64,000 nucleotides of DNA from Caldilineaceae bacterium (lineage in GTDB: Bacteria; Chloroflexota; Anaerolineae; Caldilineales; Caldilineaceae). The stretch is from the NCBI GenBank assembly GCA_022821585.1, contig JAJEDI010000050.1, positions 212,421-276,420 of the forward strand, read 5' to 3'. The notes below the pieces were generated by a model. The model made no database searches and was not told the origin of the DNA. It was given only the letters and a program-made list of their open reading frames with translations. The position numbers and the translations under genes were made by a program. How positions within the stretch are numbered: the first letter of the stretch is position 1; every line of letters begins with the position of its first letter. Positions 1 to 64,000 of the stretch are shown here, one piece after another.

Positions 1-456
1 ATCGTTGCCGGCGCCAAGGCCAGGAAGGAGATGTTGATGGCCGGTATCGGATCGACTGCCTCGGATAGGGGCGTCACATTTCGAGAGATTCCGGACCCTG
101 ATGGCGACAGCGCCATCACTCTTACGATGTTCCTGGAGACGCCAGCCAAGGCCCAAGCCGTGGCACATGCCCTGAACGCCGAGAACATCTCAGCCGGCGT
201 CCTGTACCGACCGGACCGGCAGGACATCCATGTATATGCACACTGGTTACCGATACTTTCGAAGCGCACCTGGACGGACACCGGCGGACCCTGGCGCTGG
301 GCGAGAAGGGACATAGCTTATGCGCCGGACATGTGCCAGCGTTCGCTCGATATTCTTGCCAGATCGGTGGTACTGATCGTGGATCCATACATGAGTAATT
401 CGGATGTGGAGGAGACCGTCGACGGTGTCACGAAAGCACTTGATGCACTTGCGTAG
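1..456 (+). CDS. DegT/DnrJ/EryC1/StrS-family aminotransferase, C-terminal part
   Basis: Partial gene: the reading frame is open from base 1 and ends in TAG at 454-456, so the listed ATG at 31 is internal. The visible ~150 residues match the C-terminal domain of PLP-dependent sugar aminotransferases of the DegT/StrS type, which convert keto-sugar nucleotides to amino sugars. Family-like stretches are the DIHVYAHW segment, the YAPDMCQRSLDIL segment and the closing helix near VDGVTKAL. The N-terminal domain with the PLP lysine lies outside the window. A lipoprotein and two glycosyltransferases follow on the same strand, which fits a surface-polysaccharide cluster. The exact sugar substrate cannot be read from this fragment. 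Confidence 0.75.
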   Translation: MVAGAKARKEMLMAGIGSTASDRGVTFREIPDPDGDSAITLTMFLETPAKAQAVAHALNAENISAGVLYRPDRQDIHVYAHWLPILSKRTWTDTGGPWRWARRDIAYAPDMCQRSLDILARSVVLIVDPYMSNSDVEETVDGVTKALDALA

Positions 457-488
457 TACGCAGAATTGAGCCCCCAGCCCTCTTTGCC

Positions 489-1808
489 ATGAACAGAAAC
501 ACAGTTTGCACTTTTGTCCTCGCCTTGCTTCTGGCCGGCTGCGGCCGGCTGGATGTGGGTATTGGGCCGCTGCTGCGGGACGTGACAGTGGCGCCCGATC
601 AGATTTCTCCCAACGCCGACGGTGACACCGACGTTACCGAGATACGCTATACGCTCAGCCGCTCCGCTTACGTCAGCATCTTTTTTGAAGATGAGGAAGG
701 CGAACGGTTCTACTTTCGCAAGGACCGACGCCGCTCTCCCGGCAACTACAGTGTGCTGTGGGGTGGTGTGATGGATGAACCCGCAGTTGAGCAGATGGAT
801 GGCGGGACCAATGAAATCCTCAGTCGAGTCCTGCCGGACGGGAAGTACCGCTGGTTCATTCAGGCTTTGGACGACAGCGCCAACTCGGAGACTGCGGACG
901 GCGCCATCACCCTGGAGAACGGCGACACGGAAGTGCCGAGATTGGAAAGCTTTGCGGTCATGCCCACGGTATTCCGTCCCAATCTGGACGGCTTGCGGGA
1001 CGACTGGGTTAGCATCTCTTACAACCTGACGAAGGAGGTGCAGAACATTCAAGTCTACCTTGTGGACCCAGACAGGCCTAGTCTGAAGGTGCACATCGCG
1101 GAGGGGCCGAACACCATCGAACCTGAGGAAGCCGGCAATCACACATATAAGTATTTTGGCGGCGTGGACTTAAACGCAGAACCACCTCCTGACGGCGATT
1201 ACCTGGTGGTTGGCGAGGCAAACGATCTTGCCGGGAATCGCGTGCGAGTGACTCGGACACTAACGATAGAAATGGGAGGCAGGCCGCGGGCTGACGTAGT
1301 TCAGGGCGAGATCGACTGGGTAAACGAAGTCAATCGAGTCGTTAGTGTCCCGCTCGGTCAGAAGCTGTGCTTCAGCGCCCTTGTGAAGAATGAAGGCGAT
1401 GTGCCTGTCCGCACCAATGGTCCCTGGCCGGGGCAGGAGTACCAATTCCCCGAGGACTTCATCAATGAGACCTTCAACACGATCGCTTCGAGGCCAGAAA
1501 ACCTGGGCAAGTACTGGTTTGAACGGCCCGGTGTGTTTCGGTTTGGACTCAATTTCAGCACAACCGGTTATCCCTATCCCTTCCGGTGGGCTATCGGACG
1601 CCAGGAGGACCTGGAAAACCTTGAAATCGAAGGTGAAAGTGCCTGGTATCTGATGCCCGGAAAATCAGGCGAGGTCAGCGGCTGCATACTTTTCGAAGGG
1701 AGGCCGCCAGGTGGGAACGTTCTGTGGTGGGGCGGGTTGATTCATGAGGCCTATGGCCATCCCAACGATTTCATCGACCGTATTACCGTAAATGTAGGTA
1801 CAGAGTAG
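489..1808 (+). CDS. Secreted lipoprotein with FlgD-like Ig repeats
   Basis: 439 aa. The N-terminus is a lipoprotein signal (hydrophobic core, then a lipobox LLAGC with Cys near residue 18), so the mature protein is probably membrane-anchored and extracytoplasmic. Two successive beta-sandwich units are visible: about 30-145 (starts with APDQISPNADG, ends with PDGKYRWFIQALD) and about 150-260 (starts with VFRPNLDG, ends with PPDGDYLVVGEANDLAGN). Both carry the SPN.DG and DG.Y signatures of FlgD-type Ig-like domains. The remaining ~180 residues, rich in aromatics, are not recognised. It starts 32 bases after the aminotransferase stop and precedes two glycosyltransferases, so it may belong to envelope or exopolysaccharide assembly; the role is unknown. 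Confidence 0.7.
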   Translation: MNRNTVCTFVLALLLAGCGRLDVGIGPLLRDVTVAPDQISPNADGDTDVTEIRYTLSRSAYVSIFFEDEEGERFYFRKDRRRSPGNYSVLWGGVMDEPAVEQMDGGTNEILSRVLPDGKYRWFIQALDDSANSETADGAITLENGDTEVPRLESFAVMPTVFRPNLDGLRDDWVSISYNLTKEVQNIQVYLVDPDRPSLKVHIAEGPNTIEPEEAGNHTYKYFGGVDLNAEPPPDGDYLVVGEANDLAGNRVRVTRTLTIEMGGRPRADVVQGEIDWVNEVNRVVSVPLGQKLCFSALVKNEGDVPVRTNGPWPGQEYQFPEDFINETFNTIASRPENLGKYWFERPGVFRFGLNFSTTGYPYPFRWAIGRQEDLENLEIEGESAWYLMPGKSGEVSGCILFEGRPPGGNVLWWGGLIHEAYGHPNDFIDRITVNVGTE

Positions 1809-1832
1809 ACGCCAAGCCAGATCCTTGGCGTC
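1808..1832 (+). other. Perfect 9-bp hairpin between lipoprotein and GT2 genes
   Basis: GACGCCAAG at 1808-1816 and CTTGGCGTC at 1824-1832 pair perfectly around a 7-base loop, beginning at the last base of the lipoprotein stop codon. No T-run follows, so it is not a classical intrinsic terminator. It may stabilise the upstream mRNA end or attenuate read-through. Its 3' arm overlaps the TTG at 1825, which argues for the ATG at 1855 as start of the next gene. Confidence 0.6.
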
Positions 1833-1854
1833 AGACCAGATTCCAAACAGATTT

Positions 1855-2859
1855 ATGCGCTTGGCAGTCATTATCGTCTCCTACAATGTGCGCGAGTTGC
1901 TGCGCCGCTGCCTGCATAGCGTATTTGACTCGGCAAGGCAAAGCGACGACTGGCTAGTTGTTGACGTAACGGTCGTCGACAACGCCAGTCACGACGGCAG
2001 CGCGCCGATGGTGGCCGATACGTTCCCGCAGGCGAATCTCATCGCCATGACCGAGAACCTTGGCTTTACGCGCGCCAATAACTTCGCGCTCAGAGGGTTG
2101 GGATTTGGCGTAGACAGAGAGGAACGCGCTGCCTCGGCCCCCGATCTTGTTCTCCTCCTGAATCCGGACACAGAGGTGGTGGACGACGCGTTGGGCAAGC
2201 TGGTCACTTTCATGCGAGACAACCCGACTGCGGGCGTGTGCGGCCCGCGATTGCATTATGGAGACGGCGCGCTGCAACATGGAGGCTTTGCGTTTCCAGG
2301 GCTGGGGCAAATCGCTCTCGATCTCATTCCACTGACGGGGCTGCCGGGCCTGAGCCGCCTGGTGCATCGGCTCTTGCAAAGCAGATTGAACGGTCGGTAT
2401 TCGCGCCGGCAATGGCTGGGGGTCGCGCCATTTCCGGTCGACTTCGTACTCGGTGCTGCGCTGATGGCGCGGGGAGAGAGTATCCGCGCAGTGGGCCTGC
2501 TGGATGAAGGCTACTTCATGTACTGTGAGGAGATGGACTGGTGCCTGCGCATGCGCGAAACGGGTAGGCCGACCTATGCGGTTCCTACAGCGCAGATAGT
2601 CCACTACGAAGGCCGCAGCAGCCGCCAGGTCCGCTGGCGGTCATTCGAAAGGCTGTGGGCCAGCCGCTTCCGCTTCTTCAGAATCCATGCACACCGCTAT
2701 CCGCAGGGATTCCATCTGCTTTTGCGGCCACTCGTGCGGCTGGGACTGGGCTTGAACGGGATGGCCGCCCGGCGCCAGTTTTCCCGCGGCCGTCTCAGCG
2801 GCGATCGGTTGGGGGAGCAGCTGGATGCGTATGCAAAGGTGCTGAGCTTCGGTGGGTAG
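1855..2859 (+). CDS. Family 2 glycosyltransferase (rhamnosyltransferase-like)
   Basis: 334 aa from the chosen ATG (the track used a TTG 30 bases upstream that lies inside a hairpin). It is a GT-A fold inverting glycosyltransferase: N-terminal nucleotide-sugar binding strand VIIVSYNVRELLRRC, VDNASHDGS loop, a metal-binding region LLNPDTEV near residue 110, and an acidic catalytic region EGYFMYCEEMDWCLR near residue 225. This motif set is typical of WbbL-like rhamnosyl- and related transferases that add sugars to lipid-linked glycans on the cytoplasmic face. The C-terminal ~90 residues are basic and may contact the membrane. It sits between the lipoprotein and a second GT2, consistent with one glycan-building operon. 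The donor sugar is not determinable. Confidence 0.8.
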   Translation: MRLAVIIVSYNVRELLRRCLHSVFDSARQSDDWLVVDVTVVDNASHDGSAPMVADTFPQANLIAMTENLGFTRANNFALRGLGFGVDREERAASAPDLVLLLNPDTEVVDDALGKLVTFMRDNPTAGVCGPRLHYGDGALQHGGFAFPGLGQIALDLIPLTGLPGLSRLVHRLLQSRLNGRYSRRQWLGVAPFPVDFVLGAALMARGESIRAVGLLDEGYFMYCEEMDWCLRMRETGRPTYAVPTAQIVHYEGRSSRQVRWRSFERLWASRFRFFRIHAHRYPQGFHLLLRPLVRLGLGLNGMAARRQFSRGRLSGDRLGEQLDAYAKVLSFGG

Positions 2860-2922
2860 GAATAATTTGCGCAGTTGCGGACGTGGGGCGGATGAGGGTC
2901 TGCGCAACGGAGGACTTTCGGG

Positions 2923-3693
2923 TTGACTTTGCGCCTTACAGCAGTAATCCTCACCAAGGACGAATCTGAAAACGTTGCGGACTGCATCGCCGCACTGAAG
3001 GGCTGGACTGACGAAGTCGTGGTCTGGGACTCGTGCAGCCTGGATGATACGCGGGGCGTTGCCAAAGAGGCGGGCGCTCGCGTGGTCGCGCGTCCATTTG
3101 ACGACTATGGCAGGCAGCGGCAGGCCGCGCTTGACAGCATCAACAGTGAATGGATTCTGTTCATTGACGCGGACGAACGGGCCACGCCAGCGCTGGCACG
3201 TGAGATCTTGCAAGCATGCCAAGATAGGCGCCGCGCCGGATTCTGGATTCCTCGCCGCAACTTTATCGTTGGCCGTGAAATGCAGGGGGGCGGATTTTTC
3301 CCGGATTTTCAGTTGCGCCTTTTGCGTAGGGGCTGCGCCCGCTACGACCTACGCAGAGAGGTTCACGAAGTCGTCATCCTGGAGGGAGAAGACGGTATTC
3401 TGGCGGAGCCGCTGCTTCACTACAACTATGCAGACTGGCGGCAGTTTCACTGCAAGCAGCGCAACTACGCCAGCTACGAAGCCAGGATTCTCGAAGAGCA
3501 GGGCATTCGCCCGCGACCGCACAATTTGGTCCTTCAGCCGGTACGTGAGCTGCGGCGCCGCTTTCTTACGCTCAAGGGATGGCGCGACGGCTTACACGGG
3601 TTACGAATCGCGCTGCTACTCGCCTGGTACTATGGTTTTATTCCCTACTGGCTGCTGATTGCGGACCCTCACACCGGGAGCGGTCGCAAGTAA
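2923..3693 (+). CDS. Family 2 glycosyltransferase (WaaE/KdtX-like)
   Basis: 256 aa from a TTG start supported by GGAGG about 10 bases upstream. Short GT2 with VILTKDESENVADC at the N-terminus, VWDSCSLDDT, and the metal-binding LFIDADER near residue 80, the signature of lipopolysaccharide-core beta-glucosyltransferases of the WaaE/KdtX group. A basic, partly hydrophobic C-terminal segment (from ALLLAWYYGFIPYWLL) suggests membrane association. It follows the other GT2 by 63 bases on the same strand, so both probably act in one surface-glycan pathway. The nearest downstream gene is convergent, so the polysaccharide cluster ends here. Confidence 0.8.
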   Translation: MTLRLTAVILTKDESENVADCIAALKGWTDEVVVWDSCSLDDTRGVAKEAGARVVARPFDDYGRQRQAALDSINSEWILFIDADERATPALAREILQACQDRRRAGFWIPRRNFIVGREMQGGGFFPDFQLRLLRRGCARYDLRREVHEVVILEGEDGILAEPLLHYNYADWRQFHCKQRNYASYEARILEEQGIRPRPHNLVLQPVRELRRRFLTLKGWRDGLHGLRIALLLAWYYGFIPYWLLIADPHTGSGRK

Positions 3694-3730
3694 GGCTTCC
3701 GGCCGGTCGAGGCTTGACGCTTCCCTCTAC

Positions 3731-4720
3731 TCACTTCGATTCAAACGCCTCGCGATGGGCGTCGCGCACCGCGTTGTCCTCAAGTTTAGCGTAGATGCGG
3801 GTCGTGTTCGGGCTTGCGTGTCCCAGCGCCGTCTGGGTGACGGCCAGATCGTGTGTGGTCTGGTAGATGCGGGTGGCGAAATAGTGGCGGAGCGCGTGGG
3901 GGGTTATGCCTTTTGCGCCGAGGCCTGAGGACTCGGCCAGGCGGCGAATGGTGTTTTGGACGGATTGGGTCGACAGGGGCAGAATTTTCGGGCCGGCCTT
4001 TCTGTCATGGCGGGCAAAGACCGGCAGTTCGGACAGTGGTCGGCCAGTCGCGCCGTCGAACCGTTGCCTCGCGTGCAGGTAGTGGTGGATCGCCTCCCAT
4101 GACCGTTCGTCGAAGTAGACGCGGCGGACTTTGTTGCCCTTGCCGACGACCCACACAGCCCTATCTTGGTCTTCCAACTGCTTGCGCGTGATGCTAACCA
4201 GTTCGCCGACGCGCAGCCCCGTGCAACGCAGCGTCTCGACGATGGCGATGTCGCGCAGCTTGGCAAGCCGTTCACGCGGATCATCCGGGCGGCGCAGGAC
4301 GGACTCGCGTGCTGCAGTGACGAGTAGCTCCATTTCCTCAGGGCGGGGGGGATGAGGTATCAACTCCGGCGGGCGTTGATTTCTGCGAACGTGCTTGATC
4401 CCTTCCTGCAGGCGCGCCAACTCCTGCGGCGTGAAGGGCAACCAGCCTCGTACCTGCAGGTAGCTCACCCAGGCCATCATGGCGGCCAGGTAGGTGGTCA
4501 GCGTTCGCTGGCCGATGCTGGCCGCCTCCAGGAGCCAGGTAGAAAACGCCAGCAAGCGGTCGACGTCCAGGTCTTCAAGGTCCTTGACTTCCGGCGGGAT
4601 CCCCTTTTCGGCCAGATATTGGCGGAAGAGGTTCATGGCCGTTCGGTAGGTACGGCGCGTATAGGCCGTTCCGGTGTCGGCAGCTTCAAGATAGCTCTCG
4701 ATAGTGGAAGAAATAGACAT
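3731..4720 (-). CDS. Tyrosine recombinase (XerC/XerD/phage-integrase family)
   Basis: 329 aa from the ATG at 4720, preceded by GGCAGG; the longer track start is a TTG. The N-terminal ~100 residues form the SAM-like core-binding domain. The catalytic domain shows the family residues in order: first Arg in LRCTGLRVGEL, Lys in VGKGNKVR, the HALRHYFATR box (HxxR), LGHASPNTT (second His) and the nucleophile Tyr in TRIYAKL near the C-terminus. All catalytic residues appear intact. It breaks and rejoins DNA, either for chromosome-dimer resolution or element integration. It stands alone between a convergent glycosyltransferase and a co-directional amidohydrolase; no attachment-site repeats, phage genes or cassettes are visible, so its target is unknown. 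Confidence 0.85.
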   Translation of the reverse strand: MSISSTIESYLEAADTGTAYTRRTYRTAMNLFRQYLAEKGIPPEVKDLEDLDVDRLLAFSTWLLEAASIGQRTLTTYLAAMMAWVSYLQVRGWLPFTPQELARLQEGIKHVRRNQRPPELIPHPPRPEEMELLVTAARESVLRRPDDPRERLAKLRDIAIVETLRCTGLRVGELVSITRKQLEDQDRAVWVVGKGNKVRRVYFDERSWEAIHHYLHARQRFDGATGRPLSELPVFARHDRKAGPKILPLSTQSVQNTIRRLAESSGLGAKGITPHALRHYFATRIYQTTHDLAVTQTALGHASPNTTRIYAKLEDNAVRDAHREAFESK

Positions 4721-4784
4721 CAGGTTGCCTGCCAAGAGACCAGCAAGAGCTGGGCCCCCAAGAAAAAGCCGCAGTCAGCAGCGG

Positions 4785-6422
4785 TCATGCTCGCCGTCCC
4801 GGACCGGAAACGATGCGACCCGGGGTGGCCCCGGTGTGGGCGCCATCTCTGTAGACTCGTTCGCCGTTAACCCAGACATTGCGCACACCGACTGAGAGTT
4901 GGTGAGGGTCGGTAAATGTAGCACGGTCGGCGACTGTCTCCGGATCGAAGATCACAACGTCGGCAAAGAAGCCCTCACGCAACTGGCCCCGGTCACGCAG
5001 TCCGAGCCGGTCGCAGAGTGCGGATGACATTTTGCGCACCGCGTCCTCCAGCGAAATTACCTTTTCTTCGCGCACGTACTTTCCGAGCAGGCGGCTGTAG
5101 GTGCCGTAGGCGCGTGGATGATAGGGGCCGGTCGGCGCGGCCCAGGCCGGATCCAGCCCACCTGCGTCGGTGGAGATCGTGATCCAGGGCTGCTGAAGCT
5201 GACGCCGCAGGTTCTCTTCGCTCATCACAAAGTAGAAGGTGCTGATGCGCTGCTCTTCGGAAGCGAGCAGGTCCATGGCCGCGTCGGGCCAGTCCACACC
5301 CAGTTCTGCTGCGGTTTCCGAGAGAAGCTTGCCCACATACTGCTGATTTTCCTCCTTAAGGAAGCCGACCGGCATTACGCCCTGCGGTCCTACGAGGTCG
5401 GCCATCGCTTCCCAGTCACCGGTTGGATTGAGGGCAGCTTCCTTTATCTTGGCGCGCATAGCGCCATCGCGAATGTTCTCATACAGCTTGTCGCCGGCTG
5501 CAGCCCAAGGGGGCAACACAGAAGTCAGCCCGGTTCCAGCCGCCGGGTATGTGTACATATCGGCGGTGACATCAGTCCCCTGTGACCGGGCCTCGGTGAT
5601 GCGCTCCATGGCTGAGGCCATTTTGTGCCAGTTGCGGGTTCCGGCCGCTTTCAAGTGATAGATCTGGACCGGGACATCGGCGTTGCGTCCAATCGACAGC
5701 GCCTCCTCCAGCCCTTCAAGAAAAGCGTCGGCTTCCGAGCGCAGGTGGGTGATGTAGATGCCGTTGTAGGGACGGAAGGCGCTGGCGATCTCGATGATTT
5801 CGTCGGTGGCGGCATAACTGGAAGGCGGATAGATGAGCGCGAAAGAGACGCCGAAAGCCCCATCCTCCATGGCCTCGGCGGTAACGCGCTTCATCGCGGC
5901 CATCTCGTCGTCGGTGGGGGGTCGCATGTCCATGCCCATGGCGTATTTGCGAAGTGTGCCCCCGCCGAGAAAGGAGCCGATATTGGGAGAAACGCCCTGA
6001 TCGGTCATGGCCTCCAACCAGTCGCGAAACCGGGTCCAGGAGGCCGTACGCTCGGCCCACTCGGGATTCAGCAGTTGTGTGAACTGATGGACGGGCAGTT
6101 CGGCGCTGTTTCTGCCGCCAACGGGGGCGGGCGTCGATCCCTCGCCCATCACCTCCGTGGTGACGCCCTGGGAGATCTTGGACAGGCTGCGGCCGTCCAC
6201 CATAAGCGACAGGATCGAGTGGCTGAGGATGTCGACGAATCCGGGACAAACAACGTGGCCAGCCGCGTCCACGACCTCGGCACAGTTCTCGGTTGGGATG
6301 GCGCCAGGTGGAGCGACTGCCGAGATGCGGTCGTTTGTCAGGGCTACATCCCCGTAGCGCCAGGGAGAGCCCGAGCCGTCGACTATACGGGCATTTCGAA
6401 TGAGGGTAGTCTGTTCAGGCAT
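4785..6422 (-). CDS. N-acyl-D-amino-acid deacylase / D-aminoacylase-like amidohydrolase
   Basis: 545 aa from the ATG at 6422; the 72 extra residues in the track lack family similarity. Layout is that of amidohydrolase-superfamily D-aminoacylases: N-terminal beta-sandwich (LIRNARIVDGSG), TIM barrel with a central EVMGEG segment, ITHLRSE and QIYHLKAAG carrying the two barrel histidines, late STDAGG with the catalytic Asp, and C-terminal LGLRDRGQLREGFFADVVIFD. The first metal motif reads GFVDILSHS instead of the usual GFIDxHxH, so one histidine is replaced by Leu; this occurs in part of the family and may change metal use. It could hydrolyse N-acyl-D-amino acids, dihydropyrimidine-like or dipeptide substrates. 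No co-functional neighbour narrows this down. Confidence 0.75.
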   Translation of the reverse strand: MPEQTTLIRNARIVDGSGSPWRYGDVALTNDRISAVAPPGAIPTENCAEVVDAAGHVVCPGFVDILSHSILSLMVDGRSLSKISQGVTTEVMGEGSTPAPVGGRNSAELPVHQFTQLLNPEWAERTASWTRFRDWLEAMTDQGVSPNIGSFLGGGTLRKYAMGMDMRPPTDDEMAAMKRVTAEAMEDGAFGVSFALIYPPSSYAATDEIIEIASAFRPYNGIYITHLRSEADAFLEGLEEALSIGRNADVPVQIYHLKAAGTRNWHKMASAMERITEARSQGTDVTADMYTYPAAGTGLTSVLPPWAAAGDKLYENIRDGAMRAKIKEAALNPTGDWEAMADLVGPQGVMPVGFLKEENQQYVGKLLSETAAELGVDWPDAAMDLLASEEQRISTFYFVMSEENLRRQLQQPWITISTDAGGLDPAWAAPTGPYHPRAYGTYSRLLGKYVREEKVISLEDAVRKMSSALCDRLGLRDRGQLREGFFADVVIFDPETVADRATFTDPHQLSVGVRNVWVNGERVYRDGAHTGATPGRIVSGPGRRA

Positions 6423-6838
6423 TCTGAATTGGTACTGATCTGAGGAACAGGGTGAGTGTCGTCTACAAAAATGGTACTCGACACATGCGGATGCGTCAAG
6501 ACTGAAGGGGATGTCAATTGCCGGGTGGAGAATGGATTCCGGGAGGTCACTGCAAGGTTGGCGGGGACACTGGATTGACGGTTCAGCCAGGAAAGAGTGT
6601 CCGAACAGACGGGTCCTCTCTGCGAGTGCAAGGAGCATTCAGGCGGTTGGAAACCGTTTTGGGGGCGCTGCCACTACTGTAAAACGTTGTAGACTGGATT
6701 TCTTGATATGATATAATCCTTGAGGCCTGTGGAACAGCGCTGAAGCGTTCGTCAGCTTGTCAGAGGCGTGAGCCCAGAGCTTGCATATTCAAACATTCGG
6801 ACTTGTGAAGTGATTCGGCGCTTCTTTGCTGCTCTTCA
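6423..6838. other. Divergent intergenic region (416 bp)
   Basis: Lies between the amidohydrolase (leftward) and the subtilase (rightward). The right half is AT-richer than its surroundings and contains the extended -10 promoter described separately. No RNA gene or repeat was recognised in the remainder; short ORFs across it are not convincing. Confidence 0.5.
6709..6717 (+). promoter_or_regulatory. Extended -10 promoter upstream of the subtilase gene
   Basis: TGATATAAT gives a TGn motif directly before a perfect TATAAT. A TTGTAG lies 19 bases upstream of the hexamer, a weak -35. Transcription would start near 6724, leaving a ~115-base leader before the ATG at 6839. Confidence 0.55.
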
Positions 6839-8305
6839 ATGGCTACTTCTTCCTTAAATCGCGCAGTTCTCATTCCCCTCAGCCTCATTCTACTACTCTC
6901 ATTACTATCTTCCTGTTCGGGTAGACCGCGGTCTCCACGACTGATAGGGAAAAAGGAAACATACGCGTCCGGCCGCATCCTGATCAAGTTCAATTCCGGC
7001 TTTTCCTCCGTTTCGATGACGGAGACGGCCGAAAAGTTCGAACTGCGTCCTTCGTCGATTTCCTGCGGCTCGGTCCATTTGCACAGTGTGCGGCCGGGAA
7101 CGGAACTGGAAGCGGCGGAGGCATTCATGCTGGATCCAGCGGTGGAATACGCCGAACCGGATTTCTTGATCTTTGCGGCTGCGGCTGGCGCGGATGCTGC
7201 AGAGGAGGGACAAGTACTAGGGGATAGCGGCGTTATATCCAGAGAAATGCAAGCCGTTTTGCGGGCCACGAATGATGAGGGAACGCCCAACGACCCCTTT
7301 TACGGAAGACAATGGGGGCTGGCCAAGATCGAAGCTGAAGCGGCCTGGAAGGTTTCCACCGGCAGCAATGTAATTGTTGCGGTGATTGATTCCGGCGTCG
7401 ATCTGGACCATCCTGAGCTGTCAGGGCGTGTATTGGAGGGGTACGATTTTGTCAACGAAGACACCGAAGCGGACGACGATTACGGTCACGGAACTCTGGT
7501 GGCTGGGGTCGTTGCGGCCGCTGCACATAACGACAGAGGTATTGCGGGCCTGGCCTGGGACGCCCAGATATTGCCGGTGAAGGTTCTGGACAACCAGGGT
7601 CAGGGCGTGAGCAGCAACCTTACGTGCGCCCTCTATTGGGCTGCGGACGAGGGCGCAGACGTCATCAACATCAGTATCATCAGTTTTGGCCCATCATTTG
7701 GAATGCAGAGTGCGATCAACTACGCCGCCAATGAAGGGGCACTTATTTTCTCGGCGTCCGGAAACCTCTATGAACAGGGAAATCCCGTTACCTATCCTGC
7801 TGCGCTCGATAACGTAATTGCCGTCGGTGCCACTGACAGAGACGATGCCCACGCCTGGTTCTCAAGCGCGGGCACCTTTGTAGATGTGGCGGCGCCCGGA
7901 GTAGGCATTTACAGCCCGTTTCCCCCCACGCATGAAGAGTATCGATCAGTGAACGGAACGAGCCTGGCGACGCCTCACGTCGTGGGACTGGCTGCACTGG
8001 TCCTGTCTGCAGCTCCTGGCCTGTCCTCTGAAGAGGTGGAAGAGGTTATACAGCAGAGCGCGGTCGATCTTGGTGATGCCAGCAAGGACGACAAGTTCGG
8101 TCACGGGAGAATCGATGCTTCCGCGGCGATGTCGCTCACCATTTCCTCTTTGCCTGTGCACCTGCTGCTGCCCAGCGTGAATTCGCCCGCACCGACCGAA
8201 ACAGCGACAGCTACCCCATCGCCGACTGCCGATACGACTCCCGGCTCTACCCCTACCCCGAGTCCAACACCGACTCCCAGTCCTACTCCGACACGAAGCC
8301 AGTAG
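6839..8305 (+). CDS. Subtilisin-like serine protease (S8) lipoprotein
   Basis: 488 aa. A lipoprotein signal with lipobox LSSC near residue 25 directs export and lipid anchoring. Residues ~45-110 form an inhibitor-type propeptide (the RILIKFNSGF and AVEYAEPDF strands are typical of fervidolysin-like prodomains). The peptidase domain has the triad in order: Asp184 in VIDSGVDLDHP, His217 in YGHGTLVAG, Ser375 in NGTSLATPHVVG, with an oxyanion Asn in SASGN. The last ~45 residues are a Pro/Thr/Ser tract (TPSPTPTPSPT repeats), probably an extended wall-spanning linker, unusually placed at the extreme C-terminus. It is likely a surface-bound endopeptidase that matures by self-processing. No operon partners are evident. 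Confidence 0.9.
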   Translation: MATSSLNRAVLIPLSLILLLSLLSSCSGRPRSPRLIGKKETYASGRILIKFNSGFSSVSMTETAEKFELRPSSISCGSVHLHSVRPGTELEAAEAFMLDPAVEYAEPDFLIFAAAAGADAAEEGQVLGDSGVISREMQAVLRATNDEGTPNDPFYGRQWGLAKIEAEAAWKVSTGSNVIVAVIDSGVDLDHPELSGRVLEGYDFVNEDTEADDDYGHGTLVAGVVAAAAHNDRGIAGLAWDAQILPVKVLDNQGQGVSSNLTCALYWAADEGADVINISIISFGPSFGMQSAINYAANEGALIFSASGNLYEQGNPVTYPAALDNVIAVGATDRDDAHAWFSSAGTFVDVAAPGVGIYSPFPPTHEEYRSVNGTSLATPHVVGLAALVLSAAPGLSSEEVEEVIQQSAVDLGDASKDDKFGHGRIDASAAMSLTISSLPVHLLLPSVNSPAPTETATATPSPTADTTPGSTPTPSPTPTPSPTPTRSQ

Positions 8306-8379
8306 CTAAACTTGCTTAGCATGCGTTGCGACCAGAGGCGGATACGAGGACAACTCCAAGTGCTCGTATCCTGCGGCTG

Positions 8380-9654
8380 CTATACGCCGTAGCGCCTTAC
8401 GAAACGGTACATCCGCTCCAGAGCGATTTCGAGTTTTGGCATTTCGACCGGGTAGGCGCAACGCACATGGCCCTCGCCCCCGGCCCCAAAACCGCTGCCT
8501 GGAATCACGGCCACGCGTTCCTCGTATAAGAGCTTGTCGGCAAACTCAAACTCATCCATACCGGTGCGCTGAACGCTGGGAAACGCATAGAATGCGCCCT
8601 TGGGCTCAAAGCAGTCCAGGCCTATTTCGTTGAGGCCGTCGACGAGAAAACGGCGGCGTTCTCCGTAGCTGGCCACCATCTCCTGAACTGCGGACTCTGC
8701 GGCGGGGTCGGTCAGTGCGCGTAAGGCGGCGGCCTGCCCCCCGGTGGGCGCCGACATGATCAGGTATTGGTGGATTCGCCGCATGGCACCGAGCAATTCC
8801 GCCGGGCCTGCGGCATAGCCAATGCGCCAGCCGGTCATGGCGTAGTCTTTGCTCATCCCGCCGAGGTGAATGGTGCGCTCGGCCATGCCGGGCAGAGCAG
8901 CGAACATGACGTGCTCGTGGTCATCGTAGACGAGGCGATCGTATATTTCGTCGGAGATGACGATCAGGTCGTGTTTTTCAGCTACCTGTGCGATGGCTGT
9001 GAGCTCCTCACGGTTCATAACGGCGCCGGTCGGATTGCAGGGATAGCCTATGAGCAGGACCTTGGTGCGCGGGGTGATGGCCTCCTCCAGTTGTTCCGGA
9101 GTCAGGACGAAGTTGTTGGAGGCGTAGGTGGGAATGTCGACAACCGAGCCTCCGGCCAGAATCACGTCGGCAGTGTAGGATACGAAGCAGGGCTGGGGCA
9201 CGAGCACCTCGTCGCCCGGGTCGAGCAACGCCTGCATGGCCAGGTACATTGCCTCACTGACGCCGACTGTGATGAGTACTTCGGTGCCGGCGTCATATGC
9301 CGGCGCGTCGTAAAGGTTCGTCAGCATGCCGGCCACAGCTTCGCGCAGTTCCAATGTACCGGCGTTGGACGTATAGGAGGTGTCCCCTTGCAGCAGGCTA
9401 TCCGTCCCGGCGTGGAGAACCGGCTTGGGGGTTACGTAGTCAGGCTCTCCTATTCCCAGGCTGATCACGTCATCCATGGTCGTAGCGAGATCGAAAAAGC
9501 GTCGAATCGGAGAGGGCGGCACGCGCTGTACGCGGCTGCTCAGGCGGCTTTCCAGCGAGCGTCGTAAGCCTGTAGCCTGGTTGCCCTGTTCGTCGCCGGT
9601 GTTGGGCATTATCACGGTCGGAGCTTCAGGAGAATTCATAAGTATCGTATTCAT
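8380..9654 (-). CDS. PLP-dependent aminotransferase, class I/II (aspartate/aromatic type)
   Basis: 424 aa from the ATG at 9654 (the track start at 9693 adds 13 residues; a further ATG at 9639 is also possible, and no start has a convincing ribosome site). Fold-type I aminotransferase: SLGIGEPDYVTP near the N-terminus, YTSNAGTLELREAV substrate loop, GYPCNPTGAV, ISDEIYDRLVYD with the PLP-binding Asp/Tyr, and LGGMSKDYAMTGWRIGY where the Lys (residue 269 from this start) forms the Schiff base; a C-terminal Arg probably binds the substrate carboxylate. Resembles AspC/PatA-like enzymes acting on aspartate, aromatic amino acids or a biosynthetic intermediate. It is monocistronic here, so its pathway is not defined. 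Confidence 0.85.
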   Translation of the reverse strand: MNTILMNSPEAPTVIMPNTGDEQGNQATGLRRSLESRLSSRVQRVPPSPIRRFFDLATTMDDVISLGIGEPDYVTPKPVLHAGTDSLLQGDTSYTSNAGTLELREAVAGMLTNLYDAPAYDAGTEVLITVGVSEAMYLAMQALLDPGDEVLVPQPCFVSYTADVILAGGSVVDIPTYASNNFVLTPEQLEEAITPRTKVLLIGYPCNPTGAVMNREELTAIAQVAEKHDLIVISDEIYDRLVYDDHEHVMFAALPGMAERTIHLGGMSKDYAMTGWRIGYAAGPAELLGAMRRIHQYLIMSAPTGGQAAALRALTDPAAESAVQEMVASYGERRRFLVDGLNEIGLDCFEPKGAFYAFPSVQRTGMDEFEFADKLLYEERVAVIPGSGFGAGGEGHVRCAYPVEMPKLEIALERMYRFVRRYGV

Positions 9655-9905
9655 CTCTTGGTGGTCTTTTGCGGTGGGGGCCGGTAATCTCATCGTCGGC
9701 AGGCCTCCCTGGGGAAACCCCGGGCATCTGCGTTTCTGCCAAAAGCCTTTTCAGCCGATTGCACAACGGTCAGCGACTTAACCGAGCCGTTGCCGGCCCG
9801 TTGCACCGGCTGCGCCCAGAGCCGGTGCCCAGGGGGTAAACCAACGGAGACACTTGTTGGTCATCTCAGGCAGACGTTTTCTTTCGTTCAAATAACAGAT
9901 AATGA

Positions 9906-11384
9906 TCACAATTCCGGCTTCCTCAGGCGCCACTCCGTACTCTGCTCGTAGGCGTAGGCAGCCCGCAGAATCTTGTCTTCACCCAGCGAAGGGCCGAGCA
10001 ACTGCAGGCCGATCGGCAGTCCGCCGGCGTCGAATCCACAGGGGATGCTGATCCCGCACAGGCCGGCCAGATTGGCGCTTGTGGTGAAAATGTCGGTTAA
10101 AATCATCGCAAGCGGGTCGTCCACCTTTTCACCGATGCGAAACGCGGTGGTGGGCGAGGTCGGTGAAAGGATTACATCGACATCGGAAAAAGCACGGTCA
10201 AAGTCCTGTTTGATCAGTGTGCGAACTTGCTGGGCCTTCAGGTAGTAGGCGTCGTAGTAGCCGGCGCTGAGTGCGTAGGTCCCAAGCATGATGCGACGTT
10301 TTACTTCGGGTCCGAAGCCAGCGCCGCGCGTCTGCCGGAAGTGGTCGAAGATCGAATCGCCGTCAACGCTGAGGCCAAAGCGGATGCCGTCATAGCGGGA
10401 AAGGTTGGCGCTGGCCTCTGCGGTAACGATCAGATAGTAGACTGGCAAAGCCAGCTCCGTATTGGGGAGGCCGATGGGTACGATCTCGGCCCCCAGAGAG
10501 GCGAAATGATCGATGGCAGAACGGACCGCGTTTTCGACCTCCGACTGGATGCCCTCCACGAAATACTCTTCAGGGATGCCGATCCGCATCCCTTCAATGT
10601 CACCGGTCAAAGCTGCTGAAAAGTCAAGCGCATTCACCGGCATGGTTGTGCTGTCGCGCGGGTCGTCACCGGCAATCAGCTCAAGCAGCAGGGCGGCATC
10701 AGTGACGGTCTTGGTGATAGGCCCTATCTGGTCGAGGCTACTGCCGTAGGCGATCAGTCCGTAGCGGCTGACGCGGCCGTAGGAGGGCTTCAATCCAACG
10801 ATACCGCAGAACGAGGCGGGCTGGCGAACGCTGCCGCCGGTGTCAGTTCCGAGTGCCGCCGGCGCCTCGTCTGCGGCCACCGCGGCCGCGGAGCCGCCGC
10901 TGCTGCCGCCTGGCACACGCTCCATGTCCCAGGGATTGCGGGTGGGGCCAAAACCGCTGTTTTCGGTGCTCGATCCCATGGCGAATTCATCGGTGTTGGT
11001 CTTACCCAGGATGATTGCGCCGGCTGCCTGCAGCTTTTGCACTGCCGTGGCGGAGTAGGGGGGAACAAAGCCCTCCAGGATACGGCTGCCTGCGGTCGTC
11101 TCGATCCCGCTGGTCATCAGAACGTCTTTGATGGCAATTGGGACTCCCAGGAGAGGACGGGCGTCTCCGCCGGCGCGTGCACGGTCGGCCCAGGAGGCCG
11201 CTTCGAGGGCCTCATCCGGTGTTGTTCGCAAAAAGGCATGCAGGGCCCCGTCTACCCGCTCGATCTGTGCAAGGCATGCGTTTGTCAGTTCGACAGACGT
11301 AAACCGGCCAGCGGCCAAGGCGGCACGTGCTTCGGCTACGCCTAGCGAAGTCAACTGCTTCGTTGCGTTCTGATCGCCCATCAT
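9906..11384 (-). CDS. gatA: Aspartyl/glutamyl-tRNA amidotransferase subunit A
   Basis: 492 aa, the normal GatA length. The amidase-signature Ser-cisSer-Lys triad is complete: Lys86 in AIKDV, cis-Ser at 161 or 162 in the PGGSSGGSAAA segment and nucleophile Ser185 in DTGGSVRQPA, followed by GLKPSYGRVSRYG. GatA hydrolyses glutamine and passes ammonia to GatB, which amidates Asp-tRNA(Asn) or Glu-tRNA(Gln). It lies 77 bases downstream of gatC and must share its promoter and leader. gatB is not in the window, so the trimer is encoded at two or more loci. The extended GatA-type signature favours GatA over a stand-alone amidase. Confidence 0.93.
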   Translation of the reverse strand: MMGDQNATKQLTSLGVAEARAALAAGRFTSVELTNACLAQIERVDGALHAFLRTTPDEALEAASWADRARAGGDARPLLGVPIAIKDVLMTSGIETTAGSRILEGFVPPYSATAVQKLQAAGAIILGKTNTDEFAMGSSTENSGFGPTRNPWDMERVPGGSSGGSAAAVAADEAPAALGTDTGGSVRQPASFCGIVGLKPSYGRVSRYGLIAYGSSLDQIGPITKTVTDAALLLELIAGDDPRDSTTMPVNALDFSAALTGDIEGMRIGIPEEYFVEGIQSEVENAVRSAIDHFASLGAEIVPIGLPNTELALPVYYLIVTAEASANLSRYDGIRFGLSVDGDSIFDHFRQTRGAGFGPEVKRRIMLGTYALSAGYYDAYYLKAQQVRTLIKQDFDRAFSDVDVILSPTSPTTAFRIGEKVDDPLAMILTDIFTTSANLAGLCGISIPCGFDAGGLPIGLQLLGPSLGEDKILRAAYAYEQSTEWRLRKPEL

Positions 11385-11461
11385 TCCTTTCTTCCTCCAG
11401 GGTGGAGGCGGGCACGGGCCTGCTCTGCAGCCATCAAGCTATTTCACCTTGCGTTTATGCG

Positions 11462-11761
11462 CTAAGCCCCCTTATCGTCGAAGACGGCGATGACCCGGAA
11501 ATAGCCGTCGTCGGAATCGGGGGCGTTCCTGACCGCCTGCGAGTTAGACAGGGATTCCTGCGACTCGTCGTCCGCCAGGACATTGCTGAGAGGAAGGACT
11601 TGAGGCGTAGGGGGCACGGAACTTGTGTCTACAGACTGGACCTGCTGTGCGTAAGTCAGAATCTGCCCGAGCTGACCGGCATACTCGTCCAGTTCGGCAT
11701 CACTCAGTTGTAATCTGGCCAGTTCAGCAACGTGCCGAACCTCTTCCCTCGTCAGTTTCAC
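11462..11761 (-). CDS. gatC: Aspartyl/glutamyl-tRNA amidotransferase subunit C
   Basis: 99 aa using the GTG at 11761, which has GAGG five bases upstream and gives the canonical start MKLTREEVRHVAELARLQL. The track start at 11827 would read through the leader terminator. The family pattern follows: SDAELDEYAGQLGQILTYAQQVQSVDT, PPTPQVLPLSNVLADD, and the C-terminal YFRVIAVFDDKG. GatC is a small belt subunit that holds GatA to GatB. It is the first gene of a gatC-gatA transcription unit whose 5' leader contains a terminator/antiterminator arrangement, so its expression is probably controlled by premature termination. Confidence 0.9.
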   Translation of the reverse strand: MKLTREEVRHVAELARLQLSDAELDEYAGQLGQILTYAQQVQSVDTSSVPPTPQVLPLSNVLADDESQESLSNSQAVRNAPDSDDGYFRVIAVFDDKGA

Positions 11762-11801
11762 ATTGACCTCGCGGCGGAAGTAAAGAGATGGTGTCGTCCA
11801 C

Positions 11802-11832
11802 AAAAAAGCGCCGTGGGTTGAGTCCACGGCGC
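11802..11832 (-). terminator. Intrinsic terminator in the gatCA leader
   Basis: Reading leftward, GCGCCGTGG (11832-11824) pairs with CCACGGCGC (11816-11808) around a 7-base loop and is followed directly by TTTTTT (11807-11802). It lies 41 bases upstream of the gatC start and about 190 bases downstream of the only clear promoter on this strand, so it must act on the gatCA leader transcript or end a short RNA. Confidence 0.85.
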
Positions 11833-11883
11833 AATTCTGCGTTTCTTCTGCGCCGTGGCCCTTCTTCAGTGCCTACGGCGCAG
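11802..11883 (-). promoter_or_regulatory. Terminator/antiterminator attenuator in the gatCA leader
   Basis: Upstream of the terminator lies a second hairpin, CTGCGCCGT (11883-11875) with ACGGCGCAG (11856-11848). Its 3' arm extends to CCACGGCGC (11858-11850), which is perfectly complementary over 9 bp to the 5' arm of the terminator (11832-11824). Pairing of these two arms would destroy the terminator, while the upstream hairpin would release it: the three-state logic of transcription attenuators and riboswitches. No T-box AGGGTGG.ACC motif or known riboswitch core was found, so the sensed signal is unknown. Confidence 0.6.
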
Positions 11884-11991
11884 TGTAACCAGCGTTACCC
11901 GCTACCGCAGCACGCGCGATGCTGCGCTTGCTGCTGCACTGTTGACTTCTATGTGTGAACAGTCCAACTGTCTGGGAGTTTCTGCCTGCAT
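11884..11991 (-). ncRNA. Structured 5' portion of the gatCA leader RNA, with possible 29-codon leader ORF
   Basis: From the predicted start near 11991 the RNA can fold three local hairpins: ACAGT/ACTGT around TGG, GCAGCA/TGCTGC, and GTAAC/GTTAC around GCTG. An ATG falls at the predicted first base and opens a 29-codon ORF (11902-11991) ending just before the attenuator, with an Ala/Ser-rich middle part. It could be a leader peptide translated from a leaderless end, or chance. Alternatively the 190-base product ending at the terminator is a free small RNA. The function is open. Confidence 0.4.
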
Positions 11992-11997
11992 GGTGAA

Positions 11998-12026
11998 AGT
12001 ATAGTCGGTGTCTCCGAAGGTGTCAA
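11998..12026 (-). promoter_or_regulatory. Consensus sigma-70-type promoter for gatCA
   Basis: On the minus strand a perfect TTGACA (12026-12021) is separated by exactly 17 bases from TATACT (12003-11998), one mismatch from the -10 consensus. Predicted start near 11991, giving a leader of about 230 bases before gatC. Confidence 0.8.
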
Positions 12027-12055
12027 ATATTGGCATAACTTACTGCTGCACGCAA

Positions 12056-12084
12056 TTGACAGAAGAGAACCTGTGGGATACAAC
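12056..12084 (+). promoter_or_regulatory. Divergent promoter for the AAC(3)-type gene
   Basis: Perfect TTGACA (12056-12061), a 17-base spacer, then TACAAC (12079-12084), four of six matches to TATAAT. Its -35 lies about 30 bp from the -35 of the gatCA promoter on the opposite strand, so the two back-to-back promoters could share a regulator or supercoiling effects. The predicted start near 12091 leaves ~40 bases before the ATG. Confidence 0.6.
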
Positions 12085-12129
12085 AGACTGGATCCTGGGA
12101 GCTGCGACCGCGAGGCGGGAGGAATTACA

Positions 12130-12981
12130 ATGGGGAATCCACAGACGCAGGAGACGATTGGTGAAGCGCTACGCGTGCTCGGACTGCGCAGAGGCGCAAT
12201 AGTCTTCGTGCATAGCTCGATGAGCAGCATTGGATACGTCGAAGGCGGTGCCGAGACTTTAGTCGATGCGTTCCTTCAGGTTCTGGGCCCGGCGGGTACA
12301 CTCTCCGTGCCAACTTTCACCTTCTCTCATTCGCAAAGCGCTGAACCTGTTTTCAACCCTGCACTCGATCCTTCTGAGATGGGGCGCCTGACCGAGGAGA
12401 CCAGAACACGGCCGGGGGCGCAGAGAAGCTGCCACCTAGTTCACTCCGTAGCCGCCCTGGGCGCGCATGCTGAGGAGATAGCAGCCAGTCACGGGCCGTC
12501 GGCCTGGGCGGAAGACGGTCCATTCTGGAAGCTGCATGAATTGGATGCCTATATTCTTCTGCTGGGCGTCCCCTATCTTCGGTGCACGTTCTTTCACCTG
12601 CTGGAACAGCTGGTGCAGGTCCCATACCGACAGTGGCGGGAAGTAGAGGCCCAGATCCGGGATGCGGACGGGTCGCAGCGACCGCTACCGACATTGACCT
12701 TCGGCCCCAAGCCGGGCTTCGTGGGTAATGACTTCAACCGGCTCGGGGCGATATTGGAAGAGCAGGGGCATGTTCTGGCGGGAAGCGTGGGGAACGCAGA
12801 AGCCCGACTCTTCCGCGCCAGAAGTGCGTTCGAGGTCGGCATGGCACAGTATGAAGGCGACCCAGACCTCTTTCTCATGAAAGGGAGGGAATATACGCAG
12901 CTTGGAAGCGGCATTCTGACTGACGAATTGCACAATGAGAAATGGGTGCTTGACCCTGTCGGAATCTACGGACGCCGGTGA
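12130..12981 (+). CDS. AAC(3)-family aminoglycoside/antibiotic N-acetyltransferase-like protein
   Basis: 283 aa from the ATG at 12130, which has GGGAGGAA eight bases upstream; the track start at 12073 lies in the promoter. Antibiotic_NAT fold: FVHSSMSSIGYVEGGAETLVDA at the N-terminus (CoA-binding region), LGPAGTLSVPTFTF, HLVHSVAALG with the conserved His, and DGPFWKLHELDAYILLLGV followed by FHLLEQ. Family members transfer acetyl from acetyl-CoA to the 3-amino group of aminoglycosides, but many environmental homologues have unknown substrates, and no resistance context (integron, transposon) is visible. The gene is monocistronic and divergent from gatCA. Calling it a resistance gene would be over-reading. 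Confidence 0.82.
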   Translation: MGNPQTQETIGEALRVLGLRRGAIVFVHSSMSSIGYVEGGAETLVDAFLQVLGPAGTLSVPTFTFSHSQSAEPVFNPALDPSEMGRLTEETRTRPGAQRSCHLVHSVAALGAHAEEIAASHGPSAWAEDGPFWKLHELDAYILLLGVPYLRCTFFHLLEQLVQVPYRQWREVEAQIRDADGSQRPLPTLTFGPKPGFVGNDFNRLGAILEEQGHVLAGSVGNAEARLFRARSAFEVGMAQYEGDPDLFLMKGREYTQLGSGILTDELHNEKWVLDPVGIYGRR

Positions 12982-13708
12982 CTTCGGTTGGGCATGGCGT
13001 CAGCCCACGAACAGGCCGCCGACATTGAACAGATTACCGCTTCCGCAAATTCGAATGACAGGGCCGGCCTTTTCCCGGACTCCCCCAGTTCCTGGCAAAA
13101 TGTGATCTGACAGCCACCGAAAAGCCCGATCAGTATCACACACTTTTCCAAGCGGAACTGTTCATTTTTTCACCGGGTGCGTCCCGGTTTTGGGGTGGGA
13201 ACGGATTCGCGGGGAGTCCATGCCAGCTGGGCCTGAGATTGTTTACCGGCCCCAGGCGAGACGCGGGGAAGGCACAAGACCTGTTCCAGGGGGATTTGAT
13301 GGGGCTGGCGGGGCGTGGTGTGGCTGGACACTTTCGATTGGGCACCCGTCACCAATGTCGACACCCGGTCGACGAGGCATGTTGTTGGCCGGGGGCGTTG
13401 CGGGGGCGGAGCCCCTGCACAAGGGAGGGCCGAATAGGCCCGACCGCCCGGAACTGCAGTTCTTAGTAGTCAGTTCTTAGTTCTTAGTGGTTAGGGGGCA
13501 GTTTCTGCGTTTTCCCTGGCTCGGGGTTGATCGCGAGATGGTTGGCGCTCCGCTGCGACCTGAGGCATGGGGAAGTTCGCCCCCATTTTGGGATGCACAC
13601 TGTCACAGGGTGGCTTGATTGTGACCCTGCCCGTTGCTATACTGACAGCATTCCCTCCCCCCGGGGCAGCAAGTTTCCGAGTTGTCCCACACCGTCAGGA
13701 GAAAGCTG
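12982..13708. other. Intergenic region with dispersed repeat (727 bp)
   Basis: No convincing gene; the short minus ORF at 12966-13151 has no recognisable features. From about 13188 to 13600 it holds copy 1 of a dispersed element listed separately. The final ~100 bases carry the promoter region and ribosome site of the SDR gene. Confidence 0.6.
13188..13600 (+). repeat. Dispersed ~0.4-kb intergenic element, copy 1
   Basis: Shares ordered blocks with 54386-54786: a TGGG.TGGGAAC start, GGCACCCGTCACCAAT, TCGA.GAGGCATGTTGTTGG, GGGGGCGTTGCGGGGGCGG, a GCCCGACCGC block, a short tandem tract (CAGTTCTTAGTTCTTAGTGG here) and CCCCCATTTTGGGATGCAC at the end. A third, truncated copy lies at the right window edge. 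It encodes no protein and shows no clear terminal inverted repeats. Confidence 0.75.
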
Positions 13709-14494
13709 TTGGGTAGTCTCCCAGATTTTGAACTTGCGGGTAAAGTCGCAGTGATCACGGGCGCTTCCAGGGGCATTGGTGAGGCGATCAGCCGCTGCTT
13801 TGCCGCAAAGGGCGCCGCGGTCGTCCTGAGCAGCCGTAAGCAAGGGGCGCTGGACAAGGTTGCGGAGTCGATTCGGGCGGACGGAGGCCGGGCCCTGGCC
13901 GCGGCCGCGCATACCGGCGACATGACGGCGGCGACGGCTCTGGCGGAACAGGCGGTGCGTGAATTCGGCGGCATCGACATTTTGGTAAACAACGCCGCAA
14001 CCAACCCTCATTTTGGGCCGGTCCTTTCTGCGGAAGAGAGTCACTGGCACAAGATTCTCGACGTAAACGTAGTTGGCTACTTTCGCATGGCCAAGGCGTG
14101 CAGCGCTGAGATGATGAAAAGGGGGGGAGGCAAGATCATCAATGTGGCGTCGATCGCCGGAAAAAGACCGCAGCCCGGAATGGGCGTCTATTGTGTCAGC
14201 AAGGCGGGTGTGTTGATGCTGACGGAGGTGCTGGCCGCGGAACTGGCGGCGAAAGGGATCCAGGTCAACGCGATCGCACCAGGTTATGTAAGGACCGACT
14301 TTAGTCGAGCCATCTGGGAAGACCCTGAACTCAACCAGACCGTGCTTGGGGTCATTCCCCAGAAAAGAATTGCCGAAACCGGCGAGCTGACCGGGATGGC
14401 TCTTTACCTGGCGTCGGATGCAAGCAGTTTTACGACCGGTGGAACGTTCCTTGTCGACGGCGGCCAGTGGGTTGATGCGGGACTAGGTGTGTAG
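13709..14494 (+). CDS. Short-chain dehydrogenase/reductase (FabG-like)
   Basis: 261 aa from the TTG at 13709, chosen because AGGAG lies seven bases upstream; the track TTG at 13682 has no ribosome site. Classical SDR: NAD(P)-binding TGASRGIG at about 20-27, DILVNNAA, Ser148 in NVASIAG, catalytic Tyr161-x3-Lys165 (YCVSK), then [11 protein letters not shown] and a C-terminal [12 protein letters not shown]. Members oxidise or reduce secondary alcohols or ketones on acyl, sugar or steroid-like substrates. An acyl-CoA dehydrogenase gene starts 79 bases downstream on the same strand, which makes a fatty or branched-chain acyl pathway the most likely setting; the substrate itself is unknown. Confidence 0.87.
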
Positions 14495-14573
14495 AGGACC
14501 AGGCAAGTATTTCCAACAGTCTTTTCAGGGAACCACCTCTTTACTTCCTTCAGATCACGAAACAGACAGCTCA

Positions 14574-15758
14574 ATGACAACCGACATTCTTCCCGACATT
14601 CTTCTCCGCGTTCGACAGTTCATCGATGACGAGGTCGTTCCGATCGAAAAGCTGCTTATCGGACTTCCGTGGACGGAGGTTGAGCCATTGCTCAATCAAA
14701 AGCGGGAGGTCGTAAAGGAGGCCGGTCTTTGGGGGCTGGCCCTGCCGGTCGAGTACGGCGGCCAGGGACTCTCGCTGGCTGAGTTCGGGCGGGTGAGCGA
14801 AGTGTTGGGGCGCACGCCGGGCGGCCACTACGCCTTCGGCTGCCAGGCGCCCGACATGGGCAATATGGAGTTGCTCATCCATGCCGGCACGGAGGCGCAG
14901 CAAAAACGCTACCTACTGCCACTAACCCGCGGCGAAATCCGCTCCTGCTTTGCCATGACGGAACCGGAGCACGCAGGCTCCAACCCGACGTGGATGAGTA
15001 CGAGCGCGGTGCGCGAGGGCGAAGAGTACGTCATCAACGGCCACAAGTGGTTTACGACGGCGGCCGACGGGGCGTCCTTTGCGATCCTGATGGCGGTGAC
15101 CAACCCGGAGGCGGAGAGCCGTCATCAGCGGGCCAGCCAGATCATCGTAGAGCTGGACACGCCGGGGTTTCACATTGAGCGCAACATTTCGGTGATGGGG
15201 GAAGCCCACGGCGGCTGGAACAGCCATGCGGAAGTCTGGTTCGAGAATGTGCGTGTGCCTGTCGAGAATCTGATAGGGGAAGAAAGCAGGGGCTTTGCGC
15301 TGGCCCAGTACCGTTTGGGTCCGGGACGCATTCACCACTGTATGCGCTGGATCGGAATCTGTGAACGCGCCTTTGACATCATGTGCAGACGAGCCGCGCA
15401 GAGGGAGGTGGCCCCGGGCCGACTGCTGGGTTCCCAGGGGATGGTACAGGCGTGGATCGCGGAGTGCAGAGCGGAGATCAATGCTTCCCGGTTGATGGTG
15501 CTGGAGACGGCCCGAAAAATTGACACTGAGGGCGTTTACGCGGCCAGAGAAGAGATCTCATTGATCAAATTCTACGTGGCCGACGTGCTGATGCGTGTGT
15601 TGGACAGGGCTCTTCAGACTCTAGGAGGCCTGGGTATGAGCGACGATACTCCAATCGCGTACTGGTACCGTCACGAGAGGGCCTCCCGCATCTATGACGG
15701 GCCCGATGAAGTCCATAAGATGAGTGTCGCCCGACGCATCCTGCAGAAGTATCTGTAG
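14574..15758 (+). CDS. Acyl-CoA dehydrogenase
   Basis: 394 aa from the ATG at 14574; the track start overlaps the SDR and adds 29 non-family residues. Complete ACAD layout: N-terminal helical domain, flavin-binding FAMTEPEHAGSNP and the GHKWFTTAADGA strand, middle beta-domain, and C-terminal helical bundle with RLGPGRIHHCMRWIG, LQTLGGLGMSDDTPI and the catalytic base Glu379 in YDGPDEVHK. The GPxE position identifies the short/medium/long-chain type with the base in the C-terminal helix. It catalyses FAD-dependent alpha,beta-dehydrogenation of acyl-CoA and passes electrons to ETF. It is co-oriented with the SDR; no ETF, thiolase or CoA ligase genes are nearby. Confidence 0.9.
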   Translation: MTTDILPDILLRVRQFIDDEVVPIEKLLIGLPWTEVEPLLNQKREVVKEAGLWGLALPVEYGGQGLSLAEFGRVSEVLGRTPGGHYAFGCQAPDMGNMELLIHAGTEAQQKRYLLPLTRGEIRSCFAMTEPEHAGSNPTWMSTSAVREGEEYVINGHKWFTTAADGASFAILMAVTNPEAESRHQRASQIIVELDTPGFHIERNISVMGEAHGGWNSHAEVWFENVRVPVENLIGEESRGFALAQYRLGPGRIHHCMRWIGICERAFDIMCRRAAQREVAPGRLLGSQGMVQAWIAECRAEINASRLMVLETARKIDTEGVYAAREEISLIKFYVADVLMRVLDRALQTLGGLGMSDDTPIAYWYRHERASRIYDGPDEVHKMSVARRILQKYL

Positions 15759-15811
15759 AAGGAACGCAGGAGGGACCGGCTGGCGAATGGTCAGAATTGG
15801 GCCTGTGTCGA

Positions 15812-16235
15812 CTATTTTTCGGCGACTTCCTCTTCGTGCGTGTAGACAAGGCTCTTGCGACCGGCTAGCCAAGAGTAGAGCAGGACCGAGGCATTCCAGA
15901 ACCCGCAGCCGTAGACACCGAGCCTGTAGTCGGGACTGAGAGAGAGTACAAGAAACGTGCTGAACGCCATACGCGATAGAAGCTACGACAACGGCGCAGG
16001 CGTTTCCTAGTGGGCTGACGTAGTGGCACTCTATCGCAGGGAAAAGAACTCGCAAGCGGTCGAAGGCGATGACTTGCATGACGTGTGCAGTGTCTGCGCC
16101 GACGACAGCCATATTGAGCAGTAATACTCCTTCCGGCACACCCTCGCCAAACGAACCCCAACCAAACGCAGACTGCAGGGCGACGCAGTAACCGGTCACC
16201 GCGCCGACCCCCAGCGCGCAAAAAGACCAGACGCA
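15812..16235 (-). pseudogene. Frameshifted small membrane protein gene
   Basis: On the minus strand two frames join into one plausible membrane protein. The first carries a hydrophobic run (GVLLLNMAVVGADTAHVMQVIAF, then NACAVVVASIAYG). The second continues from about 15970 with AFSTFLVLSLSPDYRLGVYG, WNASVLLYSWLAG and a charged tail ending EEEVAEK at the stop at 15812. A one-base shift near 15965-15975 would fuse them. The 5' end is unclear (GTG at 16199 or an earlier codon). The second frame also has its own ATG and could be a 52-aa protein. I could not assign a family; a sequencing indel is possible. Confidence 0.4.
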
Positions 16236-16356
16236 AGAGGATCTCTATTGGGGTCCCTGACGTCTGTCTGACCTGGGATTTGCGGGCCTATCACATTGTC
16301 CATCCACGAGGAACACAGAGTCGCACGACTGGCGCTCGAGCGTGAGGCAAAGGCGG

Positions 16357-16514
16357 GGGTACCCACAAGAGGCGCCCCAACGGGATAACGGCGGGTTGGC
16401 GCATTTGAGGGTGGCGGGCTTGGGCACACACAAGGGGTGCCCCTACGGGATTTCGACGGTCTGGCGTTTTTGTAGGCGGCGGGCCCGGGCACCCACAAGG
16501 GGTGCCCCTACGGT
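16357..16514 (+). repeat. Three palindromic repeats at exact 65-bp spacing
   Basis: Cores at 16357-16385, 16422-16450 and 16487-16514 share the pattern GGGCACCCACAAGGGGTGCCCCTACGG: the arms GGGCACCC/GGGTGCCC fold around CACAAG-type loops. The first copy is the most diverged. The intervening ~37 bases are also partly similar (GGCGGGTTGGCGCATTTG versus ACGGTCTGGCGTTTTTG), so the true unit is ~65 bp. Single copies occur at 32711, 54344 and 63857. Confidence 0.8.
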
Positions 16515-16774
16515 AGCTCGGGCAAAAGGGCGGCTCTTCAGTCGGCCCACGACATCCTCCCGGTTGTTCAGAAGCTCAGTCGCTTACCTGGTTACACGTG
16601 CGAAGCTGAACGAACTGCACCGAGATAGTCCCCACTCCGTTCTTCATTCTCGGTGCTGAGACTCCTTGCGTTTGTCTGTCCGCTTCTCCCTACCTCCTCA
16701 CATCACCTGTTTCCGAAAGCAAATTGAAATCATGGTTTCGTCGGGGGATCTCAGATCGGGCCCGGCAACCATTC

Positions 16775-16789
16775 TGTGCGATATGCACA
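16775..16789. promoter_or_regulatory. Candidate operator upstream of nirA
   Basis: TGTGCGATATGCACA has perfect 5-bp inverted arms (TGTGC/GCACA) around GATAT, about 190 bp before the nitrite reductase start. A looser echo, TGCATTTCGCA, follows ten bases on. Symmetry fits a dimeric regulator, but no regulator gene is adjacent. Confidence 0.3.
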
Positions 16790-16980
16790 AAATTCTTGCA
16801 TTTCGCATTGAATTCAGGTAGTCGGCCAGCACCAGAGTTTCGTATATTGCGTCGGAAATTGTGCGAATGGCATAACAATTGGGCACGGTTTTTGGCAGTT
16901 TTGGCCGTTCAAAGCTGAGCGTCGCTGAAATATGCTTTGCTTGTTGTGAAATTCGGAACAAAGAAAGGGGGCACGATCTG

Positions 16981-18582
16981 ATGAGTTCACCTTTTGCCAA
17001 CGGGTCCCGGCCCGCAGCGGCTCCCATGCCGAACAGGAACGGGAATGGCAGGGCCAAGTTGAACAAGGTTGAGTTGCTGAAGCTGAAAAAGAGTCCGCTC
17101 AGTTTAATCGAAGACATATACCGCTGGGCCGACGAAGGGTTCGATGCAGTTCCGCCGGAATACTACGACCTGTTCAAGTGGCACGGTTTCTTCTATCGCA
17201 AGCAGACGCCGGGCTTCTTCATGCTGCGAATGCGCATCTCGAACGGGATCGTCAGCTCGTCCCAACTGCGCGCAATCGCCGAACTTTCGCGTGACTATGG
17301 ACGGGGCGTGGGCGACTTTACGACGCGGCAGAATATCCAACTGCGCTGGATCACCATCGAAGACATGCCGGCAATTATTGAGAAACTGCAATTGGTTGGC
17401 CTAGGCTCCGAGCAGACGGGAATGGACAATTTCCGCAATGTAACCGGCTGCCCAATGACCGGCCTGACGCACCATGAGATGATTGAAACGCGGCAGCTCA
17501 CCACGGCCACGGCACTATCTCTATTGGGGCCGGAGTTCGAAAACATTCCTCGCAAATTCAACATCTCGATCAACGGCTGCCGCCTGGATTGCACGCACGC
17601 GCAGAGCAACGACATCGGCTTAACGCCAGCCATGGGGCGCGTGGGAACCCGCCGTGTGCCTGGATTCAATGTCGTGGTTGGCGGACATATGGGAAGCAGG
17701 AACCCTCATCTTGCCCTCCCATTAGACCTTTTCGTGCGTCCTTCGCAAGCGACGGCTTTCTGCCGCGCTGTTCTTACCGTATTTCGCGACAACGGAAACC
17801 GTGCAGTGCGGGGCAAGGCAAGACTTTGGTATCTGATCGACGAATGGGGCATCGACCGCTTCCGGGACGAAGTGACAAAAGCGTACGGGGAAAATCTGCC
17901 GTCGGCAGGTGCGTGCCAGCTTTACGGGGACCCAGACCCACTGGAACAGGACCATGTGGGCGTTCATCCGCAGATCCAGGACGGACTGAGCTATGTTGGG
18001 ATGGTGGTGCCAACGGGCCGAATCACAGCGGAGCAGCTCTTCGCGCTGGCCGGACTGGCGGACGAATATGGCAGCAGGGAGATACGGCTGACCAACGATC
18101 AGAACGTGATTATCCCCAATGTACCCAATAACAGAGTAAACGAACTGCTGGGAGAACCGCTGCTGGAGGCGTGGAGCCCCTCGCCCTCAGGTGTGATGCG
18201 GGGGCTGGTCACTTGCACGGGAATCGACCATTGCCACTTCGCTCTCAACGACACAAAGGGAATCTCGATGGCGATCGCGCGCAAGCTGGAGGAGCGATTG
18301 CCCGATCGTGACAAGGTGGTGCGTCTGAACGTGTCAGGGTGTGTTCACGCCTGCGGCCGCCACCGGTTGTCCGAAATCGGACTGGAAGCCACCCGTCTGC
18401 GCCAGGAAGGCAGCGTGATCGACGGATTCAACATTTTTGAAGGCGGTTGTCTGGGTGAAGACGCGAGGCTGGGCGTCGAGACCCACCGGAAGGCGACGAT
18501 TGATGAGACTACCGATCTGCTGGCCGACGCTATCGCCAACCGTTACCAGTCTGACGTGGTCCCGGACGCGGTTCCAGCCTGA
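16981..18582 (+). CDS. nirA: Ferredoxin-dependent assimilatory nitrite reductase
   Basis: 533 aa from the ATG at 16981, preceded by AAGGGGGC; the track start is only frame extension. Siroheme/[4Fe-4S] reductase with two ferrodoxin-like half domains and two siroheme domains: GDFTTRQNIQLRWI near 130, RNVTGCPMTG, and the cluster-ligand set Cys412-x5-Cys418 (CTGIDHC) and Cys454-x3-Cys458 (CVHAC). Reduces nitrite to ammonium with six electrons from ferredoxin. The family also includes ferredoxin-sulfite reductases, but the two following genes (NarK-like transporter and nitrate reductase) settle the role as nitrite. The gene begins a three-gene nitrate assimilation operon. The N-terminal ~30 residues are low in order and Pro/Asn-rich. 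Confidence 0.88.
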   Translation: MSSPFANGSRPAAAPMPNRNGNGRAKLNKVELLKLKKSPLSLIEDIYRWADEGFDAVPPEYYDLFKWHGFFYRKQTPGFFMLRMRISNGIVSSSQLRAIAELSRDYGRGVGDFTTRQNIQLRWITIEDMPAIIEKLQLVGLGSEQTGMDNFRNVTGCPMTGLTHHEMIETRQLTTATALSLLGPEFENIPRKFNISINGCRLDCTHAQSNDIGLTPAMGRVGTRRVPGFNVVVGGHMGSRNPHLALPLDLFVRPSQATAFCRAVLTVFRDNGNRAVRGKARLWYLIDEWGIDRFRDEVTKAYGENLPSAGACQLYGDPDPLEQDHVGVHPQIQDGLSYVGMVVPTGRITAEQLFALAGLADEYGSREIRLTNDQNVIIPNVPNNRVNELLGEPLLEAWSPSPSGVMRGLVTCTGIDHCHFALNDTKGISMAIARKLEERLPDRDKVVRLNVSGCVHACGRHRLSEIGLEATRLRQEGSVIDGFNIFEGGCLGEDARLGVETHRKATIDETTDLLADAIANRYQSDVVPDAVPA

Positions 18583-18617
18583 TACTTCCTTCGACTTTCG
18601 CCAAAAGGAAATTCCCA

Positions 18618-19967
18618 GTGGACTTTAAGAATAAAGCTACGAGGATCGACCTGTTCAGCTTCAGCACACCTCAGATGCGAACATTCCATGTCACATGGTT
18701 TGCTTTCTTCCTTTGTTTCTTTGGCTGGTTCGGCATTGTGCCGTTGATGAAAGGGGACAGCGGGGTCATCGCAACAGTTGGTCTCAGCCCCGCCCAGGTG
18801 GGTAACTCGGTCATTGCTGCTGTTTCGCTGACAATCATCACGCGTCTTATCATCGGCCCCATGTGTACCCGTTTTGGCTCGCGCAAGGTGTACACGTGCC
18901 TGTTGCTGATGGGATCGCTGCCGGTCATGGGTATCGGCCTGGCCCAGACACCGAACCAGTTCATTTTTGCACGGGCATTGATCGGCACGATCGGGGCTTC
19001 CTTCGTCATAACCCAGTACCACACAAGCGTAATGTTTGCTCCCAATGTTGTGGGTGCGGCCAATGCGACAACGGCAGGCTGGGGCAATCTGGGCGGCGGC
19101 GTCAACCAGGCGGTGATGCCGCTTCTCCTGGCAGCTGCCCTGACCTTTGTGCCCGCGGCACTGGGCTGGCGGTTGGCGATGGTGGCTCCGGGGGTTGCCA
19201 TGCTCTTAACGGCCGCAGCCTACTGGTTCCTGACCCAGGATGCACCGGATGGCAACTATTCTGAATTGCGGGCACGCGGTGAAATGCCGGCGGCGGCGGA
19301 TACAAGCGGCACGTTTATGGAGGCCATCAAAGACTCGCGCGTGATCGCACTCTTCTTTATCTATGCGGCCTGTTTTGGCATTGAGCTCACCATAAACGGC
19401 ACGGCAGCCCTCTACTTTTTCAATCGTTTTGAACTGAACCTTGCAACGGCCGGGCTCGTTGCCAGCCTTTTTGGTCTGATGAACCTGTTTGCACGGTCCA
19501 TGGGCGGTGTTTTCAGCGATTTCATTAACCGCGGTAGCGGACTGAAGGGGCGGACGCAGTTTCTATTTTTATGCCTCCTCCTGGAGGGGGTCGCTCTGGT
19601 CCTGTTTGCCAACATGGGGGCGTTGGCGCTGGCAATTCCTGCCCTGATAGTCTTCAGTCTCTTTGTGCAGATGTCGGAGGGGGCAACCTTCGCGATCGTT
19701 CCCTACATCAACAAGCGCGCAATGGGGGCGATTGCGGGCATTGTCGGGGCTGGCGGGAATTTCGGTGCGATGCTGGCAGGGTTTCTGTTTCGTCGGGAAG
19801 CAGAGTTGTATGGCCAGTCCTACATGATCCTGGGCATTCTGGTGGCGGTATGCGCCTTCATGGCGTTGATGGTTCGTTTCTCAGAGAAAGAGGAGAAGGA
19901 TGCTGCTGAAGAGACCGCCGCCCGTCTGGCCGCTGCCGGCGAGTCGGTCCTGACGGGCGCCAACTAG
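18618..19967 (+). CDS. Nitrate/nitrite transporter, MFS family (NarK/NasA type)
   Basis: 449 aa from a GTG start with AAAGGAA nine bases upstream. About 12 membrane segments. Family marks of the nitrate/nitrite porters are present: WFAFFLCFFGWFGIVPLM in helix 1, RLIIGPMCTRFGSRKVY after helix 2, and the glycine-rich nitrate signature GWGNLGGGVNQAVMP in helix 5, with a second signature region around GAIAGIVGAGGNFGAML in helix 11. A central loop (residues ~205-230) separates the halves, and the C-terminus is acidic and cytoplasmic. It probably imports nitrate for the adjacent reductases. It lies 35 bases downstream of nirA and ~60 upstream of the nitrate reductase, consistent with one transcript. 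Confidence 0.88.
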   Translation: MDFKNKATRIDLFSFSTPQMRTFHVTWFAFFLCFFGWFGIVPLMKGDSGVIATVGLSPAQVGNSVIAAVSLTIITRLIIGPMCTRFGSRKVYTCLLLMGSLPVMGIGLAQTPNQFIFARALIGTIGASFVITQYHTSVMFAPNVVGAANATTAGWGNLGGGVNQAVMPLLLAAALTFVPAALGWRLAMVAPGVAMLLTAAAYWFLTQDAPDGNYSELRARGEMPAAADTSGTFMEAIKDSRVIALFFIYAACFGIELTINGTAALYFFNRFELNLATAGLVASLFGLMNLFARSMGGVFSDFINRGSGLKGRTQFLFLCLLLEGVALVLFANMGALALAIPALIVFSLFVQMSEGATFAIVPYINKRAMGAIAGIVGAGGNFGAMLAGFLFRREAELYGQSYMILGILVAVCAFMALMVRFSEKEEKDAAEETAARLAAAGESVLTGAN

Positions 19968-20025
19968 ACGGGTCCCTGGGCTTGGCTTGGCGGACCGAAG
20001 ACAACCGGCAGAGAGGATCAGGCTC

Positions 20026-22398
20026 GTGAATCGCGACACAATGGGAGCGACACAGGACAGGATGAAATCGAGAGAACGCTCGCGTGGCATTGGAACAGGC
20101 AAAGGGCAGATTGATCAATGGCATGACACGTTCTGCCCTTACTGCGGAGTCGGATGCGGACTGAGAGTCGGCATTGGCGATGGAAGGGTTGCCAAGGTGC
20201 GCGGCAATCCCGATCATCCTTCTTCACTGGGAGATCTGTGCCTGAAGCCGATCCACCTGCCCAGTGCGCTGGATACTCCGGACCGAATTCGGGAACCACT
20301 TATCCGGGTGAACGGTACGAGGAGAAAGTCACGTTCCGCGGAGGATGGCATGCGGAGCGTGACCTGGGAGGAGGCGACTGAACACATTGCAGCCGAATTC
20401 AAGCGTATCGTCGAGGAACACGGCCCGGATGCGGTTGCATTCTACGGGTCCGGCCAGTTCACGACGGAGGACTATTATGTCGCAAACAAGCTGCTTAAGG
20501 GGTTCATCGGCACCAACAACTTCGATGCCAACTCACGGCTGTGCATGGCCTCGGCGGTGGCTGGGTACGTTTCGGCCCTCGGCTCGGACGGGCCGCCGCC
20601 CGCCTATGAAGATATCGACCATGCAGACTGTTTCTTCCTGATCGGCAGCAACATGGCCGACTGCCATCCGGTCCTGTTCAATCGCATCAAACGGCGGAAG
20701 AAGCGGGACCCAGAAAACGTGAAGGTAATCGTTGTCGATCCCAGAGAGACGAGTACGGCGGCTATCGCCGATCTCTTTCTGCCGCTTCGACCCGGCTCCG
20801 ACGTGGTGCTTCTGAACGGTATGATGAGGCTCCTTTCTGACACGGGGAAGATCGACCGCGAATTTGTAGACGAACACACGAACGGCTTTGAAGAGTTGAT
20901 GCAAGCCAGCAGCCATGTATCGACCGCGGCAGCCGCCAAGGTGTGCGGCATCTCCGAGAGCGACTTGATCCAGGCCGCGCGCATCTTTGGTGGAGCGAAC
21001 GGCGTTCTGTCTTTCTGGAGCATGGGGCTGAATCAGAGCGTGAACGGCGTGGCCAAGAACCAGGCGGTGATCAATCTGCATCTGGCAACCGGTCAGATTG
21101 GCAGGCCGGGCAGCGGGCCCTTTTCCCTGACCGGTCAGCCCAATGCTATGGGAGGGCGCGAAGTCGGGGGTCTTTCCCATCTGTTGCCGGGCTACCGCAC
21201 AGTTACAAACGCTGTCCACCGCCAGGAGGTTGAGCAGTTCTGGGGGATTCCTGAAGGTCGGATTGCCGAAAGGCCCGGACTGGCTGCCGTAGATATGTTT
21301 GAGGCCGCGGCCCGGGGCGAAATAAAGGCGATGTGGATCATGTGCACCAATCCGGTCGTATCGATGCCCAACATAGACGTAGTTGAAAGGGCCATGGAGA
21401 GGCTCGAACTGCTTGTCGTTACCGACGCTTATCACCCGACCGACACCACGCAGTACGCCCACGTTCTGCTGCCGGCGGCGCAGTGGTCGGAACGGGATGG
21501 GGTGATGACAAATTCGGAGAGGCGCATCACCTATTTGCCCCGCATGGTGGACCCGGTCGGTCAGGCCAAGCCGGACTGGCAGATCCTCGCCGGAGTCGGC
21601 GCGGCCATGGGTTTTGCACATGCCTTCTCATACGAATCGGCGGGGCAGGTCTTTGACGAGTTTACCCAGTTGACAAGAGGTCGAGTCTGCGACTACAGCG
21701 GGGTCAGCGTACGCAGACTGCAGTCAGAGGGTCCACTGCAATGGCCCGTTCCTCATGATGATCATCCAGGCACAGTGAGACTGTATTCCGGCTTGCACAT
21801 TGACCCCTACCCGAAGTCTGACAACAAGCAGTTCAGCAGAGACGAATCGCCTACCGGGACAACGACGAGTGCGGGGACGGAGGGAGGCGCGACAGTGTTC
21901 GCAACTGCAGATGGCAAGGCAACATTTCATACGCCGGTGTTTGTGCCTCCAGCCGAACTGCCGAACAGGAAGTACCCACTGCTTCTGACCACAGGCCGTT
22001 TACGTAATCAGTGGCATACCATGACCCGAACAGGCAAGTCGGACAGCCTTCTGAAGGGTGCCCGCCAGCCCTATCTGGAGATCCATCCCGTTGATGCTGT
22101 GCGGCGGCAGATTGAGAGCGGGGATGTGGTCGAGATACGTTCGCGCAGAGGCCGGGTCTGGGCCGAGGCGCGCGTAACGGAGAAGATCCGGGAGGGGGCC
22201 TGTTTCATGCCCTTTCACTGGGGACGCCTGGCGGGCCCGTACAGCGCCGCCAACAATGTGACCCTGGCAGAGGTGGACCCAGTTTCAAAGGAGCCTGAAC
22301 TCAAAGCGTGTGCGGTCGAAGTGCGGCTGCGGCCGGGGTATGAGGCCATCCGGGCTTCGAAACTGTTTCAGCGGTTGACCGAGGCGGTGAAAAAGTAG
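20026..22398 (+). CDS. Assimilatory nitrate reductase, molybdopterin catalytic subunit (NarB/NasA type)
   Basis: 790 aa from the GTG at 20026, which has GAGAGGA eight bases upstream; the track TTG at 19987 and an ATG at 20041 are alternatives. Mo-bisMGD oxidoreductase: N-terminal [4Fe-4S] site Cys37-x2-Cys40-x3-Cys44-x27-Cys72, Mo-ligand Cys in NANSRLCMASAVAGY, GSNMADCHPVLFNRIK, and a C-terminal molydopterin-dinucleotide-binding barrel (LLLTTGRLRNQWHTMTRTGK). No Tat signal, so it is cytoplasmic as expected for assimilation; it lacks the C-terminal BFD-type extension of NasA and so resembles ferredoxin-dependent NarB. It reduces nitrate to nitrite for NirA. Molybdopterin synthesis genes are not nearby. 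A formate-dehydrogenase-like role is less likely given the neighbours. Confidence 0.85.
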   Translation: MNRDTMGATQDRMKSRERSRGIGTGKGQIDQWHDTFCPYCGVGCGLRVGIGDGRVAKVRGNPDHPSSLGDLCLKPIHLPSALDTPDRIREPLIRVNGTRRKSRSAEDGMRSVTWEEATEHIAAEFKRIVEEHGPDAVAFYGSGQFTTEDYYVANKLLKGFIGTNNFDANSRLCMASAVAGYVSALGSDGPPPAYEDIDHADCFFLIGSNMADCHPVLFNRIKRRKKRDPENVKVIVVDPRETSTAAIADLFLPLRPGSDVVLLNGMMRLLSDTGKIDREFVDEHTNGFEELMQASSHVSTAAAAKVCGISESDLIQAARIFGGANGVLSFWSMGLNQSVNGVAKNQAVINLHLATGQIGRPGSGPFSLTGQPNAMGGREVGGLSHLLPGYRTVTNAVHRQEVEQFWGIPEGRIAERPGLAAVDMFEAAARGEIKAMWIMCTNPVVSMPNIDVVERAMERLELLVVTDAYHPTDTTQYAHVLLPAAQWSERDGVMTNSERRITYLPRMVDPVGQAKPDWQILAGVGAAMGFAHAFSYESAGQVFDEFTQLTRGRVCDYSGVSVRRLQSEGPLQWPVPHDDHPGTVRLYSGLHIDPYPKSDNKQFSRDESPTGTTTSAGTEGGATVFATADGKATFHTPVFVPPAELPNRKYPLLLTTGRLRNQWHTMTRTGKSDSLLKGARQPYLEIHPVDAVRRQIESGDVVEIRSRRGRVWAEARVTEKIREGACFMPFHWGRLAGPYSAANNVTLAEVDPVSKEPELKACAVEVRLRPGYEAIRASKLFQRLTEAVKK

Positions 22399-22479
22399 AT
22401 GGTCTTGGCAGCCGGGGCGCATACCGCAAGAGTCGGCCCTCGCTGCAGGGGTGTCGACATGGAAAGATGAAAGAGGCCG

Positions 22480-23256
22480 TCATCCAGGTTTTTCCGCCTC
22501 TATGAGATAGTTCCGTGCTTCGAATACGAGGTCTCCCTGTGTCTCAAGCTGCTTCTGCAGAGACAACAGATTGTCGGTATGCGATGCAGTGGTGAAGCCC
22601 GGAACCAGCCAAGGTACCGCCTTCAGATAGTAGACAATTGCCCCAACGTCGGTAAACACCAGCCTGCCCGACCATTCCTGCAGGTCAACAACCTCGAATC
22701 CTGCAGCATGCAGCCGCGGCACATAGTTCTGCGGCGTAGCATCGGGCCACTGCGGGGTCGCGTCGAATGCGGCGAGCAGATCCTGAGCCCACAGCCCGTG
22801 CACCTGCCGGGTAAGCAGGCGGCCCCCTTGGGCCAGAATCCGAGCAATCTCGTCAACGTGAAGCGCCGCATGCCGGTTCAGCACAAGGGCAAACTCACTG
22901 TCCCCGAAGGGCATCGGGCTGTACTCGTCATTGTTCAGTTGGACGACGCGCACGCCGTGCGGCTCAAGCCGCTGACGAGCCAACTCAAGGTTGGGGGGAT
23001 AGCCTTCGGTCACCACTACTACGTCTGGCCAACTGTCCTTCATTGAAAGAAGACGCTCGCCACCGCCGGTTGCGATGTCAAGAAGCGAAGATGACGTGCG
23101 CATTAGCGTGCATGCGCGGGTGGTATAGGACCAGGACGGCTGTTCCAGGAGCATTCGTCCTTCAAGGTACGAAAAGTCCCAGCCTACAAAGGGCTTCTCT
23201 TCTTCTGCCTTCCAGCCTTCGATCAGTTTTTCTTCGTGTGGAGAGAGAGTGCCCAT
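22480..23256 (-). CDS. Class I SAM-dependent methyltransferase
   Basis: 258 aa. Rossmann-type methyltransferase: motif I SSLLDIATGGGERLL near residue 55 (binds the SAM carboxypropyl), acidic post-II segment VVVTEGYPPNLELAR, DSEFALVLNRHAALHVDE (motif IV region), then ARILAQGGRLLTRQVHG (motif V/VI). The YxxR-like substrate cap is replaced by a C-terminal helical extension. The overall pattern resembles small-molecule O/N-methyltransferases of the 'methyltransferase domain 11/25' type. It follows the DUF2905 gene by six bases and probably shares its mRNA. The substrate is unknown. Confidence 0.75.
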   Translation of the reverse strand: MGTLSPHEEKLIEGWKAEEEKPFVGWDFSYLEGRMLLEQPSWSYTTRACTLMRTSSSLLDIATGGGERLLSMKDSWPDVVVVTEGYPPNLELARQRLEPHGVRVVQLNNDEYSPMPFGDSEFALVLNRHAALHVDEIARILAQGGRLLTRQVHGLWAQDLLAAFDATPQWPDATPQNYVPRLHAAGFEVVDLQEWSGRLVFTDVGAIVYYLKAVPWLVPGFTTASHTDNLLSLQKQLETQGDLVFEARNYLIEAEKPG

Positions 23257-23261
23257 CGTGG

Positions 23262-23468
23262 TCAGCGATTCAGGAGATTCAGCAGCAAGGTCAGGGCGAG
23301 GCTAACGAGAATCATAGAGGTGATCGGAATGAAGATACTGACCGACTCCTTTTTGATATTGATGTCTCCCGGCAGTTTTCCAAACCAGCCTAACAGCCAG
23401 GGCGCAAACTGGAGCGCTGCCCCTATCACGAGAAGGACTGCTCCCAGAATAATGAACCACTTTGCCAT
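23262..23468 (-). CDS. DUF2905 family small membrane protein
   Basis: 68 aa, two hydrophobic helices (FIILGAVLLVIGAALQFAP and IFIPITSMILVSLALTLLL) separated by the family signature GKLPGDINIKKESVSIFIP. DUF2905 proteins are widespread, short, two-helix membrane proteins without assigned function. GGAAGAG lies upstream of the ATG. Upstream gene of a two-gene unit with the methyltransferase. Confidence 0.9.
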   Translation of the reverse strand: MAKWFIILGAVLLVIGAALQFAPWLLGWFGKLPGDINIKKESVSIFIPITSMILVSLALTLLLNLLNR

Positions 23469-23525
23469 TGTTCTCGCTCTTCCTGTGAGGCCGGACCGGG
23501 GCCGACTCGGAGTCGTCCACGGTCA

Positions 23526-23855
23526 TTATAGCAGAAGGGCCAGCGGAGAATCACCGCGATGATCTGACGAACCGACGACCGAGGAGAAGGCGTCTCCAGA
23601 GCTACTTATTTTGTCTTGGGTTGGTTCGGATTTGCCACTGCAGGCGGCTGCAGCAGAACTGGAACCCATTTCGTAGCCGGATCGTATGTATATTACCCAG
23701 TTCGCTTTTCGGCGTACGGGGGGACGGTCGGTATCGTTGCACCAACCGCCTCCAGTGTAAATGGCTGAATTGTCGTAGAAAGTTCTTCCGGTTTCTTCAC
23801 CTTCCGTACAGGTGTATTCTCTTGACTTCAACCCTGAATCGGTGCAGAATTTCAT
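23526..23855 (-). CDS. Questionable 109-aa Cys-containing ORF
   Basis: Not recognised. The first ~85 residues have a balanced composition with four Cys and aromatic/Gly turns (YTCTEGEETGRTFYDN, AIYTGGGWCND), which looks more protein-like than most shadow ORFs here, and no gene lies opposite. There is no ribosome site, no signal peptide, and the end (SSDHRGDSPLALLL) is unconvincing. It may be a fragment of a secreted protein or a chance ORF. The only other candidate on this stretch (23469-23915) is the promoter of the next gene. Confidence 0.25.
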   Translation of the reverse strand: MKFCTDSGLKSREYTCTEGEETGRTFYDNSAIYTGGGWCNDTDRPPVRRKANWVIYIRSGYEMGSSSAAAACSGKSEPTQDKISSSGDAFSSVVGSSDHRGDSPLALLL

Positions 23856-23915
23856 TATTGGGGCAGGCAGGTTGTCGATGGATTTATCCAGCCCCTATTC
23901 ATACAGGACTGACAC

Positions 23916-26120
23916 ATGTATTCAGAATTGCGTCCCTTCCACAGGATTCGAGGCTGGCAAGGCTTGTTCGTCGCGGCGGCTTTGCTCTTGTCTTTGCTTT
24001 CTCAGAGCGCTGTTGCAGGCACGACCGATGTCATGGAGCACGGGGGGCACGAATCGGACTGCGCGAGCTTTCACACGGTTACAGCCGGAGAAACGCTTAC
24101 CGGCATATCGGTAAGCACGGGGGTCTCGCTTTCGGCCCTTGCTCAAGTCAACCATCTCTCCGTTACCGACCAGGTATTGATCGGCCAGGAGCTTTGTATT
24201 CCACACGTTATCGGTGCGGCTTCGCCCGTGGCGCCTGCCGCGCCGGCCCCCACGCAGCGGGCGGGCACATCCGCCAGCTGGACCGGTAAGTACTACAACA
24301 ATCAGAACCTCAGCGGCGACCCGGTTCTGACAAGACAGGATGCGGTCATTGATTTCGACTGGGATTCCGGCAGCCCGGATACGAGCGTTACCAACGACAG
24401 TTTCAGCGTGACCTGGACGGCAAGCGTAACTTTTGAGACGGGGACCTACCGGTTCACGGCTGTTGCCGACGACGGCGTGCGCGTCTATGTGGACGACACT
24501 CTCGTGTTGGAGGACTGGAACGTTCACCCGGCAACGACCACGGTTCAAGACACTGAACTCACGGCGGGAAGTCACACGGTTAAGGTCGAATACTTCGAGG
24601 CCAGCGGCGAGGCATCGATTTCGATTTCGTGGGAGAAGCAGGTAGCGGAAACGCCCGACTGCACAATACAGCCTCATAGCAGCCTGAGTTCATTCTGGAC
24701 GCATTCATCGCTAGGTTGTGCGAGTGCGGAGGCTTCGACGATTTGGGCTGCCTGGCAGCCGTTTGAGGGCGGCAACATGATCTGGCGGCAGACTGAGGAT
24801 GCTGTGTATGTCTATGCGAATGATGGCGACTGGACGCGTTTTGAGGACAATTGGAATGAACAGGCACTCAGCAACAATCGGGGCACGCCGGCAACCGGTC
24901 TACAGTCACCTGTACGGGGATTCGGCTATTTGTGGGAAACGAATGACACCGTCTTTAACGATTTGGGTTGGGCCACGGGCGGCGAGAAAGGCTTCTGCGC
25001 CCGGATCCAGCGGTTCGAGAGAGGCATTCTGCTCATCGGCGATACAGTACAAACGTGTCACGAGAACTCACATAACTTCGCTTCAGAGACAGTTTTTGCC
25101 AAGAACGCCCTTCAGGCTTTGACAGGTGGAACGTGGAAATTCGTCTGCAGTACAGAGACTCACGGCGTATTGGAGCCCTTCTGGGATCAAGGTGAGCTTG
25201 GTTGTCCGGCCTCTGCGGGCCAGACCCTGTGGTCGGCCTGGCAAACGTTCGAGACAGGATACATGTTGTGGCGGCAGGATGAAGATGCAGTGTTTGTGTT
25301 TACTGACGAGGAGGCGTGGACTCGATTCTCGGATGACTGGGATAGCCAGACATATACGTCGACCCGAGGGACAGTCCCCGATGGCATGCACGAGCCTGTT
25401 CGGGGCTTTGGCTATCTGTGGGCAACGAACGACGATGTCCATGCGGACCTGGGCTGGGCAACGGATGTAGAGAAGGGTGCCTGCATGCTGACGCAGGCGT
25501 TCGATAACGGCACATTGTTTGCCGGCGATACCGTCCAATCCTGCTTTGAAAGCTCGACAAACCTGGTGTCGGAGACCGTGTTGGGCTCCAGTACCATTCA
25601 GGCGCTGGACGGGGGCAGCTGGGAGTTCGTGTGTGAAGTCGAAGTGCACGGGAAACTGGAGCATCTGTGGGACTATGACAGCTATGGATGTCCCGAGGCA
25701 GAGGGCGGTATTCTGTGGTCGTCATGGCAGCCGTTCCAGACCGGCCACATGATCTGGCGGGAAAACGATGATGCCGTGTTTGTATTTGTCAACGGCAGTT
25801 CCTGGGACCGACATGATGATGACTGGGACGACCAGAGCTATACGTCAGTCCGGGGCACGCCTCCTGAAGGTTTCCAGGCTCCTGTGCGAGGATTCGGTTA
25901 CCTGTGGGAGAACAGTGACGATATCTATGGCGACCTCGGCTGGGCGACGGCAGGGGAGAGAGGTTTCTGCGCGGTGTTCCAGGCGTATGCAGATGGCTTT
26001 CTTATGGTGAGCGATCAAGTAGCTTCATGTAAAGAGGGACACAGTAACTCTGCGACGGAGATCGACTTTGCTCTCCATTCTCTGAGCGCTCTTGATGATG
26101 GTACCTGGACGCTGAGGTAA
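23916..26120 (+). CDS. Secreted LysM-PA14 protein with three C-terminal ~158-aa repeats
   Basis: 734 aa. Signal peptide about 1-35 ending in SAVAG. LysM domain ~52-97 (FHTVTAGETLTGIS to LIGQELCIP), which binds peptidoglycan or chitin-like glycans. PA14-type domain ~120-240 (WTGKYYNNQNLSGDPVLTR, FTAVADDGVRVYVDD, SHTVKVEYFEASGEASISISW), normally a carbohydrate-binding beta-barrel. Three tandem modules follow at ~250-408, 410-566 and 568-734, each with an opening Cys-containing strand, SxWQxFExGxMxWRxxxDAVxVF, DDWxxQ, RGTxPxG, PVRGFGYLWExND and DLGWAT. I do not recognise this module. A terminator follows and murJ is downstream. Probably a cell-wall-attached adhesin or sensor. Confidence 0.8.
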   Translation: MYSELRPFHRIRGWQGLFVAAALLLSLLSQSAVAGTTDVMEHGGHESDCASFHTVTAGETLTGISVSTGVSLSALAQVNHLSVTDQVLIGQELCIPHVIGAASPVAPAAPAPTQRAGTSASWTGKYYNNQNLSGDPVLTRQDAVIDFDWDSGSPDTSVTNDSFSVTWTASVTFETGTYRFTAVADDGVRVYVDDTLVLEDWNVHPATTTVQDTELTAGSHTVKVEYFEASGEASISISWEKQVAETPDCTIQPHSSLSSFWTHSSLGCASAEASTIWAAWQPFEGGNMIWRQTEDAVYVYANDGDWTRFEDNWNEQALSNNRGTPATGLQSPVRGFGYLWETNDTVFNDLGWATGGEKGFCARIQRFERGILLIGDTVQTCHENSHNFASETVFAKNALQALTGGTWKFVCSTETHGVLEPFWDQGELGCPASAGQTLWSAWQTFETGYMLWRQDEDAVFVFTDEEAWTRFSDDWDSQTYTSTRGTVPDGMHEPVRGFGYLWATNDDVHADLGWATDVEKGACMLTQAFDNGTLFAGDTVQSCFESSTNLVSETVLGSSTIQALDGGSWEFVCEVEVHGKLEHLWDYDSYGCPEAEGGILWSSWQPFQTGHMIWRENDDAVFVFVNGSSWDRHDDDWDDQSYTSVRGTPPEGFQAPVRGFGYLWENSDDIYGDLGWATAGERGFCAVFQAYADGFLMVSDQVASCKEGHSNSATEIDFALHSLSALDDGTWTLR

Positions 26121-26137
26121 GAGGGTTTAGCTTTCGG

Positions 26138-26172
26138 GGAGGGGGTCGAACAGAAAGGCTCCCTCCTTTTTT
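26138..26172 (+). terminator. Intrinsic terminator after the LysM-PA14 gene
   Basis: GGAGGG (26138-26143) pairs with CCCTCC (26161-26166), followed by TTTTTT (26167-26172); stem of six to eight pairs with a 17-base loop. It starts 18 bases after the stop codon. Confidence 0.65.
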
Positions 26173-26205
26173 GCGGTTGTCTCTTCGCTGCCTGGCGGCG
26201 GTCAG

Positions 26206-27777
26206 ATGAATCTCTCGAAATCCCGCACGCCGCATCTGGTCCGCTCCTCCTTTCTCGTCTTCTTCATCTTCGGGCTGGACAAAATAACGGGCTTTGTCAA
26301 GCTACTGCTGACGACCAGGCTCTTTGGTACAGGTCCGGAGATAGACGCCTTTGCCACGGCCAATCAGCTGCCAGAGCTCCTTCTGGCATTGCTTGCTGCC
26401 GGGGCCCTCTCGGCGGCGTTTATCCCTGTCTACACAGGATACTTGACCCGGTCACGGCGCCAGGACGCGGAATCGCTGGCAGGAACTGTGCTGACTCTGA
26501 CTATAGTCGTAGTGGGCGCAGCCTGTTTCCTGGCGATCCTGGCGGCGCCCTGGCTGGTACGGGTTGTACTGGCTCCCCATTTTCCTGCCGAGACCCAGCA
26601 ACTCACCACTCAGATGATGCGGATCTTCCTGGCGGCCGCGGGGTTGATCAGTGTCTCCGGTGTGTTCGGCAGCGTGCTCCATTCTCACCAGCACTTTCTG
26701 ACGCCGGCATTGGGAAGGGTATTGATCGACCTGGGACAGATTGCGGGCATGATCCTGCTCGTGCCGGTTTTGGGCGTCTACGGAATGGCCTGGGGCAGCG
26801 TTCTGGGTGCGGCGCTGACGGTCCTCGTGCAGGTTCCGGCACTGATGCGACAGAGAGTGCGCCTGCGGTTACAGATCAGTTTGCGGCTTGAAGGTGTTAG
26901 GGAGGTATTGCGATTGATGGGCCCGCGTATCGTGACGCTGGGCGCCTTTCAGGCGGTGGACCTGGTATTCATACGTCTGGCTTCAGCATTGCCGGCAGGC
27001 AGCATCGCCGCATTTCACTACGCCATGCTGGTGATGCTGTCGATGCCCAAATCTCTTTTTGGCGCAGCGATTTCGACAGTGATCTTTCCGACGATGGCCG
27101 AGCAGTACAATTTGGGATCGGGGCAACGGCTGCGCCAGACGGTCACGCATGGATTGCGGGCGACGTGGCTGCTGCTGCTGCCGGCCGGGGTAGGCCTACT
27201 GGTCCTGGGCAGGCCGGCAGTGGCATTCTTGCTGGAACGGGGGGAATTCGGGCCTGAATCAACTGCACTGGTCTATCTCTTGATGGCAATCTTTTCGGTG
27301 CGCCTGCTGGGCGAAGCATCGTACGACGTGCTCACACTGACTTTTTTCGCCCAGCACAACACTCACGTGCCGATGTGGGCGACGCTTGTTTGGGCGGTGG
27401 TGAATGCCGGTCTGAGCGTAATTCTTGTCGGACCGTTCGGGATTGCCGGCTTGGCTTGGGCCACTTCAGTTGCAGGGGCGGTCCTGGCGGCGGCGATGTT
27501 TGGGCTAAATGTGCGAGTGGGCGGCGTGGACGTTTCGATGCTGGCGGCTACCCTGGGACGCGCACTGGCGAGCAGCCTGGGAATGTGCGGCGTCGTGTTG
27601 CTGCTGCACCAACTGCGGATGCCGCCCGTGCTCTTCATACTGGCCAGCGCTAGCGGGGGCGGGTTTGCGTTTTTCGGAATCTATGTACTGCTGGGCGGCA
27701 GGGAGGTCCTGACGGTGTTTGGGCACCTGCGCCGCGGGCTGCAGGGCGGGACCGGTTTGGCGGTCCGATCAGATTGA
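26206..27777 (+). CDS. murJ: Lipid II flippase MurJ (MviN family)
   Basis: 523 aa, about 14 membrane helices, the MOP-superfamily size for MurJ. Recognisable family segments: SFLVFFIFGLDKITGFVKLLLTTRLFG (helix 1 with its charged residues), AFATANQLPELLLALLAAGALSAAFIPVY, and PKSLFGAAISTVIFPTMAEQ near residue 285, a hallmark of MurJ. It moves undecaprenyl-PP-MurNAc-peptide-GlcNAc across the cytoplasmic membrane for peptidoglycan synthesis. A related lipid-linked oligosaccharide flippase remains possible because several Chloroflexota carry MurJ paralogs. It begins 33 bases after the upstream terminator, so it has its own promoter or depends on read-through. Confidence 0.85.
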   Translation: MNLSKSRTPHLVRSSFLVFFIFGLDKITGFVKLLLTTRLFGTGPEIDAFATANQLPELLLALLAAGALSAAFIPVYTGYLTRSRRQDAESLAGTVLTLTIVVVGAACFLAILAAPWLVRVVLAPHFPAETQQLTTQMMRIFLAAAGLISVSGVFGSVLHSHQHFLTPALGRVLIDLGQIAGMILLVPVLGVYGMAWGSVLGAALTVLVQVPALMRQRVRLRLQISLRLEGVREVLRLMGPRIVTLGAFQAVDLVFIRLASALPAGSIAAFHYAMLVMLSMPKSLFGAAISTVIFPTMAEQYNLGSGQRLRQTVTHGLRATWLLLLPAGVGLLVLGRPAVAFLLERGEFGPESTALVYLLMAIFSVRLLGEASYDVLTLTFFAQHNTHVPMWATLVWAVVNAGLSVILVGPFGIAGLAWATSVAGAVLAAAMFGLNVRVGGVDVSMLAATLGRALASSLGMCGVVLLLHQLRMPPVLFILASASGGGFAFFGIYVLLGGREVLTVFGHLRRGLQGGTGLAVRSD

Positions 27778-27809
27778 CAGGCCGGTAGCGGTCATCTACG
27801 CGTCCGGTC

Positions 27810-28595
27810 CTAGACTCCCAGCACAACGCGTTGCGCTTCGCTGATACGGGCGGCGGTCTCGGGTCGGAACAGGGCGCGCTGGTCGGTCTGTGACTTTAGG
27901 TCGCGGCGACAGTAGTAGCAGTGGAGCGCGCGGCGGGGGCTGTCCGATCGGTTGACGGTTCCCCCGTGCCAGGTGAAGGCGTTGAAAACGAAGACCGTGC
28001 CGGCTTTGCCCTGCACGAGGATCTCGTCGGGGTGGGGCGCCCTCGGATCCTCCATACCCTCGCCAGGATCCACGCCAAAGAGGTGTGAACCGGGAACAAG
28101 ACGGGTGGCGCCGTTTTCGGGCGTGAAGTCGCTCAGCAGCCAGATTGAATTGCACACATTGTAGCGCCGGCGGCCGTCTTTCAATTCAGGCGCAAAGTCT
28201 GCGCTGTTATGGGATCCGTCACAGTGCAGGGCCTGCAGGCCATGGCCCGGAAGGGCGGCGCGCGCGTTGAGGGAGGAAAGTTTCAGATCGCCGTCGAGGA
28301 CATGGGCCATGGCCGCCAACACCTTCGGGTTGGCCCAGACCTGATCGAACAGCGGATCCTTGTTTGCCAGGTTGGCGAGCCGGTCGGTGCCGTCCTCCTG
28401 GTGCACCTCCTTGCCGGCGTCCTCGCCTTCTTCGTCTTCCAACTCCTGTAGGCGATTACGAAGCGCCTGCACCTGCGCCGGCGTCAGAATACCCGGAATC
28501 GGCAGGTAACCGTCCTCATCGAGGGACCTTTTTTCGCCGGCCGATAGCGTGTCGTCGCGCACGCCGAGAGAATACAAAGCGGTTTTGATGTCCAT
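27810..28595 (-). CDS. Phytanoyl-CoA dioxygenase (PhyH) family protein
   Basis: 261 aa from the ATG at 28595 (the track GTG is one codon earlier). Fe(II)/2-oxoglutarate dioxygenase fold: the metal triad is His and Asp in LHCDGSHN near residue 123 and the distal His in FTWHGGTVN near 215; the 2-oxoglutarate Arg is probably in SPRRALHCYY. N-terminal DEDGYLPIPGILTPAQVQALR is typical of PhyH proteins. They hydroxylate acyl-CoAs, ectoine, modified amino acids or sugars; the substrate is not deducible. It is the last gene of a leftward run with two Gfo/Idh/MocA oxidoreductases, so a small polar or sugar-derived substrate is likely. Confidence 0.82.
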   Translation of the reverse strand: MDIKTALYSLGVRDDTLSAGEKRSLDEDGYLPIPGILTPAQVQALRNRLQELEDEEGEDAGKEVHQEDGTDRLANLANKDPLFDQVWANPKVLAAMAHVLDGDLKLSSLNARAALPGHGLQALHCDGSHNSADFAPELKDGRRRYNVCNSIWLLSDFTPENGATRLVPGSHLFGVDPGEGMEDPRAPHPDEILVQGKAGTVFVFNAFTWHGGTVNRSDSPRRALHCYYCRRDLKSQTDQRALFRPETAARISEAQRVVLGV

Positions 28596-28620
28596 CACCC
28601 TCTTGCCCCCGTTTCGGTGC

Positions 28621-29766
28621 TTAGCCCAATCGCCAAGCGTCTGTGTCGACCTGTTCGAGCTGACCGGTGGCGGCCGAGCGCACGCCTGCGTCCAGAATGG
28701 CCATTACTTCCAGATTGAATTCGAGGTCCAGCGTCTGGTGCAAGGGATCGCCGGTCTGCAGCCGGTGAATGAACTCCTGCGCGATGTCGGACCGGTCGGC
28801 AGGAATGGGATGACAACTGTGTAATTCGGTCCGACCTGCACCCCTTTCTATCCTTACTTTGGGAGACTCGCCAGGTTTCTCCTTGTCGACCACCAGGGTG
28901 CCTTCCGTCCCATAGACGATGGGCCCGGGGGATACGCCGTGGTCGAGGGTCGTCCAGGAGGCTTCACAAAGTGCCATTGCCTGGGGGAAGCGCACGATCA
29001 TGGCGGCGTTGTCCTCGGCATCGCCCCATTTGCTGTTCAGATTGGCGCGCATGCCCATGGCGGCAGTGGCGGGCTCGCCCACGAGCCAGCGAGCAACGAG
29101 CGAGCCGTAACAGCAGTAGTCGAGCATGACGCCACCGCCGGCGGCTGACTGATGCCACCATGTGGCGCCGCGTTCGACGCCTGACAGTTTGCGAGGGAGG
29201 GCACGGCCTTCCTCGTCGCCGCCCGGATGGGAGACGCCCGCCCCCAGCGGGCCGAGGTGGCCGCCGCGGAACTTGACGGTCAACACGCGACCGATTGCGC
29301 CGCTGTCTATCAACTCTTTTGCTTTGTGGGAGGCGGGTTGCCACGTAGTCGGCCAGTTGACGATCAGTTCGATTCCGGCGGCGCGGGCTGAGCGGGCCAT
29401 ACGCAGGCCGTCAGCCAGAGAGGAGGCCATGGGCTTTTCGACCAAGACATGTACGCCCTTGTGCGCACAGGCTTCCACCACTTCCGGATGCTGCGCGTTT
29501 TCGGAGCAGCAGACTACGATATCTAGTGACTCCTGCGCCAGCATCTCTTTGTAATCGTCATAGGCCTTTGGCATCCCCAGATCGTCCAGGGCATGGCGCA
29601 GGTTCCAGTCTCGCGTATAGTGGGCCGTGCGCAGTTCGGGGACCAGCCGCGGCGTGTCGGCGCATGCCGCCAGTTCGGCCTGGGGGTGGGCGGCGAAGCA
29701 CTCGACCAGATGGTTGATATGCATGTGGGCAAAGCCAATGACGCCAATACGGAAGTTTTTCGCCAT
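28621..29766 (-). CDS. Gfo/Idh/MocA family oxidoreductase A
   Basis: 381 aa from the ATG at 29766, which has TTGGAGA eight bases upstream. N-terminal Rossmann domain (FRIGVIGFAHMHINHLVECF), with the dinucleotide glycine motif in a less common GFAHMH form, and the canonical EKP box in VLVEKPMASS that carries the catalytic/cofactor Lys. The C-terminal beta-sheet domain follows (GGGVMLDYCCYGSLVARWL). Such enzymes oxidise or reduce sugar hydroxyls with NAD(P)(H), for example inositols and glycosides. It is adjacent to PhyH downstream; upstream are a VapB-like ORF and the second oxidoreductase on the same strand. Confidence 0.85.
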   Translation of the reverse strand: MAKNFRIGVIGFAHMHINHLVECFAAHPQAELAACADTPRLVPELRTAHYTRDWNLRHALDDLGMPKAYDDYKEMLAQESLDIVVCCSENAQHPEVVEACAHKGVHVLVEKPMASSLADGLRMARSARAAGIELIVNWPTTWQPASHKAKELIDSGAIGRVLTVKFRGGHLGPLGAGVSHPGGDEEGRALPRKLSGVERGATWWHQSAAGGGVMLDYCCYGSLVARWLVGEPATAAMGMRANLNSKWGDAEDNAAMIVRFPQAMALCEASWTTLDHGVSPGPIVYGTEGTLVVDKEKPGESPKVRIERGAGRTELHSCHPIPADRSDIAQEFIHRLQTGDPLHQTLDLEFNLEVMAILDAGVRSAATGQLEQVDTDAWRLG

Positions 29767-29798
29767 GGACAGTTCTCCAATACTGGGGTTGCTGAATC

Positions 29799-30011
29799 TT
29801 AGTTCGCCTTGACTGGTGCGCAAGACAGGCGCATGGTCTCCAAGTTGCCTTCCCATTGCAGTTGGCCGCGCAAGCTGCGAACTTTTTCCTGCGACTTCAA
29901 CCTTACAAGCAGACGCAAAGCGTTTTCGATCAGTTCACGCTCTGAGTTCGCTCCTGAACAGGACATCGCGTCCTCCATCAACTTTTCGTCAAGTTCTATG
30001 TTGGGACGCAT
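29799..30011 (-). CDS. Solitary VapB-family type II antitoxin
   Basis: 70 aa. The N-terminal strand MRPNIELDEKLMEDAM, ELIENALRLLVRLKSQEK helix region and SLRGQLQWEGNLETMR are characteristic of VapB antitoxins of the ribbon-helix-helix/DUF2191 group, which bind their operator and neutralise a partner PIN-domain RNase (VapC). Here the partner that normally overlaps the vapB end is absent: the next ORF 33 bases downstream is an oxidoreductase. It may be a remnant, may act on a toxin elsewhere, or may have been kept as a local regulator. Its placement inside the catabolic cluster is odd. Confidence 0.72.
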   Translation of the reverse strand: MRPNIELDEKLMEDAMSCSGANSERELIENALRLLVRLKSQEKVRSLRGQLQWEGNLETMRLSCAPVKAN

Positions 30012-30127
30012 TCGAATTCTTCGCTGATTGCAGACTACTCACAGTACGCGGGAGAGTACCGGCGCTGACAGAACTGGGGCTGCTCAAGCTGCTGAAAGCG
30101 GAGTCGAAGGCCAGGCCGACGAATCCG

Positions 30128-31237
30128 CTAGAAGGTCGTCCGCAAGGCCTGGGCCGTTCCTGACTGCGCCGAGCGGTAGGCGCCGTCGAAAATCTCGATG
30201 ACGTGGCGGGCGTGCTCTGGTGTGGAGGTGGTGGGGATGTCCTCGCGGATCCAGTCGACGAGCTGCATCACATCCTCGTAGACGTGCGCTTCCTCGAGTC
30301 CGCGATGGTCGCCGACCACATGGGGCAATGAGGCGTTCAGGTCGATCGCTTCTTCCAACTCGCGGCCCGGATAGGCGAAGGGTTCGCCATTGAGCATTCC
30401 TCCATTTATAACCCCTTCAGTTCCGAAAATCAGCGGACGGCCCATATTGGGGAGACCGCCGGCGGCCACGCCGTAAACGAAGGCGAAGAGGCTGTCGCCA
30501 AAGTCAAGAACCATCAGCGTATTGTCGTCCATGTCGGTCGGTAACATCTCGCCGTAGAATTCCCGCTCTTTCACGCGCACGCCTGAGAACGCGGTTACAC
30601 CCTTGGCGGGCCCGAGAATCCCTGTCATGGCGTGCAGGCCGTAGACAGTCATATCGTAGAGCGGACCGCCACCGGGCTTGCGAAAATACCAGGCGGGGTT
30701 GACATTGGTCAGGGGATCGTCGCCACCGCGAACGCGTTCGGTTTCGTGGTAGCGACCGAAGGCAGCGCCAGTGACAGCCCAGGTCAGTCTTCCCAGTACA
30801 CCTTCTTCGATCATCTCCTTGACTCGCTGATGGGCCGGCCGCAGCATTTCACCAGGACAGGACACTACTTTGACCCCTTTGGCCGCAGCCGCGGCGATCA
30901 GTTGATCGGCTTCGTCGACGGTCGTTGTCATTGACTTGTTGAAATGAATGTGGAGGCCGGCATCGACGCACTGCATCCCCTGTTCAAAGTGCAGACCGAT
31001 TGGCGATGCGATTGAAACTGCGTCGACTTTGCCTGAGTCCAGGAGTTGCTCCGCGCTGGCGTAGAAATTGGGGACGCCGAACCTGGCCGCGGCCGCTTCG
31101 GCCCTGTCGACGACGGGGTCGCACACAGCGGTCACATTGACCCGGTCCTGCACATCTTCCATGGTCAGGTGGGGCAGCAGCCCGCGAATCGAAATGCTAC
31201 CGGTGCCGATGATTCCCAAACGGACTATGTCTGTCAT
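30128..31237 (-). CDS. Gfo/Idh/MocA family oxidoreductase B
   Basis: 369 aa. Rossmann domain IGTGSISIRGLLPHL (GxGxxx) and AVCDPVVDRAEAAA, with a C-terminal alpha/beta domain typical of the family (GGGPLYDMTVYGLHAMTGILG). The usual EKP motif reads HFNKSM, keeping the Lys but losing Glu and Pro. This departs from most family members and may affect cofactor geometry. Probably an NAD(P)-dependent sugar or sugar-acid dehydrogenase. It lies between the VapB-like gene and an NAD-dependent epimerase, all leftward with short gaps. Confidence 0.82.
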   Translation of the reverse strand: MTDIVRLGIIGTGSISIRGLLPHLTMEDVQDRVNVTAVCDPVVDRAEAAAARFGVPNFYASAEQLLDSGKVDAVSIASPIGLHFEQGMQCVDAGLHIHFNKSMTTTVDEADQLIAAAAAKGVKVVSCPGEMLRPAHQRVKEMIEEGVLGRLTWAVTGAAFGRYHETERVRGGDDPLTNVNPAWYFRKPGGGPLYDMTVYGLHAMTGILGPAKGVTAFSGVRVKEREFYGEMLPTDMDDNTLMVLDFGDSLFAFVYGVAAGGLPNMGRPLIFGTEGVINGGMLNGEPFAYPGRELEEAIDLNASLPHVVGDHRGLEEAHVYEDVMQLVDWIREDIPTTSTPEHARHVIEIFDGAYRSAQSGTAQALRTTF

Positions 31238-31306
31238 CTTGTTCTACTCGTTATTGTGTGAAAAGGCGGGATTGCGTGAAATTGGACAGTTTGGATTGAA
31301 ATGGTG

Positions 31307-32194
31307 TTATGAATTTCGCCATGTGGTGCGGTGCCGCCAACCGACGGCCTGCTTGAGTTTGTCGTTGGACAGCAGAGACTGGTTTCCCTCGAGGCTGGCG
31401 GCTAAGGGAGCAAGTCCTGGGTTGAAGCGCTCCACAAGCTCTTTTGTTGGTTCAAGCGCGGTGGTGTCGTCGGCGTTGAGGAAGTAAACATCGTGAACGG
31501 GCAGGTCGGGCGCGGCCTCCATGAGCAGACGGTGGGCGCCGGCAACATCTTCGCTTCCGACCCAGCAGTATAGCCAGGGATTCCACGCAGTGGCGGGCCT
31601 GACTTGGGAAGCCATCTGGCGACGGCGCTGCGGGGAGCAGACGCCGGCGATGCGGGTGACGTAAGTGCGAATGCCGTAAGACCGGCTGAATGATGCGAGC
31701 AGGTCTTCTCCGGCGCGCTTGGAGTAGCTGTAAGAGTCTTCGGGAAAGGTAGGGTGGGACTCGTCGATGGGTAAGAAGTCGATGGGAAAGGGCGTGTCGC
31801 TGATGCGGAACCCATGCCCAAGGGCACAGTTGCTGCCGGCCATCACGACAGTTTTCACGCCGGCTTCGACGGCAGCCTGCATCAGGTAGTAGGTGCCGAG
31901 CATGTTGCTGCGGAAGGTCGCGTCGAATGGCAGGCCTTCCTCTTCGACCCGCCCTTTCATCGCCGGATGGTCGGTGGGCCAAGGCTGGGCACCGATGTGC
32001 TGGATGGCGTCCACCCCGGCTACGGCCCGCCGGCAGTCCTCCCAGCCGGCTAGGTCACCACAGACCCATGGAAACCGCGTGAACTCGGAATCAGGGCGGC
32101 TGCGAGACATCAACACCAGGTCGTATTCTTGTGCGAGTGCACGGATAACATATGCACCCAGCTCACCGCTGGCGCCGGTGATGAGTACTTTCAT
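31307..32194 (-). CDS. NAD-dependent epimerase/dehydratase (extended SDR)
   Basis: 295 aa. Extended SDR: NAD-binding LITGASGELGAYVIRAL (GxxGxxG) at the N-terminus, VMAGSNCALGHG carrying the Ser-type residue, and the YSYSK motif (catalytic Tyr-x3-Lys) near residue 158. It resembles uronate dehydrogenase-like and UDP-sugar epimerase-like proteins; its short length and lack of nucleotide-specific signatures fit a free sugar or uronate substrate better. Directly preceded by a promoter with a palindromic operator candidate and followed by Gfo/Idh/MocA enzyme B, so it probably opens the leftward operon. Confidence 0.82.
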   Translation of the reverse strand: MKVLITGASGELGAYVIRALAQEYDLVLMSRSRPDSEFTRFPWVCGDLAGWEDCRRAVAGVDAIQHIGAQPWPTDHPAMKGRVEEEGLPFDATFRSNMLGTYYLMQAAVEAGVKTVVMAGSNCALGHGFRISDTPFPIDFLPIDESHPTFPEDSYSYSKRAGEDLLASFSRSYGIRTYVTRIAGVCSPQRRRQMASQVRPATAWNPWLYCWVGSEDVAGAHRLLMEAAPDLPVHDVYFLNADDTTALEPTKELVERFNPGLAPLAASLEGNQSLLSNDKLKQAVGWRHRTTWRNS

Positions 32195-32227
32195 GTTGCG
32201 TTTTCGGTGCGGAGGTCGGTTTGAGAG

Positions 32228-32257
32228 ATTGTATCATGGTTGCCAAGGGGCAATCAA
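32228..32257 (-). promoter_or_regulatory. Promoter of the NAD-epimerase gene
   Basis: Minus strand TTGATT (32257-32252), 18-base spacer, TACAAT (32233-32228). The -10 hexamer lies 34 bases before the ATG at 32194. Confidence 0.55.
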
Positions 32258-32263
32258 GGATTT

Positions 32264-32279
32264 CTGACAATTCTGTCAG
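32264..32279. promoter_or_regulatory. Inverted-repeat operator candidate
   Basis: CTGACAATTCTGTCAG: perfect 6-bp arms CTGACA/TGTCAG around ATTC, ending six bases upstream of the -35 of the epimerase promoter. The position suits an activator or a repressor that blocks polymerase. On the plus strand GGTTTTT follows, but no rightward transcript needs a terminator here. Confidence 0.45.
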
Positions 32280-32710
32280 GGTTTTTCCCGCATGCGTGTT
32301 GTGGCGAACAAAACCTGTCGATCCGCGAAATCACGCGAAGTGCCGCGAAGAATATCAAATGTCGCGCCAAAAGGGAGATTTCGGCGCGACTTTCCGAATC
32401 GTTCATCGCCGTGTCTGTTGGATACCTAGAGGACAGATTACGGGCATTTGTTTATTGGATACTGCAAGCGTCTTCTTGCTCTTCTGTTTCGACAATGTTG
32501 AGCGTTTTCATGGTGACAATTGATGCTGCTAACACCAGTATACCATGAAATTGACGGCCTTTTTGGCTTTGTTGGGAGAATTCTCAAATCCGAGGAGTTG
32601 TTAACCAGGGAAGGACGTAGTCGGGTCGTTCACGGGCCGGCCTTTTTTGCCGGGTGACGTGTCGACCGTTGTTTCAGGTTCGCTGTAATTCGAGAACAAA
32701 GCGGGTGACA

Positions 32711-32743
32711 GGGCACCCACAAGGGGTGCCCTGCCCCTACGGG
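32711..32743 (+). repeat. Palindromic intergenic repeat, single copy
   Basis: GGGCACCCACAAGGGGTGCCC followed by TGCCCCTACGGG; same family as the array at 16357 and the copies at 54344 and 63857. Confidence 0.75.
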
Positions 32744-32754
32744 TATTGGGGGCG

Positions 32755-33528
32755 TCAGGAAAGGCCCATTTGCACGAGGTTGCGATAGCTGATTGCGAGA
32801 CTCTCGAAGGGGTCGCCAGGACAGATGTCCTGCTCCACGGCATACCATTCAACGTTTGCCTGGCGGCAGGCGTCGAGGATACCGGGCCAGTTCAGGTTTC
32901 CTTCACCCACTTCCTTCATGACGTGTTCGCGCCAGCCGGCCATTGCCATGTCCTTGAGGTGGACGACCGGCATGCGGTCTTTGACGCGCAGGATCCAGTC
33001 GCGTACATCACCGCCTCCAAATTGGATCCAGTAGGTGTCCAGCTCAGCCTGGACGTAGCGAGGGTCCGTTTCATCGAACAGGATCTCGAGCCCGCACTTA
33101 TCGCCATAACGGATGAATTCGAAACTGTGGTTGTGATAGCTGAATGTCAGTCCGGCTTCGTGGAGCGTTTTGCCGACCTCGTTGGCTTCCCCGATAAACT
33201 GGCGAAGACCCTCTTCACCTGCTTCGATGAAGTGGAAAGGCATACTGCCCACGGCCACGTGCCTGCAGTCCCAGAGATTGTGCTCGTCGATCACTGCGGA
33301 GATTTCTTCCTGGAGGCGCGGCCAGGCTATGTGCGTGTTAACGATGGTGATGCCGTGATCATCGCAGATCTTTTTGACATCTGCGGGGGAGATGGGGCCA
33401 ATTGCCGAAACCTGCGCCGCTTTGTATCCGATTGCGCTGATCCTGGCGATCGTGTCAGCGAATTCATCCGTGGTTTTTGTAAAATCGCGCACTGTGAAAA
33501 GCTGTGCGGCAAGGACATTCCGGCTCAT
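32755..33528 (-). CDS. TIM-barrel sugar phosphate isomerase/epimerase
   Basis: 257 aa with TAGGAGAAC before the ATG. AP-endonuclease-2-like TIM barrel as in IolE/IolH/L-ribulose-5-P epimerases: AAQLFTVRDF start, TIVNTHIAWPRL, the metal-binding segment FSYHNHSFEF near residue 130, LELDTYW-like QAELDTYWIQFGG, VVHLKDM with a second metal His, and a terminal WYAVEQDICPGD carrying the last Glu. It isomerises or epimerises a sugar or sugar phosphate. It is oriented like the oxidoreductases but separated from them by 560 bp and its own upstream region. Probably part of the same catabolic capability. Confidence 0.82.
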   Translation of the reverse strand: MSRNVLAAQLFTVRDFTKTTDEFADTIARISAIGYKAAQVSAIGPISPADVKKICDDHGITIVNTHIAWPRLQEEISAVIDEHNLWDCRHVAVGSMPFHFIEAGEEGLRQFIGEANEVGKTLHEAGLTFSYHNHSFEFIRYGDKCGLEILFDETDPRYVQAELDTYWIQFGGGDVRDWILRVKDRMPVVHLKDMAMAGWREHVMKEVGEGNLNWPGILDACRQANVEWYAVEQDICPGDPFESLAISYRNLVQMGLS

Positions 33529-33736
33529 GGATGTTCTCCTAAAATGAACTGTTTGTTTGCTGTCTGGCTTGTTCCAAGCCTATAGTAAACAATGGATAGC
33601 CCTGCGGGCGCAAGCCGGGAGGCCCTTGCGTTGCCGGACGATTGTCTGGCGCGCGAACGGCCCTGTGGTACAATTTTTTTTGCATTTCAATTGACTTTAG
33701 TGTGCAACCGGACAATTGCGAGGTTCAGATAGTCCG

Positions 33737-34030
33737 ATGCAAGAAGGGCAATTTGACGAGACGATTGAGGCGACCCTCTCCGCGTTTGGTCAGAGGCGGA
33801 TGGTATTGCCTGCAGTACTTTTTGTGGCCGGGCACCGTCCACTGGCATTCGTTTTCGGGCAGGTTCTGTTGATTCTCCAGCCTTTGGCTGCGCTGTTGGG
33901 CACCGACGGGCTGGCCGCGTGGGCCGATTTGCTCTCCCATCCAAACGGTCCCGACGCGCTCTCTGATCGGTTGGCGGCATTGTTAGAGAAGGACCGCTAT
34001 GCAACTCGTGACCTGAAATCTGAACCGTGA
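33737..34030 (+). CDS. Uncharacterised small membrane-associated protein (operon gene 1)
   Basis: 97 aa from the ATG at 33737 (the track TTG at 33716 is an alternative). A hydrophobic centre (VLPAVLFVAG and LAFVFGQVLLILQPLAALLG) is followed by an amphipathic helix (DALSDRLAALLEKD). No family recognised with certainty. Its stop TGA overlaps the GTG of the next gene as GTGA, which indicates translational coupling and a shared function with the five genes downstream. Confidence 0.65.
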   Translation: MQEGQFDETIEATLSAFGQRRMVLPAVLFVAGHRPLAFVFGQVLLILQPLAALLGTDGLAAWADLLSHPNGPDALSDRLAALLEKDRYATRDLKSEP

Positions 34031-34656
34031 GCATCTATTCAAGACCAAGACAACTGGCACATGCATGGCGACAGCTGGCGGACAACGCAAATGAGTCCGG
34101 GGAAACGCCGCTGTTCGCCCTGGGCCTCGATTCGCACTACAGGGACGGACTGCTGAGGCTGCTTGCCCTGGGCCGTCTCGCGCGCCAGAACCTGGGACCG
34201 CAGCACCCGACAATTGTCGCCGGGGGTGACGGCTGGCTCTGGCTGCTGTCTATGCTGGTCTGGCGGCCTGCGGTTGGCGGACGTAGACTCCATTCGGCAG
34301 CCGTTCCCAGCGCGGCCTCTGAGGAAGAAGCGGAGGTGCTGTCGGGACAGTTCGACGATTCAGAGCGAACAGTACTCTATGCGGGAGCTGACAGCGCCTT
34401 GTACGCCGCGGTGCTCAACCTGTCGCGGCAGCGGGGGGACTGGGACGCGATGCCTATGGGTCTGGACTGGTCTGTGCGGTGGTCGACACCTGCCGGTGTC
34501 GAAGGCTCAGACATCGAGTTGCTGCCAGCCGTCATCACCCAGGCGTCTCTAACGAAGTCCGCAGGGCCCGTTGACGACTCCTGGCTGAGGAGGGGAGAAC
34601 GCTGGGCGGGCGTCCTGCTGGCGCTGGTGCTCCTGATCGCTTCATTTTTTGGATAG
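34027..34656 (+). CDS. Uncharacterised protein with C-terminal membrane anchor (operon gene 2)
   Basis: 209 aa from a GTG overlapping the previous stop. Soluble, mainly helical N-terminal part, a central segment rich in small residues, and a single C-terminal helix (WAGVLLALVLLIASFFG) that would anchor the protein with the bulk in the cytoplasm. No motif recognised. Second of six coupled genes. Confidence 0.65.
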   Translation: MSIYSRPRQLAHAWRQLADNANESGETPLFALGLDSHYRDGLLRLLALGRLARQNLGPQHPTIVAGGDGWLWLLSMLVWRPAVGGRRLHSAAVPSAASEEEAEVLSGQFDDSERTVLYAGADSALYAAVLNLSRQRGDWDAMPMGLDWSVRWSTPAGVEGSDIELLPAVITQASLTKSAGPVDDSWLRRGERWAGVLLALVLLIASFFG

Positions 34657-34662
34657 GCGCCA

Positions 34663-35292
34663 GTGTTTTCTTCCCGGTCAGGCTGGCTAAATCGCATTGT
34701 CCTTCTAATTGTCCTGTTAACCGCAGGAGGGATCGTTTCCGCTCGGTTGGGCCTGTCGCTGGCGCCGACCGAAGCTACGACAACGCTGTACGGTTGGGCG
34801 CTGCTGCTGGGCGGGTTCGCAATCATCCTGGGCATCGCCAACGCCGTACGGTTTCACCTGGTCAGGGTTCAGCGCGGGCAGAGAGAGTGGCTATTCAGTC
34901 TGCTTCTCCTGGTTGTTTTTGCCCTTGTTGTGGGCGCCGGGATCACTTCGCCCGAGGGAACGACGGGGCTACTTTCAGAGTGGGTATTCGATGCGGTGCT
35001 GGCGCCGGGACAGGCAACGCTTTTTGCGCTGACCGGCGTTTTTCTGATAAGCGCGGCGTACCACTTTCTGCGGGTTGACCGGCCGGGAGGCATCTGGATT
35101 CTTGCCGGCGCCTTGTTGATGTTCCTTGTGCAGACGCCATTCCTCTATCAGATAGTGCCCCAGTCGCTGGTGGACCTGGTCGACTGGCTTCTCTCGTGGC
35201 CCGTGATGGCCGCAATGCGCGGCGTCCTGCTCGGAGGAGCCCTTGCTGTCCTTTTCATCAGCCTCCGACTGATCGTAAACAGCGCAAAGTAG
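34663..35292 (+). CDS. Six-helix integral membrane protein (operon gene 3)
   Basis: 209 aa from a GTG six bases after the preceding stop. Six hydrophobic helices: ~10-30, 43-62, 75-95, 113-133, 143-165 and 187-205. A basic loop (HLVRVQRGQREW) after helix 2 suggests cytoplasmic orientation there. No family recognised; no pore, transport or enzymatic motif visible. Likely a membrane component of the complex encoded by this operon. Confidence 0.65.
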   Translation: MFSSRSGWLNRIVLLIVLLTAGGIVSARLGLSLAPTEATTTLYGWALLLGGFAIILGIANAVRFHLVRVQRGQREWLFSLLLLVVFALVVGAGITSPEGTTGLLSEWVFDAVLAPGQATLFALTGVFLISAAYHFLRVDRPGGIWILAGALLMFLVQTPFLYQIVPQSLVDLVDWLLSWPVMAAMRGVLLGGALAVLFISLRLIVNSAK

Positions 35293-35378
35293 ATTCGGAT
35301 ACCTGAAGGCGGCCATATTGACATAGAGCTGCTTCTGGTGTTCACTCGATAAGCTCTGACTTGGAGAACGCCGCGTCG

Positions 35379-36785
35379 ATGGCCACTTCGGACTGTCCAC
35401 ATTGCGGTTATGGAAACCCGATTTCCGCCCAATTCTGTGTCCAGTGCGGCACTATCATTGCGGGCCAGAAGCCGCCGTCCGTATCATCCGGCGAGTCCGC
35501 AAATGAGCCAGACGCGCGCGACGACGATCAGGAGTCGGCTCCACCCCTAAATGGCGAGGAGGGCCCAGAGCAGCAGCCCTCGACCGCAAGCTCCGACCCA
35601 GACTTCTCCGAGAGCCGGCCCCAATTGGCTGCCGCAGAGGACGAAACGGACGAGGACAGCGACGGACAGGGAGCGGTTCGCGGCCCTTCCCAGGCAGGCC
35701 CCCTGCTAAGGGGAATCGGCGGCCTGCTCGAACCCGCAGATCCGCTCTCGTACATCATGTCCGGTTCCGGCGCAAACGAACCGACAGTCGACCGTCCAAT
35801 CGCGCCCTCCGCGGAACTGGCTGCTGACGAAGAGGAACGCAGGGATCTACGCCGTCTCTTTTCGGAAGAGTTGCCGACGGCGGTCGGCGCAGTCCCGGAA
35901 ATTGTGGCGAGCGTTGCGGAGCCATCTCAGAATGGAGACGGACTGCAGCGACGGTTCTGGCTTGAAGTGATCCTGCTGCTGGGCATGGCCGGTGCACTGC
36001 TGTGGTGGGCGCCGGGACCGCCTGGAGGCGCCGGCCCGCACGCACTGCCGGGCCTGCAGCAGGCCCACCGGCAGGTCGACACTTTACAGCCGAACAGCCT
36101 TGTCCTGGTGAACTGGGCGTATGACCCGGCCACCGCCGGTGAGATGGACCTGGTAGCGCAGCCGATCGTCGAACATCTGCTGCAAAGGCAGGCGAAACTG
36201 ATCGTTTTCAGCCAGTTGCCGGGCGGGCCGGCCACTGCACGGCGGGTCATCGCCAGAGCCGAAGCGTCGTTGCAACGGCCATCGCGAACGCAGATTACGG
36301 CCAACCTGGTTATCGAGGGAGGATATCTTCCGGGTGGCAGCGCATCGATTCCCCTCCTGGGCGTCGCGCCGGCGCGTGCCCTGCCGGTGGATCCGACCTG
36401 GGTCGACCTGCGAGAACGGTTCCGCATCGCCGAGTTGGGTGAGGCCGGGCCGGCGCTGACAGTAGTGATCGCCGCACGCGCCGAAGATGTGCGGAGGTGG
36501 CTGGAACAGGTGCAGCCGCTTAACGGCGGGACCGTCATTGCGGCCACCAGTGCCGTGGTTGACCCGTCCGTTCGCCCCTATTTGCACAGCGGACAACTGG
36601 CCGGGCTCGTGAGCGGCTGGGACGGCGGCGGCGCCTATGTGCGCCGTCTGGAGCGCGCCCGCAGCGTCGAGGAGCAGGCCCGGTCGCTCAGGCATGCCGG
36701 CGGCCTGAACTGGGGGGTAGGCATTCTGATAGTCGCCGTGTTGCTAGGAAACCTGGCCGGGCTGACCGAACGGAGAACGCCGTGA
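35379..36785 (+). CDS. Zinc-ribbon membrane protein with extracytoplasmic domain (operon gene 4)
   Basis: 468 aa from the ATG at 35379 (TTG at 35361 is possible). N-terminal zinc ribbon CPHCGYGNPISAQFCVQCG, then ~170 acidic, low-complexity residues, a membrane helix (WLEVILLLGMAGALLWW) near 200, a ~210-residue domain probably outside the membrane, and a final helix (GVGILIVAVLLGNLAGL). The outer domain alternates strands and helices (NSLVLVNWAYDP, AKLIVFSQLPGGP, IEGGYLPGGSASIPLLG) like a Rossmann-type ligand-binding fold, but no catalytic motif is evident. The topology resembles a tethered sensor or scaffold. Couples by GTGA overlap to gene 5. Confidence 0.7.
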   Translation: MATSDCPHCGYGNPISAQFCVQCGTIIAGQKPPSVSSGESANEPDARDDDQESAPPLNGEEGPEQQPSTASSDPDFSESRPQLAAAEDETDEDSDGQGAVRGPSQAGPLLRGIGGLLEPADPLSYIMSGSGANEPTVDRPIAPSAELAADEEERRDLRRLFSEELPTAVGAVPEIVASVAEPSQNGDGLQRRFWLEVILLLGMAGALLWWAPGPPGGAGPHALPGLQQAHRQVDTLQPNSLVLVNWAYDPATAGEMDLVAQPIVEHLLQRQAKLIVFSQLPGGPATARRVIARAEASLQRPSRTQITANLVIEGGYLPGGSASIPLLGVAPARALPVDPTWVDLRERFRIAELGEAGPALTVVIAARAEDVRRWLEQVQPLNGGTVIAATSAVVDPSVRPYLHSGQLAGLVSGWDGGGAYVRRLERARSVEEQARSLRHAGGLNWGVGILIVAVLLGNLAGLTERRTP

Positions 36786-37648
36786 GCCCATTCAGCAACG
36801 GTCTTCCCGGCGTCATGCAGGACGCAGGCCTGATCCTGGGTCTCGCGGTTTCTCTGATGATCGGCAGCTACATCGTTCGAGACAGTTTTCTGGCGCGCCT
36901 GGGTCAGTACGTGCTGGTCGGGGCGGGTCTTGGCTACACGGTAGTGCTTGTTTGGCGCAACGTGCTGTGGCCCCGACTCTTTGCTCCTCTGATAGCAGAC
37001 CCCATGTCATGGCAGTCGGTTTCGGTTACCGGCCTGTTGAATCTCTGGCTGCCGCTCTTGCTGGGGGTATTGATGTGGGGAGGCGGGTTGGAACTCCTGC
37101 GCCGACCGCCAGCACGGCCGGGTGGAAGGAGCCTACTGCGGCTGCTGGCGGCGGTACCTGCTGCCATTCTCGGGGGCGTCGTCCTTGGCGTCGCCGTAAG
37201 CGGGGCGGTGCAGGGGACGCTATGGCCCCAGCTTTCGGCGGCCGTGGCTACAGCCGATGGGCCGGGCAGGGCCGACCAGCCGACGTGGCTGATCAGGTTC
37301 CTTACACTGATCATAACCGGCGGCGTGCTGATTCATCTGCAGCTTGGCCCCAATGCCGGGGCAGCGGGGAATGGCCCCTCGTCGCCGGGGTCTACCTCAT
37401 CAGAGGGCCCAAGAGCCGCTGGCGCAGGGCGACCGAAGCTCTTTAGAACGGTCTTCTTGATGTTGCTGCGCCTTTGGGAGGGCATAGGTCGTCGAGCGCT
37501 ATGGCTGGCTGCCGGCATTATTTTTGCACGGCTTGTCGCAGCCCGCTTCTCACTTACTCTGTCCCGGCTGGACTACCTTCTGTTTGAAATACCGCGCAGC
37601 GATCTCTGGCAACTTGTTTGGGCTTCTCTACGCGGAGGCGGTCCGTGA
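36782..37648 (+). CDS. Multi-helix integral membrane protein (operon gene 5)
   Basis: 288 aa from a GTG overlapping the previous stop by four bases. About six hydrophobic helices, with a Gly/Ser/Pro-rich loop (~205-225) splitting the protein before the last helices (ALWLAAGIIFARLVAARF). No family recognised. The GTGA overlaps at both ends tie it to genes 4 and 6, so stoichiometric production with them is likely. Confidence 0.68.
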   Translation: MSPFSNGLPGVMQDAGLILGLAVSLMIGSYIVRDSFLARLGQYVLVGAGLGYTVVLVWRNVLWPRLFAPLIADPMSWQSVSVTGLLNLWLPLLLGVLMWGGGLELLRRPPARPGGRSLLRLLAAVPAAILGGVVLGVAVSGAVQGTLWPQLSAAVATADGPGRADQPTWLIRFLTLIITGGVLIHLQLGPNAGAAGNGPSSPGSTSSEGPRAAGAGRPKLFRTVFLMLLRLWEGIGRRALWLAAGIIFARLVAARFSLTLSRLDYLLFEIPRSDLWQLVWASLRGGGP

Positions 37649-38943
37649 GTCTGGCGCGTGTTCAGCCGGTGCCGGTCCCCAGTCAGGGGCGTGCGGCAAC
37701 GTCTTTGGCTGACTTTGCTCCCCAGAGCATACTGGCCCTGGCGGCCGAGCCTCGGCGTGCGGTAGCTGTCCTGATCGAACCTGTCGAAGAGATTCGGCGC
37801 ATGGTTGGCTGGCAGACCGTAGAACTGTCAGAACGCGCCAGCCCCAGCGAATGCAAGTCCGCCCTTGTCCAGGCAGTCAGACGTCTGGAGAGTCAGTTCA
37901 ACATCTCACTCTGGGATGGGGAGCGTGGCCGGCCCCGCTTGCATCGTCCTGGGCAGGCGGTCGCGGAGGGCGTAGGCCAGATATTTGCGGTGGCGGACTT
38001 GCAGGCGCCTTTGCGTGTATGGATGGCGGGCCTTTCCGGCGGTGGAAGCCTGGCTGCGGGCGAAGCGGCGCTTGCCGGTGCGCTGTGCAACCCCGTTGCA
38101 ACCTATCTGCCAGGACCCTATCAAAGCCCGGGTGCTCTGACCAGAGAGTTCAGGTCGCTGCGACCGGATGTCGTTGTGGTCGTCGGCGGGCATGAACAGA
38201 TTGAGCCTCGAAGCCAGGACCAGGTACTTAATTTGAGCGGCCTTGTGATCGAAGCCGCGGCCCAATTGCCGGCAGAAGAGAGGCCTTTCTTTTGTTTCGC
38301 CGGGAACAGCCATTCGGCGGAAGCAGCGATGGCAAGTTGGCGCCTACGGACCGATGGGGGAGCGGCGGCGACGGCCGATAACGTGTTCAACAACACCGGT
38401 GGCAACAGCGCTACTGTTCTGAACACCGTACTCGAACGGCTTCACTGGCAGCGGTCTCTTGGCATTCCTGCCATGCAGGAGATTGCCCAGTGGCTGGAAC
38501 ACCCGGTAGAGCTGTCCAGCACGCAGTGGGCGTTTGCGCAGGCGGTCCGACTTTGGAGGCGGAGCCAGCAGCTGCCGAGTATACATGGGTTGTACGCGGC
38601 AGCTGACAGGTGGCTACACGTCTGGGCGTGGGAGACGCCGGACCAGGAAAGTGAGGGCCTGCGAATGAACTGTGTGCGACCAGGAGAGCGTCCGGAAGTC
38701 CTGGCCGACTGGCCGCCCGTCCGCCTGGTCAGCGGCGATTGGCCGGCGAAGTGGCCCCGGCCCGCGCAGCCGCCGCCCGTTCTGGGGTCTCAGCGGCCGG
38801 TCGCATTGCCCGCATTCTGGTGGGATCCGCTGGGCCTTGTGCCTGTCGTGGCAGGTGTCGGCCAAACCACGCCTGAAGCTGTCCTGGAGGTACTTAGGGC
38901 GGATATTCTCCTGGAGGACGGTACCGAATTCGCCACTGTTTGA
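37645..38943 (+). CDS. MutL/ASKHA-like uncharacterised protein (operon gene 6)
   Basis: 432 aa from the GTG at 37645, which overlaps the preceding stop (the track TTG is 27 bases earlier). Soluble. The order of segments resembles glutamate-mutase-associated MutL proteins of the ASKHA fold: FAVADLQAPLRVWMAGL, a GPYQSPGALTREF helix, RPDVVVVVGGHEQ corresponding to the 'LLAGGTDGG' block, and later FCFAGNSH. However, the DxGxT phosphate loop expected at the start of ASKHA proteins is not visible, so it may be a non-catalytic relative. With two membrane proteins directly upstream it could be the cytoplasmic partner of a membrane complex. Assignment tentative. Confidence 0.55.
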   Translation: MSLARVQPVPVPSQGRAATSLADFAPQSILALAAEPRRAVAVLIEPVEEIRRMVGWQTVELSERASPSECKSALVQAVRRLESQFNISLWDGERGRPRLHRPGQAVAEGVGQIFAVADLQAPLRVWMAGLSGGGSLAAGEAALAGALCNPVATYLPGPYQSPGALTREFRSLRPDVVVVVGGHEQIEPRSQDQVLNLSGLVIEAAAQLPAEERPFFCFAGNSHSAEAAMASWRLRTDGGAAATADNVFNNTGGNSATVLNTVLERLHWQRSLGIPAMQEIAQWLEHPVELSSTQWAFAQAVRLWRRSQQLPSIHGLYAAADRWLHVWAWETPDQESEGLRMNCVRPGERPEVLADWPPVRLVSGDWPAKWPRPAQPPPVLGSQRPVALPAFWWDPLGLVPVVAGVGQTTPEAVLEVLRADILLEDGTEFATV

Positions 38944-39027
38944 CGAGTCAGGGCAAGATGTTGAAAATGTGGGAAACAGAATCTCCGTAGCGAAGCAATA
39001 AATGAATGGCTGTAGTTGGAGGGGCCT

Positions 39028-40395
39028 ATGACGACGACTCTGCGCCAGTCCGAAGGAAGCGATATGAGGCAGACAGACGTAGGACCCATCATCCAGTTGC
39101 TCAACAGTTCCCATTGTGTCGAAGTAACGGGATTCAGTAATGTGGGCAAGTCTTCGTTGATGCGGATACTGGCTCACGCCGATGTCTGGCTGCAACAACT
39201 GGGCGAAGAGGGCAGCGCGATACTGCCGGTTTACATCGACTGTAACCGCATGCTGGATATGACGGAGCAGGGGTTTTATGAACTGGTGCTGCGATGTCTA
39301 CAGGAGAGCAGCCCTGTCCTGGCAGAAAGCCGGGAACTGCAGGAGGCCTACGAGGCCTTGATTGCCCCCGCAAACGTCTTTCAGGTTCCTCTGAGTTTCA
39401 GCAACGGGTTGACCGCCGCGCTGCATAAGGATGAGTACAAACTGATCCTGCTTTTCGACGAATTTGACGAGCCGTTTCAGCGGATCGACACGCGTGTGTT
39501 TCTCAACCTGAGAGCCAAGAAGGACCGTTACGGCAACCGGCTAGTATTTGTTACAGCAACGGTACGGCCACTGGCGACTCTGCGTCCCGGCGACCACAGC
39601 GGCGAATTTCGCGAGCTATTTGCCCATCATCCCTGGCACCTTGCTCCCCTTCCCCGACATGACGTGGAACGATATCTACGTCGTTTTGGCGCGCAGAATG
39701 GCGTCGTCCCATTTGAGGAAGATATCGACTTTGTCTACCAGTGGACGGGTGGGCATCCGGGCTATCTGGCCGGGGTCAGCCGGATTCTGGCGCGTGCGGA
39801 GGCGGCGCTGGATGGGGACAGTGAAGGCGGGCAGAATCGCTTCTCGTTTCTGAGGGGTCTGATAGAGCAGCTGCGCGGCGATCTGACCCTGCAGAGCGAA
39901 GGCGAGAAGATATGGAAGAGCTGCACGACAGAGCAGCAGGTGGCTTTGCGCCTTCTGTTCTCCGGGCAGGAGCCTGACGATGGCCCGATGTCGCAGCTGA
40001 TGAAGCACCACGTCCTGGTTCAGGAGCGGGAGGAGCTGCGCGCGTTTTGCCGTCTATTCGCCGAGTATGTTTTGGCACACCAGACTGCGGCGACGTTGGG
40101 GGAAGGGCTCCGTCTAGATGAAGAGAGCGGGGAGGTGACCGTAGGCGGCCGTCCGATCGACCTCACGCAGCTCGAATTTCGGTTGATGAAGCTACTCTAC
40201 CTTATGAGCAACAGCATTGTAGACAAATTTCAGATTGTCGAAGGCGTTTGGGGTGACGAACACATGCTGGATGTGGACGATGCCCGCATCGAGAAGCTGG
40301 TCAGCCGGTTGCGCCAGAAGGTGGAGCCGGACCCGTCAGAGCCTGTTTACATCACCACGGTTCGAGGCAGGGGATACCGGCTGGTAACCGACTGA
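39028..40395 (+). CDS. P-loop NTPase fused to OmpR/PhoB-type winged-helix domain
   Basis: 455 aa from the ATG at 39028 with GGAGGGG directly upstream. N-terminal AAA/STAND-like ATPase: Walker A GFSNVGKSS at 35-43, Walker B LILLFDEFDE near 150, and a sensor-type TATVRP downstream; a helical lid follows (DFVYQWTGGHPGYLAGVSRIL). The last ~95 residues are a Trans_reg_C winged helix (LTQLEFRLMKLLYLMSN, DDARIEKLVSRLRQKVEPD, ITTVRGRGYRL). No receiver, repeat or sensor domain is present. It may be an ATP-driven switch that controls transcription, possibly of the six-gene operon ending 84 bases upstream; that link is inferred from position only. Confidence 0.82.
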   Translation: MTTTLRQSEGSDMRQTDVGPIIQLLNSSHCVEVTGFSNVGKSSLMRILAHADVWLQQLGEEGSAILPVYIDCNRMLDMTEQGFYELVLRCLQESSPVLAESRELQEAYEALIAPANVFQVPLSFSNGLTAALHKDEYKLILLFDEFDEPFQRIDTRVFLNLRAKKDRYGNRLVFVTATVRPLATLRPGDHSGEFRELFAHHPWHLAPLPRHDVERYLRRFGAQNGVVPFEEDIDFVYQWTGGHPGYLAGVSRILARAEAALDGDSEGGQNRFSFLRGLIEQLRGDLTLQSEGEKIWKSCTTEQQVALRLLFSGQEPDDGPMSQLMKHHVLVQEREELRAFCRLFAEYVLAHQTAATLGEGLRLDEESGEVTVGGRPIDLTQLEFRLMKLLYLMSNSIVDKFQIVEGVWGDEHMLDVDDARIEKLVSRLRQKVEPDPSEPVYITTVRGRGYRLVTD

Positions 40396-40474
40396 GCAAT
40401 CTGAAGCTGCAAGCGCGCAAGAAGATATCAGGATGGCAGGAAGTAATTTTCAGTACGTAGATGGCCGCCAGATT

Positions 40475-40502
40475 TTGTTCGCTCCTCCCTTCGGTCTATA
40501 CT
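40475..40502 (+). promoter_or_regulatory. Promoter upstream of the PH-like membrane protein
   Basis: TTGTTC (40475-40480), 16-base spacer, TATACT (40497-40502). The predicted start near 40509 leaves ~97 bases before the ATG at 40606. Confidence 0.5.
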
Positions 40503-40605
40503 ATTCCCAGTCCATTTGATGCAGCCCGCCGGGCAAAGGGGAAACGAACGCCTGCGGTTGTGTGGAAGCGCTTTCAACTCATTCCTTTCAAGGCAGAATT
40601 GTCCT

Positions 40606-41139
40606 ATGGCTGATTCCCTTCAAGCAGAAGACGTCCGAGAAGCGGTGAGATTCCGAGGCCGACCGAAGTCGATGGTGTCGGCGGCCGCCCTGCTCATTGC
40701 GGGTACTTTGACATTCACAATGGGAATCGACCGGCTCTTCTTCGTGGAGGCCATTGCCTGGACTTTCCTGATCTGGGGGGCGCTACTCCTTTACGGGCAC
40801 GTCATCGATATCGGCACCGTATACGAAGTCTCGGATGAAGGGCTCGTGATCAGGAGCCCGTTACGCTTCTGGGCGATCTCGCGCAAATGGGAGTGGGGGC
40901 ACATGACACGCCTGGACGTGGTCGTGCGCAGAAGGGAGGCGAGCCAGGAGGACGTCGACCTGCAGGTTCATTACACTCCGGAAGACTCGACCGTACTGTT
41001 TCGGGAGGACCTTCCCTTCATCCCTGAGCTGGCAGAGGAAATTGCCAGCCGCGCCGGACTGACGCCGGAAAGACGGCAGGCAATGCAAAGCTTCGATTCG
41101 ATTCCCCAGGACGAAAAGGGCTCTTACTCCTGGAATTAG
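40606..41139 (+). CDS. Membrane protein with bacterial PH-like domain
   Basis: 177 aa from the ATG at 40606; the track start lies in the leader. Two adjacent hydrophobic helices (~30-50 and 56-77) are followed by a beta-rich cytoplasmic domain (YEVSDEGLVIRSPLRFWAISRKWEWGHMTRLDVVVRR...), whose 'VSDEGLVI' opening resembles bPH2-type bacterial pleckstrin-homology domains. A helix (PELAEEIASRAGL) and a flexible tail end the protein. Function unknown; such proteins are often envelope-stress or scaffold related. Monocistronic; the next gene is convergent. Confidence 0.6.
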   Translation: MADSLQAEDVREAVRFRGRPKSMVSAAALLIAGTLTFTMGIDRLFFVEAIAWTFLIWGALLLYGHVIDIGTVYEVSDEGLVIRSPLRFWAISRKWEWGHMTRLDVVVRRREASQEDVDLQVHYTPEDSTVLFREDLPFIPELAEEIASRAGLTPERRQAMQSFDSIPQDEKGSYSWN

Positions 41140-41194
41140 CTCACCCCTGTCTTAACTCGGGCCCTGACATCAGGGCCCTCTTCTCCGAATTCTC

Positions 41195-42352
41195 CTAAGC
41201 GCCCTGGTGTGCTGAGATATCCATCAGATAGATTTGCCGACCGTTGCCTCCGTGCACTGAATCTACGGTGATCAGTCTGCCGTCCGGGCTGGAGCGCGGA
41301 TGCAGGTCGCAGCGCCACTCGCCCGTGTATTCCGGGTATGAAGTGTATTCTCCCAGCTCTGTCCTCTCGCCACTCTCCACATTGTATAGATACAGCTCCT
41401 GAACCCGGCCGTCACCCCTGGGCACGGGATAGGTGTCGTTGAGAATCCAGTTTGTGTCGGCAAGATAGGTGCAGTGCCCGTTCAGCTTCATCACGCCTTT
41501 GCCGATCACCTCCACGTCCTGCGTGCCGTCACGATAAATGTAGAAGGCGTCGCCGTGGGAAGGGTGCCTGGCCCACGCCAGGATCTGTTCGGGGTCGCGC
41601 CAGATGAAGTGGGATGTGTGCCCGTACTGGTCGACGGGGTAGATGACGGAGCCGTCAGTCGCGGCCGTCATCATACGCGTTGCGAAACCGGCATCGCCGA
41701 AGCGCCAGCGGTGGAGGAAGATGAAGCGTGAGCCATCGGTATTGAAGAGCAGGTGATTGAAGTAGTGTCTGGCGCCGCTGATGTCCTTGTGGGGATAAGG
41801 GATGGCGGCGACCTGGGCGATGGAGATGATGAGCGACGCGTCGCCGGTCTCAAGGTCAACACGATGGATTCCGACGTCATCGGGCGCCAGCTGGTCGAAG
41901 TTGGGGTCGGGGATGCCGGCGTAGCCGTAGCCGGGCCGCATATGGTTGATGCGTCGGAAGTCGGCGCCGATGGCGGTGCGGCCGTCGGGGGAGACGGTAT
42001 AGATTGGATATCCGACCGTGCGCTTCTTGCCCGAATGTACGTCCAAGATATGGCATACGAAGCGGTCGTCCACTCGATCGTTCCAGATTACCTCCCTTTC
42101 CGAGCCGGGGATCCACTGAAGCATACAGCCCTGCTGCCAGCACCAGGCCCTGGTCTCGCCCAACTCAATCCAGCGGTTGCCGTCAGACAGATCGATCATC
42201 CCAATGTTTATCACATCATCTGCGTTTGGCGAGCGATGCTCGAAATCGACCTCCATCCCGAGTACGTAGCGGCTGGAGGGGTCGAACTGCAGCTTGTCAT
42301 AGTAGCCGAACCAGTGGTGCTTGGGCCCGGAAGTGATGGGGCGCATGCTCAT
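41195..42352 (-). CDS. Beta-propeller protein, PL22-like family, subgroup A (paralog A1)
   Basis: 385 aa, ATG with GAGGAG upstream. No signal peptide, so cytoplasmic. Repeated WD/TolB-like blades are apparent: SGPKHHWFGYYDKLQFDP, FNHLLFNTDGSRFIFLHRW, GHTSHFIWRD, GHCTYLADTNWILND, and RCDLHPRSSPDGRLITVDS. The order of these His-bearing blades parallels oligogalacturonate lyases (PL22), which cleave unsaturated galacturonate dimers with a His-coordinated metal. It is the last gene of the ABC-transporter operon, 33 bases after the OppF-like gene, so processing the imported substrate is plausible. Enzymatic activity is an inference; it could be a binding propeller. Confidence 0.65.
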   Translation of the reverse strand: MSMRPITSGPKHHWFGYYDKLQFDPSSRYVLGMEVDFEHRSPNADDVINIGMIDLSDGNRWIELGETRAWCWQQGCMLQWIPGSEREVIWNDRVDDRFVCHILDVHSGKKRTVGYPIYTVSPDGRTAIGADFRRINHMRPGYGYAGIPDPNFDQLAPDDVGIHRVDLETGDASLIISIAQVAAIPYPHKDISGARHYFNHLLFNTDGSRFIFLHRWRFGDAGFATRMMTAATDGSVIYPVDQYGHTSHFIWRDPEQILAWARHPSHGDAFYIYRDGTQDVEVIGKGVMKLNGHCTYLADTNWILNDTYPVPRGDGRVQELYLYNVESGERTELGEYTSYPEYTGEWRCDLHPRSSPDGRLITVDSVHGGNGRQIYLMDISAHQGA

Positions 42353-42385
42353 CAGCGCTTTCTCCTCAATTGATTTCAGTTGGGT

Positions 42386-43423
42386 CTATGCGGTTCCTGC
42401 GCCGGCCAGGTCCAGCTCTTCGGCGAAGTGGCATGCGACGTATCTCTTGCCAGTCAGGTTGCGCAGCTCCGGCGTTTCCTGGTGGCATTGCTCCTGGGCG
42501 TAGCGGCAGCGGGGGTGGAAGTAGCAGCCGGACGGGGGATTGGAGGGGTCGGCTACTTCACCTTCCAGGACGATGCGCTCGGTCTGGCTATGGGTTGGGC
42601 CGGCCACATGCACGGCAGATAGAAGCGCTTCCGTGTAGGGGTGGAGGGGCTGACGATAGAGATTGTCTGCGTCAGCCAGTTCTACCAGTTTGCCGACATA
42701 CATCACCGCCACCCTGTCACTGATATGTTTTACAACGCCGAGATCGTGGGCGATGAACAGGTAGGTCAGGTCCAGCTCGCGCTGGAGAAACTTGAGCAGG
42801 TTGAGGATCTGCGCCTGCACAGAGACGTCGAGCGCGGAGACCGGCTCGTCGGCGATAACGAGGGTGGGGTTAAGAATTAGGGCGCGGGCGATGCCGATTC
42901 GCTGGCGCTGCCCGCCACTGAAGGCGTGGGGGTAGCGGGTGATGTATTCCGGGCGCAGACCTACGAGGCGCAGCATCTCCACCACGCGGTCCTCGAGCTC
43001 GGACCCTTTTCTCATACCGTTCAGGCGGAGAGGCTCGCCGATAATGTCGAGGAGGGTTTTGCGGGGATTCAGCGATGTATACGGGTCCTGGAAGATCATC
43101 TGCAAGTGGGAGCGCACGGGGCGGAGTGCGGCGTCGTCCAGCGCGGCCAGGTTGTAATCCTCGCCCTCTTCGCCTTGAGGACGAAACTGAATGTTGCCAG
43201 CTGTGGGCTCGTACAGGCGCATGATCAGGCGACCCACTGTGGTTTTGCCGCAGCCGCTCTCGCCGACCAGACCCAGCGTCTCGCCCTTTTGCAGAGCAAA
43301 GTCGACGCCATCCACGGCCTTGATGTGGCTGACGACCTTGGAGAAAAGTCCGGCTGTGATTGGAAAGTGTTTTTTCAGCCCGTTTACTTCCAGGAGTGAA
43401 TAGCTGTCAGAATCGCTATTGAT
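42386..43423 (-). CDS. Oligopeptide-type ABC transporter ATP-binding protein (OppF/DppF type)
   Basis: 345 aa if started at the ATC at 43423; the track start (GTG 43315) would delete the first 36 residues including the conserved [13 protein letters not shown] strand. No ATG, GTG or TTG is available upstream in frame, yet AGAGGA lies eight bases before this ATC, and the overlap with the end of the OppD gene is the normal operon geometry. Motifs: Walker [10 protein letters not shown], signature FSGGQRQR, Walker B LVIADEP, H-loop IAHDLG, and the C-terminal Opp-type Cys-rich segment ([14 protein letters not shown]). It powers import with the neighbouring OppD and permeases. Confidence 0.88.
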
Positions 43424-44465
43424 GGCTTGTTTCCTCTGCGACTGGGGCGCTTTCCTGATGTGCGTGTTCAGTATAGAGGAGGCAACGTACCTCGCGGTTG
43501 TCTTCCAAGGTTATTGGCTGGGGCAAGATTTCGTCGCAAACACCGGGCATGAAGTCGGCGCAACGCGGATGGAATGGACAGCCTTTGAGCGTAATGTAGG
43601 GGTCAGGCACTACGCCGCGGATCGTTTGCAGCCACTCCCGCCGCTGGTCCATGCGCGGCAGCGACTCCAGAAGTGCGATCGTGTAGGGGTGCTTGGGGTC
43701 GCGGAAAATGTCGGCGGCTGCGCCCTGTTCAACGATCTTGCCCAGGTACATTACCGCGACCTCGTCGGCCATATCGGCGACGACACCCAGGTCGTGGGTG
43801 ATGAACATGATAGCCATATTCAGATCGGCCTGCAGCCCTTGCATGAGCTCCAGGATCTGGGCTTCGGTGGTCACGTCCAAGGCCGTGGTTGGTTCGTCGG
43901 CGATAAGGAGACTGGGGTGGCAGGAAAGGGCCATTGCAATCATGACACGCTGGCACATACCGCCGCTCAGCTGGTGGGCGAAGGCATCCATACGCTGCTC
44001 GGCCAACGGGATATGCACTTGCCGCAGCATTTCGATGGCGATGTCTTCGGCTTCGGCCTGAGTTACGGACTGGTGCAGCAGGATGTTTTCAGTAATCTGG
44101 TCGCCGATGCGATGGACCGGACTGAGCGAGGCGCGCGGTTCCTGGAAGATCATGGCGATCTCCCCGCCGCGAATCGCGCGCATCTCCGTGCCCGTGGCGG
44201 GGAGTTGAAGCAGGTCCAGAGTCATGACCTGCCCGTTCTGGTCGTCTCGCGAGTATAGGATTTCGCCATCCACTGTATGGCCGGGCGGCCTCACCATACG
44301 CATGATCGAGCGGGCGGTGACGCTCTTGCCGCAGCCACTCTCGCCGACGACGCCCAGGACTTGCCCGCGGCGTATGGAAAAGGTCGTGCTGTCGACGGCC
44401 TTGGCGACCCCTTCGGCCATGAAGAAGTGCGTCTGCAGGTTTTTGACTTCGAGCAGGTTGTCCAT
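43416..44465 (-). CDS. Oligopeptide-type ABC transporter ATP-binding protein (OppD/DppD type)
   Basis: 349 aa. Walker [10 protein letters not shown] near residue 42, Q-loop [19 protein letters not shown], signature LSGGMCQRV, Walker [14 protein letters not shown]-loop ITHDLG, and the Opp C-terminal extension with [15 protein letters not shown] that can bind an iron-sulfur cluster in this group. One half of the heterodimeric motor of a peptide/oligosaccharide-type importer. The 3' end overlaps the OppF-like gene by eight bases. Confidence 0.92.
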
Positions 44466-44541
44466 AGGGAGTTCAGGGACAGAAGAACGGCGTCAGATTT
44501 CCAACCAGGCTAAAGAAGGGCTGTGCCTCAGAAGTTGGCAG

Positions 44542-45729
44542 TTACAGGTCAGCGTACGGGTCCGCAGCGTCGCGCAGGCCGTCGCCGATGAAGTTTAAGG
44601 CCAGCACGGTGACGACTACGAACATGGCGGGCCACAGGATCCAAGGGTGGATCGCGATCTCGACGACCTGCTGTGCGTCCTTCAGCATCACACCCCAACT
44701 GACAGTGGGCGATACCAGTCCCAGCCCGAGAAAGCTCAGAGCGGTTTCTCCGATAATCATGCCGGGAATGGCCAGGGTAATGTCCACCAGCACGTAACTC
44801 ATGAAAGAGGGTACGAGGTGCTGCCAGATCAGGTACCACTGGTTGGCGCCGGCAGACTGGGCGGCGAGGACGAAGTCTTCATTGCGGAGGGAGAGGAACT
44901 TCCCCCTCACAACGCGCGCCAGCGTCGTCCAGGCGAGCAAGGAAAGGATGATGGTGATGCCGAAATAAATTCGGATTTGGGGCCAGTCGGCAGGCAGAGC
45001 CGCGGCCAATCCCATCCACAGGGGAATCGTCGGGATCGATCGAATGAATTCGATCAGCCGCTGGATGAGATTGTCGACGACGCCCCCGTAGAGCCCCGAC
45101 AGGCCCCCCAGAAGCAGGCCAATGATGAGGCTGATGGTGACCCCCACAAGTCCAATGGTCAAGGAAATGCGTCCTCCGTACAGGGCGCGGCCCAGGATAT
45201 CCCGACCGAACTTGTCTCCGCCCAGAAGAAAGATAGGGCCGACCTCTTCAGCGTTTTCGACACCGAAGAGATGCCAGTCCAACCTGAAGAGGCCCCAGAG
45301 CTTGTAGGGGTCCCCTTTCACAAAGAACTGGACGGGATACTGCTGGCTGCGGTCTTCGACAAAATCGCGTGTAAAGGTCTCCTTGTTTGTCTCAATTTTG
45401 ACCGCGTAGACGAAGGGACGCTGCAGGCCTCCGTCCTCAGAAAAAATATGAATCTCTCTGGGAGGAAGATAGAGATGCTTGTTAAAGCGGTGCGTTTTGT
45501 CGTATGGCGAGATGACCGGGGCGAACAGCGCTGAAAGATAGAGAAGGGCGAGAAACCAGAAAGAAATTACAGCCAGTTTATTGCGCTTGAAGCGGAGCAG
45601 CATCAGCTGTCGCGGCGTAAGGAACTGGGTTCTGGATTCGCCAATCGTGCCTTCGGCCTCAAGGAGATCGGACAGGTTTCCACTTTCGTAGGGTGAGGAT
45701 GCCGACTCGGGCGCGGCAGAAGTGGTCAT
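44542..45729 (-). CDS. ABC transporter permease (OppC/DppC type)
   Basis: 395 aa from the ATG at 45729 (CGAGG upstream), overlapping the previous stop as ATGA. About six helices; helix 1 near 55-75, then a ~100-residue extracytoplasmic insertion (PPREIHIFSED ... LGGDKFGRDILGRALYGG) before helices 2-6. The EAA loop that contacts the ATPases is in LVVRN-like ARVVRGKFLSLRNEDFVLAAQSAGANQWYLIWQHLVP. C-terminal DPYADL. The long insertion is common in Chloroflexota-type permeases of this group. Partner of the OppB-like permease. Confidence 0.92.
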   Translation of the reverse strand: MTTSAAPESASSPYESGNLSDLLEAEGTIGESRTQFLTPRQLMLLRFKRNKLAVISFWFLALLYLSALFAPVISPYDKTHRFNKHLYLPPREIHIFSEDGGLQRPFVYAVKIETNKETFTRDFVEDRSQQYPVQFFVKGDPYKLWGLFRLDWHLFGVENAEEVGPIFLLGGDKFGRDILGRALYGGRISLTIGLVGVTISLIIGLLLGGLSGLYGGVVDNLIQRLIEFIRSIPTIPLWMGLAAALPADWPQIRIYFGITIILSLLAWTTLARVVRGKFLSLRNEDFVLAAQSAGANQWYLIWQHLVPSFMSYVLVDITLAIPGMIIGETALSFLGLGLVSPTVSWGVMLKDAQQVVEIAIHPWILWPAMFVVVTVLALNFIGDGLRDAADPYADL

Positions 45730-46724
45730 GTCGTACCTCGCTCCCCGTAGCGAATACGCGGATCGACCCATGCCAGAAGGATGTCCGAGATCAGAGTGCC
45801 GATCAGGGTGAGCGTGCTCAGTATCATGATCATGCTGGCAGCCAAGTAAAGGTCTTGCGACATCAGAGCACGCCAGAGCAGCGGTCCGGTCGTGGGCAGG
45901 TTCAACACGAGCGCAACGAGTACGGTGCCGGAGACAATTTCAGGAAGCCGCCAGCCGACGGTGCTCAAGATGGGGTTGAGGGCGACGCGCACAGGGTACT
46001 TCATGGTGAGCGGACCTTCGCGCAGGCCTTTGGACCGCGCGGTCTCGACGTAGGGGCGGCCAAGTTCATCCAGCGTTGTCGCGCGCATCACGCGGATGGT
46101 CCCCGCGGTGCCCGCAGTGCCGACAATCACGACCGGCAACCACATGTGTTTGAGCATGTCCCAGACCCTGGCAACGCTCCAGGGCGCGTCGAGAAACTCG
46201 GTGGAGAACAGGCCGCCGGCGCTGGCTCCGAAGGCCTTGATGCCTATGTACATGAAGATGAGTGCCAGCAAGAAATTCGGTGTCGCAAGACCAATGAAGC
46301 CTATGAAGGTAAACACATAGTCGGCCAGGCTGTATTGCCGCACAGCGGAATAGATGCCAATGGGGATTGCCATGGCGTAGACGAAGAGGAGTGTGAAGAA
46401 TGACATGATCATTGTCAACATCAGGCGCTCGCCTATCAGCCTGTTGACGGGGCGATCCCAGTAGAAGGAGAGCCCCATATCCCCTTGTACGAAGTTCGTG
46501 ATCCACTTGATGTACTGAATGTAGCCGGGCTGATTCAGACCGTAGTGGGCCTCCAGCGCCATGATTTCCTCTTCACTCAACTCCTCGCCGGCCGCTGCCA
46601 GATTGGCCACATAGGTGGTCACGTAATCGCCCGGCGGTAGCTGGATGATGGTGAAGCTGACAATTGAAATGAGGATAAGCGTCGGAATCAGTTGCAGGAC
46701 GCGACGCAGGATGAATTCGCGCAT
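45726..46724 (-). CDS. ABC transporter permease (OppB/DppB type)
   Basis: 332 aa from the ATG at 46724, giving the usual MREFILRRVLQLIPTLILISIVSF helix 1; the track start is 18 residues longer and no start has a strong ribosome site. Typical OppB features: PPGDYVT after helix 1, HYGLNQPGYIQYIKWITNFVQGDMGLSF, six helices, and the EAA loop near MRATTLDELGRPYVETARSKGL. Forms the translocation pore with the OppC-like permease, which starts inside its stop codon. Confidence 0.92.
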   Translation of the reverse strand: MREFILRRVLQLIPTLILISIVSFTIIQLPPGDYVTTYVANLAAAGEELSEEEIMALEAHYGLNQPGYIQYIKWITNFVQGDMGLSFYWDRPVNRLIGERLMLTMIMSFFTLLFVYAMAIPIGIYSAVRQYSLADYVFTFIGFIGLATPNFLLALIFMYIGIKAFGASAGGLFSTEFLDAPWSVARVWDMLKHMWLPVVIVGTAGTAGTIRVMRATTLDELGRPYVETARSKGLREGPLTMKYPVRVALNPILSTVGWRLPEIVSGTVLVALVLNLPTTGPLLWRALMSQDLYLAASMIMILSTLTLIGTLISDILLAWVDPRIRYGERGTT

Positions 46725-46817
46725 GACAGTGCAGTGACGAACAGTTAGCTGGGAACGTATCTGAAGGCCGGCGGTCAAGTAGGAAACTGGCCGCCGGCCT
46801 ACTGCTTATTTTCGATT

Positions 46818-48836
46818 CTAGCTCTGCTTATAGAAGAACTGCTCGGGATGTACCGGGACGGCCCGAATCACTGAGAAGCCCCACACACCGTCGTCGGGGA
46901 AGTTGGTCAGGTTCTTCTTCATGACGACCGGCTTGGGGATGCCGACTGTGCCGAAGCCGGGCAGGTAGTCGTAGAACCACTCCCACAGCTCGCGGGCGAT
47001 GGCGACGTGCTCCTCTTCGGAAACAGCGTCGATCATCTCCTGCCAGCGGTGGTAAACCCAAGCGACCTCGTCCGGCGGTTCCACGGCGATCTCACTTTCC
47101 TGGTCGCCGTCCAGCCAGATGTCATAGCCCTTGCCCCAGGGAACGTTGCACTGTCCGGGGTGGTTGAGCCGCGAGCACCAGACCCAGGTAATGTCGGAGA
47201 TATCGCCTTCCCAGCCGGACATACCCATGTCGTTAGCGGCAACGAGCTCGTTCAGATGGGAACGATTGATTGGACGGAGCGACGGGTCGAGGCCGACCTG
47301 ACGCCACTGTTCGACGACCAGTTCGAAGACATCGAGGACATCGGCCTGCTCGGTGTCGAGCTGGATTACCCAGCTAACGCGTGAGCCGTCGGGGAAGAGG
47401 CGGAAGCCGTCGGCATCCTTTTCCGAGTAGCCGGCCTGATCGAGCAGCTCCATGGCCATATCCGGGTCAAACTGCGCCCAGTGCGACTCATCGCCTTCCT
47501 CGTAGTACTTGGAGCCTGGCCAGGCTGCCCACTGTCGAGGTTCGCCCAGGCCGAAGTAGACGACGTCGTTGATCTCTTCGCGGTTGATAGAAATCGACAT
47601 CGCGTGGCGCACATCCTTGTTGCCGAAGAACTCGCGCACCTGCGGGTCTTTGTGGGTATGGTTGGGAACGATGATGGTACGGCCGGGGAAGGTCGACTTC
47701 CACATCTTGATTTTCAGGTCCGCCGACTCCAGGTTGGCCATGTACAGTTCCATATTGGCCAGATCGGCCTGGCGGCCGGAGAATTCCAACTCACCGGCGA
47801 TCAGCTTGGCATTGGCGACTTCACGGTCGCCGATCACGAAGACGATCGTTTTGTCGATGTAGGGCAGCTGGTTGCCAGCTGTGTCTACCTTCCAGTAGTA
47901 GGGGTTGCGCTCGTAGGTGTGGTGGTCAGGTGCGTCGTCAACGCGGATGAAGGCGGTCATTCCAGGAAGCCCTATCTGAGCAGGGATCGTGGACCCGACA
48001 CGGCCTTTGTCACGGATCAGCTGGCGCCACTCCTCAAAACCGGCCTCTTCGGTCATCTTGGCGATCTCGTCGGCATCGCCGTATTCGGGATGGAACTGCT
48101 TGAGATAGTGGGCGGGTTGCCACAAGCCGCCCTGCGAACCGGCGTAGAAGGTCTCGTGGAGAACGATCAGGGGATAGGGCTTGGAAAAGGAAAGCTTGAT
48201 CGTGAAATCGTCAATCTTCTCCATCTGCAGCGGATCGCCACCGGGGGAAGCTCCCGCCTTCCAGGAGGTGGGAGGACCGCCTGGCGCGTATTCTTCGTTG
48301 AGCCAGAGGTCGTGCCAGGAGAACATGAAGTCGTCGGCGCTGAAGGGCGCGCCGTCGGACCACATGAGCCCCTCACGGAGGTGCAGGATCTGCTCGGTGG
48401 CGTCCTCGTTGAACTCCCAACTCTCGGCCAGGCCGCTGGTGATGGATGAGAAGTCAGGTGCGATGCGCAGAATCAGTTCGGTGCCCATTACGGCCTGTGG
48501 ATCGCCAAAGAGGTGATTGGGGTTACCGATGGCAACGCGAGTGGTGCCGCCGTACTGGCCGACCTCTTCCAGAGGTTCGATGACCACCGGGTTGGCCGGG
48601 AGACGTTCATCGACCGGCGGCAGTTGGCCAGCGGCGACGCGCTCGGCGAGCAGAGGCGACTCGTTGTACTTGGACATCGGGCCTGAATCCGCGGCGGGGG
48701 CCTCGGCGGCGGGGGCCTCGTCTGCAGCTTCCGGTTCGGCGTCGCCGCCGGGCGCGCCGCAGGCAGCCGCAACTGCGGCGGCGGCCGAAAGGCCGCTCAT
48801 CCGCAGGAAGGTTCTACGATCCATTCCGTCCTTCAT
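46818..48836 (-). CDS. ABC transporter substrate-binding lipoprotein, family 5 (SBP1)
   Basis: 672 aa. N-terminus DRRTFLRMSG resembles a Tat motif, followed by a hydrophobic core and lipobox AAAC (Cys near 26), then an Ala/Glu/Pro-rich linker (~30-55). The SBP_bac_5 fold follows: GQYGGTTRV, EQILHLREGLMWSDGAPFSADDFMFSW (family signature), YKVE-type strands, RHAMSISINREEINDVVY hinge, and a long C-terminal lobe. Such proteins bind oligopeptides, nickel or oligosaccharides. It is the first gene of the SBP1-permease-permease-ATPase-ATPase-propeller operon. It shares the LPPVDERLP linker motif with the two other SBPs in the window. AAGGA precedes the ATG. Confidence 0.9.
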   Translation of the reverse strand: MKDGMDRRTFLRMSGLSAAAAVAAACGAPGGDAEPEAADEAPAAEAPAADSGPMSKYNESPLLAERVAAGQLPPVDERLPANPVVIEPLEEVGQYGGTTRVAIGNPNHLFGDPQAVMGTELILRIAPDFSSITSGLAESWEFNEDATEQILHLREGLMWSDGAPFSADDFMFSWHDLWLNEEYAPGGPPTSWKAGASPGGDPLQMEKIDDFTIKLSFSKPYPLIVLHETFYAGSQGGLWQPAHYLKQFHPEYGDADEIAKMTEEAGFEEWRQLIRDKGRVGSTIPAQIGLPGMTAFIRVDDAPDHHTYERNPYYWKVDTAGNQLPYIDKTIVFVIGDREVANAKLIAGELEFSGRQADLANMELYMANLESADLKIKMWKSTFPGRTIIVPNHTHKDPQVREFFGNKDVRHAMSISINREEINDVVYFGLGEPRQWAAWPGSKYYEEGDESHWAQFDPDMAMELLDQAGYSEKDADGFRLFPDGSRVSWVIQLDTEQADVLDVFELVVEQWRQVGLDPSLRPINRSHLNELVAANDMGMSGWEGDISDITWVWCSRLNHPGQCNVPWGKGYDIWLDGDQESEIAVEPPDEVAWVYHRWQEMIDAVSEEEHVAIARELWEWFYDYLPGFGTVGIPKPVVMKKNLTNFPDDGVWGFSVIRAVPVHPEQFFYKQS

Positions 48837-48929
48837 AATGTTCAGTTCCTTTCGCTTGAAATGAAGAAAGAGAAGCTCTTGGAATCTCAGGGAAAGTGTC
48901 TGTGCAGAGATTGCCCCGAACGAGGCAGT

Positions 48930-49439
48930 CTACGGGCCCATATCGACAGTAGTATTGGAGACGGTCAACATGACCCATTCCATCATGCCCTGCCAGTACT
49001 CATAGCGCTCGTTTGTGGCCCCCTGAATCACGACTGAATACAGATATTGCGCGGCGCAGAAGAGACGGGCTCGCCGGCGGCGGGTGGTCCCATCCTGCAC
49101 GAAAGTGCAGACCCACTCCCGGCACCAGTCGCCGACGTCGTCAAGGGCGTCCAGCCTCTCGACCACACACTCATCAAGCTGGTTCAGGCCTTCCTCGATT
49201 CCTTCCGCGAGCAAGGAACTTTCCTCCGCCGCCAGCGGCTGACCCATATCCTGGACTGTGATGGAGATGAAGGTGGCCTCATCGGAGGGATCCGGATAAA
49301 GGCTTACGGCTGGATGGGGCGTATCCGTCTCCTGGAGCTGCCATTCAGGCGGATACCAGAAAGTGGGATGGCCGGCGGCGTGCTTGTACGTCTTGACGGA
49401 GGTGAATCGCGGACGGGCCGGCTGCTCGGTCGATGCCAT
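48930..49439 (-). CDS. PsbP/DUF1795-like small protein
   Basis: 169 aa. No signal peptide. The pattern KTYKHAAGHPTFWYPPEWQLQET followed by AVSLYPDPSDEATFISITVQDM and a late YLYSVVIQGATNERYEYWQGMMEWVMLTV matches the general layout of PsbP-like/DUF1795 domains (anti-parallel sheet with the closing helix). The role is unknown. It lies between SBP2 and SBP1 on the same strand, so it may be part of a longer transport unit, although a 14-bp inverted repeat separates it from SBP2. Confidence 0.5.
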   Translation of the reverse strand: MASTEQPARPRFTSVKTYKHAAGHPTFWYPPEWQLQETDTPHPAVSLYPDPSDEATFISITVQDMGQPLAAEESSLLAEGIEEGLNQLDECVVERLDALDDVGDWCREWVCTFVQDGTTRRRRARLFCAAQYLYSVVIQGATNERYEYWQGMMEWVMLTVSNTTVDMGP

Positions 49440-49475
49440 AGGGGTTGTCAGTCTCAGCTGGTGGGCGCCGGATTT

Positions 49476-49523
49476 GGACGGCGCAACAGTGTGTGAGGGA
49501 TTACAATTGCTGTTGCGCCGTCC
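49476..49523. repeat. 14-bp perfect inverted repeat between SBP2 and the PsbP-like gene
   Basis: GGACGGCGCAACAG (49476-49489) and CTGTTGCGCCGTCC (49510-49523) with a 20-base loop. No T-run on either side, so it is not a standard terminator. In the leftward mRNA it would form a very stable hairpin 37 bases before the PsbP-like start, well placed to stop 3' decay of the SBP2 message. Confidence 0.75.
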
Positions 49524-49606
49524 GTATTGGTTGTACGAAAACGGGATTTTGTATGCGAGAGCGTGCTCACGTACGCTGTCGCATGTTTCCCGTACTCTAC
49601 CTCGTC

Positions 49607-51628
49607 CTACATATGGTTCTCAGGATCTTCCCAGGAAAGCAGCTGCGGATTCAGGAAGTGCTCGTCTTCCAGGCCGTCGTTGACGGGCTGGCCTGAGATG
49701 TAGTTGTGCATCTGGTTCTTCATGATGATCAGGGCCGGTGACTGTCCAAGATAGCCGACGATCGGGATCTCCTCAGCCCAGATGTCCAGGATCTGGAAGA
49801 ACAGTTCGTCGCGTCTGGCTGGATCCGGATCTGCGCTGACCTGGTCCCAAAGCTCCCAGATTTTCCACAGGAAGTGGCCGTCAGGCGGCGGTTCGCCGTT
49901 GGCGTCGTTCTCGTCGACCTTCCAGCGGCCGAAGGCGCCAGCCCAGGGCCGGTCGAGCTCGGTGCCGATCCAGGGTGAGGGCGTGAGAATCGGCAGGAGG
50001 TCACGGTACCCGCCCCAGTAGACGGCGTCCTGGGTGTTGGCAGACCAGTGTTCGGTGTAAAGCGAGCGCTCCATGCCTTTGTAGGTGGCCTTGAGGCCGA
50101 TCTCGGCGTAGTACTTGATGATGGTGAGGACCGAGTCTTCCTCGGGCGTGCCCGGCTGGGAGGTACCCTCGATGATGAAGCTCAGGGTCTCGCCGCTGCC
50201 GTCCTTCCACAACCTGAATCCGTCCGAATCCCGCTCGGCATAGCCGGCGTCGTCGAGGAGCTGGTTGGCCCGGTCCGGGTCGTAACCGGCGTACGCCTCC
50301 GTCAGCTTGGCATAGTACTGGGGCGACTGATCCAGCGGACTGTACTGCCTCGGTGTCAGCAGGCCGTCCCACACCAGTTCGTTCAATGCATCGCGGTCGA
50401 CTGCCAGCGACATGGCGATGCGAACGTCGCGGTTCTGGAACAGTTCGCGCACGCGCGGGTCCTGTGCGCCCTGGTTGGGGGTCACGACTTCATGCCGGGT
50501 CGAGGTACCGATGATGACGCGATATTCGCCGGCCTCTTCATTCTCTTTGTAGAGTGTGAAGTTGCCAGTCTGGATGTGACGGGACTGGAAGTCGACCTCG
50601 CCGTTGATGACGCGCAGGTTGAACACGTCGTTGGTGTCGAAGAGGCGGTGTGTCACCTTGTCGATGTAGGGGAGCTGCTTGCCCTCCTCGTCCACCTGCC
50701 AGAAGTAGGGGTTGCGCTCCATGAGGAATAGCTCCGAGGAGAGCTCGTTCTTGGACAGCCAGGGGCCGATGTTGGGCCGGTCCGGATTAAGGTACCACCA
50801 ATTGCGGTCGACATAGTACTGGTCCCAGGAGTCGACGCCGGCATCATCGATTTGGGCTTCGAGGCCTTCCTTGTCATCGGTCAGTTCGATGTGGAACTGC
50901 TGCATGTAGTGGCCCGGCGAGAAACAGTGAGAGCGGGTCACGTCGAAGGCGAAGAGCGGCTTGGGATGTTCGAAGGTCATCATGACCGTGTTGTTGTCGG
51001 GGGCAGACACGACCATGGGAACGCGCGGGGTGCCGGTTCCCCAGCGAATCGAGACGGCGGGGGTCAGGTCCTCGTTGGAGAAGTGGTTGTCGTACCACCA
51101 CATGAAGCTCTCGCTGTCGAAGGGGGTGCCGTCCGACCATTTCAGCCCCTCGCGCAGGTTGAACGTCCACACGGTGGCGTCGTCGTTGGTCTCCCAGGAT
51201 TCGACCATGTTGGGGCGCAAGGTGAGGTCCATGTTGTACCATGTGAGGGACTCGTTCTGCATTTTTGTCGGGCCCCAGCGGTCGGAGACGCCTTTGAATC
51301 CGCGTCGGATGGTACCGCCATACTTGCCGACCTGCTCGACCGCTTCCAACACGGTTGGACTGGCAGGCAGCCGCTCGTCAACGGGGGGCAGGTCTCCTGC
51401 GGCGACCATTTCCGCCAGCATGGGTGCTTCGCTGTACATGCTGCTCGAGGCAGCTGGGGCGGCCTCCGCGGCGGGAGCCTCGTCTGCGGCCGGTTCGGCA
51501 GCCATTTCCTCTTGCGGCTCGCCGCCGGCGCCGCAGGCTACAGCCACCAAGCCGGCGGTGGCCACACCGGAGACGCGCATGAACTCGCGGCGATTGATCC
51601 CGTTTTCCTTTGTCCTCAGACTCCTCAT
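49607..51628 (-). CDS. ABC transporter substrate-binding lipoprotein, family 5 (SBP2)
   Basis: 673 aa with AAGGAGA before the ATG. N-terminal INRREFMRVSG (Tat-like) and lipobox VAVAC (Cys near 32), then an Ala/Glu-rich linker and the shared APMLAEMVAAGDLPPVDERLP motif. SBP_bac_5 signature FNLREGLKWSDGTPFDSESFMWWYDN and hinge RIAMSLAVDRDALNELV are present. It has no permeases of its own nearby; it may feed the SBP1 transporter with a different ligand or use permeases elsewhere. The FG-GAP propeller gene lies immediately upstream. Confidence 0.9.
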   Translation of the reverse strand: MRSLRTKENGINRREFMRVSGVATAGLVAVACGAGGEPQEEMAAEPAADEAPAAEAAPAASSSMYSEAPMLAEMVAAGDLPPVDERLPASPTVLEAVEQVGKYGGTIRRGFKGVSDRWGPTKMQNESLTWYNMDLTLRPNMVESWETNDDATVWTFNLREGLKWSDGTPFDSESFMWWYDNHFSNEDLTPAVSIRWGTGTPRVPMVVSAPDNNTVMMTFEHPKPLFAFDVTRSHCFSPGHYMQQFHIELTDDKEGLEAQIDDAGVDSWDQYYVDRNWWYLNPDRPNIGPWLSKNELSSELFLMERNPYFWQVDEEGKQLPYIDKVTHRLFDTNDVFNLRVINGEVDFQSRHIQTGNFTLYKENEEAGEYRVIIGTSTRHEVVTPNQGAQDPRVRELFQNRDVRIAMSLAVDRDALNELVWDGLLTPRQYSPLDQSPQYYAKLTEAYAGYDPDRANQLLDDAGYAERDSDGFRLWKDGSGETLSFIIEGTSQPGTPEEDSVLTIIKYYAEIGLKATYKGMERSLYTEHWSANTQDAVYWGGYRDLLPILTPSPWIGTELDRPWAGAFGRWKVDENDANGEPPPDGHFLWKIWELWDQVSADPDPARRDELFFQILDIWAEEIPIVGYLGQSPALIIMKNQMHNYISGQPVNDGLEDEHFLNPQLLSWEDPENHM

Positions 51629-51724
51629 AGGTTGTCTCCTTTGTTGTGAGTCCCTGCAATGTTAGCCATCGCTGACAGTCGGATACGTTGGATACGAAAT
51701 ACGCAGTTCTTCTACAAAGTTCCG

Positions 51725-52960
51725 CTAATCCTGCACCCAATGCCACAGGCGCGTGCGGTTGTAGCCAAGTAGTTCCAGTTTGCCGTCACCGTTGGTGTCG
51801 GCAATCGTGAAGACGGCACGCACGCCGGTGTCGCCATCGTCGAAGCGGTCTTCGGCGTATGTGTGGAGGGGCATGTCCAGTTCCTGTACGATGTTTGCAT
51901 GCCCGTCGATGAGCATGGGTTTTTTGCCCTGGCACTCGGCAAAGATCACATCGGCCTCGGCGCCAGCCAACCGGATGGTGCGGCCATAGCCGGCTTTTTC
52001 CATGCGCCAGATCTCGTTGCCATTGCAATCTACGAGATAGCCGCGGAAGCCGATGTGGGCATCTTCGCCGTGCAGGCGGCGCTCCGTGACAAAGAGTTGC
52101 TGCCCTTCCATCTCCGGAAGGAATTTACCCACGGCGCAGGTCTGGATGTGCGTGCCTTCGAAGATCCAGCGGTCTTCGCCGGTGGCGGCATCGAGGACGA
52201 CCAGGTCTTTGCCGGCGACCATGAGCAGCTCGGGCCTGCCGTCTTCGTCGACGTCGTGAACGTGAAGGTGGTCGACGTGGGGCGCGCGGGTCATCTCCTC
52301 AAGGTGGGGCTCCAGATCGGGGCGCCACCAGATTTTGAGGCCGTCGGCGCGCACGCAGCAGTAGCCGATGAAGGCCTCCTCCTTGCCGTCGCCGTCAATG
52401 TCGTAGAAGTCATGTTCATGGCCGGCGCCGCCGTAGAAGTGGCAGTTCCACAGGCAGTTCAGTTGGTCATCGTAGATGTAGATGGGGTTGACGAAGGTGG
52501 AGACGAGAATGTCGCGCCTGGCGCCGAGGCCGCGGATGTCACAGAGCTGGAGGACGCAGTTGGGACCGGTTTCGACCTCTTTGCGGTAGTAGCCGCGGTC
52601 GCCCTCGAGGATTCTGAGGTAGCTGCGGCCGTCGCGTTCGGTTACATAGACGATCTCTTGTTTGCCGTCGCCGTCGATGTCGCTGACGGCGGCGGCGACT
52701 TCGTGCATGGCCCAGTGGCCGGTACCGAGGGGGGCGCCCTCCTGCCACATGACGTCGCCGTCGAGCTTCATTGCGGTGACGCAGTGGACCTGCTTTTCGT
52801 GGCGGTAGCCGCCGGCGGACATGCGAGGGATGTGGCAGTCGCGGGCCTGGAAGAAGACCGCTTCCAACTCGCCGTCGCCGTCCAGGTCTCCCAAACGCAT
52901 TCCGGTGTCACCGAAACCGGTTGTGTCGACTTCATTGGCAAGGCGGAATGGACCAGTCAT
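51725..52960 (-). CDS. FG-GAP/VCBS-type beta-propeller protein
   Basis: 411 aa from the ATG at 52960 with AGAGG upstream; the track GTG adds 13 residues. No signal peptide. At least five Ca-binding DxDGDG loops in propeller blades: LGDLDGDGELEAVF, VSDIDGDGKQEIVY, FYDIDGDGKEEAFI, DVDEDGRPELLM and ADTNGDGKLELLG, with intervening strands (TAMKLDGDVMWQEGAPLG, LVVLDAATGEDRWIFEG). The repeats resemble rhamnogalacturonan lyase (PL11) and integrin-like FG-GAP propellers. PL11 enzymes are longer and secreted, so this is at most a relative. Located upstream of SBP2; may act on, or sense, a carbohydrate. Confidence 0.65.
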   Translation of the reverse strand: MTGPFRLANEVDTTGFGDTGMRLGDLDGDGELEAVFFQARDCHIPRMSAGGYRHEKQVHCVTAMKLDGDVMWQEGAPLGTGHWAMHEVAAAVSDIDGDGKQEIVYVTERDGRSYLRILEGDRGYYRKEVETGPNCVLQLCDIRGLGARRDILVSTFVNPIYIYDDQLNCLWNCHFYGGAGHEHDFYDIDGDGKEEAFIGYCCVRADGLKIWWRPDLEPHLEEMTRAPHVDHLHVHDVDEDGRPELLMVAGKDLVVLDAATGEDRWIFEGTHIQTCAVGKFLPEMEGQQLFVTERRLHGEDAHIGFRGYLVDCNGNEIWRMEKAGYGRTIRLAGAEADVIFAECQGKKPMLIDGHANIVQELDMPLHTYAEDRFDDGDTGVRAVFTIADTNGDGKLELLGYNRTRLWHWVQD

Positions 52961-53330
52961 AGATGCCTCTGTTGTGTTGCCTGCGGGATTCGCCACCACT
53001 GCGTTTGCAAATTGACACTCTCAGACGCAGCCGGGGATGCTGTCGTCTGGCATAGTCACGGCAGTCAGTGGCCATGGTTGCTGCGTAGCCTGCGTCATTC
53101 TAATGGGAAAGAACCTTCTCGTCAATGTTGGAAAAAACAGGGCGTCCGCGCTCAGATTTGGGGGAATAAGCACCCGACGGGCGAACAGATTATATAGAGC
53201 GGACTGCGTGATATACGACTGTGCAAGAGCACTGGCAGGGTAGATCGAAGTGTCCTCTCGTTATCATAGTTCTCAGGATAGCGCGGGTAGGCAGGCACAA
53301 GTTCACCTGCACGAGTGCCGGCAAAGTACA
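52961..53330. other. Intergenic DNA upstream of the FG-GAP gene (370 bp)
   Basis: Nothing recognised. No consensus promoter, RNA gene or repeat before the minisatellite begins at 53331. The plus-strand ORF starting at 53250 is an artefact of the stop-free minisatellite. Confidence 0.5.
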
Positions 53331-53790
53331 GACGAGTGTTCACGAGAGTCTATGAGCGTTTACGAGTGTTTACGAGCGTCCACGAGAGTCTATGAGCGTT
53401 TGCGAGCGTCTATGAGCGTTTGCGAGTGTTTGCGAGCGTCCACGAGAGTCTACGAGCGTCCACGAGAGTCTACGAGCGTCCACGAGAGTCTACGAGCGTC
53501 CACGAGAGTCTGTGAGCGTTTGCGAGTGTTTGCGAGCGTCCACGAGAGTCTGCGAGTGTTTGCGAGCGTCCACGAGAGTCTGCGAGTGTTTGCGAGCGTC
53601 CACGAGAGTCTACGAGCGTCCACGAGAGTCTACGAGCGTCCACGAGAGTCTGTGAGCGTTTGCGAGCGTCCAGGAGAGTCTATGAGCGTTTGTGAGTGTT
53701 TACGAGCGTTCACGAGAGTCTATGAGCGTTTGCGAGTGTTTGCGGGCGTTCACGAGAGTCTATGAGCGTTTGCGAGTGTTTGCGGGCCTC
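53331..53790 (+). repeat. 46-unit minisatellite with strict 10-bp period
   Basis: Every unit from 53331 to 53790 is exactly 10 bases with no indel; consensus YRYGAGMGTY with the GAG core and GT at positions 8-9 nearly invariant. Common variants are CACGAGAGTC, TATGAGCGTT, TGCGAGTGTT, TGCGAGCGTC and TACGAGCGTC, arranged in 20-, 30- and 40-bp higher-order blocks. All plus-strand frames are free of stops, which creates the spurious 171-aa ORF. Confidence 0.95.
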
Positions 53791-53817
53791 CCAGGACGTT
53801 GACATTCCAGAGCGCGT

Positions 53818-54043
53818 TTACGGCCAGTCGCTCAGGGCCTCCCATACATCTTCTCCGGTTACAGGTGTAGCATCAAGGGCGACGTGAAAGGTGGGAAGTC
53901 CACTTCGACTTCCAGGTTCTTCATTTTTCGAATCCTTGGCGAGCCTAGTCGGAAATCGTACTGTCGAGGCTGCAACGGTTACGTTGCACCAAAGTTCGCG
54001 CGATCGCAAGCACGTCGTCGTCTATGGTCAATGTTATTCGCAT
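53818..54043 (-). pseudogene. Broken VapB/CopG-type antitoxin gene
   Basis: The ATG at 54043 has GAGAGGA eight bases upstream and opens MRITLTIDDDVLAIARTLVQ, then SLDSTISD, the typical N-terminus of a family of small antitoxins. The next codon is TAG (53947-53945) where the family has Leu; reading through gives ARQGFEK, again family-like, then TGA. The family C-terminus (GLPTFHVALDATPVTGEDVWEALSDW) continues in another frame to a stop at 53818. So one nonsense codon and one frameshift have inactivated it. No PIN-domain toxin follows; that position is occupied by the minisatellite. Confidence 0.65.
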
Positions 54044-54343
54044 ATTGGCATCCTCTCATTGTGACTTGGGGTGCCAAGTTAATTGCCTACATCAGCAAAC
54101 GTATTCGGAGTTGAAGGCCAGACAAGCCCTCGAAACGCGCCACTGCCTAGTTCAGGCTGCCCAGGGACACTCTGCCACCATCTGAAGCAATTGTACGGTT
54201 TTTCTGTCGCGTTATGTCGTACTATTTCGCGCCGAATCGAATTTCTCTGGGTCGATGGTACTGATTTTGGAAAGGTTTGCTTGCCGCCAGAGACAGGTAA
54301 CAGGCGCTTGCTTATCTGGTTTGGCGCTATTATAGCACAGAAA

Positions 54344-54374
54344 GGGCGCCCACAAGGGGCGCCCTTACATGGGG
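54344..54374 (+). repeat. Palindromic intergenic repeat, single copy
   Basis: GGGCGCCCACAAGGGGCGCCC with TTACATGGGG tail; same family as 16357, 32711 and 63857. It precedes the dispersed element copy 2 by 12 bases, as another copy precedes element copy 3. Confidence 0.75.
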
Positions 54375-54385
54375 AGCACTCCAGT

Positions 54386-54786
54386 CTTGGGATGGGAACA
54401 GTCTGGCGGGGAATTCGTGCCAGCGGTGGCTGGAATCGATTATAGGCTTTTGGAGAAACGCAGGGCAGGCACGAGGGCGAGGAGAGAATGCCGCCGTGTT
54501 GTCTGCGGGGGACTGGCGGGACGTGGTCTGGCTTGACACTTTCGATTAGGCACCCGTCACCAATATCGACACAAGGTCGATGAGGCATGTTGTTGGCCGG
54601 GGGCGTTGCGGGGGCGGGGCCCCCGCACAAGGGAGGGGCGAATATGCCCGACCGCATAACTGCAGTGGTCAGTGGTCAGTGGTCAGTGACGGCGTTTTGG
54701 CTGCCTCAGATTTGATCGCGGAGTGGCCATGGTTTGGTCTCTGGCGGAGAATTGCGAGAATTCACCCCCATTTTGGGATGCACGCC
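54386..54786 (+). repeat. Dispersed ~0.4-kb intergenic element, copy 2
   Basis: Co-linear with 13188-13600: TTGGGATGGGAAC start, GGCACCCGTCACCAATATCGACAC, GAGGCATGTTGTTGG, GGGGGCGTTGCGGGGGCGGGG, ATGCCCGACCGC, a tandem GTGGTCA tract (four near-copies), TTGATCGCGGAGTGG and CCCCCATTTTGGGATGCAC. The central ~130 bases are the best conserved part. Confidence 0.75.
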
Positions 54787-54857
54787 ATACATGATCGAGG
54801 CATTGTCCCGAGGATTTGGCGCGATTGGATGCGGATGCGGTGCTGCCAGCCAAATGC

Positions 54858-56024
54858 TTAAGGGCTGGCCAGGTCGCCCAACTCGAAGAGATACATCTGG
54901 CGGCCGTTGCCGCCGTGGGCCGAGTCGATGACTATTTTGGCGCCGCCGGGGCTGGATCGGGGGTGGAGGTCGCAGCGCAGGGTGTCGGTGTAGGGCGGTG
55001 GCGAGTGGAACCGGCCGAGGTCGACGCGGCGGTCGGTTGGAACGTGATAGAGGTAGAGGTCCTGAAGACGTTTTTCTCCCTGGGGGTAGGTGTCGTTGAG
55101 GATCCAGTTGTTGTCGGAGAGATATGTGCAGTGGCCGTTGAGCGGCATTTTGGTCTTGCCCACAGTCTGATCGGGGCCACGCGCGCTGTCTTCAGCGTTG
55201 GGGAAGATGTAGTAGGCGCCGCCGTGTGAGGGGCGGTGGGACCAGGCCAGGATATGGCTGTCGTCGCGCCAGATGAGGTGGGAAGTGTGGCCGGAGTGGT
55301 CGACGACAGTCAGGTCGGAGCCGTCTTCTTTGGCGGTCAGCATGCGCGTGTGGAAACGTCCGGTGCCGAAACGCCAGCGGTGGAGGAAGAGGAAGTGGGT
55401 GCCGCCGGGGTTGAAGATGAGGACATTAAAATAGTGTTTTGCTGATTGGATGTCTCCGTGGGGATAGGGAATCGACGCAACTTCAGCCAGGCTTACGATC
55501 AGATTGCATTCGCCAGTGCGAAGGTCGACTTTGTGGATGCCGGTTTCCGCGGGCGCCATCACATCGTGCCATGGATCGGGGATGCCCATGTAACCATAGC
55601 CGGGGCGCATGTCTTCGAGGCGGTGGAAGTCGATGGAGAGGGCGGTACGGCCGTCGGGGCTGAGGGTGAAGATAGGGTGGGGGAGGGTGCGCGTGCGGCC
55701 GGTGTCGACGTTGAGGATGTGGCTGACGAACCGGCCGTCCATCCTGTCATTCCAGATGATCTCGTGGGCAGATTGGGGCAGCCACTGGAGCATGCAGCCT
55801 GCCTGCCAGCCCCAGGCGCGGCTTTCTCCGAGAGAGATCCAACGGTCGCTGTCAGCCAGATCGACCATGCCGATTCTGATAACGTCCTCCGGCGTCGGCG
55901 GGCGATGTTCGAAGTCCACCTGCATGCCCAGGGCGTAGCGGGCGGATGGATCGAACTGGAGTTTATCGTAGTAGCCGAACCAGTGGTGCTTCGGCCCCGA
56001 GGTGATGGCGCGGGATGGTATCAT
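54858..56024 (-). CDS. Beta-propeller protein, PL22-like family, subgroup A (paralog A2)
   Basis: 388 aa, no signal peptide. Same blade order as paralog A1 at 41195 and close to it in sequence: SGPKHHWFGYYDKLQFDPSARYALG, FEHRPPTPEDVIRIGMVDL, GHTSHLIWRDDSHILAWS, GHCTYLSDNNWILND, RCDLHPRSSPGGAKIVIDS and GGNGRQMYLFE. All His-bearing motifs of the family are kept. It is the last gene of the SBP3-propeller run. As a subgroup A member located away from A1 it suggests two substrate-specific transport/processing units with a shared enzyme type. Confidence 0.65.
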   Translation of the reverse strand: MIPSRAITSGPKHHWFGYYDKLQFDPSARYALGMQVDFEHRPPTPEDVIRIGMVDLADSDRWISLGESRAWGWQAGCMLQWLPQSAHEIIWNDRMDGRFVSHILNVDTGRTRTLPHPIFTLSPDGRTALSIDFHRLEDMRPGYGYMGIPDPWHDVMAPAETGIHKVDLRTGECNLIVSLAEVASIPYPHGDIQSAKHYFNVLIFNPGGTHFLFLHRWRFGTGRFHTRMLTAKEDGSDLTVVDHSGHTSHLIWRDDSHILAWSHRPSHGGAYYIFPNAEDSARGPDQTVGKTKMPLNGHCTYLSDNNWILNDTYPQGEKRLQDLYLYHVPTDRRVDLGRFHSPPPYTDTLRCDLHPRSSPGGAKIVIDSAHGGNGRQMYLFELGDLASP

Positions 56025-56115
56025 TGGTTTCTTTTCAGGGTTTGGTTGAGACCTAACTGTATATTGGGTCGAGTTCCGGCAGATTGCGCTGCAGAGGTAG
56101 CTCCAACGGCAGCTC

Positions 56116-57279
56116 CTAAGGGTCGACTACGTCAGAGACGTCCATGACGTAGACCTGTCTGCTGCCTTCGTGGATCGAGTCGAAGCTGACCATGCGCTCG
56201 TCGCGGCTCCAGCGGGGATGCAGATCGCAGCGGATTTCGCCGCGGAAAGGGAGCGGGGCATGGTAGCTTCCAAGGTGCACCAAGCGCTCCTCGGTCATGT
56301 GCCAGAGGAGGAGAGGCTGGTTGCTGTCTTCGTCGGGGTACTCATCGGTCAGCAGCCAGGTCCCGTCGTGCGTAAAGCTGCAGTGACCGTTTCTGGTGAG
56401 GATATCGGGCCTCACCGCCTCGTATTCACAGGTGGTGTCGTTCATCAGGTAGTAGCCCGGCCCCTCCTTCATGGTGACCCAGCCGAAAATCAGCTCCTCG
56501 GTCAGCCAGTCACAGTGCGACGCGCCGAGGTCGGTCATGGCGCGCAGCTCTCCACCCTCCATGTTGGCGGACAGCATTGTGGTCTGGCCGATTTCCTTGT
56601 TTTCATCGAAGACGCGGACAACGAAGGAGACGCGGGTGTCGTTGCGGTTGATGAAGGGGTGGTTGAACCAGATCTTGCCTGCCTGCAGCTCCTCGTTGTG
56701 GCTGAGGAAATCGCGAACCTCGGCGTAGGAGACCAGAACGCGGGATTCGCCCGTCTCCGTGTCCATGATGTAGAGGCCGTCCTCGGTGGGATGGTTCTGG
56801 TCGGCGTAGGGATCGGGCAGTCCGGCGTAGCCGACTACTGGGCGCATCGCCTTGAGGCGGGCGTAGTTCAGGCCAAGCGCTTTGCGCCCGTCGCGGGTTA
56901 AGGCGGCGATGGGGTGGGGCAGGATCCGTTTCCGGCCTGTGTGGATGTCCTGCACAACGGCGACGAAACGGTCGTCAGCGCGGGCGTTGTAGGTGATCAG
57001 CCGATCGGGCGCGGTGGCGAGCCAGTGCAGCATGCTGCCTTGCTGCAGATTCCAGGCCTGGGTTTCGGCGACGCCTTCGAACTTACCTGTTTCCATGTCT
57101 ACCAGGCCCACCACCGCCGTATCTCCATCAGCCGGCGGGCGGTCGTGGAAGTCGGACTGCAGGCAGAGATGGAGGCGGCCGGTCGCGTCCCAGGGATAGA
57201 TGGCATAGTAGCCGAAGAAGTGGTGCTTGGGTCCTTGCGTGATCGCTCTTGCGGCCAAGCTGCCTCTTGTATTGCTCAT
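56116..57279 (-). CDS. Beta-propeller protein, PL22-like family, subgroup B (paralog B1)
   Basis: 387 aa from the ATG at 57279, which has TAGGAGG six bases upstream; the track start is 24 residues longer. Subgroup B opening ARAITQGPKHHFFGYYAIYPWD, then FHDRPPADGDTAVVGLVDM, TQAWNLQQGSMLHW, WFNHPFINRNDTRVSFVV, GASHCDWLTEELIFGW, NGHCSFTHDGTWLLTDEYPD and RCDLHPRWSRDERMVSFDS. The WFNHPFIN and GHCSFTHDG motifs carry the conserved His residues. Very similar to B2 and B3, so tandem duplication is recent relative to the A/B split. Confidence 0.65.
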   Translation of the reverse strand: MSNTRGSLAARAITQGPKHHFFGYYAIYPWDATGRLHLCLQSDFHDRPPADGDTAVVGLVDMETGKFEGVAETQAWNLQQGSMLHWLATAPDRLITYNARADDRFVAVVQDIHTGRKRILPHPIAALTRDGRKALGLNYARLKAMRPVVGYAGLPDPYADQNHPTEDGLYIMDTETGESRVLVSYAEVRDFLSHNEELQAGKIWFNHPFINRNDTRVSFVVRVFDENKEIGQTTMLSANMEGGELRAMTDLGASHCDWLTEELIFGWVTMKEGPGYYLMNDTTCEYEAVRPDILTRNGHCSFTHDGTWLLTDEYPDEDSNQPLLLWHMTEERLVHLGSYHAPLPFRGEIRCDLHPRWSRDERMVSFDSIHEGSRQVYVMDVSDVVDP

Positions 57280-57363
57280 GTTCCCTCCTACAAGGTTAGG
57301 CCGTGTTGAAAAGCCCAGGTTTCTGCCTTCCACATCATGAGCACTTTGCAATGCGGGTGCGGC

Positions 57364-58524
57364 TCAACGTCCCAAGACCTCTGCCACGTCAACAACGTAG
57401 ATCTGGCGACTGCCCTCGTGGATCGAGTCGAAGCTGACGAGCCGCTCGTCGCGGCTCAAGCGGGGGTGGAGGTCGCAGCGGGTCTGGTCGCGGAAGAACG
57501 GGGGAGAGAGGAAGCGCCCCAGTACGACCAGGCGCTCTTCGGCCATGTTCCACAGGAACAGGGCGCGGAGGTTGTTCTCGTCCGGGTATTCGTCGTTCAG
57601 CAACCAGGAGCCGTCGCGGGTAAAGCTGCAGTGGCCGTCGCGGGAGAGAATGTCGGGGCGGACGGACTCGTATTCACCGGTGGCGTCGTTGACAAGGTAA
57701 AAGTTTACCCCCTCCTTCATCGTGAACCAGCCGAAGATGACGTCTTTGGTGCGCCAGTCGCAGTGCGAGGTGCCGAGGTCGTTCATTATGCGAATGTCTC
57801 CGGCTTCCAGGTTCATCGACAGGCATACGGTTCTCCTGGCCCCTACGTCATCCCAGTAGACTACGACGAAGGCGACGCGGGAGTCGTCGCGATTGATGAA
57901 GGGGTGGTTGAACCAGAGCTTGTATTTCTGAATCTCCGGATAGTTGCAGAGGTACTCGCGGGCGTCTTCGTATGAGAAGAGCAGTTTGCCCTCGCCCGAG
58001 TCGGTATCCATGATGTAGAGGCCGTCGTCAGTGGGATGTTTCTGATCTGCATTGGGGTCGGTTAGCCCGGGGTAGCCCACGACGGGCCGCATATCCCAGA
58101 GTCGTGCGTAGTTCAACCCTAACGCCTTGCGTCCGTCGCGCGTGATGGCTGCAATTGGGTAAGGCAGTTGTCGCTTATGCCCTGTGTGGATGTCCTGGAT
58201 GACGCTGACGAAGCGGTCGTCATCGCGGGCGTTGTATGTGATCAGGCGGTCGGGCGCGGTGGGTAGCCAGTGCATCATGCTTCCCTGCTGCAGATTCCAG
58301 GCCTGTGTTTCGGCCACGCCTTCGAATTTGCTCGTCTCCATATCCACCAGTCCGATGACTGCGGTGTCACCGTCGGCGGGTGGACGATCATGGAAGTCCG
58401 ACTGCAGGCTGAGGTGGTAGCGACCGGTGGAATCCCAGGGGTAGATGGCATAGTAGCCGAAGAAATGGTGCTTCGGTCCTTGTGTAATCGCTCTGGCGAC
58501 CAAACTGCCTTCTGTACTGCTCAT
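57364..58524 (-). CDS. Beta-propeller protein, PL22-like family, subgroup B (paralog B2)
   Basis: 386 aa with GGGAGGGA before the ATG. Same blades and His motifs as B1 and B3 (KLWFNHPFINRDDSRVAFVV, GTSHCDWRTKDVIFGW, DGHCSFTRDGSWLLND, RCDLHPRLSRDERLVSFDS). Differences cluster in the loops between blades 3 and 5, which would be expected to set substrate specificity if these are enzymes. Middle gene of three tandem copies, gaps of 84 bases on both sides. Confidence 0.65.
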   Translation of the reverse strand: MSSTEGSLVARAITQGPKHHFFGYYAIYPWDSTGRYHLSLQSDFHDRPPADGDTAVIGLVDMETSKFEGVAETQAWNLQQGSMMHWLPTAPDRLITYNARDDDRFVSVIQDIHTGHKRQLPYPIAAITRDGRKALGLNYARLWDMRPVVGYPGLTDPNADQKHPTDDGLYIMDTDSGEGKLLFSYEDAREYLCNYPEIQKYKLWFNHPFINRDDSRVAFVVVYWDDVGARRTVCLSMNLEAGDIRIMNDLGTSHCDWRTKDVIFGWFTMKEGVNFYLVNDATGEYESVRPDILSRDGHCSFTRDGSWLLNDEYPDENNLRALFLWNMAEERLVVLGRFLSPPFFRDQTRCDLHPRLSRDERLVSFDSIHEGSRQIYVVDVAEVLGR

Positions 58525-58608
58525 GATCCCTCCCAGATAGTTGGACGGTGTTGAACGGCCCTGGATTCCGCTCCGTCAGTCTTAAGTTCCAGGCAAAGCG
58601 ACGGCGCC

Positions 58609-59772
58609 TTATCGTCCCACGACCTCCGCCACGTCGACAACGTAGATCTGCCGGCTGCCATCGTGGATCGAGTCAAAGCTGACCTGGCGCTCGTCGCGGC
58701 TCCAGCGGGGGTGCAGGTCGCAGCGGATCTCGCCGCGGAAGGGCTGGGGCGAGTGGAATCTGCCAAGTACGACCAGCCTCTCTTCGAGCATGTGCCAAAG
58801 CAGGAGGGCCTGGAGGTTGTCCTCATCCGGGTATTCATCGGTCAACAGCCAGGTGCCGTCGCGGGTAAAGCTGCAGTGGCCGTTTTTGGTCAGGACATCG
58901 GGCCGCACCTCCTGGTATTCGAGGGTCCTGTCGTTGATCAGGTAGTACTTTTGCCCCTCTTTCATCGTCACCCAGCCGAAGATCAGCTCACCGGTCAGCC
59001 AGTCGAAGTGCGACGCGCCCAGGTCTGTCACGATGCGCAGGTCTCCGCCTTCCATGCTGGCGGAAAGGAGGATCGTGTGCCTGATTTCTCTGGTTTCGTC
59101 CCGGTAACGGACAACAAAGGCGACGCGTGTGTCGTCGCGATTGATGATGGTGTGGTTGAACCAGATTTTGCGCGCCTGGACTTCGTCGTAATCGCTAAGA
59201 AAGTCGCGCGCTTCTTCGTAGGAGACCAGCACGCGGGCTTCACCGGTCTGCGTGTCCATGGTGTAGACGCCGTCCTCAGCGGGGTGGTTCTGATCGGCGA
59301 AGGGATCAGGAAGGCCGGCGTAGCCGACAACGGGGCGCAGCGACTTGAGGCGGGCATAGTTGAGGCCCAGGGCCTGACGGCCGTGGCGGGTCATGGCGCT
59401 AATCGGGTAGGGGAGGATACGTTTATGTCCGCTGTGAATATCCTGCACGACGCCGACGAAGCGGTCGTCATGACGGGCGTTGTAGGTGATCTGCCGGTCG
59501 GGGGCCGTTGGCAGCCAGTGCAACATTGAGCCCTGTTGCAGGTTCCAGGCCTGCGTTTCGGCCACGCCTTCGAACTTGCCCGTCTCCATGTCGACGAGAC
59601 CGACTAAGGCGGTGTCACCGGCGGCAGGCGGGCGGTCATGGAAGTCGGACTGCAGGCAGAGGTGGTACCGGCCGGTGGCGTTCCAGGGGCAGATGCCGTA
59701 GTAGCCGAAGAAGTGGTGCTTGGGGCCCTGGGTGATTGGGCGGGCGGGGAAGATTTTTTGTGATGTGGTCAT
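58609..59772 (-). CDS. Beta-propeller protein, PL22-like family, subgroup B (paralog B3)
   Basis: 387 aa from the ATG at 59772, the same length as B1, which supports both starts; the track start adds 14 residues. Motifs as in B1/B2: ITQGPKHHFFGYYGICPWN, KIWFNHTIINRDDTRVAFVV (Pro of WFNHP replaced by Thr), GASHFDWLTGELIFGW (the Cys of the SHCDW motif replaced by Phe), NGHCSFTRDGTWLLTD and RCDLHPRWSRDERQVSFDS. First propeller after SBP3, separated by 308 bp. The two replacements near conserved His residues could mark functional divergence. Confidence 0.65.
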   Translation of the reverse strand: MTTSQKIFPARPITQGPKHHFFGYYGICPWNATGRYHLCLQSDFHDRPPAAGDTALVGLVDMETGKFEGVAETQAWNLQQGSMLHWLPTAPDRQITYNARHDDRFVGVVQDIHSGHKRILPYPISAMTRHGRQALGLNYARLKSLRPVVGYAGLPDPFADQNHPAEDGVYTMDTQTGEARVLVSYEEARDFLSDYDEVQARKIWFNHTIINRDDTRVAFVVRYRDETREIRHTILLSASMEGGDLRIVTDLGASHFDWLTGELIFGWVTMKEGQKYYLINDRTLEYQEVRPDVLTKNGHCSFTRDGTWLLTDEYPDEDNLQALLLWHMLEERLVVLGRFHSPQPFRGEIRCDLHPRWSRDERQVSFDSIHDGSRQIYVVDVAEVVGR

Positions 59773-60080
59773 AATCTCACTTGCATCACTTAATGCGGCC
59801 TTCAGCGGACGCAACGCAGCGACATGGTAAACCGGCCGACATCCTCTTCCCCGCGTCCGGCGCAGGCGCTGTCGTGCACTGTAGAGGCGTATGGGCTCGA
59901 AGGTCGGGTGCGCCGAGCAGGGCCAGCGCGCTGCCGCGGGCGCAACCGTCTCCGGCAGGCCCGCGGCCTCTACACGCGCGATTCTACTTTCATGTACTCC
60001 ACTTGGCTATAGCAGTTCTTACAGACAGAACTGAAAGAATCGAGATCGCTTCCGGCGCGTCGAACTGCCTCGAAGTCGGA
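59773..60080. other. Intergenic region between SBP3 and paralog B3 (308 bp)
   Basis: No gene, promoter or hairpin terminator stands out. The short plus ORFs covering it are part of a long antisense shadow of SBP3. Confidence 0.45.
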
Positions 60081-62084
60081 CTACGTGTCCTCACCGGCGC
60101 GGATGAAGTATTGCTCCATCCCGGTATTCGAAGGCGAGCGCGGCTGGTCGTCAAACATGCCGTCTTCGGGCACGTTGCGGAAGTAGTTCTTGACGATCAC
60201 CGGCTGCGGGGGGGCAGTGGTGACACCGATTTGCCAGAGGTTCTCCATGTTGAGCTCGAGGATCTGGCGGAACAGTGCGTGCTGCGTCTCCACATCGACA
60301 GTCGTCTTGATCTCTTCCCAGATCTCGATTGCCTTCAGAATGTCGCCGGTGGGCTCAAACCCCTCTTTGCCGCCGCTGTTGTAGTAGAAGGCGTACTGCC
60401 GCAGAGCATAGTTGTTGACGATCGGGACGAAGGAGCGCGGTTCGATGAAGGGGTTCCACTCGCCGCTGCTATGCCAAACGCCGAGGTCCAACTCGTTGGC
60501 GCTGAGGCGCTGCCCGAAGAGGCTGCGGTCGATTTCGGTACTGATCAGCTCCAGCCCGATCTCCTTCCATTGGGAGGTCAGCAGTTCGGCGATGTCGCCC
60601 CAAGCGGCAAAGATTGCCACATACTCAAACACCAGGCTGAGCCGCTCTCCGTCGGGTCGCAGCCTGTAGCCCTCGTCGTCGCGCTCGGTGAGACCCATTT
60701 CATCCAGGTAGGCGTTGGCTTGATCGGGGTCGTGCTCGGTCATGCTTATGGCCTGAGGCTCCCAGTAGACGGGCGAGTTCTTGGTGGGGGATACCTGGGT
60801 GGGTTCTGTCTGACCCAGATAGACAGCTTCGTTGATGTCCGCACGATTCATGCCGAGCGAGAGCGCGTAGCGGAAGCGCTTGTCCTGGACGATTTCTCGC
60901 AGCACTGGATCTTTGTTTGTGTGATTGAGATGGAGGACGGTATCGGTTACCTGCCCTCTATTCCACAGCATGACGCGGTAGTTGCCCCGCTCGCGGTTCT
61001 CCATGAACAGGGGCACGTTGTCGAAGGTGATGTGGCGCAGCTGCATGTCCACTTCGCCCTGGATGGCGCGCAGGTTGAGCTGGTCCTTGCCGTCGACCAG
61101 ACTCCAGTGGATGGCATCGATATAGGGCAGCTGGTTGCCTTCGGGATCGACCTTCCAGTAGAAGGCATTGCGATCGGCGACCAGCGGATCGCTGTGCGAC
61201 GGCGTGCTGAGGTTCCAGGGAAGGTAGCTGGGGGTGTCGGGATTGCGCCTGGTATCCGGTTTTGTGCCGAAGAGCTGGTACCAGTGCTCGACACCGGCAT
61301 CCTTCATCATGGCTTCGAGCTCGTCCTTGTCGGCATAGTCGACGTGGAACTGTTTCAGGTAGTGGGCGCAGTATCTGGCGAATCTGTCCCCCCACAGAGA
61401 GCCAAGCACATTGATGAACAGTGCATAGGGAGCCGCAAACTTGAATTCGACTTTGTAGTCATCCAGTTTCGAGATCACCACAGGCTCGCCGGCGACGATG
61501 AGCCAGTTGGGGAAAGAGGGGGTCAGATCTTCGTTGAGGAGCACGTCCTCATAGTAGAAGAGGAGGTCATTGGCCGTGTACGGCTCGCCGTCAGACCATT
61601 TCATTCCCGGGCGGAGGTTGAAGGTGAAGGTGGAGCCGTCGTCCGACACTTCCCAGCTTTCAAAGACGTTGGGGTTGATCTGGGTTCCGTCCTTGTTGTA
61701 GCGAACGAGGTGCTCACCGCCGACTTTGCCGCCCAACTGGTTGTCACTGGCAGAGGTCGCCAGCCGGTTCCAGATTCCGCCGTAGTCACCGATCTCTTCT
61801 TCGGGGGTGATGACCAAGGGTTCGTTCGGCAGCCGCTCATCGACCGGCGGCAGGTCGCCGTTTGCCACCATTTCGGCGAGCATCGGCGCCTCGTTGTACT
61901 TGGAAGGCGCTGCGGCAGGTTCAGCCGCGGTTTCCGCGGCTGGCGCCTCGTCGGCTGCTGCCGCTTCTTCCGCGGGCGGTCCGCCGTCGGCGCCACAGGC
62001 CACGACGACTACGCCGGCAGCTGTAAACGCGGATACGCGCATGAACTCCCGCCGCGAAATCCTCTTGTTTGCTCTCTTCCGCAT
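60081..62084 (-). CDS. ABC transporter substrate-binding lipoprotein, family 5 (SBP3)
   Basis: 667 aa with AAGGAGG before the ATG. ISRREFMRVSA (Tat-like) and lipobox VVVAC (Cys near 30); linker with the shared APMLAEMVANGDLPPVDERLP; SBP_bac_5 signature FNLRPGMKWSDGEPYTANDLLFYYED, and RYALSLGMNRADINEAVY hinge. No permease or ATPase genes adjoin it; four propeller paralogs follow on the same strand. It probably loads the SBP1-operon transporter or one elsewhere with a related substrate. Confidence 0.9.
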   Translation of the reverse strand: MRKRANKRISRREFMRVSAFTAAGVVVVACGADGGPPAEEAAAADEAPAAETAAEPAAAPSKYNEAPMLAEMVANGDLPPVDERLPNEPLVITPEEEIGDYGGIWNRLATSASDNQLGGKVGGEHLVRYNKDGTQINPNVFESWEVSDDGSTFTFNLRPGMKWSDGEPYTANDLLFYYEDVLLNEDLTPSFPNWLIVAGEPVVISKLDDYKVEFKFAAPYALFINVLGSLWGDRFARYCAHYLKQFHVDYADKDELEAMMKDAGVEHWYQLFGTKPDTRRNPDTPSYLPWNLSTPSHSDPLVADRNAFYWKVDPEGNQLPYIDAIHWSLVDGKDQLNLRAIQGEVDMQLRHITFDNVPLFMENRERGNYRVMLWNRGQVTDTVLHLNHTNKDPVLREIVQDKRFRYALSLGMNRADINEAVYLGQTEPTQVSPTKNSPVYWEPQAISMTEHDPDQANAYLDEMGLTERDDEGYRLRPDGERLSLVFEYVAIFAAWGDIAELLTSQWKEIGLELISTEIDRSLFGQRLSANELDLGVWHSSGEWNPFIEPRSFVPIVNNYALRQYAFYYNSGGKEGFEPTGDILKAIEIWEEIKTTVDVETQHALFRQILELNMENLWQIGVTTAPPQPVIVKNYFRNVPEDGMFDDQPRSPSNTGMEQYFIRAGEDT

Positions 62085-62389
62085 CGTCTGCCTCCTTGAG
62101 CAGTGTGAAGGACTCTATATATTCTACTTTTCAGGGAGTAATCAAAGTTTGCGAGCTAAACGCCGGCGTCCCTGGAGCTAGTTGTACGGTGGGGTGGAAG
62201 GCGGCTGATCTGGCCGCCGCCATCTCCCTATAATCGGAAGATCGACGGCAGCCAAATTGCCATCCGCTATACTTTGCAGACCGCGCGCAAGGCGCGTGTC
62301 GCAATTGGATGGTTCCCAATCCCTCGCAGAAAATCCTATCACAATCCGGCGGCTGGTACAACCGCAAAAAAAGCGCCTCCTGGCAGGCT
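62085..62389. other. Intergenic region upstream of SBP3 (305 bp)
   Basis: The left part holds the SBP3 promoter. Nothing recognised in the remaining ~200 bases before the FAH-family stop codon. Confidence 0.45.
62116..62145 (-). promoter_or_regulatory. Promoter of SBP3
   Basis: Minus strand TTGATT (62145-62140), 18-base spacer, TATATA (62121-62116). The -10 hexamer lies 32 bases before the start codon; the AT-rich patch contrasts with its GC-rich surroundings. Confidence 0.55.
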
Positions 62390-63235
62390 CTACCTGTCCC
62401 AGCTGCGGCCTGAGGGATCGGAGCAGTTGACAACGAGAGCCGGCCCCAGTTGGTCAATCTGCAGCCGAATCGTGTCGCCGTCCTGCACCGGTTCGAGGCC
62501 GAAGTGATGGGTGCCGGTGGCCACTACGTCGCCGGGCTGGAGGGGTAGCACGTTGGTTACCTCGGCCAGCAGCTCGGGAATGTGGCGGTCCATGTCAGCG
62601 GTGGTGATGTCATGCTTCTTTTGGTCATTGACCCAAAGCCGCACGTTGAGGTCGTTGGCGTTGGGGATTTCGTCGCGGGTTACGAGCACGGGACCCAAAG
62701 GCGCGAAGGTGTGCCAGGATTTGCCCAGGAAGAAGCCGCCAGGCAGGCCTCTGGCGGAGACGTCGATGAACTGTGTGTACCCGAAGACGTGATCCATTGC
62801 ATCTTCGGCGGCCAGATAGCTGGCCGGTTTGCCAATAACAATTGCCAGTTCCGGTTCGAAGTGAAAGACACTGGCCTCGGCGCTGGGCAGGATGACGGTG
62901 CCGCCGTGGCCGAGGGCGGCGTTGGGCGACTTGAGGAAAGCGTTGAAGAGGCCGCGTTCGGGCTTGGCCGGCTCGAGGTAGTTGCCGGCGAGGCAGACCA
63001 GCTGGCCAGGTCTAGGGACGGACGGACGGCAGGTGACATCGTCGAGGGAGACGCCGGTGGCGGAGGCGGCGGCGTCGCGAAGGCGGGGCTCGACGTTGTC
63101 CCAGTCGCAAATCAGCATCTGCATCATTTCCTGGGGGGAGTGATGGCCCTGGTCGGCGACGGCGGAGGAGACGTCGAGTACCTGGTCGCCATTCCAGACG
63201 CCCAGCTTGTAGTCATCGAAGAGGAGAAGTCGCAT
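62390..63235 (-). CDS. Fumarylacetoacetate hydrolase (FAH) family protein
   Basis: 281 aa from the ATG at 63235 with AAAGGAAAA upstream; the track start is 15 residues longer. FAH fold: catalytic/metal-binding block FHFEPELAIVIGKPASYL near 120-135 (first Glu), DVSARGLPGGFFLGKSWHTFAPLGP near 175, and the late LQPGDVVATGTHHFGLEPVQDGDTIRL. Metal-dependent enzymes that hydrolyse C-C bonds or act on 2-keto-3-deoxy acids and acylpyruvates. In this setting conversion of a 2-keto-3-deoxy sugar acid is attractive, but substrates vary widely. It is upstream of SBP3 on the same strand, 305 bp apart. Confidence 0.85.
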   Translation of the reverse strand: MRLLLFDDYKLGVWNGDQVLDVSSAVADQGHHSPQEMMQMLICDWDNVEPRLRDAAASATGVSLDDVTCRPSVPRPGQLVCLAGNYLEPAKPERGLFNAFLKSPNAALGHGGTVILPSAEASVFHFEPELAIVIGKPASYLAAEDAMDHVFGYTQFIDVSARGLPGGFFLGKSWHTFAPLGPVLVTRDEIPNANDLNVRLWVNDQKKHDITTADMDRHIPELLAEVTNVLPLQPGDVVATGTHHFGLEPVQDGDTIRLQIDQLGPALVVNCSDPSGRSWDR

Positions 63236-63856
63236 TGTATTTTCCTTTTGTTGTCCCTGATGGCGTTTTTTGTGGCGCACCGGCTCGGGGAAGCGAGCAG
63301 GGTTGTGCCGTCAGAACAGATGAGGTGGGTCGGTGGTTGATTGCACGCTGCTGTGGCATTGACGGGGGAATGCCATGCAAAACAGGGCCTATTGTACCAG
63401 AATGGACAGTTGGGGAGAATTGCCGTTGACCCTGGGCGGCATTGGGCGCCGGCGGGCTGTGTTCGGGCTGATTTCGGGCGTCGCCAGGCCGGAAGAGGAG
63501 TTGAACCGGTCCCGGGGACAGGTCATTCCAGCCACCTGCCAGCTTTCCGACCGCAAGGGGAGCAGGAAGGGCGAGTCCTGACAGTACATCCGAGCGAGAT
63601 TGTGCGCCATTCGAGGGAGGACGGCGCACACGCTTGAATCACTGCCCGGACCCGCCGAACGCAGTCCAATGGATACTGTTTCTCCAAATTGGACGGCGGC
63701 AGATAAGGGAGGCGAGAAAAGGATTAAGTCTGCGGAGTATGATGCTCTGCAGGGTCTGTCGGCTCCCTCTATCTGTCAGTAGAGATTGTATCAGATCATT
63801 TGTTCTATTGTCAAATGGAGAATGTGCGGGGGTGCAGTCCAATTTTGGAGTGAGAA

Positions 63857-63886
63857 GGGGCAGGCACAAGGCCTGCCCCTACGGGG
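63857..63886 (+). repeat. Palindromic intergenic repeat, single copy
   Basis: GGGGCAGGCACAAGGCCTGCCCCTACGGG: same architecture as the other copies with compensatory changes in both arms (GGCAGGC/GCCTGCC), which shows that pairing, not sequence, is conserved. Confidence 0.75.
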
Positions 63887-63889
63887 ATT

Positions 63890-64000
63890 TGGCGGGATTG
63901 GCGGGGCGTGGTCTGGCGAAACTCCTTCGATCGGACACCTGTTACAGATATCGACACCAGGTCGGCGAGGCATGTTGTAGGAGGGGGGGCGTTGCGGGGG
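63890..64000 (+). repeat. Dispersed intergenic element, copy 3 (cut by window end)
   Basis: GGCGGGGCGTGGTCTGGCGA, CTTCGATCGGACACCTGTTACAGATATCGACACCAGGTCG, GCGAGGCATGTTGTAGG and GGGGGGCGTTGCGGGGG align with the central block of copies 1 and 2. Confidence 0.7.

Follow-up and report, generated by a model that had tools for sequence, protein, structure and literature searches.

A Six-Gene Set of the Caldilineaceae Probably Encodes an Undescribed Membrane Machine That Recurs Across the Chloroflexota

Introduction

PilM is one of the actin-like proteins that organise envelope machines. GlmL, which belongs with MutL among the ASKHA proteins, is thought to serve B12-dependent mutases, and DUF6754 (PF20539) is, to our knowledge, a family without known function. 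Neither DUF6754 nor the MutL family PF13941 is named in any paper of the open-licence literature searched, and the text of a proteome paper on Chloroflexus aurantiacus contains no discussion of the genes considered here. Chloroflexota have an unusual envelope that is poorly understood (PMC7332563), and a conserved envelope-facing complex would be a useful handle on it.

The locus lies in a stretch of 64,000 nucleotides from a Caldilineaceae bacterium (contig JAJEDI010000050.1), referred to below as the window. Its six genes probably encode an undescribed membrane machine that recurs across the Chloroflexota and has a related form in several uncultured bacterial phyla. An earlier note made from the sequence had put the set forward as a candidate for an undescribed system; assignment to a known complex was looked for, and none of the profile or fold searches provided one.

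Gene Set in the Window

ORF calls confirmed six reading frames between positions 33737 and 38943, all on the + strand. The features are as follows.

g1, 33737..34030, + strand: first gene, 97 aa from ATG, one transmembrane (TM) segment
GTGA stop-start overlap g1/g2, 34027..34030, + strand
g2, 34027..34656, + strand: 209 aa, tail-anchored, putative divergent and shortened DUF6754 homologue
g3, 34663..35292, + strand: 209-aa membrane protein, six TM segments
g4, 35361..36785, + strand: 474 aa; N-terminal zinc ribbon, acidic linker, TM segment, extracytoplasmic Rossmann-like domain, TM segment
GTGA stop-start overlap g4/g5, 36782..36785, + strand
g5, 36782..37648, + strand: 288-aa polytopic membrane protein, 5-6 TM segments
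GTGA stop-start overlap g5/g6, 37645..37648, + strand
g6, 37645..38943, + strand: 432 aa, soluble; MutL-type ASKHA homologue lacking phosphate loops, putative pseudo-ATPase

All three GTGA overlaps had been noted correctly, at 34027-34030, 36782-36785 and 37645-37648, while g2 and g3 are separated by 6 bases and g3 and g4 by 68 bases. Alternative starts are an open TTG 21 bases before the ATG of g1 and an ATG at 35379 in g4. Fixed stoichiometry had been read into the overlaps; they support coupled expression, not a ratio between the products. Promoter and terminator scans of the region gave chance-level results only.

Hydropathy agrees with the membrane layout proposed earlier: g1 and g2 have a single TM segment each (that of g2 at the C-terminus), g3 has six, g4 two and g5 about five, and the soluble g6 has none; the two segments of g4 border its outer domain. 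Among g1-g6, only the zinc ribbon of g4 passes a Pfam cut-off, and it is genuine (Zn_Ribbon_1, 26.8 bits, cut-off 25); NCBIfam yielded nothing useful for these six proteins. An anti-phage defence system was also considered and rejected, as PADLOC gave no match for g1-g8.

Conservation in the Chloroflexota

The impression that similar sets occur in other Chloroflexota was right: the six families travel together across the phylum, and in relatives the gene order is kept rather than scattered. Relatives were gathered by a g6 search of 100 related genomes, their surroundings being retrieved and then searched with profiles. Besides the window, 30 loci from its family and 28 from other families or classes have the complete order g1-g2-g3-g4-g5-g6; strand-consistent orders were counted, and many of the exceptions sit on short contigs or contig ends. 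Two carriers of the set, Chloroflexus aurantiacus and Herpetosiphon aurantiacus, are in culture, so that it is open to direct testing. The genes lie at about 321.3-329.7 kb in C. aurantiacus J-10-fl, if the contig begins where the published chromosome does, and at about 216.3-224.5 kb in H. aurantiacus.

In non-iterated phmmer searches against other classes, the window's proteins reached 7e-26 (g3), 1.8e-24 (g4), 3e-13 (g5), 1e-13 (g6) and 2e-9 (g1). Homologues of g1 lying upstream of g2 in other classes gave 1.9e-9 to 1e-5, and a weak match was obtained in Coatesbacteria (L201, 3e-4). The conserved H, R, G, P and W positions of g3 are mostly kept in the window's family, and phmmer matched this protein to its Poribacteria homologue (L141) at 1.6e-22. 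Homologues of g3, g4 and g5 stand adjacent and in order in the window, as in the conserved system.

Within the genus, dN/dS was 0.08-0.32 for all six genes, and purifying selection acts on all of them. Four-base stop-start overlaps recur at the window's three junctions, in 34/61 loci for g1/g2, 45/74 for g4/g5 and 30/75 for g5/g6; the relatives counted are not independent, though the loci span many families. Because the order recurs in 58 other loci, dN/dS is low and the overlaps recur, the observation goes beyond chance. In an even sample of 201 genomes of the phylum, the outer domain of g4 was matched in 49 (two of them weakly), in essentially one copy each; DUF6754 was found in 43, all of which also have g4. 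A plasmid search with g6 was empty.

Distribution Beyond the Phylum

The distribution extends far past the Chloroflexota, the group named in the earlier note. The core block g2-g3-g4-g5, often in several copies, is present in WOR-3/Stahlbacteria, Latescibacterota, Poribacteria, Coatesbacteria, Fermentibacteria and others. One genome scan with a DUF6754 query as bait returned 78 loci at 67-78% identity in those phyla. Profiles derived from the window place g3, g4 and g5 directly after g2 in most of these 78 loci, and 40 have exactly g2-g3-g4-g5. The order g1-g6-g9-g2-g3-g4-g5, which includes a further gene described below, was found in Poribacteria (L141) and two other loci.

Sixteen candidate-phylum genomes carry one to seven DUF6754 genes each, and PF13941 was present in 16/16; the genomes were picked for having DUF6754, so that this co-occurrence holds in one direction. 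A system spanning several phyla, with up to seven such genes in a genome, appears to be undescribed in the open-licence literature searched.

Domains of g2 and g4

The small protein g2, left anonymous by the earlier note, is probably a degraded DUF6754 homologue, judging by profile-profile comparison. With hhalign it matched the DUF6754 proteins that occupy the same slot elsewhere with 79% probability (E 1.6e-5, 64 columns); the match covers the N-terminal part of the window's g2, which lies between g1 and g3 as those proteins do. PF20539 matched neither the window's g2 nor any other protein of the window's genome at the cut-off of 27 bits. The conserved C-terminal G-E-E and other residues are missing from g2 of the window's family, where the second half of the protein, to judge by the alignment, has eroded. 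The g2 of L141 has an FN3-like N-terminus by our own sequence reading.

AlphaFold models were built for relatives of the window's proteins from the relatives' alignments. The outer part of g4 (L153) was modelled as a Rossmann-like domain between TM helices with pLDDT 94.6, and DUF6754 (L141) likewise with pLDDT 88.1. Foldseek found no match to the PDB at E <= 1e-3 for either model, the best hits (E 2e-3 for g4, 6e-3 for DUF6754) being generic alpha/beta folds; PDB sequence searches with the DUF6754 profile, the g4 profile and full-length g6 gave nothing. From the order of TM segments and their flanking charges, we infer that the g4 domain lies outside and the DUF6754 domain inside. In one g4 (L056), the outer part includes a bacterial SH3 domain (PF08239, 8.9e-12). 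None of g3, g4 and g5 showed a recognisable active site.

In other Chloroflexota, g4 has a cytosolic linker rich in [DE]W[LM] repeats, with 173 observed against 7.6 expected in shuffles and the consensus P-D-W-L-[RK]-[ED]-L, which may be a binding element. Three such motifs against 1.1 expected were counted in g4 of the window's family, and candidate-phylum g4 proteins have no linker.

g6 and the Seventh Gene

The likeness of g6 to MutL holds as a real match, spanning residues 97-315 of the longer g6 ORF, but at 21.2 bits it falls below the Pfam cut-off of 27 (PF13941). Orthologues pass this cut-off clearly, with 186.5 bits in L041 and 433.7 bits in L141. Neither of the two phosphate loops of ASKHA proteins (DxGSTTT-like and DIGGATTD-like) is found in the window's g6 in the alignment, which bears out the earlier observation that a phosphate loop is lacking. 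Alignment and pattern counts show the absence to be a lineage-specific loss. Candidate-phylum g6 proteins have the loops DCGSTTT and DIGGATTD, and other Chloroflexota show every grade of decay. By pattern, the loops were found in 0/41 proteins of the window's family; in other Chloroflexota the first was found in 13/34 and the second in 17/34, and in candidate phyla the first in 8/8 and the second in 5/8. The window's genome, in an assembly about 94% complete, has no Pfam MutL match at E <= 0.001 anywhere, so that no intact MutL copy is known to replace g6. The g6 of the window's family would thus be a pseudo-ATPase, as far as its sequence can tell.

The loops bear on a motility role, in which the set would serve filamentous Chloroflexota as a machine for surface motility or for organising filaments, ancestrally driven by an actin-fold ATPase. 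The ASKHA fold does cover actin-like filament proteins, and both cultured carriers suit the idea, Chloroflexus aurantiacus being filamentous and Herpetosiphon aurantiacus a filamentous glider. However, many copies belong to WOR-3 and other candidate phyla that are not known gliders, no motility genes were recognised near the Chloroflexota copies, and the window's family has no ATP-binding loops. Such a role is very unlikely.

The system had been described as six genes, and this was corrected: the ancestral system has a seventh, g9, of about 370 aa. It lies directly after g6 outside the window's family and has weak barrel-sandwich similarity. Strong g9 scores were obtained in about 32/54 class genomes of other families, whereas the 46 genomes of the window's family gave 0 clear matches and three marginal, short ones near E 1e-3. 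In L184, g9 is fused to the MutL-type g6, which supports a task shared by the two proteins. That one family lost both the loops and g9 may count as a single evolutionary event.

The fold of g9 also suggests a redox- or ion-coupled membrane pump of the Rnf/Nqr kind, as it resembles the N-termini RnfC_N and NQRA_N; the two polytopic subunits g3 and g5 would fit as well, since Rnf and Nqr complexes have such a pair. The barrel-sandwich fold, however, is common to many proteins, and stand-alone g9 stays below the cut-offs. The conserved positions of g2-g5 include no cysteine and hence show no sign of Fe-S clusters, and the window's genome and family lack g9. A pump is quite improbable.

The MutL-type relatives of g6 raise the alternative of a membrane-attached system for maintenance or reactivation of a cofactor enzyme, similar to GlmL. 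Outside the family a g6 homologue belongs to Pfam MutL (with the 186.5 bits given above), and a match to the GlmL-like ornithine protein Or-4 (2e-18) was obtained for a g6 homologue. The dedicated models speak against it: the orthologue in L041 reached 27.1 against 204 for TIGR01319 and 56.4 against 475 for accessory_GlmL, and the window's g6 matched neither. A tally of 119 near neighbours in candidate phyla has no mutase or B12-binding domain among its 25 commonest families, and none of the genes near the Chloroflexota copies was recognised by eye as either. Furthermore, some class genomes have separate strong MutL genes of 459-486 aa (E near 1e-164) besides the cluster form of about 590 aa. 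This reading is highly improbable, and a GlmL/B12 accessory system proper was rejected on the sub-cut-off model scores and this tally of neighbour families.

Neighbouring Genes

Two genes follow the set in the window.

g7, 39028..40395, + strand: STAND/AAA-type ATPase fused to an OmpR-type winged helix (Trans_reg_C, 3.6e-20)
g8, 40516..41139, + strand: 207 aa, two TM segments, PH-like cytosolic part by our own reading; frequent neighbour

The first of these, g7, stands after g6 in 21 loci of the family and near the set in 5 loci of other families; it is a possible regulator and a frequent neighbour, not a core gene. With g7 as output in some families, the set could be pictured as a transmembrane scaffold for signalling or regulation, reporting the state of the envelope. 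The position of g7 in the window and in these loci fits this, as does persistence of the system without phosphate loops, expected of a scaffold; yet g7 is missing beside most other copies, and two polytopic subunits with an ASKHA protein exceed the needs of known sensors. Signalling is an unlikely explanation.

For g8, non-iterated E values of 0.002-0.06 for the better family members and a profile-profile probability of 66% tentatively suggest homology to the gene that immediately precedes g1 in Poribacteria and others. An E of 6e-30 between g8 and the Poribacteria gene was set aside, because the iterated model included g8 itself.

Among the 119 candidate-phylum near neighbours, SLBB/Poly_export proteins lie directly upstream of g2 in 9 WOR-3-type loci (9/119), 5 loci have Wzi-type capsule proteins close to g5 (5/119), and glycosyltransferases account for 4/119. 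These polysaccharide genes are confined to a few clades and are not independent. Other neighbours in the candidate phyla are unrelated and include MazG, acetyltransferases and phosphoribosyltransferase/amidotransferase genes. The neighbourhoods in Chloroflexota vary, and polysaccharide genes are not consistently present.

Proposed Function

The best reading is an envelope-facing membrane complex, ancestrally coupled to an ASKHA protein and possibly involved in surface-polymer assembly; it is offered tentatively, with the balance slightly short of even. The envelope role is the best guess in view of the polysaccharide-type neighbours and the bacterial SH3 domain in one g4, and the outer side would face the wall, given this SH3 domain of L056 and the FN3-like N-terminus of the L141 g2. 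Its parts are held with different firmness. The products very probably form one physical complex, and the topology as proposed is highly probable. ATPase activity of the ancestral form is likely. Building or exporting a surface polymer would be its likeliest task, though still a rather doubtful one.

The six genes would be what survives of a conserved inner-membrane system. Its membrane core would probably be g3 with g5, and g4 would contribute an extracytoplasmic Rossmann-like domain together with a cytosolic zinc-ribbon tail. A cytosolic Rossmann-like domain, degraded in the window, would come from g2, and g1 may act as a small adaptor in the membrane. Ancestrally, the ATPase g6 and the adaptor g9 would link the membrane part to the binding or hydrolysis of ATP, broadly as PilM and its like serve other envelope machines. 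The g6 of the window's family is most likely a scaffold because both phosphate loops were lost and g9 is gone. A family keeping the complex without an ATP-binding site would provide a natural test of the ATPase's contribution.

The system could further represent a new class of envelope machine, a proposal that we lean somewhat against: an actin-fold ATPase, a barrel-sandwich adaptor, a two-subunit core and Rossmann-like domains on both faces, spread over Chloroflexota and many uncultured phyla, with an ATPase-less version run by the window's family.

Comparison with Known Systems

Outside the window's family, g2 is a clear member of DUF6754 (148.5 and 118.4 bits, cut-off 27), whereas in the window's g2 the extracellular part at the N-terminus is missing and conserved residues towards the C-terminus have been lost. 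Similarly, g6 outside the family is a member of the MutL/GlmL ASKHA proteins (PF13941) of about 580-600 aa, unlike the window's g6, which is truncated, below the cut-off and loopless; its companion genes encode membrane proteins and not mutase subunits. The barrel-sandwich domains of RnfC and NqrA are weakly similar to g9, RnfC_N reaching 26.2 bits in the L184 fusion (cut-off 25.6) and stand-alone g9 scoring below the cut-offs. The Rnf/Nqr systems differ in their other domains, and the window's family lacks g9 and the conserved positions of g2-g5 an Fe-S signature. No Pfam match to PilN/PilO/PilP, GspL/GspM, a secretin or a secretion ATPase was obtained in the six proteins or the homologues scanned. 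The PilM-PilN-PilO platforms of pili and type II secretion, which combine an actin-fold cytosolic protein with small membrane proteins, may be compared with the present set as an analogy of layout only.

Variants of the set

The zinc-ribbon, outer-domain protein (g4) has a giant homologue of 2262 aa, in which a very long acidic linker is present and a bacterial SH3 domain lies ahead of the last transmembrane (TM) segment. In candidate-phylum genomes the g2-g3-g4-g5 block occurs in two to four tandem copies, some incomplete (loci L174, L153, L129, L164 and L152), and some of these genomes carry seven genes of the DUF6754 type, to which g2 outside the window's family belongs. The MutL-type ASKHA protein (g6 in the window) and the barrel-sandwich protein encoded after it outside the window's family (g9) were found fused in one 920-aa frame. 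Several class genomes have extra MutL-type genes separate from the cluster form, with open frames of 1200-1270 aa.

L056:813-7598, giant g4 homologue
L184:11093-13852, ASKHA-g9 fusion
G083:C55; G094:C50; G027:C26; G059:C45, separate MutL-type genes

Neighbouring genes

The gene g7 encodes a STAND/AAA-type NTPase joined to an OmpR-type winged helix, has no receiver domain and is kept adjacent to the set in many family loci. Five family loci have, after g6 and on its strand, a gene for a large membrane protein with the motif Y-F-Y-[DE]-A-H-D-G-R-H-S-V-F-Y; the L036 copy had no Pfam match at E <= 0.01. Upstream of g1, eight family loci (L021, L026, L031, L034, L038 and L039 among them) carry mutually related, divergently oriented lipoprotein-like genes, with DUF3048 domains in the L026 copy.

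Window 39028-40395, forward strand, g7
L034:6173-8134; L036:9848-12067; L039:5883-7769, g6 strand, three of the five large membrane proteins
L043:6184-6762; L046:6092-6637; L048:11918-12487; L055:11542-12096; and six further loci, protein following g9

The last of these, of about 180 aa, was observed in ten other-family loci. It comprises one N-terminal TM segment, a Pro/Thr-rich stretch and a C-terminal LPxTG-like motif (often P-x-TG) followed by a TM segment and a basic tail; it is possibly a sorted surface protein.
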